64,000 nucleotides of DNA from Modicisalibacter luteus DSM 23508 (GTDB taxonomy: Bacteria; Pseudomonadota; Gammaproteobacteria; Pseudomonadales; Halomonadaceae). The DNA lies in the NCBI RefSeq assembly GCF_000378505.1, contig NZ_KB899990.1, positions 1 to 64,000 of the forward strand. The letters run 5' to 3'. This document shows positions 1 to 64,000 of the stretch, piece after piece (positions within the stretch are counted from its first letter, which is position 1; the number at the start of each line of letters is the position of its first letter). The notes beneath the pieces are model-generated. The model was not told where the DNA came from. It searched no databases and was given only the letters and a program-made list of their open reading frames with translations. The translations under genes and the position numbers were made by a program.

Positions 1-1
1 C

Positions 2-931
2 ATTCTGGCGCTGCCCCAGATGCTGCGCCTGGGCTACGACAAGCACCTGTCGATCGGCGTGGTGTGTGCCGGCGGCTCGCTGGGCACCATGATGCCGCCC
101 TCGATCGTACTGATCATCTACGGCCTGATCGCCAGCGTGTCGATCGCCGACCTGTTTACCGCCGCGATCACCCCGGCGGTGATCCTGATGCTCTCCTACA
201 TCGGCTACGTGCTGGTGCGCTGCCTGAAGAACCCTGCCATGGGGCCGCCGCTGACCGATGAGGCGCGGGCCGAGACGTTTGCCACCAAGGGCCAGGCGCT
301 CAAGGCGATCATCGTGCCGGCGCTGATCGCGGTGCTGGTGCTGGGCTCGATCTACGGCGGCGTGGCCTCGGTCACCGAGGCGGCGGCGATGGGCGTGTTC
401 GGCGTGCTGATGGCGGTGGTGCTGCGGGGCGAGTTCTCGTTCAGGACCATGCACGAGAGCCTGGGCCAGACACTGATGACCTGCGGCATGATCATCTGGA
501 TCGGCATCGGCGCGGCGGCGCTGGTCGGGGTCTACAACCTGATGGGCGGCAACCGCTTCATCTCGGGCATGATCATGGGGCTCGACGTGGCGCCGATCGT
601 GATCATCCTGGTGATGATGGCGATCCTGCTGGTGCTGGGCATGTTCCTCGACTGGATCGGGGTGGCGATGCTGACGCTGCCGATCTTCGTGCCGATCATC
701 ACCCAGTTGGGCTACAGCCCGATCTGGTTCGGCATCCTGTTCGCGGTGAACATGCAGGTGTCGTTCCTGTCGCCGCCGTTCGGCCCGGCCGCGTTCTACC
801 TGAAGGGCGTGGCACCGCCGGAGATCAGCCTCAAGGACATCTTCGTGTCGCTGTTGCCGTTCATCGCCCTGCAATTGTGCGTGCTGTTCGCGCTGCTGTT
901 CTGGCCGAATCTCGCCATGTGGCTTGTGTAA
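2..931 (+). CDS. TRAP transporter large permease (DctM family), 5' end outside window
   Basis: This is the C-terminal about 309 residues of a DctM-type large membrane subunit of a tripartite ATP-independent periplasmic transporter. The reading frame is open from the window edge, and the segment is almost entirely hydrophobic helices with the DctM-like glycine-rich and PPS stretches near residue 30 and a SPPFGPAAF stretch near the end. These permeases move carboxylated substrates with sodium, using a periplasmic binding protein and a small membrane subunit, which would lie upstream. The stop is 11 bases before dgoD, so the two are probably co-transcribed. Galactonate or a related sugar acid is therefore the inferred substrate; specificity cannot be read from the permease itself. 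Confidence 0.9.
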
Positions 932-942
932 AAGGATGTTTC

Positions 943-2091
943 ATGAAAATTACCCAACTGAAGACTTGGCAGGTACCGCCGCGCTGGTTGTTTCTCAAGA
1001 TCGAGACCGACGAAGGCTGCTACGGCTGGGGTGAGCCGGTGGTGGAAGGGCGTGCAGCAACGGTAGAGGCGGCAGTGCATGAGCTGGCCGATTACCTGAT
1101 TGGCCAGGATCCGCACCGTATCGAACACCTGTGGAACACAATGTACCGCGCCGGCTTCTATCGCGGCGGGCCGATTCTGATGAGTGCTATCGCCGGTATC
1201 GATCAGGCGCTGTGGGATCTCAAGGGACGCGACCTGGGAGTACCGGTCTATCAGCTACTGGGGGGCAAGGTGCGCGACAGGATGCGCATGTACGCCTGGA
1301 CCGGTGGCGATCGCCCCAGCGATGTAGGTGTCGGTGCCAAGGCGCTGGTCGAGCAGGGCTTCACGGCGTTCAAGATGAATGGTACGCCGGAAATGCAGAT
1401 CGTCGATTCCCATCGCAAGGTCGATGAGGCCGTAGCACGCGTCGCCGAGGCGCGCGAGGCAGTCGGTCCGGATGTTGGCATCGCTATCGATTTTCATGGC
1501 CGCGTGCACCGCCCGATGGCCAAGGCGTTATTGCGTGAGCTGGAACCGTATCATCCGATGTTCGTCGAAGAGCCTGTTGCCCCTGAGCACCTGCCGAGCC
1601 TCAAGCATATCGCCACCGGCCTGGGCTATCCCATTGCTACCGGCGAGCGTCTGCATACCCGATTCCAGTTCCGCGATCTGCTGGCCGAGGGCATGGTAGA
1701 TATCGTTCAGCCCGATCTGTCTCACTGCGGTGGCATCAGCGAAGGGATGAAGATTGCCTCGCTGGCCTCCTGCCATGACGTGGCGCTGGCTCCGCATTGC
1801 CCGCTCGGCCCGCTGACCCTGGCGGCGTCATTGCATGTCGATGCAGTGAACCACAACGCCTTCATTCAGGAGCAGAGCATGGGCATCCACTACAATCGGG
1901 ACAACGATGTCCTCGATTATCTGGTCGACAAGTCGGCGCTGACCATCAAGGACGGGTTCTGCGAGATTCCGCAGGGGCCGGGCCTGGGCGTCGAGATCGA
2001 CGAGACATTCGTGGAGGAGCGCGCCAAGGTGGGGCATCGTTGGCGCAACCCTGTGTGGACTCACGAGGATGGCTCGATAGCCGAGTGGTAA
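943..2091 (+). CDS. dgoD: D-galactonate dehydratase
   Basis: Enolase-superfamily dehydratase converting D-galactonate to 2-dehydro-3-deoxy-D-galactonate. The 382-residue product has the same length as E. coli DgoD and looks closely similar throughout, including the starts KIETDEG and [15 protein letters not shown]. Expected metal ligands sit at D183, E209 and E235, and the acid/base histidines at H185 and H285, all at the family positions. I chose the ATG at 943 because an AAAAGGATG ribosome site lies just before it; an in-frame upstream start at 877 would overlap the permease. It lies between a TRAP permease and dgoA, as expected of a galactonate operon. Confidence 0.95.
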
Positions 2092-2101
2092 AGGAGGCGA
2101 C

Positions 2102-2788
2102 ATGAACGAGACACGCCGGGCCGCGCTGGACGCGGCCATGAAGGATCTGCCGTTGGTGGCAATCTTGCGTGGTGTGAGGCCGGACGAGGTCGATGGTATC
2201 TTCGATGCGTTGGTTGCGTCGGGATTCAAGCTGATCGAAATCCCCCTCAATTCGCCACGGCCGTGGGAAAGCATCGAGCGAGTGGCCAAGCGCTGTCCCG
2301 ATGATGTCGTGATCGGGGCCGGCACGGTACTCGATCCCGAAGCCTGTGCGCGGCTGGCCGATCTCGACGCTCCACTGGTCATCACGCCCAACACTGATCC
2401 CAAGGTGATCGGACAAGCGGTGGAGCTTGATCTGGCACCGATGATCGGCTGCATGACCCCGACTGAGGCGTTGGCCGCGGCGAGGGCTGGGGCCAGTGCG
2501 CTCAAGCTATTTCCTGCCGCACGGCTGGGCATCGGCTACTTCCGTGACATGAGCGCCGTGTTGCCTGCGGATATGCCGGTTTTCGCCGTTGGTGGCATCG
2601 ACCAGTCCAACATGAGCGAATGGATCACGGCCGGCATCGATGGCTTCGGGTTCGGTGGCAGCATTTATCGTCCGGGCTGGTCGGCGAAAGAAGTGGAGCG
2701 CTGCGCTCGCGGCCTGGTCGCGGAGTGGTGTCGCGTCAAGGAGGGGTTGGCCCAGGCTGACGGGCTAGAGCGCGAGGCGGATGCATGA
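2102..2788 (+). CDS. dgoA: 2-dehydro-3-deoxy-6-phosphogalactonate aldolase
   Basis: Class I KDPG/KDPGal aldolase, 228 residues, which cleaves 2-dehydro-3-deoxy-6-phosphogalactonate to pyruvate and glyceraldehyde 3-phosphate. The Schiff-base lysine is K135 in ALKLFPA and the conserved glutamate is E46 in LIEIPL; a GAGTVL phosphate-site motif is also present. A strong AAGGAGG site precedes the ATG. Its neighbours dgoD and dgoK make the KDPGal assignment more likely than the Entner-Doudoroff KDPG aldolase Eda, with which it shares the fold. It overlaps dgoK by four bases (ATGA), indicating translational coupling. Confidence 0.93.
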   Translation: MNETRRAALDAAMKDLPLVAILRGVRPDEVDGIFDALVASGFKLIEIPLNSPRPWESIERVAKRCPDDVVIGAGTVLDPEACARLADLDAPLVITPNTDPKVIGQAVELDLAPMIGCMTPTEALAAARAGASALKLFPAARLGIGYFRDMSAVLPADMPVFAVGGIDQSNMSEWITAGIDGFGFGGSIYRPGWSAKEVERCARGLVAEWCRVKEGLAQADGLEREADA

Positions 2789-3690
2789 CGTCATCGAAGC
2801 TCATCGCCATCGATTGGGGCACCAGTAACTTCCGCGCCTTCTTGGTCGATCGCAACAGTGGTGAGGTCTTGGACAGCCGGCGTTCCGATGCCGGCCTACG
2901 TTCGTTGAGCAGCGCCGAGTTCCCGCACTACTGTGCCGCCCAGGTCGGTGAATGGCGAGAAGAGGGCCGCGTTCCGGTCTATCTGGCCGGCATGGTGGGG
3001 TCAAAGCGTGGCTGGAGCGAGGCGCCGCAGCTGGACCTTCCGATAGACGCCGATACCCTGGCCGGCCATGTCGTGGCTGCTCTGGGGCTGGAGAATGCCT
3101 GGATCGTGCCGGGCGTCAAGGTGGTGCGGCCCGACCATGTCGATGTCATGCGCGGCGAAGAAATTCAGGCATTCGGTGCCTTGTCCATTGCAAACACCCG
3201 TGAGGCGCTGTGCTGCCTGCCGGGAACGCATAGCAAGTGGGTGCGGCTAGAGGAAGGTCGTCTGGTCGACTTCGTCACGGCAATGACCGGCGAGCTCTAC
3301 CATGTGGTGCGTTTCCACACCCTGCCTGGTGAGCCGGCAAGAGAGTCGGCCGAATTCGATGCGTCAGCTTTCCATCAGGGGCTCGAGGCTGCAGCACACC
3401 CGGCGGGGCTGCTACATGCGCTGTTCGAAGCGCGAAGCCGCCACCTATACGCTGGTCTGGCCGGTGAGCAGGTGGGAAGTTTCATTTCGGGCGTCATGAT
3501 CGGCAGTGAAGTACGTACCCAGCGTTCACTTCATCCTGAGGCGGGCCGTGTCATTCTGGTCGGTTCCAGTGCCTTGAACGGATTATATCGCCTGGCCATG
3601 CAAAAGGCCGGTTTCGAGGATATCCTTGAGGTGGATAGTGACCGAGCGACGCTGGCAGGGCTGGTGGCCCTAGCTGAAAACCACTGCTGA
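2785..3690 (+). CDS. dgoK: 2-dehydro-3-deoxygalactonokinase
   Basis: Kinase of the DgoK family, 301 residues, phosphorylating 2-dehydro-3-deoxygalactonate at C6 to feed the aldolase DgoA. The N-terminus IAIDWGTSNFRAFLVD is the typical phosphate-binding loop of this ASKHA-fold family, and CLPGTHSKW near residue 146 is another family motif. The start overlaps the dgoA stop. It is the last gene of the operon and is followed at once by a perfect palindrome with a T-run. The order dehydratase-aldolase-kinase gives a complete route from galactonate to central metabolism. Confidence 0.93.
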   Translation: MTSSKLIAIDWGTSNFRAFLVDRNSGEVLDSRRSDAGLRSLSSAEFPHYCAAQVGEWREEGRVPVYLAGMVGSKRGWSEAPQLDLPIDADTLAGHVVAALGLENAWIVPGVKVVRPDHVDVMRGEEIQAFGALSIANTREALCCLPGTHSKWVRLEEGRLVDFVTAMTGELYHVVRFHTLPGEPARESAEFDASAFHQGLEAAAHPAGLLHALFEARSRHLYAGLAGEQVGSFISGVMIGSEVRTQRSLHPEAGRVILVGSSALNGLYRLAMQKAGFEDILEVDSDRATLAGLVALAENHC

Positions 3691-3703
3691 AACCGCCTCT
3701 CCC

Positions 3704-3730
3704 AATGCCAGCCGATCGGCTGGCATTTTT
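3704..3730 (+). terminator. Intrinsic terminator after dgoK
   Basis: A perfect 24-base palindrome (arms AATGCCAGCCGA and TCGGCTGGCATT) is followed by three more T residues. It starts 13 bases after the dgoK stop and marks the end of the galactonate operon. The opposing gluconokinase gene ends shortly after it, so it may act in both directions. Confidence 0.85.
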
Positions 3731-3749
3731 CATTATCAATGAAGAAAAA

Positions 3750-4265
3750 TTACGGACTTTTACGTAAATAGGCGATAAAGCTTTCGACGATTTCCTCTGG
3801 GGTGCAGCGAATATCAATCTGCATGGCTTCAGAGGCTTCCGGTACTTCCAAGGCCTTGAGTTGGCTATCCAGCATGTGCTCACCGTGAAAGAAATGCGAG
3901 GCGCGTGAAACCAGTCGTTCAAGCAGCGTTTCGCGGCTGCCGTGAAGATAGAGGATCTTGAGCTTCGGGGCCCCTTGGCGGAGAACATCCCGATAACGCT
4001 TCTTCAGCGCGGAACAGCCAATGATCACCGGCTCGCCGCGATGATAATGGTCACGGTAAAGGCCTGAGAGTATCAGTAGCCAATCCTTTCTATCGTCGTC
4101 ACTGAGCGGCTCACCACGCGACATCTTGGCGATATTGTTTGCACTGTGATGGTCGTCCCCATCAATGAAGTGACAGCCTAACTTGTTGGCCAAACCTCGG
4201 CCGATATGCGATTTGCCCGAGCCCGATACGCCCATGACAAGAATACACGTGGGTGACGTTTCCAT
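3750..4265 (-). CDS. gntK: Gluconokinase
   Basis: Small cytoplasmic gluconate kinase, 171 residues, making 6-phosphogluconate from gluconate and ATP. The P-loop GVSGSGKS is at residues 12-19 and is followed by the family stretch FIDGDDHHSANNIAKMSRG; the CSALKKRYRDVLR motif is also typical. It is convergent with the galactonate operon and appears monocistronic. A CAGGAAC site sits about ten bases before the start. The pairing with dgo genes suggests a small sugar-acid utilisation cluster, but shared regulation cannot be seen. No clear GntR operator was identified upstream. Confidence 0.93.
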   Translation of the reverse strand: METSPTCILVMGVSGSGKSHIGRGLANKLGCHFIDGDDHHSANNIAKMSRGEPLSDDDRKDWLLILSGLYRDHYHRGEPVIIGCSALKKRYRDVLRQGAPKLKILYLHGSRETLLERLVSRASHFFHGEHMLDSQLKALEVPEASEAMQIDIRCTPEEIVESFIAYLRKSP

Positions 4266-4557
4266 CTGCTATTGTTCCTGAAATGAAGCTCTTCTCATCA
4301 CGAAAATAATACCATTTGTGCTTCCTGATTTAGCGGTTATAGCCGGTAAAAAATACGTAGATATACGTAATTTTATCGCATTGCACCAGAAGAGCGCACA
4401 GAAGCTTTCGCAGTGGGCCAAGGCGATACTCTGTACCGTAAGTGAACGCCGGAAATGTTAGCCAACGCCAACTCCGCACAGGTTGGCATGTTATATGCTT
4501 GTGCACCCATAGGGCGATGACATCGTGTAAGTCGCCAAGCAAGCGCGAGGGTTTGCA

Positions 4558-5397
4558 ATGCAGGAAGTCACTTCGCCGCCGCGCCTGGTATTCACGGATC
4601 TGGATGGGTCACTGCTCGACCATCACGATTATGATTGGGAGCCGGCCAGGCCCTGGCTGAACCGATTGGCTGCTGCTGGTGTGCCGGTCATCCCTGTAAC
4701 CAGCAAGACCCGGGCGGAACTGCTGCCGCTTCGACGCGAACTTGGTCTCGAGCAGACTCCTTTCATCGCCGAGAACGGCGCCATCATTGGCCTGCCTGCC
4801 GCTTGGCAGCATGCACGGCTGGACCGTGACCCAGCCAATGTCGATGGGCTGCGAGTCAAAGCCTTGGGCGTGGATATCGATTTCCTCACGCGTCGACTCA
4901 GGGTGATCCGTGAGCGCCTGCAAGCCGACTTCCGTTGTCTTCCTGATATGTCTATCGAGGAAATTGTCGAGGCGACTGGCCTTGACGCGCCTCGTGCCGA
5001 GTTGGCGCGAGCTCGCGAGGGCAGTATTCCTCTGCTCTGGCACGATAGCGAGGCAAAACTCGATGCATTGCAGGAAATGTTGATCAACGACAATTTGACG
5101 CTGACCCAGGGTGGGCGGTTCTGGCATGTGATGGGAAGCGCCGACAAGGGGCGAGCGGTGAACTGGCTTATGGCGCGCTTCGCGGCATTGCGCGGTGTGG
5201 CTCCTTGGTCCTTGGGGCTGGGGGACGGACCCAATGACGTGGCCCTGTTGAAAGCCACTGATGCCGCGGTATTGATACGCGGGGTGCATTCACACCCCGT
5301 CGAGATAGAGCATCCCAGTCTCTACCGAACGCAGACGGCGGGCCCGCGAGGCTGGGCCGAGGGCATGGAACACTGGCTTGGCAAGGAGCTGTCATGA
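4558..5397 (+). CDS. Glucosyl/mannosyl-3-phosphoglycerate phosphatase (HAD-IIB)
   Basis: HAD-superfamily phosphatase, 279 residues, of the mannosyl-3-phosphoglycerate phosphatase (MpgP/YedP) type. The nucleophile motif is FTDLDGSLLD with D14 and D16, and the C-terminal GDGPND motif supplies the magnesium-binding aspartates. It overlaps the downstream glycosyltransferase by four bases. In such a pair the transferase makes glucosyl-3-phosphoglycerate and this enzyme removes the phosphate to give glucosylglycerate, a negatively charged compatible solute. Sugar specificity (glucosyl or mannosyl) is inferred from the neighbour and from the nearby phosphorylase, not from visible residues. Confidence 0.85.
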   Translation: MQEVTSPPRLVFTDLDGSLLDHHDYDWEPARPWLNRLAAAGVPVIPVTSKTRAELLPLRRELGLEQTPFIAENGAIIGLPAAWQHARLDRDPANVDGLRVKALGVDIDFLTRRLRVIRERLQADFRCLPDMSIEEIVEATGLDAPRAELARAREGSIPLLWHDSEAKLDALQEMLINDNLTLTQGGRFWHVMGSADKGRAVNWLMARFAALRGVAPWSLGLGDGPNDVALLKATDAAVLIRGVHSHPVEIEHPSLYRTQTAGPRGWAEGMEHWLGKELS

Positions 5398-6614
5398 GCG
5401 ATTTCTACCAGAACGGTATTATTACCAACTTTCATAACCTGACCCGCCGACCCGTGGAAGAGCTTGAAGCCGACTTGGTGCGTTTTGCCAAGCGACGCCC
5501 AATGGGACTGATTCTGCCCTCACTCTATTCCGAACTGGAGGGGCCGGCATTGGTCAATATTGTCGACGAGTTGACGCGCGTGCCGTATCTCAACGAAATC
5601 GTTATCGGCCTCGACCGGGCCGACCGCGGCCAGTTTCTGCGGGCCAGGGAGTTCTTCTCGAAGTTACCCCAACACCATCGCATCCTCTGGAACGACGGCC
5701 CACGTTTGAAGGCGTTGGATGCGGAGCTTGAGGCAGAGGGTATTTCACCCCAGGAGTCCGGCAAAGGACGCAACGTCTGGTATTGCGCTGGCTACGTACA
5801 GGCCTCGCGGCGTACCGAAGCGGTGGCGTTGCATGACTGCGATATCGTCACTTACGATCGTGGACTGCTGGCTCGCCTGATCTATCCTGTGGCGCATCCG
5901 CAATTCAACTACGAATTCTGCAAAGGCTATTATTCGCGCATCGCCGATGGCAAGCTCAATGGGCGCGTCGCTCGCTTGATGGTGATCCCCTTGATACGGG
6001 CGCTGAAGACGATCTATGGGCCGCTGCCTTACCTCGATTATCTAGACAGCTATCGCTATCCACTCTCCGGCGAATTCTCGATGCGTACCGACGTGCTCGA
6101 CGGCATTCGGATTCCCAGCGACTGGGGGCTGGAGATTGGCGTGCTTTCCGAAGTGCACCGCAACTATTCCACCAAGCGCCTATGTCAGGTGGATATCGCT
6201 GATATCTACGACCACAAGCATCAGCCGGTCTCCGAGGACGACGCTAGCGGCGGGCTCAACCGCATGAGCCTCGATATCGCCAAGGCGCTCTATCGCAAGC
6301 TGGCGACACTCGGTGTACAGATCAGTGCCGAGAGCTTCCGTACCATCAAGGCGACCTACTATCGCATTGCTCTGGATCTGATCGAGACTTACGACAACGA
6401 TGCCATCATGAATGGACTGAAACTCGACCGGCACAGCGAGGAGCAGGCCGTCGAGCTGTTCGCCAGCAATATCATGGAGGCCGGCAAGGCGTTTCTCGAA
6501 TACCCGCGCGACAAACCGTTCATCCCTAGCTGGAACCGCGTACAGGCGGCATTTCCCGATGTGCTGGAGCGGATGCACGAAGCCGTCGAACTGGACAATC
6601 AGGGCAAGGTGTAG
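5394..6614 (+). CDS. gpgS: Glucosyl-3-phosphoglycerate synthase-like glycosyltransferase
   Basis: GT-A type glycosyltransferase of 406 residues. The sequence is that of the bacterial/cyanobacterial glucosyl-3-phosphoglycerate synthase group, which transfers glucose from an NDP-glucose to 3-phosphoglycerate. A metal-binding acidic motif HDCD lies at residues 147-150 after a GKGRNVW stretch near residue 123. Translation is coupled to the upstream phosphatase by an ATGA overlap, giving a two-gene synthesis operon. The opposing ABC-transporter operon ends only 36 bases downstream and no strong terminator was seen between them. The gene symbol is by family resemblance; donor and acceptor were not demonstrated. 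Confidence 0.82.
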   Translation: MSDFYQNGIITNFHNLTRRPVEELEADLVRFAKRRPMGLILPSLYSELEGPALVNIVDELTRVPYLNEIVIGLDRADRGQFLRAREFFSKLPQHHRILWNDGPRLKALDAELEAEGISPQESGKGRNVWYCAGYVQASRRTEAVALHDCDIVTYDRGLLARLIYPVAHPQFNYEFCKGYYSRIADGKLNGRVARLMVIPLIRALKTIYGPLPYLDYLDSYRYPLSGEFSMRTDVLDGIRIPSDWGLEIGVLSEVHRNYSTKRLCQVDIADIYDHKHQPVSEDDASGGLNRMSLDIAKALYRKLATLGVQISAESFRTIKATYYRIALDLIETYDNDAIMNGLKLDRHSEEQAVELFASNIMEAGKAFLEYPRDKPFIPSWNRVQAAFPDVLERMHEAVELDNQGKV

Positions 6615-6650
6615 ATCCCGCTAAAGCAAGAACAGCTTACTTGGCGGCGC

Positions 6651-7397
6651 TTAGACTGGAGCTTGGGGCAGCACCTTGCGCAGGAAGCGTTGAGTGCGTT
6701 CATCGCGCGGATGATGGAACAGCTGGCTTGGCGGGGCCTGCTCGACGATGCGTCCCTCATCCATGAATACCACGCGATCGGCCACGTCGCGGGCGAACTG
6801 CATTTCATGGGTCACCACGATCATCGTCTGGCGCTCGGTGGCGAGTTGCTTCATGAGGCTCAGTACCTCGTCGACCCACTCCGGATCGAGTGCCGAGGTC
6901 GGCTCGTCGAAAAGGATGACCTCGGCGTTGGCGGCCATCGCACGGCCGATGCCCACGCGCTGCTGCTGGCCGCCTGACAACGAAGCGGGGTAAGCATCGG
7001 CCTTGTCGGCCAGGCCGATACGCTCGAGGATCTCCCGCGCCCTTGCGTGGGCCTGCGCCTTGGGGAGGTCATCGACCACGATCATTCCCTCACTGATATT
7101 TTCCAGCGCCGTCTTGTTGGCAAACAATGCATAGTTCTGAAAGACGAAGGCGGTGCGGCGGCGCAGGGCGAGAATCTCTCGCGTGGTGGCGCGGGTCACG
7201 TCGAAGGCCAGATCGCCGACCGTGAGATGCCCGGCGTCGGGCCGTTCAAGGAAGTTGATGCAGCGTAGCAGGGTCGACTTGCCGGTACCCGATGGCCCAA
7301 TGACCACGATGATCTCTCCCCGCGCGAGCGACAGGTCGATGTTTTCAAATACCGTCTGGTTGTCGAAGCGCTTGGTGATGCCTTTGAGTTCGATCAT
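6651..7397 (-). CDS. Polar amino-acid ABC transporter ATP-binding protein
   Basis: ABC ATPase of 248 residues belonging to the polar amino-acid uptake group (TcyC/TcyN, GlnQ-like). Walker A is GPSGTGKST at residues 34-42, the signature LSGGQQQR starts at 140, and Walker B with the catalytic glutamate is ILFDEP around 161-166. It is the last gene of a three-gene minus-strand operon and overlaps the permease gene by four bases. The resemblance is strongest to cystine-type systems, but this fold also serves other polar amino acids. Its place between glucosylglycerate synthesis and breakdown genes leaves an unusual substrate possible. Confidence 0.92.
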   Translation of the reverse strand: MIELKGITKRFDNQTVFENIDLSLARGEIIVVIGPSGTGKSTLLRCINFLERPDAGHLTVGDLAFDVTRATTREILALRRRTAFVFQNYALFANKTALENISEGMIVVDDLPKAQAHARAREILERIGLADKADAYPASLSGGQQQRVGIGRAMAANAEVILFDEPTSALDPEWVDEVLSLMKQLATERQTMIVVTHEMQFARDVADRVVFMDEGRIVEQAPPSQLFHHPRDERTQRFLRKVLPQAPV

Positions 7398-8074
7398 CGC
7401 TGATAGGCTCGGTTGAGTCGGGTTTCCAGTCGTCGCTGCAGCCAGGAAAGCGCCTCGACGACGATCCAGTAAATGATCGCCACGACGAGGAATGCCTCGA
7501 AGTACAGAAAGCTGCTGGCAGCCTCTTTCTGGGTTGCTCCCATGAGTTCAGTGACGCCAAGCGTAAACGCGAGTGAGGTCGCCTTGATCATATCGATGAA
7601 GTAGTTCATCAACGTCGGCGTAGCGATGCGGGTTGCCTGGGGCAGTACGATGCGCCGCATCAGCTGGCCCTGTGTCATACCGATCGACAGTGCCGCTTCG
7701 GTCTGGCTGCGGTCGACACCGACGATGGCGGCACGAATGGATTCGGCCATGTAGGCCGAAAAGTGCAGCGTCAGGCCCATAATGGTCGCTGTGATGCCAT
7801 TGATCGCCACCAGAAAGGCCAGTAGCTGGGGCAGGCCGTAATAGAACAGAAAAAGCTGAACCAGCAGCGGGGTGCCACGAAAGAAGGAAATGAACAGCAT
7901 TGCCAGCGCATTGAGGAACCGCAATCGGCGAACGCGCACGATGGCTAGTAGACAGGCCAGGACAAGGGCGCAGGCCATACCGACAGCGGCCATCTCCAAG
8001 GTCAGCGGCAAATAGCCCAGGAGTATGGGCACGAGGCCCAGCATGTAGTCGACATCGAGCGCGTGCATGGTCAA
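7394..8074 (-). CDS. Polar amino-acid ABC transporter permease
   Basis: Inner-membrane permease of 226 residues in the His/Glu/Gln/Arg family. About five hydrophobic segments are visible, with the family stretch FFRGTPLLVQLFLFYYGLP around residues 64-82 and an EAALSIGMTQGQ cytoplasmic coupling loop near residue 126. It probably dimerises to form the channel, as only one permease gene is present. A hairpin lies between it and the upstream binding-protein gene and it overlaps the ATPase gene downstream. The sequence resembles cystine permeases TcyB/TcyL; the actual substrate is uncertain. Confidence 0.9.
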   Translation of the reverse strand: MTMHALDVDYMLGLVPILLGYLPLTLEMAAVGMACALVLACLLAIVRVRRLRFLNALAMLFISFFRGTPLLVQLFLFYYGLPQLLAFLVAINGITATIMGLTLHFSAYMAESIRAAIVGVDRSQTEAALSIGMTQGQLMRRIVLPQATRIATPTLMNYFIDMIKATSLAFTLGVTELMGATQKEAASSFLYFEAFLVVAIIYWIVVEALSWLQRRLETRLNRAYQR

Positions 8075-8098
8075 TCAGCCTGAATAGTTAAGGAGCAC

Positions 8099-8121
8099 GA
8101 CGGCCGGGTTACCCGGCCGTC
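8099..8121 (-). promoter_or_regulatory. Intra-operon hairpin between binding-protein and permease genes
   Basis: Eleven-base arms GACGGCCGGGT and ACCCGGCCGTC are separated by one base, with no T-run on either side. Hairpins at this point are common in binding-protein transporter operons, where they stabilise the upstream message or reduce read-through so that more binding protein than permease is made. That role is inferred here from position and structure. Confidence 0.6.
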
Positions 8122-8127
8122 AGCAGA

Positions 8128-8886
8128 TTAAGGTTGGGTGATGTCGGTGCCGAACCACTTTTCGGAGATCTGCGAGAGCGTGCCATTGTCGCGCAGCTTG
8201 TCGAGTGCTGAATCGACGCGGTCGCGCATCGCCTGGCCAGCCTCGTCATCGCGGAAGGGTAGAGCGTTCTCAATGCGTGAGAAGGGCTTGCCCGCAAGCT
8301 GTAGCGGCAGGGGCTTGTCCTTGATTACCTGGGTAGCACTGACCCGGTCCATGACGAAGGCATCGGCACGCCCCAAGGCAACATCCTGCTCGATATTGGA
8401 CTCATAGGTCTTGATGTTGATCTGGTCAGAGTAGGGAAGCTCGCGTAGCAGCTGCTCATAGTTGGAGCCCAAGTTGACTGCCACCGTCTTGCCCTTGAGA
8501 TCTTCGACACCTTGAATGCTGTCGTTGCCTTCGCGTACGACCACCTGGGCACCGTCATAGACGTAGGGGGCGGTAAAGGCATACTTGGCCTGGCGCGCAG
8601 GGGTGATAGTGATCTGGTTGGCAATGGTATCGATGCGCCCAGAATCAAGCATACCGGCCAGGCCAGAGAAACTGGCGGTAATGAATTCGATATCGTCACC
8701 GGTAATGTCGCCGACAGCGTTCATGACATCGACTTCGAAGCCCTTCAGCTGGTCCTGCTCGACAAAGGTGAATGGGTAATAGCCGCCGGACATGCCGACT
8801 CTTAGGGTCTCGGCATGTGCCGCCCCCACAGTGAATCCGAGGGCGAGCGCGGCCAATGTCGAGGAGAACAGGCGAGGTAGGGGCAT
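8128..8886 (-). CDS. Periplasmic amino-acid-type substrate-binding protein
   Basis: Type 3 periplasmic solute-binding protein (SBP_bac_3) of 252 residues. A signal peptide ends at about A25 (motif AHA), and the mature part starts ETLRVGMSGGYYPFTF, typical of the FliY/TcyA group. The conserved arginine-containing ligand loop IANQITITPARQAKYAFT is present near residues 87-104. It is the first gene of the operon with a CAGGAG ribosome site and a 103-base upstream region shared with nothing else. The ligand may be cystine or another polar amino acid; a link to glucosylglycerate uptake is only a positional possibility. Confidence 0.88.
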   Translation of the reverse strand: MPLPRLFSSTLAALALGFTVGAAHAETLRVGMSGGYYPFTFVEQDQLKGFEVDVMNAVGDITGDDIEFITASFSGLAGMLDSGRIDTIANQITITPARQAKYAFTAPYVYDGAQVVVREGNDSIQGVEDLKGKTVAVNLGSNYEQLLRELPYSDQINIKTYESNIEQDVALGRADAFVMDRVSATQVIKDKPLPLQLAGKPFSRIENALPFRDDEAGQAMRDRVDSALDKLRDNGTLSQISEKWFGTDITQP

Positions 8887-8989
8887 GGTTGGCTCCTGTA
8901 ATAAGACTAACGCAATTGTAGCGCATGCTGCTGGGGCGGAATAATAGTGTCGTTTAATATTCCATAAAGTTTTAGATAATGGACGAACT

Positions 8990-10831
8990 CTATATAGATT
9001 GTGGCTGAGAAGTCAGCCACAAGCTGCGGTAGGGTCTCAGAATATCCGGCGCGTCCGGCTGCCATAGGGCGCCGTCCTCGAGCACGTCGTACCAAGTGTC
9101 CTCATGAAGTTCTTGAAGGTCGAGTGGCTGGCGCTTGTCACTGATGTTGTAGATGGCCAGCAGTCGCCGTCCGCCCGGCAAGGGGCCTCGCTGGATGGCG
9201 AATAATCCGGGTGGGGTGGCAAGCACTGTCTGAGCGGCTTCGGGATGGAAGCAGGGCTCGTTGGCGCGCAGGGCGAGGCGGCGCTTGAGCGACATGAATG
9301 CTTCACGTGTCGGCGTGCTGCGGCTGTCCAGCAACTCTTCGAGTTCTTCCTTGTGCCAGCGCCGGCGATTGATTGCACGCAAATGGCCATTTCGCTCGAC
9401 ACCCTCGTAATCGTTGAGTGTCGCAGTCAATGAATGGAAGTAAATGCCTGGAATCCCCTGTAGTGCCAGTAACAGATTCTGGCTGCACAGGAAACGTTCC
9501 ACTTGCCAAGCATCGGGACCACGCCGCGTACCCTTCATGGCATCGTAGTACGCGATGTTGATCTCGTAAGGCGAATCGCTGCCGTCGGGGTTGGCCTTCA
9601 TGCTTACGTACCCGCCGAAGCGATGCATTAGCTCCAGCAGCGTCTCGACTTCATGGGGTGGCAATAGCCCCTCAAGGGCACGTACACCGATTCCGTCATG
9701 GCTGGCGGTAAAGTTGAAATAGCTGCAGCCCGGGGGCAGGGCGGGGAGTGAGCGTGCCCATTCGCTGAGTGCCGAGGCGTTGCCACAGGTGAATGTATGA
9801 ACCAGCAGTGGCGGCAGCGTGAACTGATAAACCAGATGGGCTTCGTCGGGAGTGGCGTATTCGGCGGAGGCTTCGCTTACAGGATCATGTCTCGCCAAGC
9901 CTAGTCGCTCCAATCCGAAGTAACTCATATTCTCTTTATGGGGTACGTTGGTTTCGGTAATCAGTAGCGTACCCGGAGCGACGAAGTCGAGGACGGCGCG
10001 TAGCAACCGCACGACGGCATGTGTCTGAGGCAGATGAATACAGGGCGTGCCTAGTTCTTTCCAAAGGTAGGCGATGGCATCGAGGCGGATCATGCGGGCG
10101 CCCTGTTCGACGTAGTAAAGCATGATGCCCACGAATTCCAGCAGCACGTCGGGGTTGGCGAAGTTGAGGTCAATCTGATCCTCGGAGAAAGTCGCCCAGA
10201 CGTGGCGAGTGCCCCGACGCGTAGCCACCGGGACCAACAGTGGCGTGTTGCGAGGCCTGGTAACCTGTGAGATATCGGTGTCGGGGTCCATTTCGATGAA
10301 ATAGTCTCTTCCCGGCTGGCTGTCGGCCAGGTAGTCGACGAACCACAGCGACTCGCGCGAGACATGGTTGATGACTAGGTCAGTCATCAAGCTGCGCTTG
10401 CTGGCCAATTGCCGGATGTGCTCCCAGTTGCCCAAGTCCGGATTCACCTCTCGATAGTGAATAACCGAGAAGCCATCGTCGCTGCTCCAAGGAAAGAACG
10501 GCAGGATATGCAGGCCGCTGAATGTGTTCGGCAAGCGTTCGTCGAGAAACTCATCGAGGACTTCCAGAGGCGGACGGTTACCATCCAGCAGAGTATCGCC
10601 ATAAGTGATCAGCCACTGGTCTCGCTCGCTCCATAGGGGGCGTGGCGTGGGATCGAGCGCGCTACGCTGGTGCATCAGCAGGGTCAACAGGCGGCGTAGT
10701 ACCTCGCCGGCACACGGCCCATAAATTTCCGATAATCGGGCTTCGGCACGGGTAATGAACTCAGTTTCGTCTAGCGGTCTGGCGGGGGTAGGCGGCAAGG
10801 TAGGCTGGTGGGATTGCAAGGTGGGGGCCAT
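8990..10831 (-). CDS. Glucosylglycerate phosphorylase-like GH13_18 enzyme
   Basis: Glycoside hydrolase family 13 phosphorylase, 613 residues, of the sucrose/glucosylglycerate phosphorylase subfamily (E. coli YcjM-like). The catalytic nucleophile is D251 in IRLDAIAYLWKE, the acid/base is E293 in LLITETNVPH, and the transition-state stabiliser is D379 in NFTASHDGIGVR. Such enzymes use phosphate to split glucosylglycerate to glucose 1-phosphate and glycerate. The synthesis genes at 4.5-6.6 kb support this substrate over sucrose. It is separated from the transporter operon by about 100 bases but lies on the same strand, so it could be transcribed with it. Confidence 0.85.
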   Translation of the reverse strand: MAPTLQSHQPTLPPTPARPLDETEFITRAEARLSEIYGPCAGEVLRRLLTLLMHQRSALDPTPRPLWSERDQWLITYGDTLLDGNRPPLEVLDEFLDERLPNTFSGLHILPFFPWSSDDGFSVIHYREVNPDLGNWEHIRQLASKRSLMTDLVINHVSRESLWFVDYLADSQPGRDYFIEMDPDTDISQVTRPRNTPLLVPVATRRGTRHVWATFSEDQIDLNFANPDVLLEFVGIMLYYVEQGARMIRLDAIAYLWKELGTPCIHLPQTHAVVRLLRAVLDFVAPGTLLITETNVPHKENMSYFGLERLGLARHDPVSEASAEYATPDEAHLVYQFTLPPLLVHTFTCGNASALSEWARSLPALPPGCSYFNFTASHDGIGVRALEGLLPPHEVETLLELMHRFGGYVSMKANPDGSDSPYEINIAYYDAMKGTRRGPDAWQVERFLCSQNLLLALQGIPGIYFHSLTATLNDYEGVERNGHLRAINRRRWHKEELEELLDSRSTPTREAFMSLKRRLALRANEPCFHPEAAQTVLATPPGLFAIQRGPLPGGRRLLAIYNISDKRQPLDLQELHEDTWYDVLEDGALWQPDAPDILRPYRSLWLTSQPQSI

Positions 10832-10954
10832 GGAAGAGATCCTTTTCGTCTGCGTTCATCTCCACTTGCTACTTGCATCAGACGTGCCAAGACCTGGGAC
10901 TCGCGGGGCCATCGGGAGTGGACCGGGGCGCACCCCGATCCACGTCTTAAGCGA

Positions 10955-11203
10955 TCAGCGCTTGACGAGACGATAAATGACAAGCAGCACGATGGCGCCC
11001 AGCACGGCTATGACAAAACTGCCGATGTTGAACCCGTCCACCGAGCCAAAGCCCAGGGCCGTGCCGATCCAGCCTCCGACGAGCGCCCCGAGGATGCCGA
11101 TGATAATCGTCACGATAAAGCCACCCGGGTCCTTACCAGGCATGATGAGTTTGGCAACGATACCGGCAATCAGACCGAAGATGATCCAGGCGAAAAAACC
11201 CAT
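10955..11203 (-). CDS. GlsB/YeaQ/YmgE family membrane protein
   Basis: Small hydrophobic protein of 82 residues with about three predicted membrane segments and many glycines, typical of the transglycosylase-associated (GlsB/YeaQ/YmgE) family. Family members are often induced in stress or stationary phase; the molecular role is unknown. A clear AAGGAGA site precedes the start. It is transcribed away from nrdR and is not in an operon. A GC-rich inverted repeat lies about 12-37 bases beyond its stop (10918-10943), without a T-run, and may serve as its 3' end. Confidence 0.9.
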   Translation of the reverse strand: MGFFAWIIFGLIAGIVAKLIMPGKDPGGFIVTIIIGILGALVGGWIGTALGFGSVDGFNIGSFVIAVLGAIVLLVIYRLVKR

Positions 11204-11341
11204 GGTGTCTCCTTACATTGAGGGTTGGTGTGCAACCATGAGCATGGCCGGTATGTCTGGGATTGGGCAAGGGGATTCGTCATTTCCGCCTTTAACGGCA
11301 AACCGTTACAATGACATGAACATGCACACGGATGCCGACTG

Positions 11342-11824
11342 ATGCACTGTCCTTTCTGTGGTACGCACGAGACCAAAGTGACCGATTCACGTCTGGTGGC
11401 AGAAGGCGATCAGGTTCGCCGACGGCGCCAATGTACTGCGTGCGGCGAACGCTTCACTACCTATGAGACCGCCGAGCTGGTCATGCCTCGCGTCGTCAAG
11501 GCCGATGGGTCGCGTGAAACCTTCGACGAGCGCAAGTTGCGCGATGGAATGCTGCGTGCCTTGGAAAAACGCCCGGTCAGCGCCGAATCCACCGAAGCTG
11601 CCATCGAGCGCATCCGCCAACGGCTGCGTGCTCGTGGCGAGCGTGAAATCGAGGCGCGGGAAATTGGGGAGGAAGTCATGCGCGCCCTCAAACGGCTCGA
11701 CCAGGTCGCCTACATCCGTTTTGCGTCGGTGTACCGTCGCTTTCAAGACATCGACGAGTTCCGGGCCGAGATTGACCGCCTCGCCCAGGAGCCCTCCTTC
11801 CCGCCGCAGGAAGATGAGCAATGA
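11342..11824 (+). CDS. nrdR: Transcriptional repressor NrdR
   Basis: ATP-cone and zinc-ribbon repressor of ribonucleotide reductase operons, 160 residues. The zinc ligands are C3, C6, C31 and C34, followed by the ATP-cone beginning [17 protein letters not shown]. It heads the block nrdR-ribD-ribBX-ribH-nusB-thiL-pgpA, a conserved order in gammaproteobacteria. A good -10 element TACAAT lies at 11307-11312. The C-terminus is slightly longer and acidic (PPQEDEQ), as is usual in halophilic relatives. Confidence 0.97.
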
Positions 11825-11916
11825 GCGCCTGATTACCGCCTGCTGGCTTGTGGCCCGACTTCGAACGCGGTCGTTATCATCATCGCTTTTCATCCTCTCC
11901 GCCCCAAGGATGCCCT

Positions 11917-13047
11917 ATGGCCAAGGTGACTCCCGAAACCTGGATGGCGCGTGCGCTGGTACTGGCGCGGCGCGGCCTCTATACCACGGACCCTAACCCG
12001 CGTGTCGGGTGCGTGCTGGTCAAGAATCACCGCAAGATCGGCGAGGGCTGGCATCGGCGGGCCGGCGAAGCGCATGCCGAGGTCAACGCCCTGCGCGAGG
12101 CGGGCGAGGCCGCCCGAGGGGCGACGGCCTACGTGACGCTGGAGCCCTGTTCGCATCAGGGGCGTACCGGGCCGTGCGCCGTGGCGCTGATCGAGGCCGG
12201 GATAAAGAAGGTGGTCGTGGCCATGCGAGATCCCAATCCGCTAGTGGCAGGGCAAGGTATTGCCATGCTGCGCGAGGCTGGCATCGATGTGGACGTTGGT
12301 CTGCTCGAGGACCAGGCGCGGGCCCTTAATCCAGGCTTTATTGCACGCATGAGCCGCGAGCGCCCCTTTGTACGCTTGAAGATGGCCATGAGCCTGGATG
12401 CACGCACCGCCATGGCCAGCGGCGAATCCCAGTGGATCACCGGTCCGTCGGCACGCACCGAGGTGCAGCGCCTGCGAGCCCGCTCCAGTGCGGTCATGAC
12501 CGGCGTCGAGTCGATCATCTTCGACAATTCACGCCTGACCGTACGCGCCGAGCAATTGGGGCTCGACGAGGCTGACAGCATCAGTGCGCGCCAACCGTTG
12601 CGCGTTGTCGTAGATACCCGACTGCGTATGCCACTGGCTGCGGCCTGCCTGAATGAACCCGGACGCACCTTGATCGCTACCTGCGCAGCCGAGTCGCCGA
12701 GACGACACAAGCTAGAAGAGGCCGGGGCGGAAATCCTCGTGCTGGCCTGTGACATCAACGGCCGGGTCGATCTTTCAGCGTTATTGTCCTATCTGGCGAG
12801 AGAGGAAAGCTGCAACGAAGTGCTGCTCGAAACCGGGGCGACACTGGCCGGGAGCATGCTCGACGCTGAGCTGATCGATGAAATGCACCTGTTCGTCGCG
12901 CCGACTCTGCTGGGAGGCGAGGCACGTCCGCTGTTCGCGCTGCCCGGTCTCGAGCGAATGGCGCAGCAGCGTCCGTTGCAGATCGACGACATCCGCGCCG
13001 TGGGGCGCGACTGGCGCATCATCGCCCGCCCGCAGCGAGTCGCATGA
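11917..13047 (+). CDS. ribD: Bifunctional deaminase/reductase of riboflavin synthesis
   Basis: Riboflavin enzyme of 376 residues performing pyrimidine deamination and sugar reduction. The N-terminal deaminase carries the zinc-binding HAEVNAL and PCSHQGRTGPC motifs; the reductase domain begins near residue 150 with RLKMAMSLDARTA. I start at the ATG at 11917 with an AAGGA site six bases upstream; an in-frame TTG start at 11848 would add an unusual 23-residue arginine/serine-rich extension. Unlike many relatives, the next gene is not ribE (riboflavin synthase) but ribBX, after a 168-base gap. Confidence 0.94.
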   Translation: MAKVTPETWMARALVLARRGLYTTDPNPRVGCVLVKNHRKIGEGWHRRAGEAHAEVNALREAGEAARGATAYVTLEPCSHQGRTGPCAVALIEAGIKKVVVAMRDPNPLVAGQGIAMLREAGIDVDVGLLEDQARALNPGFIARMSRERPFVRLKMAMSLDARTAMASGESQWITGPSARTEVQRLRARSSAVMTGVESIIFDNSRLTVRAEQLGLDEADSISARQPLRVVVDTRLRMPLAAACLNEPGRTLIATCAAESPRRHKLEEAGAEILVLACDINGRVDLSALLSYLAREESCNEVLLETGATLAGSMLDAELIDEMHLFVAPTLLGGEARPLFALPGLERMAQQRPLQIDDIRAVGRDWRIIARPQRVA

Positions 13048-13215
13048 CGTTCCCACGGGGCTCACGGGGTCCCGTCATAAGCCCGATTCGGGACTAGCGC
13101 GCACGCGCGCAGACAGGTACCCTGACCGCCGACCTAACGCGGGAGTGCTGGCCAATGGGGCCGATCATGTCGCTTTTCGTCGACAATCCCGCACGTTACG
13201 AAATCCGGAGAACCG

Positions 13216-14427
13216 ATGGTGGCTTCCTCTTCCCAGCCCACTTCACAGGGCGCCTCTCAGTCTCTTGGCCAGGATTCCACTCGGCAGACCTTGGCTCGTA
13301 TCGAGGAACTGGTCGAGGACATTCGCCAGGGCAAGATGGTCATCCTGATGGATGATGAGGATCGTGAAAACGAAGGCGACATCATCATGGCGGCTGAGCG
13401 GGTCGAAGCCGAGCATATCAATTTCATGGCTCGTCATGCTCGTGGACTCATCTGCCTGCCGATGACCCGTGAGCGCTGCGAACGGCTCAACTTGCCGTTG
13501 ATGGTACGTGACAATGGCTCCGGATTCGGCACCAAGTTCACGCTGTCGATCGAAGCTGCGCACGGCGTGACCACCGGTATCTCTGCTGCCGATCGTGCAT
13601 GTACCGTACGCGCGGCCGTGGCACGCGACGCCCAGCCTTCGGATATCGTGCAGCCCGGGCATATTTTTCCGCTGATGGCCGAGCCGGGCGGAGTGCTGCG
13701 GCGTGCTGGTCACACCGAGGCAGCATGTGACTTGGCGGCTATGGCTGGTTTTGAGCCCAGCGGCGTGATCTGCGAGATCATGAATGAGGACGGTAGCATG
13801 GCTCGCCGTCCCGAACTCGAGCGATTCGCCGCCGAGCACGGCATCAAGATGGGTACGATCGCGGACCTGATCCATTATCGTATCCACAATGAACAGACCG
13901 TCGAGCTCGAGGAACGCGTACCGGTGCATACCTCGTTTGGCGAACTGACGTTGCATGTGTTCCGTGATCGCATTCAGGGCTCGCACCACTTGGCACTGGT
14001 CAAGGGACAGCCGCAGCCCGAGCAGCCCACCACAGTACGCGTCCATTTGGCCGACAGCCTGCGAGATTTGCTGGCATTGCAGAAGCCGGGGAGCCAGAGC
14101 TGGACGGCCCAGGGTGCGTTGGCCCAGGTGGCCCAGGCCGACGCCGGCGTATTCGTACTGCTCGACGACGGCCGCACGGCGCTGAACTTCAAAAGCCAGC
14201 TCGACATTTTTCTTGAGCGCAAGCGGGCGCCGCGTTCGAGCGACTCCGACGGGGCTGGAAATTATCTGATGATCGGCACCGGTTCTCAGATACTACGTCA
14301 GCTCGGTGTCGGGCAGATGCGCCTGCTCAGTTCCCCATGGAAATTCTCGGCGCTCTCCGGCTTCGATCTGGAAGTGGTTGAGCGCCTGGGTGGCGATATC
14401 GCAGACGCCGACGACTCGTTAGAATAA
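13216..14427 (+). CDS. ribBX: 3,4-dihydroxy-2-butanone-4-phosphate synthase with degenerate GTP cyclohydrolase II half (RibBX type)
   Basis: Two-domain protein of 403 residues. The N-terminal RibB domain is intact: [11 protein letters not shown] metal-binding loop near residue 45 and HTEA near residue 165. The C-terminal half has the RibA fold outline but lacks the three zinc cysteines; the region expected to read as a cysteine-rich SLRCDCG-like loop is instead [13 protein letters not shown]. This is the RibBX variant known in Proteobacteria, in which only the butanone-phosphate synthase is active. A functional ribA must therefore be elsewhere. A CCGGAG site precedes the ATG. No FMN aptamer could be made out upstream. 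Confidence 0.92.
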
Positions 14428-14452
14428 GTCCCTTTTTTGCCAGGTAAAGACT

Positions 14453-14935
14453 ATGCAACCGATCTCCCAAGTCGAAGGGTCCTTCACCGATGTCGATGGC
14501 CGCTACGTGATCGTCGTCGGCCGTTTCAACCATCACGTGGTGGATAGCCTGGTGGAAGGCGCCGTTGACATTCTGGTACGGCATGGCGTCGATGAGGAAA
14601 ACATCGATATCGTGCATGTGCCCGGCGCCTGGGAGCTGCCCCTTGCGGTCAAGCGAGCGCTGCGTGTGGTCAAGCCCGATGCAGTGATTGCTCTTGGCGC
14701 GGTGATTCGTGGTGGCACGCCACACTTCGAATATGTTGCCGGTGGCTGCAACGCGGCCCTGGGCAATCTGCAGCTGGAGTTCGATACCCCCATTGCCAAT
14801 GGCGTCCTGACCGTCAACTCCATCGAGCAAGCCATCGAGCGTTCAGGGACCAAGGCCGGCAACAAGGGGGCCGAAGCTGCCATGGCTGCCATGGAAATGG
14901 TGTCGCTGATGAAGCGTTTCGGGGGTGAAGCATGA
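14453..14935 (+). CDS. ribH: Lumazine synthase
   Basis: 6,7-dimethyl-8-ribityllumazine synthase, 160 residues, which condenses the RibB and RibD-pathway products. Family motifs include [15 protein letters not shown] near residue 23, [10 protein letters not shown] near residue 55 and [15 protein letters not shown] near residue 82 with the catalytic histidine. The gene is tightly linked to ribBX (25-base gap) and overlaps nusB by four bases. Confidence 0.96.
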
Positions 14936-15432
14936 GTGCCAGAAGACCTGCCTCGGCGGATGCCCGCCAAGCACGACATGCGGCGCGCGAGCTCGCCGTG
15001 CAGGGGCTTTATCAATGGCAATTGACCGGCAAGCCGGTCACCACGCTCGAGGCCGAGTTCCGCAGCCAAGTGGCCGATGAGGATCTCGAGGACCACGAGA
15101 ATTGGCATAAGGTCATGGAGATCGCCGATCTGGCGCTGTTTCATGAACTCTTACACAACGTGGTGCGCGAACGCGAGTCCCTTGATGCCAGCATCTCGCC
15201 ACTGCTCGATCGTCGCCTCGATGATCTCGATCCCATCGAACTGGCCATCCTGCGCCTGGGTGCCTACGAATTGGCCAAGCGTCCCGAAGTCCCTTATCGC
15301 GTGGTGATCAATGAAGGGGTCGAACTGGCCAAGTCGTTTGGCGCCACCGATGGCCACAAATACGTCAACGGTATTCTCGACAAGCTCGCTGGTCGGCTGC
15401 GAAATGCCGAGGTCAACGCCCGCCGTCGCTGA
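14932..15432 (+). CDS. nusB: Transcription antitermination factor NusB
   Basis: All-helical NusB, 166 residues, which binds boxA RNA with ribosomal protein S10 in rRNA antitermination. The arginine-rich start [20 protein letters not shown] and the C-terminal [14 protein letters not shown] and [12 protein letters not shown] motifs are typical. The start overlaps the ribH stop (ATGA), the usual coupling in this conserved block. Confidence 0.97.
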
Positions 15433-15455
15433 CGTGCCGGGTCGGATGGCAAGTC

Positions 15456-16409
15456 ATGCCGAGTGAGTTCGAACTCATCGCCCGTTACTTCGTACAGCGT
15501 AACGAAGGCGAGTCGACCGGTGTTGCGCTGGGCGCAGGAGACGATTGCGCGTTGCTGGTACCATCGTCGGGCCAGCAACTGGCGGTCAGCGTCGACACGT
15601 CCGTGGTCGACGTGCATTTCCCCGCTCAGGCTCCCGCCTGGGCCGTGGGGTATCGTGCTCTGGCCGTGTCGTTGAGCGATCTGGCCGCCATGGGCGCGCG
15701 GGCGCGTTGGTGCACCATGGCGGTGACGCTACCCGAGGCCGACGAAGCATGGATAGAGGCATTTAGCCAAGGCTTTCATGCACTGTGCGCAGAGAGTGGC
15801 ATCTCGTTGGTCGGGGGAGACGTGACCCGGGGAGGGCTGAGTATCAGCGTTACCGTGCATGGTGAGGTGCCGGCTGGAGCTGCCCTGTGCCGAAACGGAG
15901 GCAAGGCCGGCGATATCGTGGCGGTGACTGGCCCGTTGGGCGGCGGTCATGGCGGGCTTGTAGCTTGGCAGCAGGGTATGCGCGACCTGGCCGATCCGTT
16001 GCTGTCCCGGTATCTGCTGCCCAAGCCACGCCTGTCGGCAGGCTTGGTCTTGCGAGGCTTGGCCAACTGCGCCATCGATATCTCGGATGGATTACTGGCC
16101 GACCTCAATCACCTTTGCGAAGCCTCTCATCTTGGCGCCGAGCTGGACATGGAGCGGCTGCCCCTGGCGACAGGCCTCGAGGACCTGCTAGGGGGAGAGG
16201 GCGCTCGTCATGCTGCCTTGTGCGGAGGAGATGACTACGAGCTGCTCTTCAGCTTGCCCGAAGCATTCCTGACTGAAGCGCAGCGCCGGCTGCGCGAGTG
16301 CAGCCTTGACCTGTGGCCCATCGGGCGGCTGCATGCGGGTGCAGGGATCACCGGGGTGGATGAGATCGCCGCCAGCGGCTGGCAGCACTTTCCGGGAGGG
16401 GCTTCATGA
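15456..16409 (+). CDS. thiL: Thiamine-monophosphate kinase
   Basis: ThiL, 317 residues, phosphorylates thiamine monophosphate to thiamine diphosphate. Recognisable motifs are GAGDDCALL near residue 26, the aspartate-rich SLSDLAAMGA near residue 72, and SLVGGDVTRG near residue 117. The ribosome site is weak, perhaps because translation is coupled to nusB 23 bases upstream. It overlaps pgpA by four bases. Confidence 0.95.
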   Translation: MPSEFELIARYFVQRNEGESTGVALGAGDDCALLVPSSGQQLAVSVDTSVVDVHFPAQAPAWAVGYRALAVSLSDLAAMGARARWCTMAVTLPEADEAWIEAFSQGFHALCAESGISLVGGDVTRGGLSISVTVHGEVPAGAALCRNGGKAGDIVAVTGPLGGGHGGLVAWQQGMRDLADPLLSRYLLPKPRLSAGLVLRGLANCAIDISDGLLADLNHLCEASHLGAELDMERLPLATGLEDLLGGEGARHAALCGGDDYELLFSLPEAFLTEAQRRLRECSLDLWPIGRLHAGAGITGVDEIAASGWQHFPGGAS

Positions 16410-16879
16410 ATCGTGCACCTTCCAGCGTCTGGCGACGTCCCACGCATTTCTTCGCCTTTGGCCTGGGCTCGGGGGCGGTACCGTTCGCCCCCGGGACATT
16501 CGGCACACTGGCCGCTATCCCTTTTTATTGGTTGATGTCAGACCTGTCGCTTTCCTGGTATCTGGGGCTTGTACTGGTTGCCAGCTTGGTAGGCATCTGG
16601 CTGTGCGACAAGACATCTCGCGACCTCGGCGTCCATGATCACTCCGGCATCGTCTGGGACGAGTTCGTCGGCTATTGGCTGACCATGGCGGCGGTACCGT
16701 TCTCCTGGGAGTCGGCGCTATGGGGCTTCGTGGTGTTCCGGGTCTTCGATATCATCAAGCCTTGGCCGATCCGCTGGGTTGATCGCCGGGTAGCCGGTGG
16801 GTTTGGAATCATGTTCGACGATATTCTGGCGGGGGTGTATGCCTGGGGAGCGATGCACCTGTGGTTCTGGTTGCATTGA
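16406..16879 (+). CDS. pgpA: Phosphatidylglycerophosphatase A
   Basis: Inner-membrane phosphatase, 157 residues, converting phosphatidylglycerophosphate to phosphatidylglycerol. The family stretches GLGSGAVPFAPGTFGT and DEFVGYWLTM, and a hydrophobic C-terminal half with FRVFDIIKPWPI, are visible. Coupled to thiL by an ATGA overlap and last in the nrdR-to-pgpA block; the next gene begins 157 bases later in a gap without a convincing terminator. Confidence 0.95.
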   Translation: MNRAPSSVWRRPTHFFAFGLGSGAVPFAPGTFGTLAAIPFYWLMSDLSLSWYLGLVLVASLVGIWLCDKTSRDLGVHDHSGIVWDEFVGYWLTMAAVPFSWESALWGFVVFRVFDIIKPWPIRWVDRRVAGGFGIMFDDILAGVYAWGAMHLWFWLH

Positions 16880-17036
16880 GGCGGCTGCGCTCGACCATAC
16901 GCCATTGCCAGCAGGCGCAACATGCCCGTTTATTTGGCATGTAATCTTCACTGCGTTGTCTGCTTTCGCCTAGCCTGGTTTCGCTCGTGACGCTTCCCAT
17001 CGTGTAGGTATTCAAGGGCTCAACCAGGGAGAGGGT

Positions 17037-18302
17037 ATGCGCAGGACATGGTGGGTGGTCATCCTGGTGATGGTGCTGGGTGTAGCCGGTTATCTAGGGG
17101 CACAGGCTTATGCCAGTCATATCTTCGAGCAGGAGCTGGGGCGAACGATTGAGGCATTGCGTGACGACGGGCAGTGGGAGGTCGAGCGCAAGAACGTAGA
17201 GCAGGGATGGTTTCAGTCTCAAGGACATCTGCAGCTTTCGCCTACCGGCGACGACCGCTGGCAGGCGGAAATACCTTACAACGCTAGTCACGGTATACTT
17301 TCCACCCGTCTGAACGGCGCAGTGCAGATCTTGCTGTCCGAAGACGGTGATACTTCCTCTACCCACATGGTATTTGGTGATGTCCTGCCTTCCGCCGAGC
17401 CGCGCTGGACAGCCACTTTCCACACGCTGGATCGGCAGGCCGATGGCCGCCTGGACGTGGCCGGGTTCGAGTTGTCCCGTGACGAAGCGCAACTCTCTTT
17501 CAGCGGGGCGGAATTTACCGCTGAGGGACGGCTCGGCGATGTCGCGGTTCAGGGCCAGATCGCGCCGATTCGCTGGCAACAGGGACGTGAGCAGCTTGCC
17601 ATCGGACCTGTGCATCTCAATAGTCGCTACCAGTCCTCAGATGACTATTATTTTCATCAGCGCAACGAGCTGATTCTCAACCGCCTCGATTATCAAGGCC
17701 CCCAGCGCGCCCCGGTGACGCTGACCGGTGTGCATTACAGCGACGAGACACGGCTCGACGATCAGTTGCGCCTCGACATGTCGCTGTCGCTGGAACAGGC
17801 GCAGGTGGCCGGTGAGCCATTGCTCGCCGGGCGCGTGGATGCCAGCCTTGACCGACTCGATGGCCAGGCCGCCAGGCAGCTGGCCCGACAGGTAGAAACC
17901 ATGATCGAGGAAGAAGGCGGCGATCTATCGGGACTCGACGAGGGCGGTCGACGCCGTCTTTTGCAGCGCCTCGAGCCGACGATTCTGAGTATGCTGGAGA
18001 ATTCGCCGCGCTTTATTCTCGAAGGGGCGACCCTGTCGAGTTCGCTGTTCGGGGTCGATACCCGTGGCCATGGTGAACTTGTCTTCGATGGCCAGAATGT
18101 CCGAACGTTGAGTGTGCTTGACCTGCTCGATACTGACGCTTCGGCCTGGCGTGAACGTCTCGATGGACGTTTTACCTGGAATGGCATTCCTCCCCTGGTC
18201 GCGCTGCAGCTGGGTTTACCGCTGGATACGCGTGAGCTCGTAATCACCATCGATGCAGGGCAGATACGGATCAATGGCCGCCCCTTGCCATCGCTCATGT
18301 GA
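17037..18302 (+). CDS. DUF945 (YdgA-like) membrane-anchored protein
   Basis: Protein of 421 residues with one N-terminal membrane segment (about residues 5-25) and a long periplasmic part rich in beta-strand-like repeats. The pattern matches the DUF945/YdgA family, for instance the start HIFEQELGRTIEAL and the ending ELVITIDAGQIRINGRPL. The molecular function is unknown. An AGGGAGAGGG site precedes the ATG. It lies alone between pgpA and lon. Confidence 0.85.
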   Translation: MRRTWWVVILVMVLGVAGYLGAQAYASHIFEQELGRTIEALRDDGQWEVERKNVEQGWFQSQGHLQLSPTGDDRWQAEIPYNASHGILSTRLNGAVQILLSEDGDTSSTHMVFGDVLPSAEPRWTATFHTLDRQADGRLDVAGFELSRDEAQLSFSGAEFTAEGRLGDVAVQGQIAPIRWQQGREQLAIGPVHLNSRYQSSDDYYFHQRNELILNRLDYQGPQRAPVTLTGVHYSDETRLDDQLRLDMSLSLEQAQVAGEPLLAGRVDASLDRLDGQAARQLARQVETMIEEEGGDLSGLDEGGRRRLLQRLEPTILSMLENSPRFILEGATLSSSLFGVDTRGHGELVFDGQNVRTLSVLDLLDTDASAWRERLDGRFTWNGIPPLVALQLGLPLDTRELVITIDAGQIRINGRPLPSLM

Positions 18303-18354
18303 TTCTGTTCTAGGCTGAATCCCATGCAAAGCCCGTTACCGAGCCAGGCCGCGA

Positions 18355-18382
18355 CTTGAACTTTCGCCAAGTTGCCCGCATT
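18355..18382 (+). promoter_or_regulatory. Sigma32-like heat-shock promoter of lon
   Basis: CTTGAA at 18355-18360 is followed after 14 bases by CCCGCATT at 18375-18382, closely matching the RpoH consensus CTTGAA-N13-17-CCCCATNT. It lies 46 bases upstream of the lon start. The heat-shock assignment is inferred from the match and from the known control of lon in gammaproteobacteria. Confidence 0.75.
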
Positions 18383-18428
18383 CCTCGGCACATAACGGGT
18401 AAAAAGCCCAGCTGATGCAAGGTGAACG

Positions 18429-20834
18429 ATGAGCGAACGTGATCAAGATGCACCGGAAATCCTCATGGATGCCCAGGAAGAGCGCCAAGAACATTCCGGC
18501 GCAGTAGTTCCGACCCGGGAATACTTGCCTGAGCGCATCTACCTGCTTCCAATTCACAACCGTCCCTTCTTCCCCGCTCAGGTCCAGCCGCTCGTGATTC
18601 ATCGTCAGCGCTGGGAAGAGACCATGAAGCGCGTCTCCGACACGCCGCATCATACCGTGGGGGTAGCCTACGTGGGCGATGTGAGTGTCAATGAGCTCGA
18701 GCACGAACACTTCCCCGAGGTCGGTACCGCGGTCAAGGTTCATAAGGTTCAGGGTGAGGATCAGCAGATCCAGTTCATCGCCCAGGGTATGCGGCGCTTC
18801 CGTATTGCACGTTGGCTGTCGAAGAAGCCTCCCTACCTGGTCGAGGTCACCTATCCCAAGGAGCCGATCGATGACGAGGCGGACGAGGCGCGAGCCTATG
18901 CGATGGCGCTGATCAATGGCATCAAGGAGCTATTGCCGATCAACCCGCTGTATGGCGAGGAGCTCAAGCACTACCTCAATCGCTTCAGCCCCCACGAGCC
19001 GGGCCCGCTGACCGACTTCGCGGCCGCTATCACGTCGGCGAAGGGGCGTGAGCTGCAGGGCATTCTTGAAACCTTGCCGGTAATGACGCGCATGCAGAAA
19101 GTGTTGCCGCTGCTGCGCAAGGAGATCGAGGTCGCTCAGCTGCAAAGTGAGATCAGTGAGCAGGTCAACGCGCAAATGCAGGAGCGTCAGCGCGAATTTT
19201 TCCTGCGTGAGCAGCTCAAGATCATCCAGAAGGAACTGGGGATTTCCAAGGATGATCGCGAGAACGATGTCGATACCTTTCGCGCACGTCTGGAGGGGCG
19301 CGTGGTACCCGAGCGGGTCATGCAGCGCATCGATGATGAGCTCGACAAGCTGGCGGTACTGGAAACCGGCTCCCCCGAGTACGGCACCACGCGTAATTAT
19401 CTGGACTGGCTGACGTCGATGCCCTGGGGAGTGACTTCCAAGGATCAGCTCGACCTGGCTCATGCCCGTACAGTGCTGGATCGGGACCATAATGGTCTGG
19501 GCGATGTCAAGGAGCGCATTATCGAGTTCCTTGCCGAGGGCACCTTCAAGGGCGATGTCGGCGGTTCCATCGTATTGCTGGTCGGGCCCCCGGGGGTCGG
19601 CAAGACCTCCGTCGGGCGTTCCATTGCCGAAGCGCTGGGACGCAAGTTCTACCGCTTCTCGGTTGGCGGAATGCGCGATGAGGCCGAGATCAAGGGGCAT
19701 CGCCGGACCTACATCGGCGCCATGCCTGGCAAGTTAGTCCAGGCCCTCAAGGAGGTCGAGGTCGAGAATCCAGTGATCATGCTCGACGAGATCGACAAAA
19801 TGGGGCAGTCGTTCCAGGGCGATCCGGCTTCGGCCTTGCTCGAAGTGCTCGATCCGGAACAAAACTCCGATTTCCTCGATCACTATCTTGATGTGCGCCT
19901 GGACCTGTCCAAGGTGCTATTCGTATGCACCGCCAATCAGCTGGATACGATTCCTGGGCCGCTGTTCGATCGCATGGAGCAAATTCGCCTGTCCGGCTAC
20001 ATCGCTGAAGAGAAGATGGCAATCGCCAAGGATCACCTGTGGCCCAAGCTTCTCAAGCGCGACAACATGCCCAGGAAGTGCATCAACCTGACCGATGCGG
20101 CGTTGCGCCAGGTTATCGAGGGCTATGCCCGAGAGGCCGGGGTGCGCCAGTTGGAAAAGCAACTGCACCGTATCGTCCGTAAGGCGGCGGTGAAGCTGCT
20201 GGAAAGTGACCAGAAGAGCATCAAGGTATCGATCAATAACCTCGAGGAGTATCTGGGGGCGCCCTTGTTCCGCAGGGAGAAGGTGCTCAAGGGGATCGGG
20301 GTGGTGACCGGCCTGGCCTGGACCAGCATGGGCGGGGCAACCTTGCCCATCGAGGCGACCAAGGTGCACGCGTTGACCCGGGGGCTGAAGCTGACCGGTA
20401 AGCTCGGTGACGTAATGCAGGAGTCAGCCAATATCGCCTACAGTTATGCGGTAGGTCACCTGGCCGAGTACGGTGCCGATGCCGACTTCTTCAATGAGGC
20501 ATTCATACACTTGCACGTCCCCGAGGGCGCCACGCCCAAGGATGGCCCTTCCGCCGGGGTGACCATGACGACGGCACTGATTTCGCTGGCTCGCCATCAA
20601 GCCATCGACCGGCCCTTGGCGATGACCGGCGAGGTGACGCTGACCGGGCAAGTACTGCCGGTGGGTGGGATTCGTGAAAAGGTAATCGCGGCACGACGCA
20701 GCGATATCTTCGAAGTGATCCTGCCCGAAGCCAACCGGCGTGATTACGAGGAACTGCCCGATTACCTCAAGGAGGGCGTCACCGTGCACTTTGCCCAGCA
20801 TTACAAGGATGTGTCGAAGATTGTTTTCCGCTGA
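18429..20834 (+). CDS. lon: ATP-dependent protease Lon
   Basis: Homohexameric cytoplasmic AAA+ protease, 801 residues. An N-terminal substrate-binding domain (LPIHNRPFFP start), a coiled middle part, the P-loop GPPGVGKTS near residue 386, and a C-terminal protease domain with catalytic serine in KDGPSAGVTM (about residue 708) and lysine in REKVIAARR (about 751) are all present and intact. It degrades misfolded and regulatory proteins. A sigma32-like promoter lies upstream and a strong terminator directly downstream. Confidence 0.98.
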   Translation: MSERDQDAPEILMDAQEERQEHSGAVVPTREYLPERIYLLPIHNRPFFPAQVQPLVIHRQRWEETMKRVSDTPHHTVGVAYVGDVSVNELEHEHFPEVGTAVKVHKVQGEDQQIQFIAQGMRRFRIARWLSKKPPYLVEVTYPKEPIDDEADEARAYAMALINGIKELLPINPLYGEELKHYLNRFSPHEPGPLTDFAAAITSAKGRELQGILETLPVMTRMQKVLPLLRKEIEVAQLQSEISEQVNAQMQERQREFFLREQLKIIQKELGISKDDRENDVDTFRARLEGRVVPERVMQRIDDELDKLAVLETGSPEYGTTRNYLDWLTSMPWGVTSKDQLDLAHARTVLDRDHNGLGDVKERIIEFLAEGTFKGDVGGSIVLLVGPPGVGKTSVGRSIAEALGRKFYRFSVGGMRDEAEIKGHRRTYIGAMPGKLVQALKEVEVENPVIMLDEIDKMGQSFQGDPASALLEVLDPEQNSDFLDHYLDVRLDLSKVLFVCTANQLDTIPGPLFDRMEQIRLSGYIAEEKMAIAKDHLWPKLLKRDNMPRKCINLTDAALRQVIEGYAREAGVRQLEKQLHRIVRKAAVKLLESDQKSIKVSINNLEEYLGAPLFRREKVLKGIGVVTGLAWTSMGGATLPIEATKVHALTRGLKLTGKLGDVMQESANIAYSYAVGHLAEYGADADFFNEAFIHLHVPEGATPKDGPSAGVTMTTALISLARHQAIDRPLAMTGEVTLTGQVLPVGGIREKVIAARRSDIFEVILPEANRRDYEELPDYLKEGVTVHFAQHYKDVSKIVFR

Positions 20835-20837
20835 GTC

Positions 20838-20866
20838 AGAAAGCCCCGCCATAGGCGGGGCTTTCT
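20838..20866 (+). terminator. Intrinsic terminator after lon
   Basis: Arms AGAAAGCCCCGCC and GGCGGGGCTTTCT enclose an ATA loop, four bases after the lon stop. The A-rich left arm means it can also terminate the opposing small gene whose stop is at 20935. Confidence 0.85.
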
Positions 20867-20934
20867 GGTTGCGGTTGGCGTGCCCGGAATCAGTTCGCAG
20901 CCATGGGGCAGGGCACTACAGATGCAGCGTATGG

Positions 20935-21345
20935 TTATTGAGCGGTACCGGTACCACTCGATGAGCCGCTACCGCCTCCCGTCGAACCTCCTGTGGCGCT
21001 GCCACCTGTGCCTGTGCCAGTGCCTGTATCCATGCCCCCTGAGCCACCCTCGCCTCCGTAAGAATCGCTGCCTTGCTCGGGCATGTTCTGTCCGCTGCCT
21101 TCGGGCTTCCAGCCCTCGGGACACTCATCGCCTTCCTTGAGATCGTCGGGACAATCATCCATGTGCATACTTCCGTGGCTCGAGGTGCCGCCACCGGATG
21201 TCGTACTGTGGCCATGGCCGCTGCCCGTAGCCGAACCGCTTGCCGATTCGTTGGCCATGACGATGCTGCCACTCAGCATGCCTGTAACTAACAGGCTGGC
21301 ACCAAGCATGGAAAGCTTGGGTAGGTTGAGGTTTGTTGTGTTCAT
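20935..21345 (-). CDS. Secreted Gly/Ser/Thr-rich low-complexity protein
   Basis: Predicted 136-residue exported protein with no recognised family. A signal peptide (about residues 1-31, ending SIVMA) is followed by a low-complexity region of glycine, serine and threonine, a short segment with two cysteines (DDCPDDLKEGDECPEGW), then a second tract of GTGTGT and GGSGSSS type. I use the ATG at 21345 because an AAGGAGA site precedes it. The acidic, disordered composition suits a halophile periplasmic or surface protein, but its function is unknown. Confidence 0.65.
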   Translation of the reverse strand: MNTTNLNLPKLSMLGASLLVTGMLSGSIVMANESASGSATGSGHGHSTTSGGGTSSHGSMHMDDCPDDLKEGDECPEGWKPEGSGQNMPEQGSDSYGGEGGSGGMDTGTGTGTGGSATGGSTGGGSGSSSGTGTAQ

Positions 21346-21652
21346 TGATCCGTCTCCTTGTCCCCATGGGACAGAAGGATCTGAAGATGCCAGGCGAGCC
21401 GGTGCGGGTTTGCCTGGGGCCGACGCTGCTCCTGTTGCGCCTGTTTTCACGTTAGCTCAGCGCCACGAACCGTCCATAGCCTTCACAAAAATTTACCTCG
21501 CCATGGCGTGTCGCTAGGCAACGCCGCCGTGCCATGACAAAATTATCTTCCACCCTGGACACCCTACAGACCAGCGGCGCCACGCTGATGGCGATCGTAT
21601 CCCTGACGATCGTCCGGCGGCGTGAAGTTGGCTAGCAAACAACGAGGTAACC
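21346..21652 (+). other. Intergenic region before ilvD
   Basis: Divergent promoter region of 307 bases between the secreted protein and ilvD. I see no attenuator with a run of branched-chain codons. A possible 33-codon reading frame at 21534-21635 lacks a ribosome site. A hairpin with arms CGATCGT and ACGATCG lies near 21592-21613, without a T-run. Confidence 0.4.
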
Positions 21653-23497
21653 ATGCCCCAGTATCGCTCACGCACTACCACCGCCGGCCGTAACATGGCG
21701 GGTGCCCGCGCCCTCTGGCGTGCCACCGGCATGAAGGACGAGGATTTCCATAAGCCGATTGTTGCTGTGGCCAATTCTTTCACCCAATTCGTGCCCGGTC
21801 ACGTCCACCTCAAGGACATGGGCCAGCTGGTGGCGCGCGAGATCGAGAAGGTCGGCGGGGTAGCCAAGGAGTTCAATACCATTGCCGTCGATGACGGCAT
21901 CGCCATGGGCCATGACGGCATGCTTTACTCGCTGCCCAGCCGCGACATCATCGCCGACAGTGTCGAATACATGGTCAATGCGCACTGTGCAGACGCGCTG
22001 GTCTGTATCTCCAACTGCGACAAGATCACACCCGGAATGCTGATGGCGGCCATGCGCCTCAACATTCCTACGATCTTCGTCTCGGGTGGGCCGATGGAGG
22101 CGGGCAAGACCAAGCTGCTCGATCACAGCATCGACCTTATCGATGCAATGATCTATGCCGCCGATGACAAGTACAGCGACGAGGATATCGCCGAGATCGA
22201 GCGCAGCGCCTGCCCGACCTGCGGCAGCTGCTCGGGTATGTTCACCGCCAACTCCATGAACTGCCTGGCCGAAGCGCTAGGGCTGGCGCTGCCTGGCAAT
22301 GGCACGATGCTGGCGACCCATGCCGACCGTCGCCGCCTGTTCGAGGAAGCGGGTCAACGAATCGTCGAGTTGGCCAAGCGCTACTACGAGGGTGACGAGG
22401 TTCACCTGTTACCGCGTGCCATTGGCAACAAGGCGGCGTTCAAGAATGCCATGACCTTGGATATCGCCATGGGTGGGTCGACCAATACTATCCTGCACCT
22501 GCTGGCTGCCGCCCAGGAGGCAGAAATCGACTTCACCATGGCTGATATTGACCGTCTGTCGCGGGAGGTGCCGCAGTTATGCAAGCTGGCACCCAACACC
22601 CAGCAGTACCATATCGAGGACTGCCACCGAGCTGGCGGCATCATGGCAATCCTCGGCGAGCTTGATCGTGCCCACGTGCTCGATACCTCGGTGCCTACCG
22701 TCTACGGTGACACGCTCAAGGCCGCGCTCGACGAGTGGGACATCATGCGCAATCCGTCGCCTGATGTTGTTGAGTTCTACAAGGCCGGGCCGGGTGGAGT
22801 TCGCACTCAACAGGCCTTCTCGCAGAATGCCCGCTGGCCGAGCCTGGATGGCGATCGTGCCAATGGCTGCATCCGTGATCTCGAGCACGCCTTTTCCAAG
22901 GAGGGCGGGTTGGCGGTGCTTTTCGGCAATATCGCTCAGGATGGCTGCGTGGTGAAGACGGCCGGGGTCGATGAGTCGATTCTGGTTTTCGAAGGCCCTG
23001 CCCATGTGGTCGAATCCCAGGATCAGGCGGTAGAGCACGTGCTGGAAGGGTTGGTGAAGCCCGGTGAGGTTGTGGTGGTACGCTACGAAGGTCCTCGTGG
23101 TGGGCCCGGAATGCAGGAAATGCTCTATCCGACTTCGTATCTCAAGTCCAAGGGGCTCGGTAAAGTCTGCGCATTGATGACCGATGGGCGCTTCTCGGGT
23201 GGCAGTTCGGGCTTGTCGATCGGGCATGTGTCGCCCGAAGCGGCTGCCGGTGGGGCGATCGGTCTGGTGGAGAACGGCGATATCATCCGTATCGACATTC
23301 CCAATCGGCGTATCGATGTGCAACTCAGCGACACCGAGCTGGCAACCCGCCGTGAGGCGATGGAGGCGCGCGGCAGCCAAGCCTGGAAACCCAGTATTCA
23401 GCGGGTGCGCAAGGTTTCCGCTGCGCTCAAGGCGTATGCCTTGCTGGCGACCTCGGCCGACAAGGGCGCGGTACGCGACCTGTCCAAGCTGGATTGA
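21653..23497 (+). CDS. ilvD: Dihydroxy-acid dehydratase
   Basis: Enzyme of valine, leucine and isoleucine synthesis, 614 residues, dehydrating 2,3-dihydroxy-3-methyl acids. Iron-sulfur ligands are visible in [12 protein letters not shown] near residue 118 and [11 protein letters not shown] near residue 187, the set typical of the [4Fe-4S] E. coli-type enzyme. The C-terminal [16 protein letters not shown] motif is intact. GAGGT precedes the ATG. The gene stands alone, followed by a GC-rich hairpin. Confidence 0.97.
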
Positions 23498-23509
23498 ATG
23501 GAAAAGAAC

Positions 23510-23534
23510 GAGGCCCGGCATTCGGCCGGGCCTC
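23510..23534 (+). terminator. Hairpin terminator after ilvD
   Basis: Perfect ten-base arms GAGGCCCGGC and GCCGGGCCTC flank the loop ATTCG, 13 bases after the ilvD stop. It has no T-run, so termination is probable but less certain. Confidence 0.65.
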
Positions 23535-23577
23535 GGTGAAGTATGCATCCCTGTAAAATGCCAGGGCTGGGCGAGGC

Positions 23578-23784
23578 TCAGGCAGCCTCGCTGAACGTCT
23601 CTTCCTCGACGTCTGCAAGCATTTCCCGCTCGCACTCCAACGTAAACCAGATCTCCAGCATTTCGAGGCTTTCTTCCGAACAGCACATTAATGTTTGCTC
23701 CCTGATCGGTGGATAGAAACTGACTGCAAAAGTATGGTCGGCTAGACCAAGGTCGACAGGTGTTTTCTCTCGCCTGTTTGACAT
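23578..23784 (-). CDS. Small acidic hypothetical protein
   Basis: Open frame for 68 residues with no recognised family. The upstream ATG at 23784 has no ribosome site; an internal ATG at 23688 is preceded by GGGAG and would give a 36-residue glutamate-rich peptide with three cysteines (MCCSEESLEMLEIWF start). The composition resembles a coding sequence of a halophile, but its reality is uncertain. It lies between ilvD and the oxidoreductase, on the opposite strand. Confidence 0.35.
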   Translation of the reverse strand: MSNRREKTPVDLGLADHTFAVSFYPPIREQTLMCCSEESLEMLEIWFTLECEREMLADVEEETFSEAA

Positions 23785-23843
23785 GGGTCATAGGATGGCT
23801 CTGCGAATGTGCAGGGCGACATTCATGAGACAAGGAGGACAGC

Positions 23844-24893
23844 ATGAAGGAATCATTCAAGGTTGGGCTGGTAGGCTATGGCTTCGCCAGCAAGACATTT
23901 CACGCGCCCTTGATTTCCGCTACCCCCGGCCTGGACCTGGTCGCCGTTTCCAGTAGCGATGCCCAGAAAGTGCATGCCGACCTGCCCGACGTGTCGGTCG
24001 AGTCCGACCCTCACGCACTCTTTGCCCGGCCTGATATTGACTTGGTCGTGATTCCCACTCCCAACGAAACGCATTATCCCTTGGCCAAGGCGGCCCTGAA
24101 TGCGGGCAAACACGTCGTGCTCGACAAGCCGTTTACGGTAACGCTACGCGAAGGGCGATTGCTCAAGAGCCTGGCCGATGCCAGCGGCAAGTTGTTGTCG
24201 GTATTTCACAACCGCCGCTGGGACAGTGACTTCCTGACGATCGGTGAACTTCTCGAGAGTGGACGTCTAGGGCGCCTGGTGCATTTCGAATCTCACTTTG
24301 ATCGCTTCCGGCCAGAGGTGCGTGATCGCTGGCGGGAACAGGCAAAGCCGGGTGGGGGAATCTGGTATGACTTGGGGCCCCACCTGCTTGACCAGGCTCG
24401 CGTGTTGTTCGGTATGCCTCAAGCTATCTTGCTCGATCTGGCCATTCGGCGCGATGGCGCCCAGGTCGATGATGACTTCCATGCGTTACTCGATTATGGC
24501 GACATGCGTGTCGTGCTGCATGCCTCCGCGCTGGTGGCTGCCGAGTCGCCGCGTTTCACGCTGCACGGAACGCGGGGTAGCTACGTCAAGTTCGGCCTGG
24601 ACCCTCAGGAGGCACGACTCAAGGCCGGCGAAACGCCTGCGCCAAGCTGGGGCGAGGACGAGCGTCACGGGCAGCTGACCGTTCGAGATGGTGAAGGGGA
24701 ACAGGCACCCTTGGCGACGTCGACTTATCCGACACACCCTGGCGACTACCTGGCCTATTACGCTGGCGTACGCGATGCCTTGCGTGGCGAAGCCGAGAAT
24801 CCGGTATCGGCAGAGGAAGCGCTAGCCGTAATGCAGCTTCTGGAGGCCGGGCTCGACAGCTCCCGTCAGCAGCGTTGGGTCCGGCTCAAATAG
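23844..24893 (+). CDS. Gfo/Idh/MocA family oxidoreductase
   Basis: NAD(P)-dependent oxidoreductase of 349 residues, similar to the YdgJ/YhhX group. The Rossmann start GLVGYGFASKTFHAPL and the EKP-type catalytic motif (here LDKPFTVT near residue 94) are present, and the second domain carries GGGIWYDLGPHLLDQ with the conserved aspartate and histidine near 175-179. The substrate is probably a sugar or inositol derivative, but it cannot be specified. An AAGGAGGA site precedes the ATG. Confidence 0.9.
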   Translation: MKESFKVGLVGYGFASKTFHAPLISATPGLDLVAVSSSDAQKVHADLPDVSVESDPHALFARPDIDLVVIPTPNETHYPLAKAALNAGKHVVLDKPFTVTLREGRLLKSLADASGKLLSVFHNRRWDSDFLTIGELLESGRLGRLVHFESHFDRFRPEVRDRWREQAKPGGGIWYDLGPHLLDQARVLFGMPQAILLDLAIRRDGAQVDDDFHALLDYGDMRVVLHASALVAAESPRFTLHGTRGSYVKFGLDPQEARLKAGETPAPSWGEDERHGQLTVRDGEGEQAPLATSTYPTHPGDYLAYYAGVRDALRGEAENPVSAEEALAVMQLLEAGLDSSRQQRWVRLK

Positions 24894-25062
24894 GACAAGC
24901 CATCGGATCGGCGGGGCATGCGATTGTAATTGACCGGTTACAGTCTGAAGCCATACAACATTTGCAAAACCCGCGTATCGTTTCTAGCTTCAAGACAAGC
25001 TTGGAGATTATGAAACGGTTTTCTAAGCGAGACGCTGCCACAAAGGAATGAGGAGGAGAAGC

Positions 25063-25452
25063 ATGAAAGGAATTTATAGCGCTCTTATTGCAGCCGTCCT
25101 GTTCGGTTCCGCCGGCGCGGCACTGGCCAATGATACACCGCGTGCCAATGATGAAGTGCCCTCTGGTCCCACCGAGAACCTGAGCACCCAGACCGGCTCA
25201 GCCAACACTCAGGCTGGTGATACCGCCGTCAAGGGTGGCACTGCCCAGGATCCTAACCTGGACAATGGCGGTAGCAGCTCGGCTCAGGGCAGCACGATGA
25301 AGAATGACGAAGAGTATCGTGTGAAGACAGAGGAGCCTCGTGCAGACGGCGAGATCCCGAGTGGTCCTGACGATGACATGAGCACCCAGACTGGGTCAGC
25401 CAACACTGAAGCCGGAGATACCGAGGTACAGGGTGGATCCGCAACTCAATAG
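25063..25452 (+). CDS. Secreted protein with two 36-residue repeats
   Basis: Predicted periplasmic or secreted protein of 129 residues, no known family. A signal peptide ends after ALA at residue 22. Residues 26-61 and 92-127 are imperfect copies of one unit with the core PSGP..(L/M)STQTGSANT.AGDT.V.GG, joined by a 30-residue acidic linker. It is rich in Asp, Glu, Gly, Ser and Thr and looks disordered. AGGAGGAG precedes the chosen ATG. A strong terminator follows. A tiny frame, MKRFSKRDAATKE at 25010-25051, lies just upstream. Confidence 0.75.
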   Translation: MKGIYSALIAAVLFGSAGAALANDTPRANDEVPSGPTENLSTQTGSANTQAGDTAVKGGTAQDPNLDNGGSSSAQGSTMKNDEEYRVKTEEPRADGEIPSGPDDDMSTQTGSANTEAGDTEVQGGSATQ

Positions 25453-25481
25453 TTACTGTATTGACGTAACGTAGTATCTGG

Positions 25482-25511
25482 AACGCCGTCGCACCAAGCG
25501 ACGGCGTTTTT
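25482..25511 (+). terminator. Intrinsic terminator after the repeat protein
   Basis: Arms AACGCCGTCGC and GCGACGGCGTT around ACCAA are followed by a T-run, 30 bases after the stop at 25452. The nudE stop on the other strand lies 15 bases beyond, so it may serve both genes. Confidence 0.88.
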
Positions 25512-25525
25512 CGTTGGTTCGTAAT

Positions 25526-26104
25526 TTACCACCAGTCGCTCTGGTCTCGGTCACTGCGTAGTTTTTCTCTAGCGATGAACAGCGCGGCAATGGCGCGCGC
25601 CTCGTGGAAGTCCTCACGTGCAAGCAGGGCGGGCAGTTCTCGAAAGGCATGGGTTTCGACAATGAGAGGCTCCGGCTCGTCGCCGGGAAGGCGCTTTTCG
25701 TAAAGGTCGCTGGCCAGCAGCACATGCATGCGGTGGTTCATATAGTTGGGTGCCAAGGATAATTCGACCAGCGGCTCGATATTGCGGGCGCCCACGCCGC
25801 ATTCCTCCATCAACTCGCGGTTGGCTGCGGTAATGATGTCCTCGCCAGGATCGACCAATCCTTTGGGGAGGGTCAGGGCATAATCATCGAAGCCGGCGGC
25901 ATATTCGCGAATCAGCAGCACATGGTCAGGGTCGGGCATGGCGACGATCATCACGGCACCGTGTCCACTACCCTTGAGGCGCTCGAAGGTGCGCTCTGCG
26001 CCGTTGGAGAAGCGCAGATCCAAACGTTCTATGGTGAATAGCTGACTACGCGCAACTTCTTCTCGGGAGAGGATGCTGGGTTTATGTGGAGGCGTTGGCG
26101 GCAT
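25526..26104 (-). CDS. nudE: ADP compounds hydrolase NudE
   Basis: Nudix hydrolase of 192 residues, of the NudE group acting on ADP-ribose, AP3A and NADH. The Nudix box is intact (G-x5-E-x7-REUxEExGU): GLVDPGED followed by RELMEECGV, around residues 82-104. It is divergent from yrfG-hslR-hslO, an arrangement also known in enteric bacteria and Pseudomonas, which supports the NudE assignment. Confidence 0.93.
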   Translation of the reverse strand: MPPTPPHKPSILSREEVARSQLFTIERLDLRFSNGAERTFERLKGSGHGAVMIVAMPDPDHVLLIREYAAGFDDYALTLPKGLVDPGEDIITAANRELMEECGVGARNIEPLVELSLAPNYMNHRMHVLLASDLYEKRLPGDEPEPLIVETHAFRELPALLAREDFHEARAIAALFIAREKLRSDRDQSDWW

Positions 26105-26176
26105 GGCAAAGGTATCCAGTACAATGAAACATAGCTATCTGCCTTCCTTTTACCATCGCTGTGGAGCTCCTGGCCA

Positions 26177-26848
26177 ATGATCGACTGGCGCGCCATCGAT
26201 ACCGTGCTGCTGGACATGGACGGTACCCTGCTGGACCTGCACTTCGACAGTCATTTCTGGCTGGAACATTTGCCGCGTCGTTATGTCGAATTGCACCGAC
26301 TCGACGAAGCCACCCAGGACGAGGTGCGGGCTCGTATCATTCGCGAGCAAGGTACGCTGAACTGGTACAGCTTGGCTTACTGGAGTCGCGAGCTTGGCGT
26401 GGACATCGTGGCGCTCAAGCGCGAGGTCCAACATCTCATCGGCCTGCGCAGCGATGCCCTGGACTTTCTACAATGGCTGAAGAAAGCTCACCCTCGCGTG
26501 GTGCTGGCGACCAATGCTGACCGAGAAAGTCTGGCGCTCAAGCTGCCTTTGACCGGCCTCGAGGCCTATCTGGATGCCATCGTTTCCTCCGCGGACCTCG
26601 GCATGCCCAAGGAGGCCCCCGAGTTCTGGTTCGCCTTGCAGGAAGTCGAGCCTTTCGACCCGTCTCGCACGTTGTTCATCGACGACAACCCGGCGGTACT
26701 CGAAAGTGCGCGTGAATACGGTATACGTCATCTGCTGGGGATCAAGCAGCCTGACAGTACACGTCCCGAAAAAGAGTTGGAAGAGTTCATTGTCCTGGAT
26801 CGGTTTGCGTCACTGCTACCCAACGCGCCGCTCCGGGCCGAATCCTGA
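26177..26848 (+). CDS. yrfG: GMP/IMP nucleotidase (HAD)
   Basis: HAD-superfamily 5'-nucleotidase, 223 residues, of the YrfG group that dephosphorylates purine nucleotides such as GMP and IMP. The nucleophile motif LLDMDGTLLDLHFDSHFW (residues 11-28), VLATNADR near residue 112 and the late FIDDNPAVLESA motif are visible. It begins an operon with hslR ten bases downstream. A TACAAT -10 element lies near 26116-26121. Confidence 0.92.
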   Translation: MIDWRAIDTVLLDMDGTLLDLHFDSHFWLEHLPRRYVELHRLDEATQDEVRARIIREQGTLNWYSLAYWSRELGVDIVALKREVQHLIGLRSDALDFLQWLKKAHPRVVLATNADRESLALKLPLTGLEAYLDAIVSSADLGMPKEAPEFWFALQEVEPFDPSRTLFIDDNPAVLESAREYGIRHLLGIKQPDSTRPEKELEEFIVLDRFASLLPNAPLRAES

Positions 26849-26857
26849 CGGAGCCCC

Positions 26858-27247
26858 ATGACTGGAGTACGTATCGACAAGTGGCTATGGGCGGCGCGTT
26901 TTTTCAAGACGCGTGCCTTGGCCAAGAAAGCCATCGAAGGTGGCAAGGTTCATTACAACGGTACCCGGGTGAAGACCAGCAAGACCGTCGAAACCGGAGC
27001 CCTGATCAAGGTGCCGCAAGGCTGGGATTTGTGGGAAGTCGAGGTGCTGGCGGTGTCCGACCAGCGGCGCGGCGCTCCCGAAGCCCGCGAACTCTACCGC
27101 GAGACGCCAGAAAGCCAGGCACGACGCGAGCGTGAAACCGAGAGCCGGCGCTTGGCGAATCAGGCCATGAGCGCTCCGCCAGTCCGACCGGATAAGAAGC
27201 AACGCCGCGAAATACAGCGTTTTCAGCGCCAGCGCCCCGAGGAATAA
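26858..27247 (+). CDS. hslR: Heat-shock protein 15 (S4 RNA-binding)
   Basis: Hsp15, 129 residues, which binds 50S subunits carrying stalled nascent chains and helps recycle them. The S4 domain covers residues 1-60 (VRIDKWLWAARFFKTRALAKKA start) and a basic arginine-rich tail follows. It sits in the conserved yrfG-hslR-hslO order with short gaps. Confidence 0.95.
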   Translation: MTGVRIDKWLWAARFFKTRALAKKAIEGGKVHYNGTRVKTSKTVETGALIKVPQGWDLWEVEVLAVSDQRRGAPEARELYRETPESQARRERETESRRLANQAMSAPPVRPDKKQRREIQRFQRQRPEE

Positions 27248-27285
27248 AGGGCGGGGCCATCACCTTTTAATGCCGATATTGACTC

Positions 27286-28161
27286 ATGACCGATCAGATC
27301 CAACGTTTCATCTTCGATGACACCAACGTGCGCGGCGAAATCGTCACGCTGGAATCCACCTATGCTGAAGTACTGGGCAAGCAGGCCTATCCGCCTGCCG
27401 TTGAGCGCCTGCTCGGTGAGTTGCTGGCCGCCGTGGCGCTGCTCACGGAAACCGTCAAGCTCGACGGCACCCTGAGCCTGGAAGTGCGTGGCCAAGGTGA
27501 GCTGAGCTTGTTGATGGCAGAGTCCAACCCAGGGGGCGAACTGCGGGCCATCGCTCGGCTGGCCGAAGACGCAGCCGTGCCGGCCGAGGATGCCTCGTTC
27601 AAGCAACTGGTTGGTGACGGGCAGCTTGTTATCACGCTCGATCCGCGAGAGGGCAATCGTTACCAAGGCATCGTGGCCCTTGAGGCCGAGGACCTGGCCA
27701 GTTGCCTTGAAGAGTATTTCTACCGCTCCGAGCAACTAGCCACACGATTGTGGCTAACCGCGAACGGTCGCCGAGCGGCTGGCCTGCTGCTCCAGCAATT
27801 GCCCGACGACGCCAGTAACCTCGACCCCGATGCCTGGGACCGGCTGACCTCGCTGGCCAGTACCGTATCGGCCGACGAGATGCTGTCCCTTGATCAGCGC
27901 GACCTACTCTACCGGCTCTTTCATGAAGAGACCGTCCGGGTGTTCGATCCCAAGCCGTTGCATTTCGGCTGCACCTGTTCACGGGAGCGTATCGCCGATG
28001 CACTGCTTACCTTGGGTGAAGCGGAGCTGCGCGACATTCTCGCCGAACAGAAGGCCATCGATACCCAGTGTCACTTCTGCCATACCCGGTACCATTTCAG
28101 TGCGGCAGAAGTCGAAGCGATGCTCGATTCACCCGATGCCGACTCCCCCACACTGCACTAA
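27286..28161 (+). CDS. hslO: Redox-regulated chaperone Hsp33
   Basis: Hsp33, 291 residues, a holdase activated by oxidation. The C-terminal zinc switch has the four cysteines as CTCSRERI (about residues 230-232) and CHFCHTRY (about 263-266). The N-terminal domain starts [15 protein letters not shown]. It is last in the operon with hslR; an imperfect inverted repeat with arms TCAGCCTT/AAGGCTGA lies 6 bases after the stop. Confidence 0.96.
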
Positions 28162-28393
28162 CGGTTTTCAGCCTTGTGGATGACCTAAGGCTGAGCCGGT
28201 TCATTGGCCTTGGGGGAGAAAAAGCAGCGTTTTCCGGACTGTCGCTTTTTTGCCATAATGACGACCCGGGACGCGCTGCGCCCGTAAAAGGATTTTTGTG
28301 CTCTATACAGAAGCGGGGAAACCGCCGAGCGCAAGGAAGAAAAACGCTTTTGGCTAACGAGAGAGAATAGGCCCGCGGGCCCAGGACACCATA

Positions 28394-29977
28394 ATGACCA
28401 CTACCCAAGCTGTTCCTCAGGAGGCGACGGAGCGTCGCGCCGTGAAGATACACACCAATCTGAGTGCCGCCGAGCTGATCGAAAGCGCCATTTCACGTGG
28501 CGAAGGTCAACTTGCCGATACTGGTGCCCTGGTGGTGAACACCGGCGTACGTACCGGTCGCTCTCCGACGGATCGCTTCATCGTCGATGAGCCCTCCACC
28601 TCGGAACTGATCGACTGGGGAAGCGTCAACCGCCCCTTTGACAGCGAGCGTTTCGATGCACTCTGGGAGCGTGTCGAAGACTACCTGGCCGAAGGTGACA
28701 GTTTCGTGTCCGAGCTGCACGTGGGGGCCGATCCCGAGCACTACCTGCCGATTCGGGTAACCACCGAGACGGCTTGGCATAACCTGTTTGCTTATACCAT
28801 GTTCGTCCGCCCGGAGGGTTACAACCCCAAGGGCAAACATGAGTGGACCATTCTCAACGCACCGCATTTCGTTTGCGAGCCGGAGCGTGACGGAACGAAT
28901 TCCGACGGTACGGTAATCATCAACTTTGCCCGTCGCCGTGTGCTCATTGCCGGGATGCGTTACGCCGGCGAGATGAAAAAGGCCATGTTCTCGGTGCAGA
29001 ACTTCCTGCTGCCCGAGAAGGACGTCCTGCCCATGCACTGCAGTGCAAATGTCGGTGAGGATGGTGAAACCACGCTGTTCTTCGGGCTGTCCGGCACTGG
29101 CAAGACTACGCTGTCTGCCGATCCCGAACGCTACTTGATCGGGGACGATGAGCATGGCTGGGGCGAGGGCACGGTCTTCAACATCGAAGGCGGCTGCTAC
29201 GCCAAGTGCATCGACCTTTCAGAGAAGAACGAGCCGATTATCTGGAAAGCCATTCAGTTTGGTACCGTTCTCGAAAACGTCGTGCTCGACAAGCAGCGCC
29301 ATGCCGATTACACCGACGACAGTCTCACTCAGAACTCCCGCGCCGCCTATCCGCTCGAGCATGTCGAGAAGCGCGTCGCCGAGAATCGTGCCGGCGAGCC
29401 GAATGCGATTATCTTCCTGACCTGTGACATGAGCGGTGTATTGCCGCCGGTGTCGGTGCTCTCCAAGGAAGCCGCGGCCTACCACTTCCTGTCCGGATAT
29501 ACCGCCAAGGTCGGTTCCACCGAGATGGGATCTTCGTCCGGGCTCGAAGCCACATTCTCGACCTGCTTTGGTGCACCGTTCTTCCCGCGTCCGGCTCGCG
29601 AGTACGCCGAGTTGCTGATCAAGCGCGTCGAAGCCTTCGGCTCCCGTGTCTATCTGGTGAATACCGGCTGGACTGGCGGAAGCTTCGGCCAGGGGGGTAG
29701 CCGCTTCAGCATCCCCACGACGCGTAGCGTAATCAGCGCTATACAGTCCGGGACATTGAAAGATATCGAGACGCATCGTATCGACGGCCTCAATCTGGAC
29801 GTGCCGGTCAGCGTGCCGGGGGTCGATTCGTCGTTGCTCGTGCCGCGCAACACCTGGGAAGATAAGGATGCCTACGATGCGCAGATGCGCGAACTAGTGG
29901 CCAAGTTCAACGAAAATTTCAAGAAATTCTCCGGCGTCGATGCCGCCATCGTTGCGGCAGGGCCATCACTCGACTGA
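28394..29977 (+). CDS. pckA: Phosphoenolpyruvate carboxykinase (ATP)
   Basis: ATP-dependent PEP carboxykinase, 527 residues, making PEP from oxaloacetate in gluconeogenesis. The P-loop GLSGTGKTT is near residue 232 and the metal and substrate motifs [20 protein letters not shown] and [10 protein letters not shown] are intact. A 232-base upstream region holds a CATAAT -10 candidate near 28254. The gene is monocistronic with a strong bidirectional terminator. With the two MQO genes further along, it ties malate and oxaloacetate to PEP. Confidence 0.97.
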
Positions 29978-30010
29978 GGCGGCGATGGCTTTTATGCCGT
30001 AGTCATCATT

Positions 30011-30038
30011 AAGAGGGAGCCATCAGGCTCCCTCTTTT
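30011..30038 (+). terminator. Bidirectional terminator between pckA and the LysR gene
   Basis: Arms AAGAGGGAGCC and GGCTCCCTCTT with loop ATCA are followed by further T residues. The A-rich left arm gives a T-run on the minus strand too, so it can end both convergent genes. Confidence 0.88.
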
Positions 30039-30041
30039 CGT

Positions 30042-30896
30042 CTAATGCTTGAAGCCTTCAGTTATGTAGCGTGCCAGCCCGTCAACGATCGGTGAGTGGG
30101 CCTGCGGTGCGCGTAGCAATACGATCGAGGCATCGGGCAAGGGGGGGAAGCCGTCGGTTTCATCGAGGATGCGCATTCCCGGCACGACCAGGCTCTTCAT
30201 CCAGGCTGAAACGGCCAGCCCTGCGCTGACTACCGCTTGCAGGGTTGCCAGGCTGGGGCTGCTGTACGCGACCCGGTATTGCCGCCCGGCACGCGCCAGG
30301 GCGTTGCACGCGTGCCTGCGACAGAAACAGGGCTCTTCGAAGAGCGCCAGCGGCAGAGGCGTTTGCTGATGCAGCGAGTGGCTCTCGGCGACGACCCATA
30401 CCGTGGCGTCCTGGCGAAGGATCTCGCCGATTTCGTGTCCTACCTCGCGGGTCACGATGCTCAGGTCGAGGCTGCCGTCCTGGCGCGACAGCAGTTGGGA
30501 AGACGGCTCACAGTGGACCTCCACATCGATCATCGGCCAGGCCTGGGAGAACGACTTGAGGATGCCCGGCAGAAAACGCATCACATAGTCGTCGGGGACG
30601 CCGATCTTCACACGACCGACCATATCGGGCTGGCGCAGCACGTTCAGGGCTTCGCCATGCAAATCCAGAATTCGGCGGGCGTAACCGAGTAGAGTGTTGC
30701 CCTCGCTGGTCAGATGGATCTGACGGCCATCGCGCTCGAACAATGGCCGCCGAATGACATCCTCTTCGAGACGCTTTATCTGCATGCTGACGGCAGACTG
30801 GGTACGGTTGACCGCTTCGGCAGCACGGGTGAAGCCGCCGTGGTCGACGATGGCGACGAAGGTACGCAGCAGTTCGTGATCGATGGTCTGGAACAT
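30042..30896 (-). CDS. LysR family transcriptional regulator
   Basis: LysR-type regulator of 284 residues from the start at 30896; an in-frame ATG at 30938 would add 14 residues with no better ribosome site. The winged helix occupies residues 4-62 (ELLRTFVAIVDHGGFTRAAE) and the effector domain begins KIGVPDDYVMRFLP, a stretch seen in LrhA/HexA-like regulators. It is divergent from the DUF1127 gene with about 100 bases between, so it may control that gene. The ligand is unknown. Confidence 0.88.
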   Translation of the reverse strand: MFQTIDHELLRTFVAIVDHGGFTRAAEAVNRTQSAVSMQIKRLEEDVIRRPLFERDGRQIHLTSEGNTLLGYARRILDLHGEALNVLRQPDMVGRVKIGVPDDYVMRFLPGILKSFSQAWPMIDVEVHCEPSSQLLSRQDGSLDLSIVTREVGHEIGEILRQDATVWVVAESHSLHQQTPLPLALFEEPCFCRRHACNALARAGRQYRVAYSSPSLATLQAVVSAGLAVSAWMKSLVVPGMRILDETDGFPPLPDASIVLLRAPQAHSPIVDGLARYITEGFKH

Positions 30897-31000
30897 GGCA
30901 TGTCCATCAACAGGGTTGATGCTAAGCATCATGAACATTCGTTGGATTGATTCTAGCCCGCCGCGGACACTTCCTCCATCACCAACCGGAGGAAACGTTC

Positions 31001-31240
31001 ATGTCACTTTTCAACGAGCCCCTTGGTTCCGCCAGGCTAGGCGACACGAATCCATCCAGGACGCCGGGCTGGCGTCGTCTGATCAAGCGCCTACGCCGCT
31101 GGCAGCAATTGCGCCATGAACGGCAGGAGCTCTGGCGGCTAAGCGACGCGACGCTCAAGGATATCGGCCTGTCGCGGGCCGATATCGAACGCGAGGCGAG
31201 CCGGCCGTTCTGGGATGATGACGGATTGAGCCGTGATTGA
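31001..31240 (+). CDS. DUF1127 (YjiS-like) small protein
   Basis: Basic protein of 79 residues with the C-terminal DUF1127 motif WRLSDATLKDIGLSRADIE at about residues 45-63. Small DUF1127 proteins in other Proteobacteria affect RNA turnover, phosphate or carbon metabolism; the role here is unknown. A GGAGGAAA site fixes the start at 31001. It is divergent from a LysR gene, a frequent arrangement for this family. Confidence 0.85.
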   Translation: MSLFNEPLGSARLGDTNPSRTPGWRRLIKRLRRWQQLRHERQELWRLSDATLKDIGLSRADIEREASRPFWDDDGLSRD

Positions 31241-31381
31241 TGCTGTCTGACTCTGCGCCCTTGGGAAGCTTTATGGTACCTTGTCGCCATTTCCCGCGCC
31301 GGCCCGGCCCCATGGCAGGCTGGCGCCCTGTGTATCGCCTGACGGCGGCACATTCAGGTTCAGAAACACGTCAAGGATCCC

Positions 31382-33730
31382 ATGGACGCTCAAGCCCAGA
31401 TCACCCGGCGTCTCGCCGACGAACTCGCCGTCCGTCCCAACCAGGTGACGGCGGCCGTGGAACTGCTCGATGGCGGCGCCACCGTCCCGTTCATCTCCCG
31501 CTACCGTAAGGAGGTCACCGGCGGCCTCGACGATAGCCAGTTACGTAGCCTGGAGGAGCGCCTGCGTTACCTGCGCGAGCTGGAAGAGCGCCGCGAGGCG
31601 GTGCTGGCCAGTATCGACGAGCAGGGTAAGCTGACCGACGCACTGGCTGCCCAGATTCGCGAGGCGGATACCAAGCAGCGCCTGGAAGATCTCTATCTGC
31701 CGTACAAGAAAAAGCGGCGCACCAAGGCGCAGATCGCGCGCGAGGCGGGGCTTGAGCCGCTGGCCGATGCATTGCTGGCCAATCCGGCGCTTGATCCGGA
31801 GACCGAGGCCCAGGCTTACCTGCGTGTGGCAGAGGGCGACACTCCGGCGATCGAGGACGCCAAGGCGGCCCTCGACGGCGCCAAGCAGATTCTCATGGAG
31901 CGCTTCGCCGAGGATGCCGAGCTGGTCGGCCGTCTGCGTGATCGCTTGTGGGACGAGGGCGAGCTCAGCGCCCGCGTGATCGACGGCAAGCAGAAGGAGG
32001 GTGCCAAGTTCTCCAACTATTTCGAGCACGACGAGCGTCTGTCCAAGGTGCCCTCGCATCGCGCGCTGGCGATGTTCCGCGGTCGCAACGAGGGTGTGTT
32101 GGGCCTGGCCATCAAGCTGCCCGGAGAAGATGACGCGCCGGTGCATCCCGCCGAGGTCGCCATCGCCCGGCATGCAGGAGTCGAGGATCAAGGTCGCCCC
32201 GCCGATCGCTGGTTGCGCGAAGTGGTGCGCTGGACCTGGCGCGTCAAGCTCTATACCCATCTCGAGACTGAACTGATGGGGCGCCTGCGCGAGCGCGCCG
32301 AGACCGAGGCCATCGATGTCTTCGCCGCCAACCTCAAGGACCTGCTGCTCGCTGCACCGGCCGGGCCCAAGGCCACCCTGGCGCTGGACCCGGGCCTGCG
32401 TACTGGCTGCAAGGTGGCGGTGGTCGATGCCACCGGCCAGTTCCTCGACCATGCCGTGATCTACCCGCACGCACCGCAGAACCGCTGGCGGGAATCGCTG
32501 GAGACACTTGCCGCGCTGGTCGAGAAGCACGATGTAGAGTTGATCGCCATCGGCAACGGTACCGCCAGTCGCGAGTCCGACAAGCTGGCCGCTGAGCTGG
32601 TCAAGGGGCTGGCCGGCAAGCGGCGCCTGTCCAAGGTGATGGTCAGCGAAGCCGGCGCCTCCGTTTACTCGGCGTCCGAGTATGCCTCGCGGGAGTTTCC
32701 CGATCTCGACGTCACCATTCGCGGCGCCATTTCCATTGCCCGCCGCCTGCAGGATCCGTTGGCCGAGTTGGTCAAGATCGAGCCCAAGTCGATCGGGGTC
32801 GGGCAGTATCAGCATGATGTCTCGCAGGTACAGCTCTCGCGCAGCCTGGAGGCGGTGATCGAGGATTGCGTCAACGCCGTAGGGGTCGATCTCAATATGG
32901 CATCCAGCGCGCTTCTTTCGCGGGTGTCCGGGCTCAACCCAGGTCTCGCCGAGAATATCGTCATGCGACGCAATACCGAGGGCCCGTTCCGCAACCGTCG
33001 TGAGTTGCTCGAGGTCAGCCGCCTGGGGCCCCGCACCTTCGAGCAGTGCGCCGGCTTTCTGCGCATCATGAATGGTGACAACCCGCTGGATGCCAGTGCC
33101 GTACACCCCGAGGCCTATCCGGTGGTAAACCGTATCGCCAAGAAGGGGGGGCGCGAGCTATCCAGTCTGGTCGGTGACAGTGCCTTTCTGAAGTCATTGA
33201 AACCTGCAGATTACGTCGATGATAGCTTCGGCGTGCCTACGGTGACTGACATCCTCAAGGAGCTCGACAAGCCCGGACGTGACCCGCGCCCCGAGTTCAA
33301 GGCCGCGGAGTTCCGCGAAGGTGTGGAGACTCTCAAGGACCTCGAGCCGGGTATGATCCTCGAAGGCACGGTGACTAACGTCACTCACTTCGGTGCTTTC
33401 GTCGATATCGGTGTCCACCAGGATGGCTTGGTGCACATCTCGGCACTCTCCGACACGTTCATCGATGATCCCCGCCAAGTGGTCAAGGCCGGCGACATCG
33501 TCAAGGTCAAGGTCATGGAGGTGGACATCGAGCGCGCACGTATCGGCCTGTCGATGCGCATGCACGATCAGCCCGGCGAGACTGCGACACGTAAAAGTGC
33601 CGGTGGCAATAACAACGCCTCGCGCGGCAAGCCCACGCGGCGCAATGGCCAGGGACAGGGCGGTGCTGGCGGCGGTAGCCAGATGGGGGCATTGGGCGAA
33701 GCGCTATTGAATGCCCGCAAGAACCGCTAA
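31382..33730 (+). CDS. tex: Tex-family RNA-binding transcription accessory protein
   Basis: Tex, 782 residues, a nucleic-acid binding protein related to eukaryotic Spt6. Visible parts are the N-terminal helical region, the YqgF-like domain ([20 protein letters not shown], about residues 335-354), helix-hairpin-helix repeats ([16 protein letters not shown] region) and a C-terminal S1 domain from about residue 655 ([19 protein letters not shown]). The glycine/asparagine-rich tail is variable in the family. It stands alone. Confidence 0.95.
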
Positions 33731-33850
33731 AATGCGTGTTCTTTGTTAGCCTGAAAACGAAGTGCGCCTTGAAAGGGCCTGCTGCGGCACCATAATCTGA
33801 AGTTTAACTCGCCGTGCCGCGCGCCGGCGTACCGCCTTCAACGAGGGGTA

Positions 33851-35461
33851 GTGATCTTGTCCGAGCAACTAGACAACGCCATTGCGCGGCTCAAGGGGCC
33901 GGCACGTCAGGGCCTGCTTGGCCGGCTGCGGCGCGGTATCGAGAAGGAAGGGCTGCGGGTGGACGCCAAGGGCAGCATTGCCCAGACGCCCCATCCGCAC
34001 GCGTTGGGATCGAAGCTGACCCATCCGCACATCACCACCGACTATTCGGAGGCATTACTCGAGTACATCACGCCGGTATCCTGCCGGCCCAAGGATGCCC
34101 TCGACTTCCTCACCGACCTGCATCGCTTCAGCTATCGTCATTTGGGCGACGAGCTGATCTGGCCGGCGAGTATGCCGGCGCGGCTGCAGGGCAATGATAG
34201 TGTACCGATCGCCGATTATGGCCACTCCAATGTCGGTACCATGAAGCATGTCTATCGTAAGGGGCTGGACGTCCGTTATGGACGCATCATGCAGGCCATC
34301 GCTGGGGTGCACTACAACATCTCGTTGCCGGAAAGCATGTGGCCGCTATTGCGCGAGCTGGAAGGTGCCGAGGACAAGCCGATCGATGCCTACCGCTCAG
34401 GGCGCTACTTCGACCTGATTCGCAACTTCCGGCGCAACAGCTGGCTGCTTCTGTACCTGTTCGGAGCATCACCGGCACTGGATCGCAGTTTCCTGACCGG
34501 AGCGGCTCCCGAGAAGCTACGCGCCCATGCTCGCGATTCGCTGGTTTCTCCCTATGCCACCAGCCTGCGCATGTCCGACCTGGGGTATCAGAACAAGGTC
34601 CAGGCGCAGCTGAAAATCTGCTTCAACTCGCTTTCCAACTATGTGGGCACGCTGCGCCACGCCATTACTACCCCTTGGCCGACCTATGAGCGCATGGGTG
34701 TTAACCGTGATGGTGACTGGCAACAGCTCAATGCCAATATTCTGCAGATCGAGAACGAGTACTACAGCGACATCCGGCCCAAGCGCGTCGCGCGTCATGA
34801 CGAGACGCCAACCCAGGCACTGGAGGCGCGTGGCGTCGAGTATATCGAGGTGCGCTGCCTCGATCTCAATCCTTTTCTGCCGCTGGGCATCGACGAGTCC
34901 CAGATGCGCTTCATCGATACGTTCCTGATGTGGTGTCTGCTGTCCGAGAGTCCGTGGATCCCCGACGAGGAATGCGACCGACTCGATGACAACCGCCGTG
35001 CTGTCGTCGACTTCGGTCGTGACCCAGCGCTGATGCTGGCAGTCGATGGCAGAGAGCAGCGCCTGGCCGAGCGGGCCGGCCATATCTTCGATGAGATGCG
35101 TGGGGTCGCGACGTTGCTCGATACCATCGAGGGCAATGCCGCCCATCATGTCGAAGCACTCGATGCATTGCGCCCGTTACTCGGCCACCCCGAACAGACT
35201 CCCTCCGGTCGCCTGCTGGCCGCGCTCGAAGAAACCGGTAGTGAGTTCGTCGAATTCACGCTCGAGCAGGCCCGCTCGCAAGCGGAATTTTTCCGCAGCC
35301 AGCCCATGGACCGAGCGCGCGACACCTTATTCACGCAATTGACCGAGACGTCGCATCAACAGCAGGGCGATATCGAGGCAGCCGATCTGGATGAGTTCAG
35401 CGAGTTCCTGAACGCCTATTTTGCTAGGGCGCGTGAACCCCGACCGGCGACCACGGTCTGA
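33851..35461 (+). CDS. gshA: Glutamate-cysteine ligase
   Basis: First enzyme of glutathione synthesis, 536 residues, of the gammaproteobacterial type 1 family. Motifs include GIEKEGLRVDA near residue 29, HPHITTDYSEALLEYITP near residue 58, and HYNISLPESMW near residue 154. The start is a GTG preceded by GAGGGG; a TTG two codons later is a possible alternative. Monocistronic, followed by a terminator. Confidence 0.96.
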   Translation: MILSEQLDNAIARLKGPARQGLLGRLRRGIEKEGLRVDAKGSIAQTPHPHALGSKLTHPHITTDYSEALLEYITPVSCRPKDALDFLTDLHRFSYRHLGDELIWPASMPARLQGNDSVPIADYGHSNVGTMKHVYRKGLDVRYGRIMQAIAGVHYNISLPESMWPLLRELEGAEDKPIDAYRSGRYFDLIRNFRRNSWLLLYLFGASPALDRSFLTGAAPEKLRAHARDSLVSPYATSLRMSDLGYQNKVQAQLKICFNSLSNYVGTLRHAITTPWPTYERMGVNRDGDWQQLNANILQIENEYYSDIRPKRVARHDETPTQALEARGVEYIEVRCLDLNPFLPLGIDESQMRFIDTFLMWCLLSESPWIPDEECDRLDDNRRAVVDFGRDPALMLAVDGREQRLAERAGHIFDEMRGVATLLDTIEGNAAHHVEALDALRPLLGHPEQTPSGRLLAALEETGSEFVEFTLEQARSQAEFFRSQPMDRARDTLFTQLTETSHQQQGDIEAADLDEFSEFLNAYFARAREPRPATTV

Positions 35462-35477
35462 CGTAATCGAAACCAGC

Positions 35478-35503
35478 GGCCCACCTTCGTGGGCCGTTTC
35501 TTT
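35478..35503 (+). terminator. Intrinsic terminator after gshA
   Basis: Arms GGCCCAC and GTGGGCC with loop CTTC are followed by GTTTCTTT, 16 bases after the gshA stop and just before the dsbB ribosome site. Confidence 0.75.
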
Positions 35504-35521
35504 GCGAGGGAGATCGACTCG

Positions 35522-36055
35522 ATGTGGAACGTCCTGTCCAGGGCGAGCATTCGCCAGTGGAGTGTACTGGGGCTGGCCTTTTGTGCACTGATGATGATGG
35601 TGGCGCTGTGGCTGCAGTATGGCGTGGGTCTCGAACCTTGCCCCTTGTGCATTTTCCAGCGCGTCGCGGTGCTTGCCGCTGCGCTCGTCTTTCTGATAGC
35701 GGCCATCCACAACCCGCGTGGCTGGGGCGGTAGCGTCTATGGCGTTCTGGGGCTGGCTGCGGTCGGTGGAGGGATCGCCGTGGCTGGGCGTCACGTGTGG
35801 CTGCAGTCGCTGCCGCCAGATAAGGTGCCGAGTTGCGGTCCCGGACTCGATTATATGATGGAAGTGTTGCCCTTGTGGGACGTACTCTCGCGTGTACTTT
35901 CGGGATCAGGTGAATGTGCCGAGATCGATGGCGTTTGGCTGGGCCTGGCCCTGCCACAATGGACGCTGATCGGTTTCGTGATCCTGGCGGTCATTCCGCT
36001 CTTCATGACATTTCGTAGCTTTTTGCAACGTGACGTTAGTTCGGCACGGCTTTAG
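35522..36055 (+). CDS. dsbB: Disulfide bond formation protein DsbB
   Basis: Inner-membrane quinone reductase, 177 residues, that reoxidises periplasmic DsbA. Four membrane segments are visible; the first cysteine pair is C40-P-L-C43 and the second C105/C132 lies in the second periplasmic loop. I start at 35522 with GAGGGAGA upstream; an earlier in-frame ATG at 35489 falls in the gshA terminator. The rsd gene follows after 78 bases, as in Pseudomonas. Confidence 0.95.
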   Translation: MWNVLSRASIRQWSVLGLAFCALMMMVALWLQYGVGLEPCPLCIFQRVAVLAAALVFLIAAIHNPRGWGGSVYGVLGLAAVGGGIAVAGRHVWLQSLPPDKVPSCGPGLDYMMEVLPLWDVLSRVLSGSGECAEIDGVWLGLALPQWTLIGFVILAVIPLFMTFRSFLQRDVSSARL

Positions 36056-36133
36056 CGCAATACAGGATTGACACCGGCGTGGCTTGAGGCGACGCTGGGT
36101 GTCCGCTGGGACAAGGACGAAGGGAGGCTGCCC

Positions 36134-36637
36134 ATGCTAGAGGATTGCAAAACGGCCCTGGAACGCTGGGGTGGTGTACATCGCCTCATCGATCACTGGC
36201 TGGAAGAACGCCATGAAATGCTGGTGGCATTCATGGACCTTCATGAAGCCTGCGATATCGATTGCGAATCGGTACCCAAGGAACGGATCGATCGCTTCAA
36301 CGAGCTGCTGATGGACTACATCAGTGCCGGCCATTTCGAGATTTATCCGCAGTTACGCGAGGAGGCCAAGGCCTTCGATGATCGGGAAGCATTGGCTGTC
36401 GCGGAAAAGCTGTTGTCGCGGTTGGAGAAATCCACCGAGATGGCGCTGGAGTTCGAAAACGAGTTTTCCACACCGGTACGCTGCCAGCACTTTGCGTCCC
36501 GCCTGCCGACCTGGCTGACGAAGCTGCAGAAGGCTATGACCGAGCGCTTTGCGCTGGAGGACGAGTTCATCGAACGGCTACATGCGGCGCATTCCCCACC
36601 GCCGGCATCGCAGGCGGCGTCCAGCGCGACATTCTAA
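36134..36637 (+). CDS. rsd: Regulator of sigma D (Rsd/AlgQ)
   Basis: Anti-sigma70 protein of 167 residues of the Rsd/AlgQ family, which sequesters the housekeeping sigma factor and aids the switch to other sigma factors. Family stretches are VHRLIDHWLEERHEMLVAF near residue 15 and LMDYISAGHFEIYPQL near residue 57. The ATG at 36134 has a GGGAGG site seven bases upstream; the frame extends upstream to a TTG at 36068, not favoured. The pairing dsbB-algQ is conserved in Pseudomonas. Confidence 0.93.
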   Translation: MLEDCKTALERWGGVHRLIDHWLEERHEMLVAFMDLHEACDIDCESVPKERIDRFNELLMDYISAGHFEIYPQLREEAKAFDDREALAVAEKLLSRLEKSTEMALEFENEFSTPVRCQHFASRLPTWLTKLQKAMTERFALEDEFIERLHAAHSPPPASQAASSATF

Positions 36638-36670
36638 AGACTGATCGCACCCTTGTGACAGTCTATGACC

Positions 36671-36709
36671 AACGAAGACCCGCCGGCGATGCCGGCGGGT
36701 CTTCGTTTT
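36671..36709 (+). terminator. Strong bidirectional terminator after rsd
   Basis: Seventeen-base perfect arms (36671-36687 and 36691-36707, core GACCCGCCGGC/GCCGGCGGGTC) enclose GAT and end in a T-run. The left arm starts with A residues, so it can also end the convergent RND operon whose last stop is at 36718. Confidence 0.9.
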
Positions 36710-36717
36710 CCCGGCCC

Positions 36718-39700
36718 TCAGATTGAACCCGAATGGCTGATAGAGCGTCGGCGTGAGAGTCGCTCACCCAGGCGGGCACCCAGGAGGAGCATGCATGGCG
36801 TGAGCAGTAGGGTCAGGCCGGTGGCAAAGCCCAATCCGCCAGCAATGGCGCTGGATAGCTGGGTCCACCACTGCGTCGAGGGAGCGCCCCAGCCCAGGCT
36901 CGGTCCGAGTAGATCGACATTGACCCCCAGTACCATCGGCATCAGTCCGAGAATCGTGGTGATGGCCGTAAGCAGCACAGGGCGTAGACGGCGCCCACCG
37001 GCCTCCAGGGCCGCCTCGGCGGCGGCCAGCCCTTCGTCGCGCAGTTGGTTGTAGGTATCGATCAGCACGATATTGTTGTTCACCACGATACCCGCCAGGG
37101 CAATGATCCCCATCCCCACCATGACGATGCCGAAGGGCTGCGCATTTAGCAGCAGACCTAGCAGCACACCGGCGGTGGAAAATACGATCGCTGACAGTAC
37201 CAGGCCCGCCTGGTAAAGACTGTTGAACTGGGTGACCAGGATGATCATCATCAGGAAGATTGCCACGCCAAACGCCATCCCCAGAAAGCGGGTGGTCTCG
37301 GCCTGATCCTGCTGCTCCCCCGCGAACCCGACACGCACACCGTCGGGCAGTGCATTCAGTTCGCCGCTCAGTGCCTTGATACGCTCATCGACTTGTCGAC
37401 CGGGGGCGACATCGGCTTCGAGGGTCAGGGTGCGCTGGCCATCGACTCGGTGCAGCGTGCCGACCTTGGGTGCCGGCTCCAGCGTAACGAAATGGCCGAT
37501 TGGCACCTGCCCACGCGCAGTGTTAATCGTCATACGCTGCAACTGATCGAGACTCCGCCGAGCACCTGGCAGGCGTACGCGGATATCGACTTCGTCCGTG
37601 GCATCCTGAGGGCGATAGGTGGCAATCTGCAGGCCTGTGGTCACCAGTTGCACGGCACTACCAATAGTGGTCACGTCGGCGCCGAAGCGAGCCGCTGCCT
37701 CTCGGTCGACCTTGAGTCGCCATTCCACACCGGGCAGGCTGCGGTTGTCCTCGATATCGCGGAAGCCGCCGAGGCGCTGCATGGCGGCACGCAGTTGATT
37801 CACGGCACGCTCGATGGCGGCCGGGTCGTCGGCACTCAGTTCGATCTGAATCGGCTTGCCGCTGGTCGGCCCCTGCTCCTGCTCGCGAAACTCCAATTGA
37901 ATGCCGGGAATGTTCTCGGTGCGTTCGGCCATGTCAGCGAGGATCTCACCCGCCGGCCGGCGTTGATCCCAATCGATAAATTGGAAGGTGAGCTGGCCGA
38001 TGACATCGACGCCGAGCTGCTCGTTAGGCACGGCGAAGGAGCGGGCATAGAGTGCCTCGACTTCGCTCATGTCATCCAGGCGAGCTTCCACTCGCTGCAC
38101 GATGGTGTCCTTTTCATCGACCGACAAGTCACCGCGGGCATGTACAAGTACTTGGGCGCTGTCCGGCTCGACCGATGGGAAGAATTCCACACCGTGATTG
38201 AAGCGGGCATAGCCCATGTAGATCAGCGCCATGACCAGTAGCGCCCCGGCCAGCGTGAGGCCGGGATGACGCAACAGGTTAGCCAGGGTTCGGCGGTAGA
38301 GCCGTCCGCCGCCACTCATCGTGTCGCTTGGGGTTGTGCGGCGATGGCTGAAAAGGTTACCCAGCGTGGGCAGAAAGACCAGGGCCATGGCCAGCGAGGC
38401 CACCAGGCATAAAATCACCGTCGCTGGCAGGTATTTCATGAACTCACCGACCACCCCCGGCCAGAACAGTAGCGGCAGAAATACGGCCAATGTAGTGGCA
38501 GTGGACGATATGACCGGCCAGGCCATGCGACTGGCAGCACCCGCCCAGGCATCGTGGGGCGTGAGCCCTTCGGCGAGAAAACGGTCAGCCTGCTCGCCAA
38601 CCACGATCGCGCCGTCGACCAGCATGCCGGCGACCAGGATCAGTGCGAATAGCACCACGATGTTGAGCGTGTAGCCGATACCCCAGATCAGCAGTATGCC
38701 GGTGAGAAAGGCGCCGGGAATGGTCGTGCCAACCAGCAGGGCGGAGCGTGGTCCCATGGTGGCGAGGATCACGATCAGTACCAGGACCACTGCGGTGAGC
38801 ACGTTGTTGAGCAGCTCGGCGAGCATATCCTCGACGTCGGTCGATTGGTCCATGATGATGCTGACGTCCAACGTCTCCGGCAGGCGCGACTCGGCCTGCT
38901 CCAGCAGGGCCTTGACGGCATCCACGGTAGCGATGATGTTGGCACCGGTGCGCTTGGAGATTTCCAGCACCAGCGCCGGTTGGCCGTCTATGCGTGCATA
39001 GCCGGCGGGGTCCTTAAGCGTGCGCTGGACCATTGCTACGTCGCCGAAGGTGACCACGCGGTCTCCATCCACCTTGACCGGGGTTGCCAGGATGTCTTCG
39101 AGATCCTCGATCACGCCGGGTACCTTGATGGTCAGCCGGCCGGCACCGTTATCGATGCTGCCGGCCGCGACCAGGCGGTTGTTGCGTGATACCAGGTTGA
39201 ACAACGTGTCGAAGTCGACTCCATAGCTGTCGAGGACCAGCGGATCCACCACGATTTCCAACAGATTCTCGCGCTCGCCGGCGATATCCACTTCAAGTAC
39301 CTGGGGTATGCCCTCGATGACCTGCTTGAGCTCGCGGGCCACGGTCATCAGCTCGGCAGCCGAAAGCGGTCCCGATAGACCGACCGACATCACCGGAAAG
39401 AGCGATACGTTGACTTCCATGACTCGCGGTTCTTCGGCTTCATCGGGCAGCGAGCTGCGTGCGATATCGACCCTTTCGCGTACGTCGGCGAGGGCTTGGC
39501 GGGCATCGAAGCCAGCATCGAACTCGAGGGTGATCGATGCATGGCCTTCGCTTGACTGGGAGGTCATCTTCTCGAGGCCTTCGATGGCGCGTAGTTCCTG
39601 CTCCATCGGGCGGACCAGCAGGCGCTCGGCGTCCTCAGGGCTGACGCCTTCGAGACTCAGCGAGACGTAGATCATCGGAATCGCCACGTCGGGGTTGGAT

Positions 39701-39807
39701 TCCTTGGGAATCGCCTGATAGGCCACCATGCCGGCCAGCAGCAGGAATATCAGCAGCAGCAGGGTGGTGCGTGTACGATTCAGCGCAGCGTAGATCAGAG
39801 TGCGCAT
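36718..39807 (-). CDS. RND efflux transporter, inner-membrane subunit
   Basis: AcrB/HAE1-like resistance-nodulation-division pump, 1029 residues, with the usual two halves each holding six membrane helices and a large periplasmic loop. The TM4 proton-relay region reads GMLVDGAIVVGEQ, keeping one acidic residue of the usual pair, as in several environmental RND clades. It is coupled to the adaptor gene by a TGATG overlap. No outer-membrane channel gene is in the operon, so it may use a TolC-like protein encoded elsewhere. The substrate is unknown. Confidence 0.92.
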   Translation of the reverse strand: MRTLIYAALNRTRTTLLLLIFLLLAGMVAYQAIPKESNPDVAIPMIYVSLSLEGVSPEDAERLLVRPMEQELRAIEGLEKMTSQSSEGHASITLEFDAGFDARQALADVRERVDIARSSLPDEAEEPRVMEVNVSLFPVMSVGLSGPLSAAELMTVARELKQVIEGIPQVLEVDIAGERENLLEIVVDPLVLDSYGVDFDTLFNLVSRNNRLVAAGSIDNGAGRLTIKVPGVIEDLEDILATPVKVDGDRVVTFGDVAMVQRTLKDPAGYARIDGQPALVLEISKRTGANIIATVDAVKALLEQAESRLPETLDVSIIMDQSTDVEDMLAELLNNVLTAVVLVLIVILATMGPRSALLVGTTIPGAFLTGILLIWGIGYTLNIVVLFALILVAGMLVDGAIVVGEQADRFLAEGLTPHDAWAGAASRMAWPVISSTATTLAVFLPLLFWPGVVGEFMKYLPATVILCLVASLAMALVFLPTLGNLFSHRRTTPSDTMSGGGRLYRRTLANLLRHPGLTLAGALLVMALIYMGYARFNHGVEFFPSVEPDSAQVLVHARGDLSVDEKDTIVQRVEARLDDMSEVEALYARSFAVPNEQLGVDVIGQLTFQFIDWDQRRPAGEILADMAERTENIPGIQLEFREQEQGPTSGKPIQIELSADDPAAIERAVNQLRAAMQRLGGFRDIEDNRSLPGVEWRLKVDREAAARFGADVTTIGSAVQLVTTGLQIATYRPQDATDEVDIRVRLPGARRSLDQLQRMTINTARGQVPIGHFVTLEPAPKVGTLHRVDGQRTLTLEADVAPGRQVDERIKALSGELNALPDGVRVGFAGEQQDQAETTRFLGMAFGVAIFLMMIILVTQFNSLYQAGLVLSAIVFSTAGVLLGLLLNAQPFGIVMVGMGIIALAGIVVNNNIVLIDTYNQLRDEGLAAAEAALEAGGRRLRPVLLTAITTILGLMPMVLGVNVDLLGPSLGWGAPSTQWWTQLSSAIAGGLGFATGLTLLLTPCMLLLGARLGERLSRRRSISHSGSI

Positions 39808-40898
39808 CAGCTCCGCTCTTCTTCGGTGTCGGCCGGTATCGGGATGACGACGTCACCGTCATCGACGAATCCGCCGCCCAGGGTGATCAGGCGTACCTCA
39901 TCGGGCAGGCCGGTCACCCAGGCCTGGGTGGCATCGGCGGTGAGTAGCTCTACCGGTGTGAATTCGACCGTATTGTCCGCCGTTAGATGCTTGATACCCA
40001 GGCGGCCCTGATCATCGAGTACCAGCCGGGCAGGCGAGAGGCGATGAGCCTGACGTTCGGGCAGGGCAATTTCCAGTGTGGCGCTGGCGCCAGCGATACG
40101 TCGCCTCTCGGGGTTGGCAATGTCGGCTTCCAGGGCATAGCTGCGGGTCGCCGCGTCGGCACCGCTGGCTATGTAGCTAAGCTCGCCATGAAGCTTGCTG
40201 CCGTCGAGCAGGGTGGCCGTTACCGGCAGGCCTTCCTGCAGGACCAGGGCGCGGCGCTGGGGAGCCCAGGCCTCTGCCGTCAGTTGGTCGATCTCGATCA
40301 GCCGGCCGATGTCCTCGCCGGCCTGGAGATAATCGCCTTTGTCGACGTCCAGCCGGTCAAGGGTGCCGGCGAACGGAGCGATGATGCGCAGGTTGGCCTG
40401 TTGTTCGCGCAGGCTAGCCAATTCCGCCCGGGCTGTGGCTAGGGTGCTTTGCAGGCGCAGCAGCTCATTGCCGGCAATCAACTCGCGGTTACGCAGGCGC
40501 TGGCCGGCCTCGAGTTCCGCCTCGCGTAACTTGAGTTCGGCCTCGGCGCGCGCTAGCTGGGCTTCAAGATCTTCCTGCTCAAGTTCGACCAGCACGTCGC
40601 CTGGTTCGACACGCGTGCCTTGTGGCTGGGGCAAGCGGATGACAGTACCCGACAGGCTCGGGCGCAGAGTGATATCGCGGCGCGGCTCGAGTTGCCCTTG
40701 CAGCGTGAGGTGGGGAACGTGTATTTCGGCACGGGACAAGGTGATTTCGACGCGAGGCAGATCCTTGCCAGCTTGATCGTCGGCAGGGGGTGCCGTGTCA
40801 CTAAAACCCTGCATATCACCGAATGCCAGCCAGACGAGCAGGGCGATGCCCAGAATCAGCGCGACTAAGGCAGGAGAAAGAGCAAGTCTGTGGCGCAT
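39807..40898 (-). CDS. RND efflux periplasmic adaptor subunit
   Basis: Membrane-fusion protein of 363 residues. It has an N-terminal membrane anchor (about residues 9-26, lacking a lipobox), a lipoyl-type half-motif PSLSGTVIRLPQPQGTRVEPGD, a coiled-coil hairpin (about 100-150), and the second half-motif IIAPFAGTLDRLDVDKGDYL. The start at 40898 has GGATGG upstream; an in-frame ATG at 40982 would add 28 residues before the anchor. It is the first gene of the two-gene operon. Confidence 0.9.
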   Translation of the reverse strand: MRHRLALSPALVALILGIALLVWLAFGDMQGFSDTAPPADDQAGKDLPRVEITLSRAEIHVPHLTLQGQLEPRRDITLRPSLSGTVIRLPQPQGTRVEPGDVLVELEQEDLEAQLARAEAELKLREAELEAGQRLRNRELIAGNELLRLQSTLATARAELASLREQQANLRIIAPFAGTLDRLDVDKGDYLQAGEDIGRLIEIDQLTAEAWAPQRRALVLQEGLPVTATLLDGSKLHGELSYIASGADAATRSYALEADIANPERRRIAGASATLEIALPERQAHRLSPARLVLDDQGRLGIKHLTADNTVEFTPVELLTADATQAWVTGLPDEVRLITLGGGFVDDGDVVIPIPADTEEERS

Positions 40899-40988
40899 CG
40901 TGCCATCCGAATCGAAAAAATTAGGAAGCGCTGATGAAATCGCTCGACCGAGATAATCGATGCACAGCGATAGCGCTGTCAACGCAAG

Positions 40989-41009
40989 GCCCCGGCACGA
41001 GGCCGGGGC
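40989..41009 (-). terminator. Hairpin after the Helicobacter-type mqo
   Basis: Arms GCCCCGGC and GCCGGGGC around CTCGT on the minus strand, 22 bases beyond the mqo stop at 41032. There is no T-run, so it is only a probable terminator. Confidence 0.55.
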
Positions 41010-41031
41010 AGCGATTCAAGCCATGGCTAGC

Positions 41032-42432
41032 TTACATCAACGAGGAGGCTTCCGGTCGCTCGAGTTCGGTAAGCGGAATTTCTCCGGTCAGCAGGTCACG
41101 TTCGAAGGCCTCGGTATCGATGGTGAATCCCAGGAAGTCCCTGGCCAGGTACATGTCCTTTTCGGCATTGCCCAGACAGCTGGTGCCGCCGGGGGAGGGT
41201 GTCATGTTGAATACGATGCCAGTGCCCGGATTGATCTTTGCCTCGCCCATGACGAGCTTGTGCTTGTTCTTGTCGATCAGCTGCGGGCGTACACCACCGA
41301 ATCCCTTGGCGAAGGTGACCTCCTTGGCCGTCAGGCTGGGCACGATCTTCTGGATGTCCTTGAGAAACAACCGCTCGCGCAGAATGGGCACTTCGTAGAG
41401 AAAATTCTTGAAGATGTAGTTGCGTATGTCACGGACCTTGAGCAACTCCCAGAGGGCCTTGATGACGTTTCGGTCAAGGCGCAACACCTTCAGGAACTCG
41501 AAGAACGTCTTGCCGTTGTAGCGCTCCAGCAAGGGCAACATGAGCGCGGTTGGCCCGAAGCGCGTCTTACCCTCAACGAGTACGTCGGGGTCGCCATGCA
41601 CGGCGGCAAACGGCAGGTTCTCGTTCTGGACGGTATAGACCTTGCCGTTGAGTACCTTCGGCGTGAAGTAGAAGGAGCCGGCCATGGGCAGGCAGGACTT
41701 GTCCAGGCCATAACCCATCTGGTGAGCGAACAGCAACGAATGCCCTCCGGCGCTGACTACGACATAGCGCGCTGTCAGGGTGCCTCGGTTGGGTGTTCTG
41801 ACCTTGAAGATTCCGCCTTCTTCGGTGATTCGCTCGACGGCCGTGGAGAGAAAGACATCGCATCGCGTCTCCTTCTCGGCGGCGCTCTTTTGTGCCTGGT
41901 CGACGAAAGCTTCGGACAAGGTGGTGTAATTGACCGCCGAATATTCATCGAGCGCTGCCAGTGCAACAATGGGTTCGTCGGTCCTGCGCCCTTCAACGAG
42001 ATTGGGCTCGAGCTTGGCGATCTCGTCGCGTTCGAGCAGCTTGAGGTTGGGAAACAGTTCATTGAAGCGACTATGCCGGGCACGCAGGAACTCGCACTCT
42101 CTGGTGCCTACGCCCAATACCATCTTGGGGTACCTGAAGATGACACGATCGCGTTCCTCTGTGGGCAGCTTGGTCGCGAAGTTGACCACCATGCCTGCCG
42201 TGCGCTTGGTGACGCGGGCTTTGTCGAGGGAGTAATTGGTCTCGATATCGCCGTAGTGGATAGTCTGGCTGTTGTTGCGGCCGTGGGAATTGACGATCGC
42301 CACATGATCGTACTTTTCCACCAGGCCAATCGACTTCAGGTCGGTATAACGCGCCAGTTCGTAGAGCAGAGCGGTGCCGGATACGCCACCGCCAATAATG
42401 AGGACGTCGTAAGTCGCTTCGGACATGGCCAT
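41032..42432 (-). CDS. FAD-dependent malate:quinone oxidoreductase, Helicobacter/Campylobacter type
   Basis: FAD-linked membrane-associated dehydrogenase, about 466 residues. The FAD site is YDVLIIGGGVSGTALLYEL and the next conserved stretch is NSQTIHYGDIETNYSLDKA, which match the epsilonproteobacterial MQO (HP0086-like) rather than E. coli Mqo. It should oxidise malate to oxaloacetate with electrons going to quinone. The start is uncertain: ATGs at 42432 and 42426 are plausible, both with weak ribosome sites; a longer frame to 42528 looks unlikely. It lies next to a canonical mqo but is probably transcribed separately. Confidence 0.82.
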   Translation of the reverse strand: MAMSEATYDVLIIGGGVSGTALLYELARYTDLKSIGLVEKYDHVAIVNSHGRNNSQTIHYGDIETNYSLDKARVTKRTAGMVVNFATKLPTEERDRVIFRYPKMVLGVGTRECEFLRARHSRFNELFPNLKLLERDEIAKLEPNLVEGRRTDEPIVALAALDEYSAVNYTTLSEAFVDQAQKSAAEKETRCDVFLSTAVERITEEGGIFKVRTPNRGTLTARYVVVSAGGHSLLFAHQMGYGLDKSCLPMAGSFYFTPKVLNGKVYTVQNENLPFAAVHGDPDVLVEGKTRFGPTALMLPLLERYNGKTFFEFLKVLRLDRNVIKALWELLKVRDIRNYIFKNFLYEVPILRERLFLKDIQKIVPSLTAKEVTFAKGFGGVRPQLIDKNKHKLVMGEAKINPGTGIVFNMTPSPGGTSCLGNAEKDMYLARDFLGFTIDTEAFERDLLTGEIPLTELERPEASSLM

Positions 42433-42717
42433 GCGCTCTGGTTGGTACAGAAGTGGTGCTTCGGCCCGCGTCGGGGGTCGAAACTTGACTACCGAGCGCC
42501 GCGTAATGATGAGGCGGACCGCAGTCACTCGCTAACGAGTATAGGAGGTCACTTGAGTAGGTAATTTAGACTAATGGTCTAGTTTTCTGCAGTCTTGCCG
42601 CTAACAGGCAACATGGAAACGGCGATGTTGCGATGTATCAGTACTGATGAGTATAGGAGGGGATGTATGCCCCGACCAATCCATCGGAAAAGGCCAGGGC
42701 ACCAGTCAGGACTCGCT

Positions 42718-44226
42718 TCAGGCCGCCGGGTCGCTTAGCTTGAGCGTGCGGTGTGTGTGTTCGCGAATATCGCGGAGCAACGCCCCCTGTTCGGCAAGCG
42801 TGTCGTCACGGGCAGGAACCAGCTGCTTCAGGCGCGCCTGCCAGGCGTCTGAGGCAAATTTCTCGGGGAAACAGCGCTCGATCAATCCGAGCATGATCGA
42901 GGTGGCTGTCGAAGCACCCGGCGAGGCGCCAAGCAGGGCGGCGATGGAGCCGTCGCTCGACGCCACGACCTCGGTACCGAACTGTAGGACGCCGCCTTTC
43001 TTGGGATCTTTCTTGATCACCTGGACGCGCTGACCAGCCATCTCGAGCCGCCAGTCGTCGACGGCTGCCGCAGGATAGAAATCCTGAAGTTCCTCGACGC
43101 GCTCCTCATGCGAGAGACGTACCTGATCGAGGAGGTACTTGACCAGGCTGAAGTTATCACGCGCAACGGCCAACATTGGGCTCAGGTTCGAGGAACGCAC
43201 TGACTTGGCCAGGTCGAAGACGGATCCCGTCTTCAGGAACTTGGTGGTAAAGCCGGCAAACGGGCCGAACAGCAGCGAAGGCGTACCGTCGACGTTGCGA
43301 GTATCCAAGTGGGGCACCGACATTGGCGGCGCGCCGATGGGCGCCTTGCTATAAACCTTGGCGTTGTGCTGGGAGACGATCTCAGGTTTGTCGCAGCGAA
43401 GCCACTGGCCACTGACGGGAAAGCCTGCATAGCCCTTGGCTTCTGGAATACCGCTCTTCTGCAACAGGTGCAGAGAGGCGCCACCGGCACCGAGGAACAC
43501 GAAGCGGGCGCGAATGACTCGACGGTCACCATCGTTCGTGTCGACCTTGACTGTCCAGCTGCCGTCGCGATTGCGCTCCAGGTCGCTGACCTTCTGACCG
43601 GTACTGATGCGGACCTGATCGTCCGGCTCGGCTTTCAGGCGCTCCAGAAGCTGGCGTGTGAGAGCACCGAAGTCGACGTCGGTGCCAGCCTCGACCCGGG
43701 TGGCCGCCAATGGTTCGCCAGCCTTGCGGCCGTTCATTAACAGCGGAGCCCACTGCTCGATGGTTTCCGGCGATTCGGTGTATTTCATCGCCTCAAAGCA
43801 GGGATGGGCCTGCATCACCTCGTGGCGTGCACGCAGAAAACGTACATCCTGCTGTCCGCGCACGAAGCTCATGTGCGGGACCGGGTAGACGAAACGGGAT
43901 GGATCACCGAGATTGCCATGTTCGACCAGGTAGGTCCAAAACTGCTTGGACTCCTCGAACATGGTATTGATCTTGATGGCCTTCTGGATATCGACCGAGC
44001 CATCGGCGGCCAGCGGCGTGTAATTGAGCTCGCACAGGCCGGCATGGCCGGTGCCGGCATTATTCCAGGCGAACGAGCTTTCGCTGGCCGTGGAATCGAG
44101 CCGCTCGAGGACCTCGATGCGTGCTTCCGGTTCCAGTTCATGGAGGAGGGTGGCGAGTGTTGCGCTCATCACCCCCGCGCCAACCAGCAAGACATCGACT
44201 GTCTCATCCATAACGTTATCAACCAT
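42718..44226 (-). CDS. mqo: Malate:quinone oxidoreductase, canonical type
   Basis: Mqo of 502 residues, oxidising malate to oxaloacetate with reduction of quinone in the TCA cycle. Typical motifs are [41 protein letters not shown] and, near the C-terminus, [16 protein letters not shown]. The start at 44226 is kept, although the ATG five codons later (44211) is also possible. A perfect TATAAT -10 box lies about 80 bases upstream. The second MQO gene downstream belongs to a different subfamily. Confidence 0.95.
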
Positions 44227-44307
44227 TGGCGGTAGTCATCAGGAATCGTTTTTGAGGGGCCCTGTGCGCTTCTAGCGCGGTGGCCCAATAAACGTCGAAT
44301 TGGGTTC

Positions 44308-44313
44308 ATTATA
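44308..44313 (-). promoter_or_regulatory. -10 element of the mqo promoter
   Basis: A consensus TATAAT on the minus strand lies 81 bases before the mqo start. The -35 region at 17-base spacing (GTCGTT) is poor, so an activator may be needed. No other gene on this strand could use it. Confidence 0.5.
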
Positions 44314-44493
44314 GCCGCTTTGGAGCTAAAAACGACCTATGCCAAAGGTGTACTTTATGGTTACTTGTTTGGCCATAAGGAAAAGCTTAGCGTCACGCGT
44401 AAAGGAAAAATGCAACCCAGCCAATAGGTTAGGTCGCATTTTGGGGGGTCTGGCAATGGTGCGGTGCAGTATCGGGGCGCCGATAAAAATTAC

Positions 44494-45147
44494 CTATCGC
44501 AGGCTAATGATGCGCCAGTCGTGACGTTTGGCCTCGCGTCGCAATGTGTCGTCAGGGTCGACAGCCACCGGATGATCGACCAACTTCAGCAGCGGGAGGT
44601 CGTTGTGGGAATCACTGTAGAACCACGCGCCATGCAGCGAGGCTGCGCCTTGCCTTAGCCAGGCATCCAGTCGCTTGACCTTGCCTTCACGGAAGCTGGG
44701 AATACCGCTCACCCGGCCGGTATAGCGGCCATCGACGCACTCCGGCTCGACTGCAATCAGGTCATCGACTCCCAGGCGTTCGGCGATGGGGCCGGTCACG
44801 AAGCGGTTGGTTGCCGTGATGATCAGCAGGGTGTCGCCGCGCTCGCGGTGACGGGCCAGCAGCTCCTCGCCCTTGGGCAGGATATGCGGCTCGACCTTGC
44901 TTGCCATGAACTGCTGATGCCAGGCGTTCAACTGCTCACGGTTATATTCGGCCAGCGGCTTGAGTGCCAGTTCCAGGTAGGCATGGATATCCAGGGTGCC
45001 GTTCTTGTAATCCTCGAGGAAGCGCTCATTGGCTTCATGGTAGCTGACGGGATCGACGGCGCCCTGCTCGACGAGGAATTGCCCCCAGGCATGATCACTG
45101 TCGATGGAGATGAGGGTGTTGTCGAGATCGAAAATGGCCAGGCTCAA
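44494..45147 (-). CDS. HAD-IB family phosphatase (SerB-like)
   Basis: HAD hydrolase of 217 residues from a TTG start at 45147, which has GGGGAG seven bases upstream and begins [18 protein letters not shown]. The frame stays open to an ATG at 45225, but that would place 26 non-family residues before the nucleophile motif. [11 protein letters not shown]-type acid motif (here [11 protein letters not shown]) is present near the end. It is divergent from rppH, as in Pseudomonas, where the neighbour belongs to the same family. The physiological substrate is uncertain; phosphoserine or histidinol phosphate are possibilities. Confidence 0.88.
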
Positions 45148-45305
45148 AGGTGGCTCCCCGGTGCGTGTGCGATGACGTTGGCGAGAACGGCGCTGATTAT
45201 TGCAGAACCGGTCGGCGATGCACACCGCTTGGCATCCCTGTATTGATGCGCTTTCCGGCTTTGTGGAAGAATGGCTTCAATACTGGTTTTCATAAGGTGA
45301 AGCCC

Positions 45306-45797
45306 GTGATCGACGCTGACGGCTTCCGCCCCAACGTTGGTATCATTATTACCAACCACGAAGGGCAATTACTGTGGGCGCGTCGGGTGGGACAGAATGC
45401 ATGGCAATTTCCCCAAGGAGGCATCAAGGCGCATGAGACTCCGCAACAGGCACTTTTTCGCGAACTCGAAGAAGAGATCGGCCTGACTCCGGACGATGTC
45501 GAGATGCTGGCCTGTACACGGGGGTGGCTGCGTTACCGTCTACCGCGGCGCATGATACGAACCCAATCACGGCCGGTCTGTATCGGCCAGAAGCAGAAAT
45601 GGTTTTTGCTGCGCATTCGATGCCAGGATAGCCGCATCTGCATGGACACGACGCCCAAGCCGGAGTTCGACGGCTGGCGTTGGGTCAGTTACTGGTATCC
45701 GTTGGGGCAGGTGGTACCGTTCAAGCGCGAAGTCTATCGTCGCGCCTTGAGGGAGCTGGCGCCACGCGTGCAGCGCCTGGCCCAGGGAGGCGGCTGA
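45306..45797 (+). CDS. rppH: RNA pyrophosphohydrolase RppH
   Basis: Nudix enzyme of 163 residues that removes pyrophosphate from mRNA 5' ends and so starts RNase E-dependent decay. The start is the GTG at 45306 ([16 protein letters not shown] follows), matched to E. coli RppH and preceded by AAGGTGA; the frame extends upstream to 45150 without family similarity. The Nudix box [22 protein letters not shown] is intact. It sits 46 bases before ptsP, the usual partner. Confidence 0.95.
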
Positions 45798-45843
45798 TCG
45801 CGGGTTCATCTCGCGACGGCATGACAATCACTACACAAGAAGA

Positions 45844-48117
45844 ATGCCCATGCTCGAAGTTCTACGCCGCATCGTTCAAGAGGTTAACGGAGCACGCAGC
45901 CTCGATGCGGCGTTGGCTACCATGGTGCGCCGCATTCGCAAGGCGATGCAGACCGATGTTTGTTCGGTCTATCTCTTCGATCCTGCCCAGGATCGCCTGG
46001 TGCTCATGGATACCATCGGTCTGCATACCCAGGCGGTGGGGCATGTCACGTTGCGCCTGGGCGAGGGCCTGGTCGGCTTGGTCGGCCAGCGTGAGGAGCC
46101 GCTCAATCTCGAGGATGCTCCCTCGCACCCGCACTTCCGCTATTTCAAGGAGACCGGCGAAGAGCGTTTTTCCAGTTTCCTTGGCGTACCCATCATTCAT
46201 CAGCGGCGCATGCTTGGCGTGCTGGTCGTGCAGCAGAAGGACAAGCGTCGCTACGATGAGGGCGATGAAGCCTTCCTGGTGACCATGGCGGCCCAACTGG
46301 CAGGTGTATTGGCGCATGCACTGGCCACCGGGACGCTTAACCGGCCGACGCGCGCCGATGACATGGCAATGTTCAAGGGCGTGGCCGCATCGCCCGGTGT
46401 CATTATCGGCGAAGCCGTGGTCATTGCCCCCCCGGCCGATCTGGACAGCGTGCCGGACCTGATACCCACCGATGTCGACTATGAGGTGCGCCGCCTGAGC
46501 GAGGCCATCGATCGTGTGCGTCATGAGATACGCAGCGCCGGCGCTCGATTGGCCAGCCGCATCTCGACCCAGGAGCTGGCGCTGTTCGATGTCTATGAAC
46601 AGATGCTGGCGGACGCCTCGCTGGGCCAGGAGGTGGAAAAGCGCATACGCGAAGGCCAATGGGCGCCCGGTGCGTTGGCAGATGTCGTGCGTCGCCATGT
46701 CAAGTATCTGGAGCGGGTCGATGACGATTATCTGCGTGAGCGTGCCGCGGATATCCGTGATCTGGGGCGGCGGGTATTGGCGCATCTCCAGGAGGGGAAT
46801 CCGCTCACACCGGAAACCTATCCGGAGTGCTGCATTCTCATCGGTGATGAAATCAGCGTGACCATGCTCGGCGAAGTACCGCGCGAAAAGCTGGCGGGTC
46901 TGGTCTCGGTTCGTGGTTCGAGCACGTCGCACGTAGCGATTCTGGCCAGGGCGATGGGCATTCCAACGGTGCTCGGTATGGTCGACTTGCCGTTACCGCG
47001 ACTGAACAGCGCTCGGGTTATTCTCGATGGCTATCGTGGACGCCTGTTCGTGCGTCCCGATGAAGAGCTGATCAAGCGCTACCGAAACCTGATCGCCGAA
47101 GAACAGGCGCTGGCCGAGGTACTGGAGCACGAGCAGGACCTGCCCAGTTGCACACCCGATGGCCATGACATGCCTTTGATGGTCAATACCGGCCTGGCTG
47201 TAGATTCCGTGGGGCTGCTCAAGCCGCGTATCAGTGGGGTCGGTCTGTACCGGACCGAAGTGCCATTCATGATTACCGAGCGCTTTCCCAGCGAGCAGGA
47301 ACAGGCGCGGCTCTATCGCGAGCAACTCGAGGGGTTTGCGCCGTTACCCGTGGTCATGCGTACCCTGGATATCGGCGGCGACAAGGACCTGCCGTATTTT
47401 CCGATCAACGAAGCCAATCCGTTCCTGGGCTGGCGAGGCATTCGAGTCACTCTGGACCATCCCGAAGTGTTGATGGTGCAGCTGCGTGCGATGCTGAGAG
47501 CCTCCGATGGGCTCAATAACCTCCAGATCCTGCTGCCCATGGTGACCAATATCGACGAAGTCGACGCGGCCCTGCGGCTTCTCGACCGAGCGCTCGTCGA
47601 ACTTGCTGAGGATGGGGTTCACCTCGAGCGGCCGCGCGTCGGAGTGATGATCGAAGTGCCGGCGACGCTCTACCAGCTCGAGGCACTGGCGGCGCGTGTC
47701 GACTTCTTCTCGGTCGGTAGTAACGATTTGACCCAGTACTTGCTGGCTGTGGACCGCAACAATCCCCGCGTGGCGGATCTCTACGATGCCTGCCATCCGG
47801 CGGTATTGGCCGCATTGGCACGCCTGGCGGAGGAGGCGTCGCAGCTACGAGTGCCCACATCGGTGTGCGGCGAGTTGGCCGGTGACCCGGCGGGTGCGCT
47901 GTTATTGATGGGCATGGGCTTTGATGCGTTGTCGATGAACGCACCCAGCCTGCCACGGGTACGCGCGGCGATTCGCCGGGTCTCGCTGTCCTCGGCGCGA
48001 GAGCTGGTGGGCGAGATCCTGTCCATGCCCACCTCGAAAGAAGTACGTTCCCATCTCGGTAAGTGTTTCACGGCCTGGCAATTAGAGCATCTGTTGCCAC
48101 CCAAGGATGAGGGCTAA
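45844..48117 (+). CDS. ptsP: PEP-protein phosphotransferase PtsP (EI-Ntr)
   Basis: Nitrogen-related enzyme I, 757 residues. An N-terminal GAF domain (about 1-165) is followed by the HPr-binding and phosphohistidine domain with H363 in GSSTSHVAIL, and the PEP-binding barrel with GLYRTEIPF-like GLYRTEVPFM and LPMVTNIDEV. It phosphorylates NPr and through it PtsN, linking nitrogen and carbon status to potassium transport and other targets. The ATG at 45850 is an equally possible start. Its stop overlaps the stop of the convergent gene. Confidence 0.95.
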   Translation: MPMLEVLRRIVQEVNGARSLDAALATMVRRIRKAMQTDVCSVYLFDPAQDRLVLMDTIGLHTQAVGHVTLRLGEGLVGLVGQREEPLNLEDAPSHPHFRYFKETGEERFSSFLGVPIIHQRRMLGVLVVQQKDKRRYDEGDEAFLVTMAAQLAGVLAHALATGTLNRPTRADDMAMFKGVAASPGVIIGEAVVIAPPADLDSVPDLIPTDVDYEVRRLSEAIDRVRHEIRSAGARLASRISTQELALFDVYEQMLADASLGQEVEKRIREGQWAPGALADVVRRHVKYLERVDDDYLRERAADIRDLGRRVLAHLQEGNPLTPETYPECCILIGDEISVTMLGEVPREKLAGLVSVRGSSTSHVAILARAMGIPTVLGMVDLPLPRLNSARVILDGYRGRLFVRPDEELIKRYRNLIAEEQALAEVLEHEQDLPSCTPDGHDMPLMVNTGLAVDSVGLLKPRISGVGLYRTEVPFMITERFPSEQEQARLYREQLEGFAPLPVVMRTLDIGGDKDLPYFPINEANPFLGWRGIRVTLDHPEVLMVQLRAMLRASDGLNNLQILLPMVTNIDEVDAALRLLDRALVELAEDGVHLERPRVGVMIEVPATLYQLEALAARVDFFSVGSNDLTQYLLAVDRNNPRVADLYDACHPAVLAALARLAEEASQLRVPTSVCGELAGDPAGALLLMGMGFDALSMNAPSLPRVRAAIRRVSLSSARELVGEILSMPTSKEVRSHLGKCFTAWQLEHLLPPKDEG

Positions 48118-48902
48118 TTCTTCAGGGGAGGGAGATCCAGTGCTTGCCGCCGCTCGCCCAGCGGCTGGCCATAGGGGCCGAAGCTGCGCTCGCCCATTTC
48201 GAGCCGGCCGCTGGCATGCCATGTCAGCCAGGTACTGGCGCGGGTGCCGTAATCGCGACTGGTAATGAACGGAGCAGACAATAGCCGCTCAAGCTCCAGG
48301 CCGACGCCGGTTTCCGGCAACTCCGTATCGTCGGGTCGCCAGTCATCGGCCAATAACGACCAGGCATTTTCGGCAAATGATGTGGCTGAGGCGGCCAGAA
48401 TGCGCTGCAGGCCCTGACGGCTACGTTTCAGCTTGGGCCAGGGGGTGTCGAGCGTGGCATTGGACAATCCATGCAATCCAGGGCTGACCTGCTGTAGCCG
48501 AGTGCCGCTGCGGCCATGATGCAGGTGCCAGAGATAATGGCCGTCGCTGGCCAGCAGATTGAATCCTGCATAATCATGTGCGCCTTCCTGGCCCAACCGT
48601 TCCAGCCACGTTGACAACGACGGACACTCCAGAGCATTCCGGACCAGTTCGCCGCGGCTGGGCCCGTCGGCGGGCGCATGAAATTCCGGGTCGCGAACGT
48701 TGGTCAAGGCGGCCACCCTGCCTTGGCGATGGGCGGCAAGCCAGGTCCCTCCGGCACGCAGATCGCGCCCTCCGATAATGTCCCGTGCATCCTGCCATTG
48801 GGCGAGAGGTGCTGTCGGCCGGTCGTAGAATTCATCTCGGTTGGCCGCCAGGCGCAAGGGTGTCGAGAGACCAGGTTGCCAATCAAGAACGATGAGACAC
48901 AT
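48114..48902 (-). CDS. NRDE/TANGO2 family protein
   Basis: Protein of 262 residues starting MCLIVLDWQPG and carrying RLAANRDEFYDRPTAPLAQW, the NRDE signature of the TANGO2 family. Members are implicated in haem handling or membrane metabolism in eukaryotes; the bacterial role is unclear. I start at 48902 because the family usually begins with MC; an in-frame ATG at 48944 adds 14 residues. It is convergent with ptsP and their stop codons overlap. Confidence 0.88.
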   Translation of the reverse strand: MCLIVLDWQPGLSTPLRLAANRDEFYDRPTAPLAQWQDARDIIGGRDLRAGGTWLAAHRQGRVAALTNVRDPEFHAPADGPSRGELVRNALECPSLSTWLERLGQEGAHDYAGFNLLASDGHYLWHLHHGRSGTRLQQVSPGLHGLSNATLDTPWPKLKRSRQGLQRILAASATSFAENAWSLLADDWRPDDTELPETGVGLELERLLSAPFITSRDYGTRASTWLTWHASGRLEMGERSFGPYGQPLGERRQALDLPPLKN

Positions 48903-48985
48903 AGTGCACTTTTCTGATGTTCCTCGTTTTGCAGGGCATGGCATGACATCATTATGGCCAGAGGCGTAAAATTTCGTTATTCACG

Positions 48986-51184
48986 ATGCCAGGGATGCCG
49001 ATGCAAGACATGCCGGGAAAAAATGTGGAGCAAGGCGGGCGGTGGCGCCGCTTGGCCAAGCGCAGCGTATTGCCTGTCCTGCTGGCCGAAATAGGCTTCA
49101 CGATACTCTGCCTCGGCGTGGGTAGCTGGATCTGGCGTAATGATCACGATAGCCAGGTACAGGAATACCATCAGGAGCAGTTCGAAACGTTCCGCCTTCA
49201 AGCGAGGCTACTTGATCAACGTCTCGCCGACCAGCAGCAGTACCTCAGGCAACTCGGCTATGCAACACGACGCCTGTTTCAGGGCGAGGGGCCGCCTTCG
49301 GCTGTTGCCTTCGCTTCCCCGTTGCCTGGCGCAAGTCCGCTACCTCAGGACGCAGAAAACGGAATTTTCGAACCAGCATTGACGCCCTCCGAGCGCGAAG
49401 CCAGCACGCTTACTCGTCAGGTTCACTGGCTGGAGCCGTTGATGAGCGACCTCTATCAGAGCGATGCGCTCATTCAGCGCCTGTATATCGTTTTACCTCA
49501 GGGGGTGGCGGCGGTCCTGCCGGGCTCGGATAGCAGTGTCACCCATGCTACTCCCAAGCTGGAAACCCATTGGCTGGGCGCGGGTGATTTACCCCCTGAC
49601 ACGCCATTACCTTGGCGTTCGGAGCGTGACAGCGGGACAGCGCCAAATATCGAGCTGCGCTTCAATATCTTCGACACCGACCGACAAGCCCTGCTGGGAG
49701 TAAAACTCGATGAGGATCGGCTGCTACGTTTGATGCAGGATTATGTCAGAGTCAGTCGGCATATCTGGTTGGTTAATCCTCAGGGAGACGTTCTGGTCGG
49801 GAACGCCTTGGTGACATTACCTGACGATGCTGGGCAGCGCGGTATCCGCACCTTGAACGGCGAACAGGAGGGGGCAGGCTTGCTGGCCTGGGTCACGCTA
49901 CCCACCGCGGGCTGGCGTCTGGTCGGTACGCTGCCTGAGTCTCCGCTTCCTTGGGCGCTGCCCTCGATAGGCTGGGTTGTTTTGATCTGGGCCGCAGGAA
50001 GCCTGATGATGCTCTCCATGCTTCAGTTGCAGGCGCGTTACCGGATGCAGCGTTGGGAAGGCAATATGCGCGTTCCTATGGAGCGGCTGGCACGCATCCG
50101 TCAGCGACTCGAGGCCGAGGAGCCGGATCTGCTGCCTTCGCCTGAAGAAGCCTGGGCGGCATCTGGCGCCCTTGGCGGTTCGTCAATGTCACGGCTCGAG
50201 CACTCACTCGACTCGCTGGAACAGGCCTCCCTGCGTCTGGAGACGCGTCCCCGCCTGCCGACGATGCTCGATGAGCTCGACGTACCGGCGGCACTGTCCT
50301 ATGACGGGTTGTTGACCTCAGTCAATGCCGCTTTCGAGGCCCTTGTCGGGCGCCCGCGTGGCGAGCTGCAGGGTGTGGCCAGCGAGGTCGTCATTCTTCC
50401 CGATGATGCCGATAGTAAGCATCGTGTGCGTGTGCGTGACGGCAGTGGCCATTGGCACCGCTTACGCGTCATCCGTGGCAATGACGGGCAAGGCTACCAA
50501 CTGGCCGTGCTGATCGATGAATCCGATAGCCACTACCGGATACAGCAACTGACGCAGGCCCGCAACCGAGCGCGTCAGGAGTCTCAGCTCAAGTCCCGGT
50601 ACTTGAAGATGCTGCGTAGCGAACTCGAGTCGTTAGCTCTGCAGGTGCGTCAGCAGGACGTCGATGTCGGTGAGACGGCCCGTGAGCGCTTCTGGGGATT
50701 GATGGAAATGCTCGATAGCCTGAACGATACGCCTCAGACCGCGGGGCCTGACACTCTTGGCGAACGGACGCAACCGTCTGCCAGTCCTTCTCCGCCACGC
50801 GTACTGATCGTCGACGATGGACCGGTCAATACGGCGCTGGCCTACAACGTACTCTCGCGCCATGGATTGAGCGTGGACACGGCGGGGAGTGGGGAGGAGG
50901 CACTGTTACTGGCGGATCGCCATTACTACGATCTGGTCTTCATGGATATCTTCATGCCGGCACCCGACGGCATCGAGACTAGCCGTCGCTGGCGTGAACG
51001 CGAGTCCCGGGGGACTGGCCGGCGCAGTATACTCATCGCCCTGACCGCCAATGCCAGTGAAGCGTACCGCGAGCAATTCTTCTCCGTCGGCGTGGATGAT
51101 TACCTGGCCAAGCCCTATCGCCCCCAGGCGCTGATCGATATGATCCATCGCTGGTTGCCCGACGCCTTGCCCGGGACGACCTGA
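48986..51184 (+). CDS. Degenerate hybrid sensor with C-terminal receiver domain
   Basis: Membrane signalling protein of 732 residues. Order: TM1 (27-50), periplasmic sensor (about 51-322, dCACHE-like), TM2 (325-347), linker, PAS-like domain (about 432-515), a helical segment resembling a kinase dimerisation domain (528-582), and a receiver (604-724) with D654, acidic pair D610/D611, T687 and K709. Where a kinase would have the phospho-histidine (SHEL), it reads RSEL with S545, and no ATPase domain lies between 582 and 604. It is thus not a working kinase and probably receives phosphate from another. An alternative ATG at 49001 has a better ribosome site (AGGGA). Confidence 0.82.
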
Positions 51185-51222
51185 CGGATTTCCCTGTTTT
51201 CCTTCGTCACACCGAGAGAGCC

Positions 51223-52032
51223 ATGCTTGATTACCCGCAAATTGACCCGGTCGCTGTTGCCCTGAGTCCGTTCAAGATCCACTGGTATGGGCTGATGTAT
51301 GTGGTGGGGTTCATCGGGGCTTGGTGGCTGGGACGCATGCGCGCGCATCGTCTGGGCCTGACCAAGGACGATATTGGCGACATGCTGTTCTATGGTGCCC
51401 TGGGGGTCGTGCTCGGGGGACGTGTCGGTTACGCCCTGTTCTACGGATTCGACCGCCTACTGGCCGATCCGTTGTGGATCTTCCAGGTCTGGGATGGCGG
51501 CATGAGCTTTCATGGTGGCCTGATCGGGGTGCTGATCGCTGCCTGGTTGTTTGCCCGCAAGCACCGGTTGGCCTTCTTTCAGCTGACCGACTTCATTGCC
51601 CCGCTGGTACCGGTCGGCCTGGGGGCGGGGCGAATCGGCAACTTCATTAATGCCGAGCTGCCTGGGCGTGTCGCCGAGGTGCCCTGGGCGATGCCGTTTC
51701 CAGGCATGGGACCCGAGCCCCGTCACCCCTCGTCGCTGTACGAGTTTCTGCTCGAAGGTGTCGTGCTCTTTGCCATCCTCTGGTTCGTGTCGCGCAGGCC
51801 TCGCCACCGCGGCATGATTTCAGGCCTGTTTCTGCTGCTTTACGGTGTCTTCCGCTTCGCCATCGAATTCGTAAGGATGCCCGACCCGCAATTAGGCTTC
51901 ATTGCCTTCGGTTGGCTGACCATGGGGATGCTGCTGACCTTGCCCATGATCGCAGCGGGGCTGGCACTAATGGCCTGGTCGCGAAGCCAGCCGGTGGACG
52001 GCAGCCGTGCCGAGTCGGGAGCAACGACATGA
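51223..52032 (+). CDS. lgt: Prolipoprotein diacylglyceryl transferase
   Basis: Integral membrane enzyme, 269 residues, that transfers diacylglycerol from phosphatidylglycerol to the lipobox cysteine. The start [22 protein letters not shown], the HGGLIG motif (near residue 104) and [14 protein letters not shown] signature (near 137) are intact. It precedes thyA and folA, a gene order common in gammaproteobacteria. Confidence 0.97.
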
Positions 52033-52087
52033 GGCGGGGCCTAGTTCTTGGCATGGCGTATCGCTACACTGTGGGTCCACTTGTTCG

Positions 52088-52957
52088 ATGTCCGACGAGA
52101 CCGTGTCCTTGATTTCCTCCTCACCGACGGCTTGCGCAGCGGCGACTACGCCACCTGCACTGGAGCAGCCCTATCTCGACCTGATGCGTCATGTTCTCGA
52201 GCATGGCGTGACCAAGCACGATCGTACCGGCGTGGGTACCCGGAGCGTATTCGGTCACCAGATGCGCTTCGATCTGGCACGGGGATTCCCCCTGGTCACT
52301 ACCAAGAAACTGCACCTGCGCTCGATCATTCATGAGCTGCTGTGGTTTCTGCGTGGCGAGACCAATATCGCCTATCTCAAGGAGAATGGGGTCCGTATCT
52401 GGGACGAATGGGCGGATGAAGAAGGCGAGCTGGGGCCGGTCTATGGCTACCAGTGGCGCAGCTGGCCGCGCCCGGAGGGGGGGCACGTCGATCAGATCGC
52501 CAATGTCGTCGAGCAGATTCGCAACAACCCCGACTCGAGGCGGTTGATCGTCTCGGCCTGGAATCCAGCCCTGATCGAGAACATGGCGCTGCCGCCCTGT
52601 CATGCACTGTTCCAGTTCTATGTGGCGGAAGGCCGCCTGTCCTGCCAGCTTTATCAACGTAGTGCGGACATCTTCCTGGGCGTGCCCTTCAATATTGCCA
52701 GCTATGCCCTGTTGACCCGCATGATCGCCCAGGTTTGTGGGCTGGCGCCGGGTGAATTCGTGCATACCCTGGGCGATGCCCACCTCTATCTTAATCACCT
52801 CGAGCAGGCCGAGCTGCAGCTGTCGCGAACGCCGCAATCGGAGCCGCAGCTGAGGCTGAATCCCGACGTCAAGGATCTGTTTGCCTTCCGCTTCGAGGAT
52901 ATCGCCATCGAGGGTTACGATCCTCATCCCCATATCAAGGCCGAGGTCGCCGTATGA
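52088..52957 (+). CDS. thyA: Thymidylate synthase
   Basis: Converts dUMP to dTMP with methylenetetrahydrofolate. From the ATG at 52088 the product is 289 residues; the catalytic cysteine is C171 in [10 protein letters not shown] and the dUMP site [21 protein letters not shown] is intact. The conserved enzyme starts at about residue 25, so there is a serine/alanine-rich N-terminal extension, or translation begins later at a non-ATG codon. No good ribosome site is seen. It overlaps folA by four bases. Confidence 0.95.
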
Positions 52958-53511
52958 GCGAACACGAGACGATCGATACCCTGGTGCCGGTGGCCATGGT
53001 CGCGGCAATGTCACGTAATCGCGTGATCGGGGTGGCTAACCAGTTGCCTTGGTACCTGCCCGAAGATCTCAAGTTCTTCAAGCGCATCACATTGGGCAAG
53101 CCGCTGGTCATGGGGCGCAAGACCTTCGAGTCGATTGGGCGCCCCTTGCCGGGGCGTTTGAATATCGTTGTCACCCGCAGTCGTGAGTTTCAGCACGAAG
53201 GCGTGCGTGTCTGCCATGATCTGGCAAGCGCCCTGATACTGGCCGACCAGCAGGCGACGATCGACGGGGTCGAGGAGATCGCCGTGATCGGTGGAGGGGA
53301 AATTTTTCACCAGGCGATGCCGAGTGCCTCACGACTCTATTTGACCGAGGTCGAGGTGGATATCGCCGGTGATGCCTTCTTTCCGGAACTGGACACGCAA
53401 GAGTGGCAAGAGGTCCAGCGCGTCGCAGGCGAGGAGAGCGGTACCGGTGATGCGCAAGGCAAGGTCCGCCCCGAGTATGCCTTCGTGGCCTACGAGCGTC
53501 GGCAGGCATAA
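52954..53511 (+). CDS. folA: Dihydrofolate reductase
   Basis: NADPH-dependent reductase, 185 residues, regenerating tetrahydrofolate used up by ThyA. Family motifs are [26 protein letters not shown] shortened here to [12 protein letters not shown] (near residue 29), [15 protein letters not shown] (near 53) and [11 protein letters not shown] (near 112). Its ATGA overlap with thyA indicates coupled translation of the two enzymes of the folate cycle. Confidence 0.96.
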
Positions 53512-53708
53512 GCTCATCGGGCAGGTATTAAGTGCTGTCTGAAAGCGATGGCAAGACGGGCATCATAGCCAAGGCAAGATTGGCGAGGGAAGCACTGAAT
53601 TCGCAGGCGAGTTCACTGGCACTCAATGAAGCATTATGTGGCGATAGTTAACGCCGTCTGGGATAGCGCAGGCATTATTCAGTCAGCGCGTAGAGGGGAG
53701 GCCGAGCT

Positions 53709-54431
53709 TTGATCAACGAACGCACCACCGCGCTATTCGATTTGCTTGAGGCGCAGGCCCGCCTGGGTCTGAACGAAATCGCTTCATTACGCCAACGTGT
53801 TGCCACGCTGGAAGCGGAAAACCGCCGCCTGCGTGAGGCTCTGGAATCCCAGCAGTCCCAGGTCGCATCGGTAGAAAAGCCAGTGACGCATGCAGAGCGG
53901 GGCGCTCCGTTACCCAAGCAAGAGGCAGTGGCCCCTGCCGAGGCCGAGACCGAAGCGCTGAAACCACCGGCGCCGGACACGTCCAGGGTCGAGCCGGCGG
54001 TCGATGCATCGCCCCAGGCCCAGGATGAGCTGCCGTCTCCCCAGGCGCTGCTCAATGAATGGTATCGTCGTTACACGAACACGTTTTTCAAGGGGCATAC
54101 TCGACCGCTCAAGGTCGGCATCCATGAGGACTTGCTGGCGCGGGAGCCCTGGCCGGAGAAGTTGGTACGCCGGGCGCTGGCCTGTTACGTCCACCTGCCA
54201 CGTTATCTTAAGGCAGTGAGGCCCGGCATTGAACGAGTCGATCTGGATGGCCAGCCGGCGGGCGCGGTAAATGACGAGGAAGCCCAGCACGCCCGTAAGA
54301 AGCTTGAGGGCCTCCAGGCCCGCCAGCGTGAGCGAGACAAGAGCCGGAAGGACAAGTCAGAAGCCCAGCGTCACGCACGGCTCGATGAAAAATTGAGCGA
54401 TTTGCTGGCCAAGCACGGGAGCCGGCAGTAG
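53709..54431 (+). CDS. ProQ/FinO domain RNA chaperone with N-terminal coiled coil
   Basis: Protein of 240 residues. An N-terminal coiled coil (about 8-48, LRQRVATLEAENRRLREALE) and an Ala/Pro/Glu linker lead to a ProQ/FinO domain (about 107-190: LLNEWYRRYTNTFFKGHTRPLKVGI then RRALACYVHLPRYLKAV) and a lysine-rich tail. ProQ family proteins bind structured small RNAs and mRNA 3' ends. E. coli ProQ instead has the domain at its N-terminus. The start is a TTG with GGGGAGG upstream. A strong terminator follows. Confidence 0.88.
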   Translation: MINERTTALFDLLEAQARLGLNEIASLRQRVATLEAENRRLREALESQQSQVASVEKPVTHAERGAPLPKQEAVAPAEAETEALKPPAPDTSRVEPAVDASPQAQDELPSPQALLNEWYRRYTNTFFKGHTRPLKVGIHEDLLAREPWPEKLVRRALACYVHLPRYLKAVRPGIERVDLDGQPAGAVNDEEAQHARKKLEGLQARQRERDKSRKDKSEAQRHARLDEKLSDLLAKHGSRQ

Positions 54432-54452
54432 CCATTTCGTTCAACTCGGCAT

Positions 54453-54482
54453 AAAAAAACCGGCATTGTCGCCGGTTTTTTT
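54453..54482 (+). terminator. Intrinsic terminator after the ProQ-domain gene
   Basis: Seven A residues plus CCGGC pair with GCCGG plus seven T residues around the loop ATTGTC. It is a strong, possibly bidirectional terminator, 22 bases after the stop. Confidence 0.92.
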
Positions 54483-54936
54483 ATGTTAACTGTTTGATAA
54501 GTAGAATTTTATTCCTTATTACGGGGTTGCGTTGGCTGGGCGTTGGATGGTTTGGCGCTAATAGCGCTTGGCGGACCCTTGCAACTCAGCCGGTGGCTGC
54601 TCATCATGAACGGCGTTCGCATTCGTCATCTTGCTGTCATAGAGGCGGATTACGGTGCGAGCAAGGCGTGGCTACATTACGTGGGTCATGGCCTGGCGCG
54701 CAGGGCAACACTAGCGATAGGGCGCTATTCGACTTTCGTACACAAGGATTAAAAACAGTGTTTTTTTCTTGTTGCGTTCCGGATAGACCCGGTATAAGGT
54801 TTCTCCTGCGAGCATTGGACAATATAACAAGGCTTCGCTAAGGCAGTCCTTCCTAACTTCTGTCGAGGGCGCCTGGCAAGCCGGCTGCATAACGCAGAAA
54901 ACGATCGAACAGTAAGCTAGTTAAGGAACTATCGCG
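54483..54936 (+). other. Porin upstream region
   Basis: A 454-base stretch without a convincing gene. It is comparatively AT-rich near 54480-54520 and 54750-54840. A TATAAG -10 candidate lies at 54795-54800, about 140 bases before the porin ATG, which leaves room for a long 5' leader where small RNAs or OmpR-type regulators could act. No specific operator was recognised. Confidence 0.4.
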
Positions 54937-56139
54937 ATGAAAAAGACGCTCTTAGCGACTGCTATTGCCGGTGCCCTGGGTGCCTCCGCCGCTGCTCAGG
55001 CCGCGACTGTCTACAACCAGGACGGTACTCAGCTCGACATCTACGGCGATCTGAACTACGCCTACAAGTCTGTCGAAGAAGCCACCTATAATGCAAACGG
55101 TGACTTTACAGGCGTATCAGCACAGGACGGGATCGATGATAACGGCTCGACCCTCGGCTTCACTGGTCAGCACGTCATCAACGCTGGTGTGACCGCTTAC
55201 TTCGACATGCAGTTCGATGTCGATGGTCTGGATGAAGAAAGCTTCTCTGGCATGGACGTTGACCAGGCCTTCATTGGTGCCAAGGGCAGCTTCGGTGACG
55301 TTCGCCTGGGTTCTTGGGACGATCTGATCGACGATTGGGTTCAGGATCCGATTACCAACAACGAAACCTTCGACCTGACCGACGGTAACGGCCTCTACGG
55401 GGGCGATGACGGTGCCAACACCCAGGAGAACAACGACCGGGAAGGTGACAAGATTCAGTATCTTTCCCCGTCCTTTAATGGTCTCCAGTTCGCTGTCGGT
55501 GCTCAATATAAGGGTGATGCCGAAGGCGGATATGAAGAAGGCAGTGGCGATTCTTTTGGCGAGAACATCGATAACTCTGGTAATGCTGCCTTCTATGGTG
55601 GCGTTAAGTATGAAGTCGGTGCCTTCTCTGTCGCTGCGGTCTACGACAACCTCGCTAACTACGACGGTGAAGTCACTGGTTCCACTTATCAACCTGTCGA
55701 TCTGAATAACGACGGCGACTTTAATGATGCTGGCGAGAGCGGAACTGACGACTTCGAAGCTGGCGATACTTATGGCGTAACCTTCCAGTACACTATCGAT
55801 GCTCTGCGTCTGGCGGCCAAGTATGAGCGTTACGAGTCTGGTGATACTACCTATCTGGCTGATGAAAACCGTTACGCTCTCGGCGCCCGTTATGGCTACG
55901 GTTTTGGTGATGTCTACGGTGCCTACCAGTACGTTGACGTAGGTGGCTCTGACCTGGCAGATACCATCGGTGCTAACAACGCTACCATCGGCGACAACGA
56001 CGATTCTCGTAACGAGATCGTTCTCGGCGCGACCTACAACATCACTTCTTCACTGTATACCTTCGCCGAAGCGGCTTGGTATGACCGTGAAAGCGATGCT
56101 GGCGACGGCGTAGCTGTCGGTGCTGTCTACGCGTTCTAA
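54937..56139 (+). CDS. Gram-negative porin
   Basis: Outer-membrane general diffusion porin, 400 residues. The signal peptide is MKKTLLATAIAGALGASAAAQA, followed by the strand VYNQDGTQLDIYGDLNYAY. The protein ends with phenylalanine (GAVYAF), as needed for insertion by the Bam complex. It is strongly acidic with many Asp and Glu residues in loops, fitting life in salt. The codon use (many C-ending optimal codons) suggests high expression. A double hairpin follows the stop. Confidence 0.93.
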   Translation: MKKTLLATAIAGALGASAAAQAATVYNQDGTQLDIYGDLNYAYKSVEEATYNANGDFTGVSAQDGIDDNGSTLGFTGQHVINAGVTAYFDMQFDVDGLDEESFSGMDVDQAFIGAKGSFGDVRLGSWDDLIDDWVQDPITNNETFDLTDGNGLYGGDDGANTQENNDREGDKIQYLSPSFNGLQFAVGAQYKGDAEGGYEEGSGDSFGENIDNSGNAAFYGGVKYEVGAFSVAAVYDNLANYDGEVTGSTYQPVDLNNDGDFNDAGESGTDDFEAGDTYGVTFQYTIDALRLAAKYERYESGDTTYLADENRYALGARYGYGFGDVYGAYQYVDVGGSDLADTIGANNATIGDNDDSRNEIVLGATYNITSSLYTFAEAAWYDRESDAGDGVAVGAVYAF

Positions 56140-56153
56140 GCGGACAGAATACC

Positions 56154-56201
56154 TTTCACGATTCTCGTGAAATCGAAGCCGGCCCCTTGGGGCCGGCTTT
56201 C
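56154..56201 (+). terminator. Tandem hairpins after the porin gene
   Basis: The first hairpin has arms TTTCACGA and TCGTGAAA around TTC (56154-56172). The second has arms AAGCCGGCCCC and GGGGCCGGCTT around TT, then a short T-run (56176-56200). Two hairpins in series are typical of stable, abundant messages. Confidence 0.85.
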
Positions 56202-56427
56202 TGTTGTTTGCCGATTTTTAGCCAACCTGCCTTCCTTTTTCCTTCTTCTGCTTATCTCAGCACTGAACGTTCTGGACCATCCTTGAGCGGCAACCCTGGT
56301 TAACCAGGCCGTTACTGAACTGCGCCAACGTTGAACGACACCATGACTTTCGTCGCTCGGACGATAGCCATATGACTCTGCAGGCTTATATCCTAGGCCT
56401 ATCGCTTATTCTGGCAGAGGAAAACGT

Positions 56428-58464
56428 TTGGACGGGTGGCGTTCCGCGGGGCTTCAGCGAATCGGTCGGCTTTTGACGCTGGGCGTCCGTTCGCTGCACA
56501 AGCGTTTATTGCTGGGCCTGGCCACTGGCTGGATCGTCGTCGTTGCTGCCATTCTCCTCTCGACCTGGAATTCAGGGCAACGCCTGATCGGGGAAGTCAG
56601 CAACGAGCATCTCGAATACGAGGCGAGAGCCATCGCCGAAATGATCGACCAGGAAGTCCGGTTGCGCTTCGAAACGCTCGAGCGACTGGCATTACAGCTA
56701 CCTGCGCCACAGGTGCAGAATGCGGCGCTTCTCCGTGCCGAACTTCGCCATAACGATGCGCTGCTGGCCCTGTTCGATGGGCTGATGGTTGTCGATCGTC
56801 ATGGGCAGGTTCTGGCTGACTGGCCGCAAGTGGCCGGTCGCGAAGGGTTGGACGTTTCAGATACAGGATATTTTGCGTTCCAGCAGCAGGTCGGCGGGCC
56901 TTATGTCAGTGAGCCATTCTTCGGCCGCGCCAGCCAGGCGCCCTTGCTCATGCTCAGCATGCCATTGAGGGGGCGCAACGGAGAATTTATCGGCCTCGTC
57001 GGGGGTGTCGTCAATATCATGCAAGGCAGCTTCTTCGAGAAGTTGCGTCGCATCCGTATCGGTGACCAAGGGTTTGCCGCGTTGATGACCGCCTCCGGCA
57101 AGATACTGGTGCACCCCGAGCTGGGTTGGATTCTGAGCGATGTTCCTCCGGCATCGCAGAACCCATGGTTGGATCTGGCTCTCGCCGGATGGCAAGGCAA
57201 TGCCGTCGGCACACTGGCCACTGGCCAGACGGCATTGCAAGCCTATCGCCAGGTCTGGGCGGCCAACTGGATCGTTGGTGTCATGATGCCGCTGGAGCAG
57301 GCGTTCGCGCCGCTGCAGTGGTTCGTTCGCCACATGTGGTTGGTCGGGACGTTGACCGTCGTGGTCATGCTGGGGCTGCTATGGTGGCTGTTGCGCCTGG
57401 CCCTGTGGCCACTGACGCGTCTGGAGCGTCAGATTAATGCCGTAGGGCAGGGGCTGCGCGAACGAGTCGACTTGCATACCCGATCTACCGAACTGAACCG
57501 GGTCATGGAGACCTTCAACCGCGTCGTCGAGAAACAGCGGCTGGCAGAGAGTGAGTTGCTCGATCGGCAGGCCTTCCTGGATGCTGTGTTGGCCTCCTCG
57601 CCGTTGAGCATGTTCATCTACGATCTCGACGGCAACTTGCGTTACATCAATCCCGCCATGATGAAACTGACCGGTTATAGCCTCGAAATGTACCGGCAGC
57701 GCAGTTTCGGGGCGCATATCCATGTCAGCGACAGAGAGGATGTCAGGGATCACTGGAAGGATGCCCTGGCAACCGGACGGGACTTCCAGCGTCAATATCG
57801 TTACGTGACGGCACAGGGTGAAACGATTTGGGTCGAGTCGCACGCGAGTCTGGTCCGCCTGGCCGATGACCGCCCGCTCGGGTTCGTGGGGACATTGAAA
57901 GACATAACCCATACCCGAGAGATGGAAGCCCTGCAACGCTGGGAGGCGGAACACGACCCACTAACCGGACTGCTCAACAGGCGAGGTTTCGAGCGCCGTA
58001 TGGAAGAAGCCTTGGCCGACTGGGTGAAAAGTGGCCAGCCGTCGGCACTGGTGTTTTTCGATCTGGATCGCTTCAAACCGATCAATGACGAGGGGGGGCA
58101 CGCCCTGGGGGATGACATGCTTCAGCGGGTAGCCCAGGCCGCCTCCGCCCGGATACGCACAAGCGATAATCTGGCGCGGTATGGTGGGGATGAGTTCGCG
58201 CTGTTGATGCCCGGTTGTGGATGGGAGCAGGCCAGGAATACGGCCGAAGCGCTACGCAAGTCCATTGAAGAACTAGGCATCGAGCATCAGGGGAGATATT
58301 ACCAGGTGACGCTAAGCCTTGGCGTCACGTCGTTTCTGCCAGGCGATCAGGATATCGATAGCCTCATGCAGCGTGCCGACCACGCCAGTTATCGAGCCAA
58401 GGCGGAAGGACGTAACCGAACGGTGGTGGATGAAGCACTGACATCCCCCGTCACTTTGCGTTAG
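56428..58464 (+). CDS. Diguanylate cyclase with CACHE, PAS and GGDEF domains
   Basis: Membrane enzyme of 678 residues making cyclic di-GMP. Order: TM1 (27-46), periplasmic dCACHE sensor (about 50-295), TM2 (302-328), HAMP-like linker, PAS (about 380-500), GGDEF domain (505-668). The active site GGDEF is exact at 586-590, and the inhibitory I-site RTSD is at 577-580, five residues before it, so product inhibition is expected. The start is a TTG with AGAGG upstream. It is not in an operon; the signal sensed is unknown. Confidence 0.92.
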   Translation: MDGWRSAGLQRIGRLLTLGVRSLHKRLLLGLATGWIVVVAAILLSTWNSGQRLIGEVSNEHLEYEARAIAEMIDQEVRLRFETLERLALQLPAPQVQNAALLRAELRHNDALLALFDGLMVVDRHGQVLADWPQVAGREGLDVSDTGYFAFQQQVGGPYVSEPFFGRASQAPLLMLSMPLRGRNGEFIGLVGGVVNIMQGSFFEKLRRIRIGDQGFAALMTASGKILVHPELGWILSDVPPASQNPWLDLALAGWQGNAVGTLATGQTALQAYRQVWAANWIVGVMMPLEQAFAPLQWFVRHMWLVGTLTVVVMLGLLWWLLRLALWPLTRLERQINAVGQGLRERVDLHTRSTELNRVMETFNRVVEKQRLAESELLDRQAFLDAVLASSPLSMFIYDLDGNLRYINPAMMKLTGYSLEMYRQRSFGAHIHVSDREDVRDHWKDALATGRDFQRQYRYVTAQGETIWVESHASLVRLADDRPLGFVGTLKDITHTREMEALQRWEAEHDPLTGLLNRRGFERRMEEALADWVKSGQPSALVFFDLDRFKPINDEGGHALGDDMLQRVAQAASARIRTSDNLARYGGDEFALLMPGCGWEQARNTAEALRKSIEELGIEHQGRYYQVTLSLGVTSFLPGDQDIDSLMQRADHASYRAKAEGRNRTVVDEALTSPVTLR

Positions 58465-58513
58465 CGACGATGGCTTCTATAACTAGTAGGCATACCGCGA
58501 GTAGGGAGACGTT

Positions 58514-60016
58514 ATGGAAGCCATCTGGACACTCGGTAGCCCGCCCTCGGGCCAGTTTTCGCCCTTGTCCGGCCAGACCCGGAGCGATGTTGTCATTATC
58601 GGTGCGGGAATCACGGGGCTAACCACGGCGCTGTCATTGGCCGAGTCAGGCATGCATGTCACGGTTCTGGAAGCCCATACCGTTGGAGCGGGCTGTACCG
58701 GCGGGTCGACAGGCAACCTGTACAGCACGTTAGCCAAGGGGCTGGCTCCCGTACGCAAGAAATGGAGCGATGAGGTCCTGCGTGATGTTGTTGCCTCGCG
58801 GAGCCAGGCCATCGATTCTATCGAGGCTACGGTAAGCCGGTTCGGTATCGATTGCGGGTTTCACCGCCGCCCTCTGTATCGTCTGGTTGCCCAAGGCAAG
58901 GAATCGATGCGAGACGCCCTCGAGGAAGAGCGTCAAGCCATGCTGGCGGCCGGCCTGACAGTGCAGGAGGCCGAAAGTAACGCATTGCCCGTGCCGATAA
59001 TCACGGGGGTAAAACTGGAAAACCAGGCTCAGTTCAATCCGCTGGCCTATGTGAGGGGGCTAGCTCGTGAGCTTGTTCACCTGGGTGTCACCATCCACGA
59101 GCATAGCGCGGTAAGAGATGTGGACTACAAGCGTGGTGTCGTCGAGACCGAGGCAGGAGCGGTCGAGGCGGAGCACATTGTGCATGCCACGCACACGCCC
59201 AAGGGCATCAATCTGTTGCAGTCCGTGATGCTCCCTTCTCGCGAGTATGGGGTCAGCGCCAGACTCAAGCCCGATTCGGCGTATCCTCAGGGCACCTTCT
59301 GGGTTCTCGATGACTTCCACTCGCTGCGTAGCTATCACCACGACGGCGACGATTACCTGATGGTCATCGGCGAAAAGCACAAGGTGGGTGAGGGCGAAGT
59401 GGATGATGTCTATCCGCGACGGCTGCGCGACTACCTGAGTGATAATTTCGATGTTCAGGACTTCACTCATGCCTGGTCCGCCCAGCAGTACAGCCCTGCC
59501 GATGAACTGCCCTATATTGGCCGCTGGCACGGCCGGGACAAGGTCTACCTGGCGACGGGCTTTGCTGCCGATGGTCTAGTCTGGGGAGCGCTTGCAGGCG
59601 CCATCTTGGGCGATCTCATTCTAGGTCGGGACAACCGCTGGCACGAGCGCTTCGATGCCAGACGCTTCACGCCGGTAAAGTCCGCCAAACAGTGGGCCAA
59701 GGAAAACGTATCCGTCGCGACACACTTCGTGCCGGGATACTTGAGTGTAAGCAAGTTGGAAAGTCTCGATGACGTTGCGCCGGGGCAAGGAAAGGTGGCT
59801 ACGCTGGAAGGGGAGAAGGTCGCCATCTATCGAGATGACGACGGTAAGGTATCGGTGCTCTCAGCGGTATGTCCGCACATGAAATGCCTGGTGCATTGGA
59901 ACGATATTGAGTCCACATGGGATTGCTCCTGTCATGGGAGCCGTTTCGATACCCAGGGTGAAGTTATCGAGGGGCCGTCCTATCATCCTTTGGCCCGGCG
60001 AACGAAGGATTCTTGA
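58514..60016 (+). CDS. FAD-dependent oxidoreductase with C-terminal Rieske domain
   Basis: Fusion protein of 500 residues. The N-terminal DAO-type flavin domain has VVIIGAGITGLTTALSLAE near residue 27 and a C-terminal flavin contact GFAADGLVWGAL near 355. A Rieske [2Fe-2S] domain covers about residues 415-495 with ligands in CPHMKC and CSCHG. Such fusions occur widely but their substrates are mostly unknown; an amine or amino-acid oxidation feeding an electron carrier is plausible. A GGGAG site precedes the ATG. A small lipoprotein gene follows after 40 bases. Confidence 0.88.
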   Translation: MEAIWTLGSPPSGQFSPLSGQTRSDVVIIGAGITGLTTALSLAESGMHVTVLEAHTVGAGCTGGSTGNLYSTLAKGLAPVRKKWSDEVLRDVVASRSQAIDSIEATVSRFGIDCGFHRRPLYRLVAQGKESMRDALEEERQAMLAAGLTVQEAESNALPVPIITGVKLENQAQFNPLAYVRGLARELVHLGVTIHEHSAVRDVDYKRGVVETEAGAVEAEHIVHATHTPKGINLLQSVMLPSREYGVSARLKPDSAYPQGTFWVLDDFHSLRSYHHDGDDYLMVIGEKHKVGEGEVDDVYPRRLRDYLSDNFDVQDFTHAWSAQQYSPADELPYIGRWHGRDKVYLATGFAADGLVWGALAGAILGDLILGRDNRWHERFDARRFTPVKSAKQWAKENVSVATHFVPGYLSVSKLESLDDVAPGQGKVATLEGEKVAIYRDDDGKVSVLSAVCPHMKCLVHWNDIESTWDCSCHGSRFDTQGEVIEGPSYHPLARRTKDS

Positions 60017-60056
60017 AAGCCGGTTAGCTACGTCACTGACTTCATGGAGAGAGGCC

Positions 60057-60212
60057 ATGTTCAAGCACGGAAAAGCACTATCATCGATTCTCGCCCTCAT
60101 CGCCTTCCTGGCATTGACTGCCTGCAGTCAGGAAAGTGAGGAAGAACAGCCGGGGACCCCGACTCAAGAAGAGGAATCGTTCCAGGATTCGACGGGAGGA
60201 GGTTCCGCCTGA
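60057..60212 (+). CDS. Small lipoprotein
   Basis: A 51-residue product with a lipoprotein signal peptide: basic start MFKHGK, hydrophobic core, lipobox LTAC at residues 20-23. The mature part of 29 residues is acidic and disordered (SQESEEEQPGTPTQ). GGAGAGAGG precedes the ATG and a terminator follows. It may be co-transcribed with the Rieske oxidoreductase. No family was recognised. Confidence 0.7.
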   Translation: MFKHGKALSSILALIAFLALTACSQESEEEQPGTPTQEEESFQDSTGGGSA

Positions 60213-60221
60213 TCGTGCCGA

Positions 60222-60246
60222 GGCCGCTCCATTGAGCGGCCTTGTT
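60222..60246 (+). terminator. Intrinsic terminator after the small lipoprotein
   Basis: Arms GGCCGCTC and GAGCGGCC with loop CATT are followed by TTGTT, 10 bases after the stop. Confidence 0.75.
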
Positions 60247-60278
60247 CGTTGTATCGATGGGTATCGTTGCGCAGCCGG

Positions 60279-60494
60279 TTATCCGGGCGGTAACGGCGGC
60301 TCGGGGTAAGGCGGCACTTCTTCCGGTGGGGTATCCCCCGGTTGGTCTTCTGGCCTGGGTGGCTGGTGCGGCTCTTCCTCGGGCGGTTCCGGCGAAGGCG
60401 GGTCGTTGAGGGGGGGCTCTTCCGGCGGAGGCTGCTGTTGGGCCTCCAGGGTATGCGCGCCTCTAGATGGCACCCAGCATTCAGTATGCGTCAT
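60279..60494 (-). CDS. Proline/glutamate-rich small protein
   Basis: A 71-residue product beginning MTHTECWVPSRGAHTLEAQ and then made almost only of Pro, Glu, Asp and a few Gln/His (PPPEEPPLNDPPSPEPPEEE region). GGAGATCC precedes the ATG at 60494. It has no signal peptide or known domain and would be an extended, disordered polypeptide. The repetitive codons could also arise by chance in GC-rich DNA, so its reality is moderate. Confidence 0.5.
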   Translation of the reverse strand: MTHTECWVPSRGAHTLEAQQQPPPEEPPLNDPPSPEPPEEEPHQPPRPEDQPGDTPPEEVPPYPEPPLPPG

Positions 60495-60567
60495 AAGGAT
60501 CTCCGGCCAATGTTTCAAACATCAAAAGCCTCGGCCGGCGCCGAGGCTCGGGCGAGCGATACATACG

Positions 60568-60885
60568 CTACTTCTTCAACTTGAGCCTTTCGTCAGGCAA
60601 TTCGTGTCGTAGCTCAGGATATTTTTCCAATAGCTGAGCCACGGCAGCCTGCAGGTTGGAAACACTGTACTCGAGCCGATTGCTGGATTGTTTCAAGCGA
60701 GCGGTGGCTTCCTGAAGCCGCCGATTGGCCTCTTGCATGCGTTCGATGGGGCTACGCAAATCGACCGTAGCAGCATTGGCTGACGCTGTCGGCTTTGCCG
60801 GTGATTGCGGTTCACTCTTGGCGCCACGCAAGGACGCCATCAGCGTCTCGAAGCTGTGTCCACAAGATACATGTCCCTGTGCCAT
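60568..60885 (-). CDS. Coiled-coil hypothetical protein
   Basis: Product of 105 residues with a flexible Ala/Pro/Ser segment (about 22-45) and a heptad-patterned helix (about 48-90: MQEANRRLQEATARLKQSSN followed by LEYSVSNLQAAVAQLLEKY). The start at 60885 has GAGGTG upstream. No family recognised; it may form oligomers. Transcribed in the same direction as the proline-rich gene, 73 bases apart. Confidence 0.6.
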   Translation of the reverse strand: MAQGHVSCGHSFETLMASLRGAKSEPQSPAKPTASANAATVDLRSPIERMQEANRRLQEATARLKQSSNRLEYSVSNLQAAVAQLLEKYPELRHELPDERLKLKK

Positions 60886-61042
60886 GGTACACCTCGTCAT
60901 TCCATGAATAAGTAAGCGTAGCAGTTCCTAAGAGTTTAGCGGGGCGGCGTGACGGCGCTGGGGTATTCTTCTCATGTGTTACGTATTGTTACGTTGATTC
61001 TAAGGACTGAAAGACTAAGCCACACACAAAGATATGCCGAGC

Positions 61043-61073
61043 AAAAACACGAAGCCCCGCCGGGGCGGGGCTT
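61043..61073 (-). terminator. Intrinsic terminator of the Hsp20 remnant
   Basis: On the minus strand, arms AAGCCCCGCC and GGCGGGGCTT with a two-base loop are followed by CGTGTTTTT, directly after the stop at 61074. It is well preserved although the gene is truncated. Confidence 0.8.
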
Positions 61074-61310
61074 TCACTGTTTTCCCGGTAGCCGGGGACA
61101 TGCTTGCTGATATGCGGACTCGGCTGCGGTCTCGTTCTTGCTGGTTTCCAGCTGTCGCACTTGCGGCTGGCCGGTACCCCCTGAAGCAATCGGAATCTGG
61201 CGGGGCTTTTCCGCCTCCGGAACGACACGCAGCAGGTCGATCGTAAACAGACCGCTTTCGAGCTTGGCGCTACGCACAGTTCAAGAGGGGCGGAAAAGTT
61301 TGTCGATACG
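61074..61310 (-). pseudogene. Truncated small heat-shock protein (Hsp20/IbpA) remnant
   Basis: The C-terminal part of an IbpA-like alpha-crystallin chaperone is readable on the minus strand: AKLESGLFTIDLLRVVPEAE then KPRQIPIASGG, matching the last conserved strand and the tail of the family, and ending at 61074. Upstream in the same frame there is a stop at about 61287, and most of the alpha-crystallin domain is missing. A short piece before the stop, VFRIDKLFRPS, might derive from the N-terminal VGFDRLF region, which would mean an internal deletion; this is speculative. It is most likely a deletion remnant. An ATG at 61277 could express the tail, but without the core domain it would not be a chaperone. 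Confidence 0.75.
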
Positions 61311-61311
61311 A

Positions 61312-61338
61312 AACACCCCGGTCTAGGACCGGGGTGTT
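61312..61338 (-). terminator. Hairpin after the 49-residue basic gene
   Basis: Perfect 12-base arms AACACCCCGGTC and GACCGGGGTGTT enclose a three-base loop, beginning three bases after the stop at 61342. It lacks a T-run but its position argues for a transcript end. Confidence 0.7.
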
Positions 61339-61341
61339 GGA

Positions 61342-61491
61342 TTATCGGGGCGGGTTTTGGTCTTGGCGACTCGTCGTTTGCTTACCACCCTGGCGTTTTT
61401 GCCAAAACCGTTTTGCCGTGCGCTTAACCTTTTCCTGGTTTGCCGGCTTGCGTAGCCAGTTAGCAACTGCCATCCCTAGGAACTTTCTCAT
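61342..61491 (-). CDS. Small basic hypothetical protein (49 residues)
   Basis: Product MRKFLGMAVANWLRKPANQE followed by a lysine/arginine-rich, partly helical tail ending QDQNPPR. An excellent GGGAGGT ribosome site lies four bases before the ATG, and a strong hairpin follows the stop, so the gene looks real in spite of its size. The N-terminal part could form an amphipathic or membrane-touching helix. No family recognised. Confidence 0.7.
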   Translation of the reverse strand: MRKFLGMAVANWLRKPANQEKVKRTAKRFWQKRQGGKQTTSRQDQNPPR

Positions 61492-61650
61492 ATCTACCTC
61501 CCTGTCTGTGCCAGACAAAGTGTCATCCTTCAGTTATGGAGGTTGGTACCCTAAGAGTCAATGATGGATTGCCTTGTAGCCTCCGATAGGCAGTCGCGTT
61601 CGGCTTCATTAGGGGGAGTGGCGTACGAATATGTTGCTAGGCATGTGAAG

Positions 61651-61669
61651 TGTATTGGGGGGGCTTACA
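61651..61669 (+). promoter_or_regulatory. Candidate GacA-type upstream site 1 of sRNA 1
   Basis: TGTATT and CTTACA flank seven G residues, resembling TGTAAG-N6-CTTACA, the GacA/UvrY binding palindrome upstream of rsm/csr RNA genes, but with one extra spacer base and an imperfect left half. The function is inferred. Confidence 0.4.
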
Positions 61670-61673
61670 AAGT

Positions 61674-61691
61674 TGTCGTTGATCTCTTACA
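61674..61691 (+). promoter_or_regulatory. Candidate GacA-type upstream site 2 of sRNA 1
   Basis: TGTCGT-TGATCT-CTTACA has the exact 18-base geometry of the GacA upstream activating sequence (TGTAAG-N6-CTTACA); the right half is perfect and the left keeps TGT. Its centre is about 55 bases before the presumed RNA start, where such sites act in Pseudomonas rsm genes. Confidence 0.55.
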
Positions 61692-61736
61692 AACACAACC
61701 AACATGGATTACTGCGTAGTTGGCTTTAGTCTGCCA

Positions 61737-61883
61737 CGCTTAACATCATTGGGCAGGAGGCCCAATCAAGGAAGACGAGCACATGGAAGGCTCAAGCGCC
61801 AAGGATGCACGGGCAGGATGCCTGTGAAGCAAGCAAGGATACGCAGCGCTATGCAGCCCGGCCCATGTGGCCGGGCTGTTTTT
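61737..61883 (+). ncRNA. CsrB/RsmY/RsmZ-like sRNA 1 (CsrA/RsmA-sequestering)
   Basis: A roughly 147-base RNA with six GGA motifs (61756, 61770, 61785, 61803, 61816 and 61837). Two are displayed in ideal hairpin loops: ATTGGGC-AGGAG-GCCCAAT (61748-61766) and CACGGGC-AGGAT-GCCTGTG (61808-61826). A third lies in a GAGC/GCTC hairpin (61777-61793). It ends in the terminator CAGCCCGGCC-CATGT-GGCCGGGCTG plus five T. Repeated A(N)GGA in loops is the hallmark of RNAs that titrate CsrA/RsmA. A TTTAGT -10 candidate lies at 61725-61730. The 5' end is estimated. Confidence 0.8.
61854..61883 (+). terminator. Intrinsic terminator of sRNA 1
   Basis: Ten-base arms CAGCCCGGCC and GGCCGGGCTG around CATGT are followed by TTTTT. 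It is a strong factor-independent terminator. Confidence 0.93.
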
Positions 61884-62139
61884 ATGGATTGCCGGAGCCA
61901 AGGCGCTTACGAGAAGTAACGGACTATTTCTCTGATCAACGTTACCTGCCTTGCTAGCCGGTTAGTGACGCCTCGAGCAACTCGTGCCTGTGTTTAGGTT
62001 TCGTCCAATTCAGACGCGTCACGTGACTATGCCCTGCCATGTGCAGGGCTTTTTCGTATGCTGCAATAAACGGCGCTACCGACCATCCAATCATAGTCAG
62101 GTTCAGTGACGCTCTATGGCTGGGAGCAGAATCGCTTGG
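61884..62139 (+). other. Region downstream of sRNA 1 without a recognised gene
   Basis: These 256 bases hold no credible open frame. The only clear element is a second terminator at 62031-62054, so a short unidentified transcript may end there. Three scattered GGA triplets are not in obvious loops. Confidence 0.4.
62031..62054 (+). terminator. Orphan intrinsic terminator
   Basis: Arms GCCCTGC and GCAGGGC around CATGT, then five T residues. No gene or RNA was assigned to it. It shares the CATGT loop with the sRNA 1 terminator. Confidence 0.85.
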
Positions 62140-62385
62140 CTAGCGCCCTGTACACCACTGCGTGTAGGTGCCATTCATGTCAGGCCTACCCAGTCGTTGC
62201 CGAATATGAATATCCAGTATCTCTTCCCTATACCACTGCTCCACATCCGCACAGTACTGTTTTTGTTGCGGGGTCAGGTGGCCTGGGTCTACCGGCAACG
62301 CTTTCTTCTCGGGAAAGGTCAGCGCTGTTGTACTAGCGACTATGGCTACGCCGCACGTCGCGATGAGGGTGAACGATTTATGCAT
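62140..62385 (-). CDS. Small exported protein with cysteines
   Basis: Product of 81 residues with a signal peptide (MHKSFTLIATCGVAIVASTTA) and a mature part with two cysteines, in QYCADVEQWY and YTQWCTGR, which could form a disulfide. The pattern YC-V-W ... G-P-D-xx-G-Y-xxx-C resembles small exported proteins found near prophage or accessory genes, but no firm family can be named. AGGGA lies before the ATG. Confidence 0.6.
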   Translation of the reverse strand: MHKSFTLIATCGVAIVASTTALTFPEKKALPVDPGHLTPQQKQYCADVEQWYREEILDIHIRQRLGRPDMNGTYTQWCTGR

Positions 62386-62494
62386 ATGCTATCCCTGCAT
62401 GCATCCGTTTCTTTGAAAATTAACTCATTCACAAGAAATTACAAGAAGGGCTACATACTGCAGTGATAACAGCAAGAAGGCAGGACTAGTCAGA

Positions 62495-62520
62495 TAGCCC
62501 GACTCACTGTGGTCGGGCTA
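62495..62520 (-). terminator. Hairpin after the 85-residue gene
   Basis: Arms TAGCCCGAC and GTCGGGCTA around an eight-base loop lie 20 bases past the stop at 62541 on the minus strand. No T-run follows. Confidence 0.6.
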
Positions 62521-62540
62521 CTCTCAGGGGCATTCGCGCT

Positions 62541-62798
62541 TCAGCTTGGCCGCCATTCATCGAAGTCAGCGCCAATGTCGGTCATGCGCTGCCTGGCAAG
62601 CTCTAACTTGGATAAGAACGTCTCCTTGTCCGTATAAATGTCGCGGTGCAGGTCATTCACATCCACGAGATGACCATTAATATCGACCGCGACCTTGAGA
62701 AGGTCCCCGTCATCAACTTCCTTCGTCTTGCACTCGTTCGGAGCAAAAGCCTCCTGAGCGATACGTGCAGCCTCACCAATGGTCAATTTTTCAGTCAT
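62541..62798 (-). CDS. Small acidic hypothetical protein (85 residues)
   Basis: Product starting MTEKLTIGEAARIAQEAFAP and ending DFDEWRPS; acidic, probably cytoplasmic and mostly helical. GGAGAGTAC gives a good ribosome site for the ATG at 62798; an ATG at 62810 lacks one. No family recognised. It lies between the two Csr/Rsm-like RNAs. Confidence 0.65.
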   Translation of the reverse strand: MTEKLTIGEAARIAQEAFAPNECKTKEVDDGDLLKVAVDINGHLVDVNDLHRDIYTDKETFLSKLELARQRMTDIGADFDEWRPS

Positions 62799-63240
62799 CG
62801 TACTCTCCATTCACGAACTCGAACGCAAGTCCGTTGCGTCCTGCTCTCCAACGTAGGGCACCAATCGCCTAGCCGCCATAACATGAATGAAGGCTTGCAT
62901 CTAATAGCCGATCGGTTTGGCTTACGATGCTGAGCGGGAAGGGGAGCCCTCGTAACAGGTACTTGTTGACGCCATGATTGGGAGAGGTAAACGATATGAG
63001 CGCAAGAAACTATTACTTCAAAGGCAGTAAAGAGCTTTGTGGCGTCCGCTGACAAGAGCAGGGCAAGATTGGCTATCTCTACGGCGGTTAAGGCGGGCTA
63101 TTCCTCGAAGCTCGGCATGATCGACTTTCAAGCGGTAGCTGTACAGGTATCGGCTGGCAAGAGACGTTAGCCACAAACCAGTCCACCAGCTACGTCATGA
63201 TGAACGGTAGATTTAGCAATTGTGAAGTTAGCACGAGACC
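62799..63240 (+). other. Non-coding or decayed region with an 18-codon frame
   Basis: No intact gene is seen in these 442 bases. At 62996-63052 a frame MSARNYYFKGSKELCGVR has an excellent GGGAGAGG ribosome site but stops at a TGA. The same frame reopens (QEQGKIGYLYGG, a TAA, then GGLFLEARHDRLSSG...), which looks like a small gene broken by two stop codons. This is a suggestion only. Confidence 0.35.
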
Positions 63241-63280
63241 AAATAAAACAAACCCGGCCTTAGAGGGGGCTAAGGCCGGG
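63241..63280 (-). terminator. Intrinsic terminator of sRNA 2
   Basis: Perfect 11-base arms CCCGGCCTTAG and CTAAGGCCGGG with a six-base loop are followed on the minus strand by TTTGTTTTATTT. It is a strong factor-independent terminator for minus-strand transcription. Confidence 0.93.
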
Positions 63281-63425
63281 CCACGCAGTCGAGGGAGACT
63301 GCTAAAGGGTAAGCCGTTCTGGGATCCTTGGCGTCAACGGCATCCTGCCTCGCTTCGCCTACCTTCCCAAGCCTCGGTCTTCCTGACCGCGCTCTTCCTG
63401 AACTGGCAGCCATCCTTGGCCGCTG
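63241..63425 (-). ncRNA. CsrB/RsmY/RsmZ-like sRNA 2 (CsrA/RsmA-sequestering)
   Basis: A minus-strand RNA of about 160-185 bases with five GGA motifs (opposite TCC at 63413, 63396, 63381, 63343 and 63325), all in A(A/C)-GGA contexts such as AAGGAT and CAGGAA. Hairpins expose them: GCGGCCA-AGGA-TGGCTGC (63406-63423, one G-U pair), CGGTC-AGGAA-GACCG (63375-63389) and GGC-AGGAT-GCC (63339-63349). A T-rich intrinsic terminator ends it. A further AAGGAT motif at about 63453-63458 may lie before the start. The 5' end is estimated. Confidence 0.8.
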
Positions 63426-63736
63426 CTTACCGTACTCAACAGATTAGGAGAGACATCCTTTGTAGGCAAACTCTGTCATGTTAAAAAAAGTTACGCGACC
63501 TGGCAGAAGCTCCTTTCTTGGAACATTCCGGCTTCCTCGGGTCGATTCGGGAACCTTTCTCTCCGTATCGTCTTTCGAATGGCCATCTTGAGCGGTTGGC
63601 TCTATTCGACCTGACCGATAGCGCCGGACGCGGCGAATGGCCCGATGGTTCTCTCTCGTTCGCCTGAGAGTTGGAAAGAGATTGGCGCTTGCCTATGGGC
63701 GCTTCCAGCCAACGCTGCCCTGGCAACCGCCACTCG
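63426..63736 (-). other. Unassigned structured region; weak glycine-riboswitch-like motifs
   Basis: These 311 bases between the permease gene and sRNA 2 hold no convincing gene. On the minus strand GCGCCCATAGGCAAG (63688-63702) and ACTCTCAGGCG (63661-63671) recall the CCGAAGGGGCAA and CUCUCAGGCAAA cores of a glycine aptamer, and TCAGGTCGAATAGAGCC (63598-63614) loosely recalls a second. The remaining conserved parts are not clear and no glycine gene lies downstream, so the identity is doubtful. Confidence 0.2.
63461..63478 (-). promoter_or_regulatory. Candidate GacA-type upstream site of sRNA 2
   Basis: Read on the plus strand, TGTAGG-CAAACT-CTGTCA matches the GacA palindrome TGTAAG-N6-CTTACA at 9 of 12 positions with the exact 18-base geometry. 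It lies 45-60 bases before the estimated RNA start on the minus strand. Confidence 0.4.
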
Positions 63737-64000
63737 CTAGGCCAGGGCGGTCTTGCTGACCAGGACCACGCCGAGGACGATCAGCATCAGCAGGACGACT
63801 TGGCGGAATGTGGCGGCATCCATCCGTTGGCGCACGATGCCGCCGACCCTGGTGCCGGCATAAACCGGTATCAACCCCAGCAACGAGATCCAGACCGACT
63901 CGGCCGTCATGAGGCCGAGCTTTGCCAGGCCCACCGCCATGATGACGCTCGACAGGCTGAAAGAGATATTGATCGCCTGGATGAACCGCTTGGGATCGAG
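63737..64000 (-). CDS. TauE/SafE family transporter, 5' end outside window
   Basis: The last 87 residues of a sulfite exporter TauE/SafE-type membrane protein. The frame is open to the window edge, beginning LDPKRFIQAINISFSLS, with two hydrophobic segments (about residues 33-51 and 67-84) and the family stretch GTRVGGIVRQRMDAATFRQVV between them. Family members export or import sulfur or carbon compounds; the substrate here is unknown. Confidence 0.8.
   Translation of the reverse strand, partial: LDPKRFIQAINISFSLSSVIMAVGLAKLGLMTAESVWISLLGLIPVYAGTRVGGIVRQRMDAATFRQVVLLMLIVLGVVLVSKTALA

Follow-up and report, generated by a model that had tools for sequence, protein, structure and literature searches.

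The 4.53-Mb genome that holds the analysed DNA (Modicisalibacter luteus DSM 23508, here G000) carries about two dozen predicted decoy-RNA genes, several times the number usually described. Two of them lie in the window, the whole 64-kb stretch analysed here, and look like genuine members of two newly seen decoy-RNA families. Based on what was observed directly (sequences, predicted structures, covariation, copy number, promoter elements, neighbourhood and prophage location), we consider a hugely expanded CsrA-sponge system with multiple inputs the most likely explanation as a whole, and hold it with considerable confidence. The RNAs of the window are:

61748-61885, + strand: RNA1, class 1 sponge candidate, with six GGA motifs, hairpins at 61748-61766, 61777-61793 and 61808-61826, and a terminator
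61853-61883, + strand: intrinsic terminator of RNA1
63434-63245, - strand: RNA2, class 2 sponge candidate, with six GGA motifs and a closing helix (5'-3') GGTAAGC...GCTTACC
63282-63245, - strand: intrinsic terminator of RNA2

The initial annotation had proposed two CsrB/RsmY/RsmZ-like RNAs, convergent and about 1.4 kb apart, each with a terminator. The two RNAs are indeed convergent, with about 1.36 kb between their 3' ends, and both read as stand-alone genes with an intrinsic terminator and a putative promoter. When the whole window was scanned for RNA that is rich in GGA and exposes it, exactly these two places were left: at least six GGA occur in 155 of 12,772 segments of 140 nt, and the five of these with at least five open GGA form two clusters, RNA1 and RNA2, at thresholds picked post hoc with both RNAs already known. 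The terminator test added to the scan script was passed at RNA1 only.

The number of GGA motifs is unremarkable (six in each RNA, as claimed, compared with a mean of 4.1 in mononucleotide shuffles of either RNA and maxima of 8 for RNA1 and 10 for RNA2). Their predicted exposure is high, with a mean unpaired probability of 0.94 for RNA1 and 0.83 for RNA2, where dinucleotide shuffles give 0.57 and 0.44. The folds have z-scores of -2.76 and -2.68, respectively. In the predicted structures several GGA are exposed in hairpin loops and linkers, as is typical of Csr/Rsm RNAs. The earlier statement placed most of them in hairpin loops, which is roughly half correct for RNA1 (three in loops, three in linkers), and one GGA of RNA2 is predicted to be paired.

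Neither RNA matches any Rfam family at its gathering cut-off. The best sub-threshold matches are rsmX at RNA2 (RF02144; 25.7 bits, cut-off 56) and RsmY at RNA1 (RF00195; 19.8 bits, cut-off 57), both of the Csr/Rsm clan. The Csr/Rsm families also give no match at gathering over 17 sources containing 22 of the 24 G000 copies. PrrB_RsmZ (RF00166) has no match in G000 and exceeds its cut-off in 3 of 115 genomes of the order, none of them Halomonadaceae. This fits the earlier suggestion of a family undescribed in the lineage, as the RNAs are of a kind that Rfam does not capture there.

Covariance models built here identify 17 RNA1-class and 7 RNA2-class genes in G000; by DNA similarity, RNA1 has four scored copies in G000 besides itself. 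The models include the window sequences themselves, on which they score 139.1 bits (R1, at RNA1) and 143.8 bits (R2, over 63305-63434 at RNA2), and their E-values are too optimistic because the models were short-calibrated. Pairwise identity among the copies is only 39-91% for RNA1 and 56-92% for RNA2, so they are not assembly duplicates. R1 has 23 matches in G000, of which four were left out and two pairs merged (C32:6697 with 6836 into one long RNA, and likewise C7:174072 with 174144). Rejected as RNA1 genes are C8:58559 (a terminator only), C10:170683 (three GGA, probably coding) and C1:101889 (the 3' part of an RNA2 gene). A Csr-like match at C5:254068 (21.4 bits; 10 GGA in the match, 13 in the extended stretch) stays outside the 24 because R1 noise within the window reaches 15.9 bits.

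The GGA-loop hairpins, on whose conservation the initial annotation had staked its reading, are kept with covariation in relatives. Among 33 RNA1 sequences, 17 pairs are changed on both sides (9.9 in shuffles), in 58 cells (21.5 in shuffles); none of 500 shuffles, which ignore relatedness, is as high. Sampling across the order gave RNA1 in Halomonadaceae only. Of 151 genomes of that family at least 77 have it, among them genomes assembled as one contig, with 8 and 7 matches. RNA2 is found mostly within the genus Modicisalibacter.

It is possible, though rather unlikely, that most of the extra copies are decaying duplicates of which few are functional. In some copies the boxes are poor or the fold is weak, GGA exposure in C32a, C9 and C4b is barely above shuffles, and the number of R1 matches ranges from 0 to 19 across 14 genomes of the genus. 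Decay is harder to reconcile with the several loci (C12, C11, C4a/b, C1d) that are syntenic between species with intact RNAs, while their neighbours are mostly 75-95% identical.

The upstream regions suggest regulated promoters. Those of the window RNAs contain the following:

61674-61691, + strand: candidate GacA/UvrY-type site of RNA1, TGTCGTTGATCTCTTACA, at -74 to -57, matching TGTAAG-N6-CTTACA at 9 of 12 positions
61700-61713, + strand: Crp/Fnr-geometry palindrome of RNA1, CAACATGGATTAC, at -48 to -35, centre -41.5
61735-61740, + strand: weak candidate -10 element of RNA1, CACGCT
63441-63469, - strand: sigma70-like promoter of RNA2, with -35 TTGCCT (63464-63469), a 17-nt spacer and -10 TAATCT (63441-63446)

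RNA1 probably starts near 61748, to judge in part from the more convincing -10-like boxes that other copies have at -12 to -7. Its GacA/UvrY-type site occupies a position common to other RNA1 copies; the right half resembles the footprinted UvrY site of E. coli csrB, TGTGAGAGATCTCTTACA, with which window RNA1 has GATCTCTTACA in common (PMC4682653, in the part used here). A GacA/UvrY-like site occurs in 14 of 18 class 1 upstreams in G000: nine score at least 9/12 at -72 to -74, two more score 8, and three more are perfect at -90 to -94. At the usual place it is absent in C11, C24a, C17b and C5a. None of the six class 2 upstreams scored has such a site, including that of window RNA2, whose sigma70-like promoter was not found by a generic promoter scan. 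CsrA sponges without GacA control exist, so the site is not decisive for sponge membership.

The second element is a putative 5-4-5 dyad at a distance characteristic of class II or class I promoters of Crp/Fnr. Its start lies between -44 and -48 in 15 of the 18 class 1 upstreams (centre -41.5 where the start is -48; absent at the usual place in C24a, C4b and C5a) and between -73 and -78 in five of six class 2 upstreams, the exception being window RNA2, where the palindrome near -78 is lost. The RNA1 palindrome is a degenerate yTAAC-N4-GTTAr (9/13), and a score of 9, reached by many copies, has an expectation of 0.16 per 150 nt; the argument is therefore its fixed position, not its score. That position is common to RNA1 copies of several genera: in other genera the best palindrome or FNR-like match lies at -48/-49 in 25 of 33 loci, counted with a start for G055 about 18 nt too far downstream. 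A strict promoter pattern finds three places genome-wide, all RNA1 genes, and a backwards control pattern also finds three.

Some of these RNAs adjoin regulator genes. Across 11 of the 14 genus genomes (G038, G051 and G073, with no clear RNA1, are out), a Crp/Fnr gene lies within 1 kb of an RNA1 gene in 22 of 122 cases (0.56 expected), the 122 including weak PF13545 matches. For this count overlapping and antisense matches were removed by hand and three RNA2-like rows (G083, G110, G118) retained; three of the 22 have RNA matches of 23-31 bits as their sole basis, and the 22 are not independent because orthologous neighbours are counted once per genome. Outside the genus, a Crp/Fnr relative is nearby at only 1 of 33 RNA1 loci (flanks 1.5-3 kb). 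In a phylogeny of 35 Crp/Fnr proteins drawn from three genomes the RNA-adjacent ones cluster (5 changes, 10.7 when shuffled). They are nevertheless divided among several long-branched clades, and two or more rows of the tree are mistranslated (G114_C25, G114_C32b); we therefore do not argue for one origin. G000 also encodes three CsrA proteins and a GacA equivalog above the NCBIfam cut-off, and one RNA copy is divergent from csrA, an arrangement syntenic in two congeners.

These features bear on whether the RNAs act in another way, by base pairing or Shine-Dalgarno mimicry, with CsrA not the target. GGA is also the core of the ribosome-binding site. We nevertheless regard this as improbable, given AGGA hairpin loops that alternate with linkers as in Rsm RNAs, the GacA-type sites upstream, the weak Rfam matches to the Csr/Rsm clan and the copy beside csrA.

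Dispersed copies, one of them the RNA2 copy on C20 within a prophage, would also suit a non-coding mobile or repeat element (MITE or REP-like) without sponge function, a reading we find very improbable. Even at 39-59% identity the copies retain their hairpins, loops with GGA, terminator and the constant spacing of their promoter elements; synteny between species holds for several of them; plasmid records match neither RNA, and phage records searched with RNA1 gave no match. RNA1-pattern matches in the viral contigs L204 (16.6 bits) and L205 (9.6 bits at the pattern) were taken as chance. Matches were also seen in Phycisphaerales and Zixibacteria contigs (L122, L131, L126).

The initial annotation had further read the convergent pair as one compact regulatory locus bracketing two small protein genes:

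62541-62810, - strand: small gene of 89 aa, outside the RNA genes, with no Pfam family, kept beside RNA1 in two congeners
62140-62385, - strand: ORF of 81 aa, a doubtful gene with no Pfam family

The 89-aa gene has syntenic orthologues; for the 81-aa ORF none was found at the syntenic loci. A compact locus is highly unlikely, even with the pair so close and two Csr-like RNAs about 3 kb apart on C5, because the RNA1 locus has syntenic counterparts in two congeners (G114:C19, G122:C20) with no RNA2 match beside them; the RNA2 matches lie elsewhere in both genomes. RNA1 and RNA2 are simply two of about 24 scattered copies.

CsrB is longer than the RNAs described here and has more GGA, although the sponge design of CsrB/CsrC in enterics and vibrios is alike. 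In the parts of the cited papers used here, CsrB/CsrC usually number two to three copies, with four in V. tasmaniensis (PMC6262261), and Crp affects CsrC in enterics (PMC7591399). RsmX/RsmY/RsmZ of Pseudomonas and Azotobacter are similar in size, GGA in loops and linkers, terminator, GacA-type site and multiple copies, with rsmZ1-7 and rsmY in A. vinelandii (PMC4824345) and up to seven Rsm copies in P. syringae (PMC7911923). The highest number these sources name for other organisms is 7 or 8, compared with about 24 in G000. Unlike those RNAs, the G000 RNAs fall below Rfam cut-offs, form two classes, and have a Crp/Fnr-geometry box at -41.5 and adjoining Crp/Fnr genes; class 2 lacks the GacA site and is carried by a prophage. 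Pf1-3 of Pseudoalteromonas are also Csr RNAs of a marine non-model gammaproteobacterium, in three copies, and are likened here by description, not by sequence (PMC11882849, in part). Small RNA genes carried by temperate phages are known, and the portions of that literature used here show no evident phage-derived CsrA sponge, including a review (PMC12197685) in whose excerpted text CsrA does not occur.

In the expanded sponge system that we favour, RNA1 and RNA2 would be transcribed and their many exposed GGA would bind and titrate CsrA, with the proposed physiological effect that CsrA-repressed mRNAs are released. The two classes would have multiplied to about 24 genes. Class 1 promoters would respond to GacA/UvrY, at about -65, and probably also to a regulator of the Crp/Fnr family, at -41.5; class 2 would use a stronger sigma70-like promoter with no GacA site and, in most copies, a palindrome at about -72. 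Duplication with change of promoter and neighbours may have produced, from one sponge, many that are each under separate control and act on one CsrA pool. One RNA2 copy lies inside related prophages of two species, and a class 2 gene may have been acquired by temperate phages; which way it moved between phage and host, and which Crp/Fnr protein binds the palindrome, are matters of inference. More tentatively, some of the two dozen sponges reading the CsrA pool may each have as partner a dedicated one-component sensor of the Crp/Fnr type, whose VHxNR/VHxSR recognition helix is unusual, each signal adding a dose of sponge, and phages may carry a sponge of that class with which to seize host CsrA; this extended picture is possible but doubtful.

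Why bacteria maintain several sibling Csr RNAs is described as an open question (PMC6262261, in the part used here). The genus spans a couple to about 24 copies with readable promoters and neighbours, and would make this question testable as dose versus signal integration. The two RNA families would be added to the catalogue. They would suggest Crp/Fnr-type regulators as direct Csr inputs in halophiles, and provide a candidate phage-borne CsrA sponge.

The window contains two putative GGA-rich RNA genes, each with a strong intrinsic terminator, in opposite, convergent orientation with 1.36 kb between their 3' ends, as the initial annotation had proposed:

61748-61885, + strand: RNA1, putative small-RNA gene (six GGA, strong intrinsic terminator)
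63434-63245, - strand: RNA2, putative small-RNA gene (six GGA, strong intrinsic terminator)

We scanned overlapping 140-nt windows on both strands (n=12,772) with thresholds set post hoc, the RNAs having already been seen. At least six GGA occurred in 155 of the 12,772 windows, and 5 of these 155 had at least five GGA unpaired at a probability of at least 0.8. The five form two clusters, 61741-61890 (+) and 63281-63440 (-), which correspond to RNA1 and RNA2; RNA1 was the sole pass in the terminator test within the scan script. The number of GGA motifs is unremarkable alone (RNA1 shuffles average 4.1, with a maximum of 8). Mean unpaired values for GGA were 0.94 in RNA1 versus 0.57 shuffled, and 0.83 in RNA2 versus 0.44. 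In these structure predictions it is GGA exposure, not GGA number, that sets both RNAs apart from shuffles. The motifs had been described as lying mostly in hairpin loops; in the predicted structure of RNA1 this holds for three, and the other three fall within linkers. Just downstream of RNA2, a short reading frame (62996-63240, ATG at 62996, early stop) looks like a decayed gene.

No Rfam 15 family matched the window above cut-offs, and 17 stretches carrying 22 of the 24 own-genome copies gave two tRNAs and no Csr/Rsm match. At loose thresholds the best matches were rsmX for RNA2 (25.7 bits, cut-off 56) and RsmY for RNA1 (19.8 bits, cut-off 57). Both RNAs thus look like Csr/Rsm RNAs yet are not assignable to those Rfam families, which agrees with the earlier suggestion of an RNA family that may be undescribed in this lineage. 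A selenocysteine tRNA gene (L101:3344-3435, contig C1 of the own genome, G000) lies less than 1 kb from an RNA2-class gene whose own position is conserved in the congeners G114 and G122.

Covariation in RNA1 was assessed on a 33-row alignment with a structure that covers hairpins 1-3 plus the terminator and was drawn by hand on a single one of these sequences. Two-sided changes occur at 17 of 26 pairs versus 9.9 in shuffles, and in 58 cells versus 21.5; neither count was reached by any of 500 shuffles, which take no account of relatedness. Paired cells fall from 85% to 29-53% when the partners are shifted by 1-3 columns. Hairpin 1 is 65% paired, the alignment being poor in places. For RNA2, a long-range helix (GGTAAGC...GCTTACC) is predicted around the GGA hairpins, with two-sided changes at 6 of 38 pairs (11 sequences).

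A DNA similarity search of G000, with the best five candidates scored per genome, found at least four further copies of each RNA. Covariance models were built from 33 RNA1 sequences (R1) and 11 RNA2 sequences (R2). Each gives a single strong match in the window, to a sequence that is itself part of the model (R1, 139.1 bits, remainder at most 15.9; R2, 143.8 bits, remainder at most 13.7). Across G000, R1 matched 23 times and R2 seven times. After merging the double matches of two long RNAs and dropping a terminator-only match, a probably coding match, an RNA2 overlap and a weak divergent RNA, 17 RNA1 genes (at least 51.8 bits) and 7 RNA2 genes (at least 74 bits) remain. Pairwise identities of 39-91% (RNA1) and 56-92% (RNA2) show that the copies are not assembly duplicates. 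Four longer RNA1 relatives of 207-265 nt with 10-15 GGA (G000:C32:6697-6961, C7:174072-174293, C24:15834-16040 and C1:416262-416470) look as though they were extended by further hairpin units.

The pair had been read as a compact locus controlling CsrA/RsmA, a view that synteny does not bear out. The window RNA1 neighbourhood, with its 89-aa, 110-aa and GGDEF protein genes (80-88% identity) and the RNA, is retained in G122 and G114, and RNA2 matches sit elsewhere in both. From this sequence comparison RNA1 and RNA2 are not a unit; either the window RNA2 therefore arrived locally, or the relatives lost it at this place. The copy most similar to the window RNA2 is the one on C14 (92% identical).

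RNA1 was found in 77 of 151 family genomes and 11 of 24 genera (E<=1e-6), and 3 of 14 genomes of the own genus have no R1 match at this threshold. The best 21 candidates were scored per genome and a long RNA may match twice, so large numbers are lower bounds: at least 19 R1 matches in G000, 14 in G114, 12 in G122, 9 in G014 and 5-11 in those genus-g20 genomes that match. Two one-contig genomes have at least 8 (G023) and at least 7 (G148), and genera g2, g4, g11 and g13 mostly have 1-3. RNA2 occurs in 13 of the 151 genomes, 11 of them in the own genus. In an order-level sample of 293 genomes (strict filters, best 11 candidates scored each), RNA1 matched in nine, all Halomonadaceae. The RNA1 core pattern also has exact matches, which may be due to chance, in unrelated lineages: L122, L131 (Phycisphaerales) and L126 (Zixibacteria).

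Upstream positions are counted back from the model's first base; the class 1 set comprises 18 upstreams (17 genes plus C5a). Sites were scored out of 12 against the GacA/UvrY consensus TGTAAG-N6-CTTACA, for which the number expected per 150 nt is 0.037 at 9 or more and 0.23 at 8 or more. Nine of the 18 class 1 upstreams have a site of at least 9 at -72 to -74, two more score 8 there, and three (C12, C1b, C4b) have a perfect site at -90 to -94; in C11, C24a, C17b and C5a none was recognised near either place. The right-hand 11 bases of the window RNA1 site, TGTCGTTGATCTCTTACA, recur in the footprinted UvrY site of E. coli csrB, TGTGAGAGATCTCTTACA (PMC4682653). In 15 of 18 class 1 upstreams a second element, the palindrome yTAAC-N4-GTTAr, begins at -44 to -48. 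Six class 2 upstreams were scored, and in all but that of the window RNA2 it begins at -73 to -78. Scores are 9-11 of 13, and since 150 nt would by chance give 0.16 sites with a score of 9, the fixed position carries the argument, not the score. Of 33 loci in other genera, 25 have their best TAAC-/FNR-type match starting at -48/-49 and five at -53/-54; in the remaining three it starts elsewhere. This match reads TTGAT-N4-ATAAA in G107, G095 and G127; in G055 it is TTGATGCGGATCAA, the FNR box, at about -46. An element spanning -48 to -35 has its midpoint at -41.5, which is where class II Crp/Fnr activators bind. In g1, g15 and g23, and at 3 of 6 loci in g20, GacA-type sites lie near the usual places; all four are many-copy genera, and none was seen in the loci of g2, g4, g11 and g13 (1-11 loci per genus). 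One GacA-type site scoring 9 in G001, at -26, was disregarded.

Crp/Fnr genes (PF13545) are themselves frequent neighbours: across 11 genomes, 22 of 122 lie less than 1 kb from an RNA1 match versus 0.56 expected by uniform placement, and in G000 alone 4 of 19 versus 0.15. The 13 pairs of G000, G114 and G122 are convergent (6), codirectional (5) or divergent (2). All 13 RNA-adjacent proteins carry the recognition helix [VI]Hx[NS]R, as do 10 of 22 non-adjacent ones; in this sample ETxSR-type proteins, the type found in FNR, are never RNA-adjacent. The closest solved relatives of the one protein searched are FixK2 and FNR, and none of four proteins reached an NCBIfam cut-off. We infer that the RNA-adjacent proteins bind the palindrome. 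In other genera a Crp/Fnr gene is near RNA1 in just 1 of 33 loci. G000 has six closely related Crp/Fnr paralogues (C7, C17, C20, C14, C3, C29), several near contig ends.

At another locus (L158, G000:C12:20917-22068) an RNA1 gene is divergent from csrA, with the perfect GacA-type site between them and a second csrA 400 bp behind the first, an arrangement with synteny to G122:C23 and G114:C28. Small proteins of the KGG-repeat kind (stress, LEA-like) are repeatedly encoded near RNA1 copies (G000:C4:49827-50240 and C1:192546-192899 by Pfam; G122:C20:386683 by similarity), and SRAP (SOS-response associated peptidase) genes repeatedly lie amid RNA1 clusters (G000:C1:193473-194129 by Pfam; G114:C30:4304 and 7214 and G122:C22:48489 by similarity).

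One RNA2 gene (L154, G000:C20:29090-29288) lies amid phage genes: of 10 proteins, 7 have PHROGs matches, which include portal, terminase, endolysin, replication initiation and repressor. In G038 a related prophage has an RNA2-class gene (L148, G038:C6:80952-81084) at the corresponding place, and both stretches are present in IMG/VR as viral contigs with equal RNA score. In both species the RNA2-class gene thus sits within a lambda-like prophage.

For comparison with the 17 RNA1 and 7 RNA2 genes of G000, A. vinelandii is described with rsmZ1-7 plus rsmY (PMC4824345). P. syringae is credited with at most seven Rsm RNAs (PMC7911923), whole vibrio genomes with two to four csrB (PMC6262261), and Pseudoalteromonas with three Csr RNAs (PMC11882849). 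Among the matches listed by a full-text search of open-licence literature there was no comparably high Csr RNA copy number, no phage-borne CsrA sponge and no Csr/Rsm RNA in Halomonas. The passages retrieved for this genus mention GacS, GacA and LadS (PMC7366521) and a modelled CsrA of H. hydrothermalis (PMC12889724); those of PMC5568370 and PMC13414033 contain no mention of a Halomonas Csr RNA. Crp is described in excerpts as influencing Csr RNAs in Salmonella (PMC7591399) and Yersinia (PMC3523269), and a Crp-type input thus has precedent.

High GacA-P together with an active Crp/Fnr-type regulator probably yields more class 1 RNA. These RNAs probably bind CsrA dimers at their GGA loops, freeing CsrA-repressed mRNAs. 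The phage RNA2 copies may serve the phage by lifting CsrA control. With many copies under differing promoters, many signals would add to one pool.
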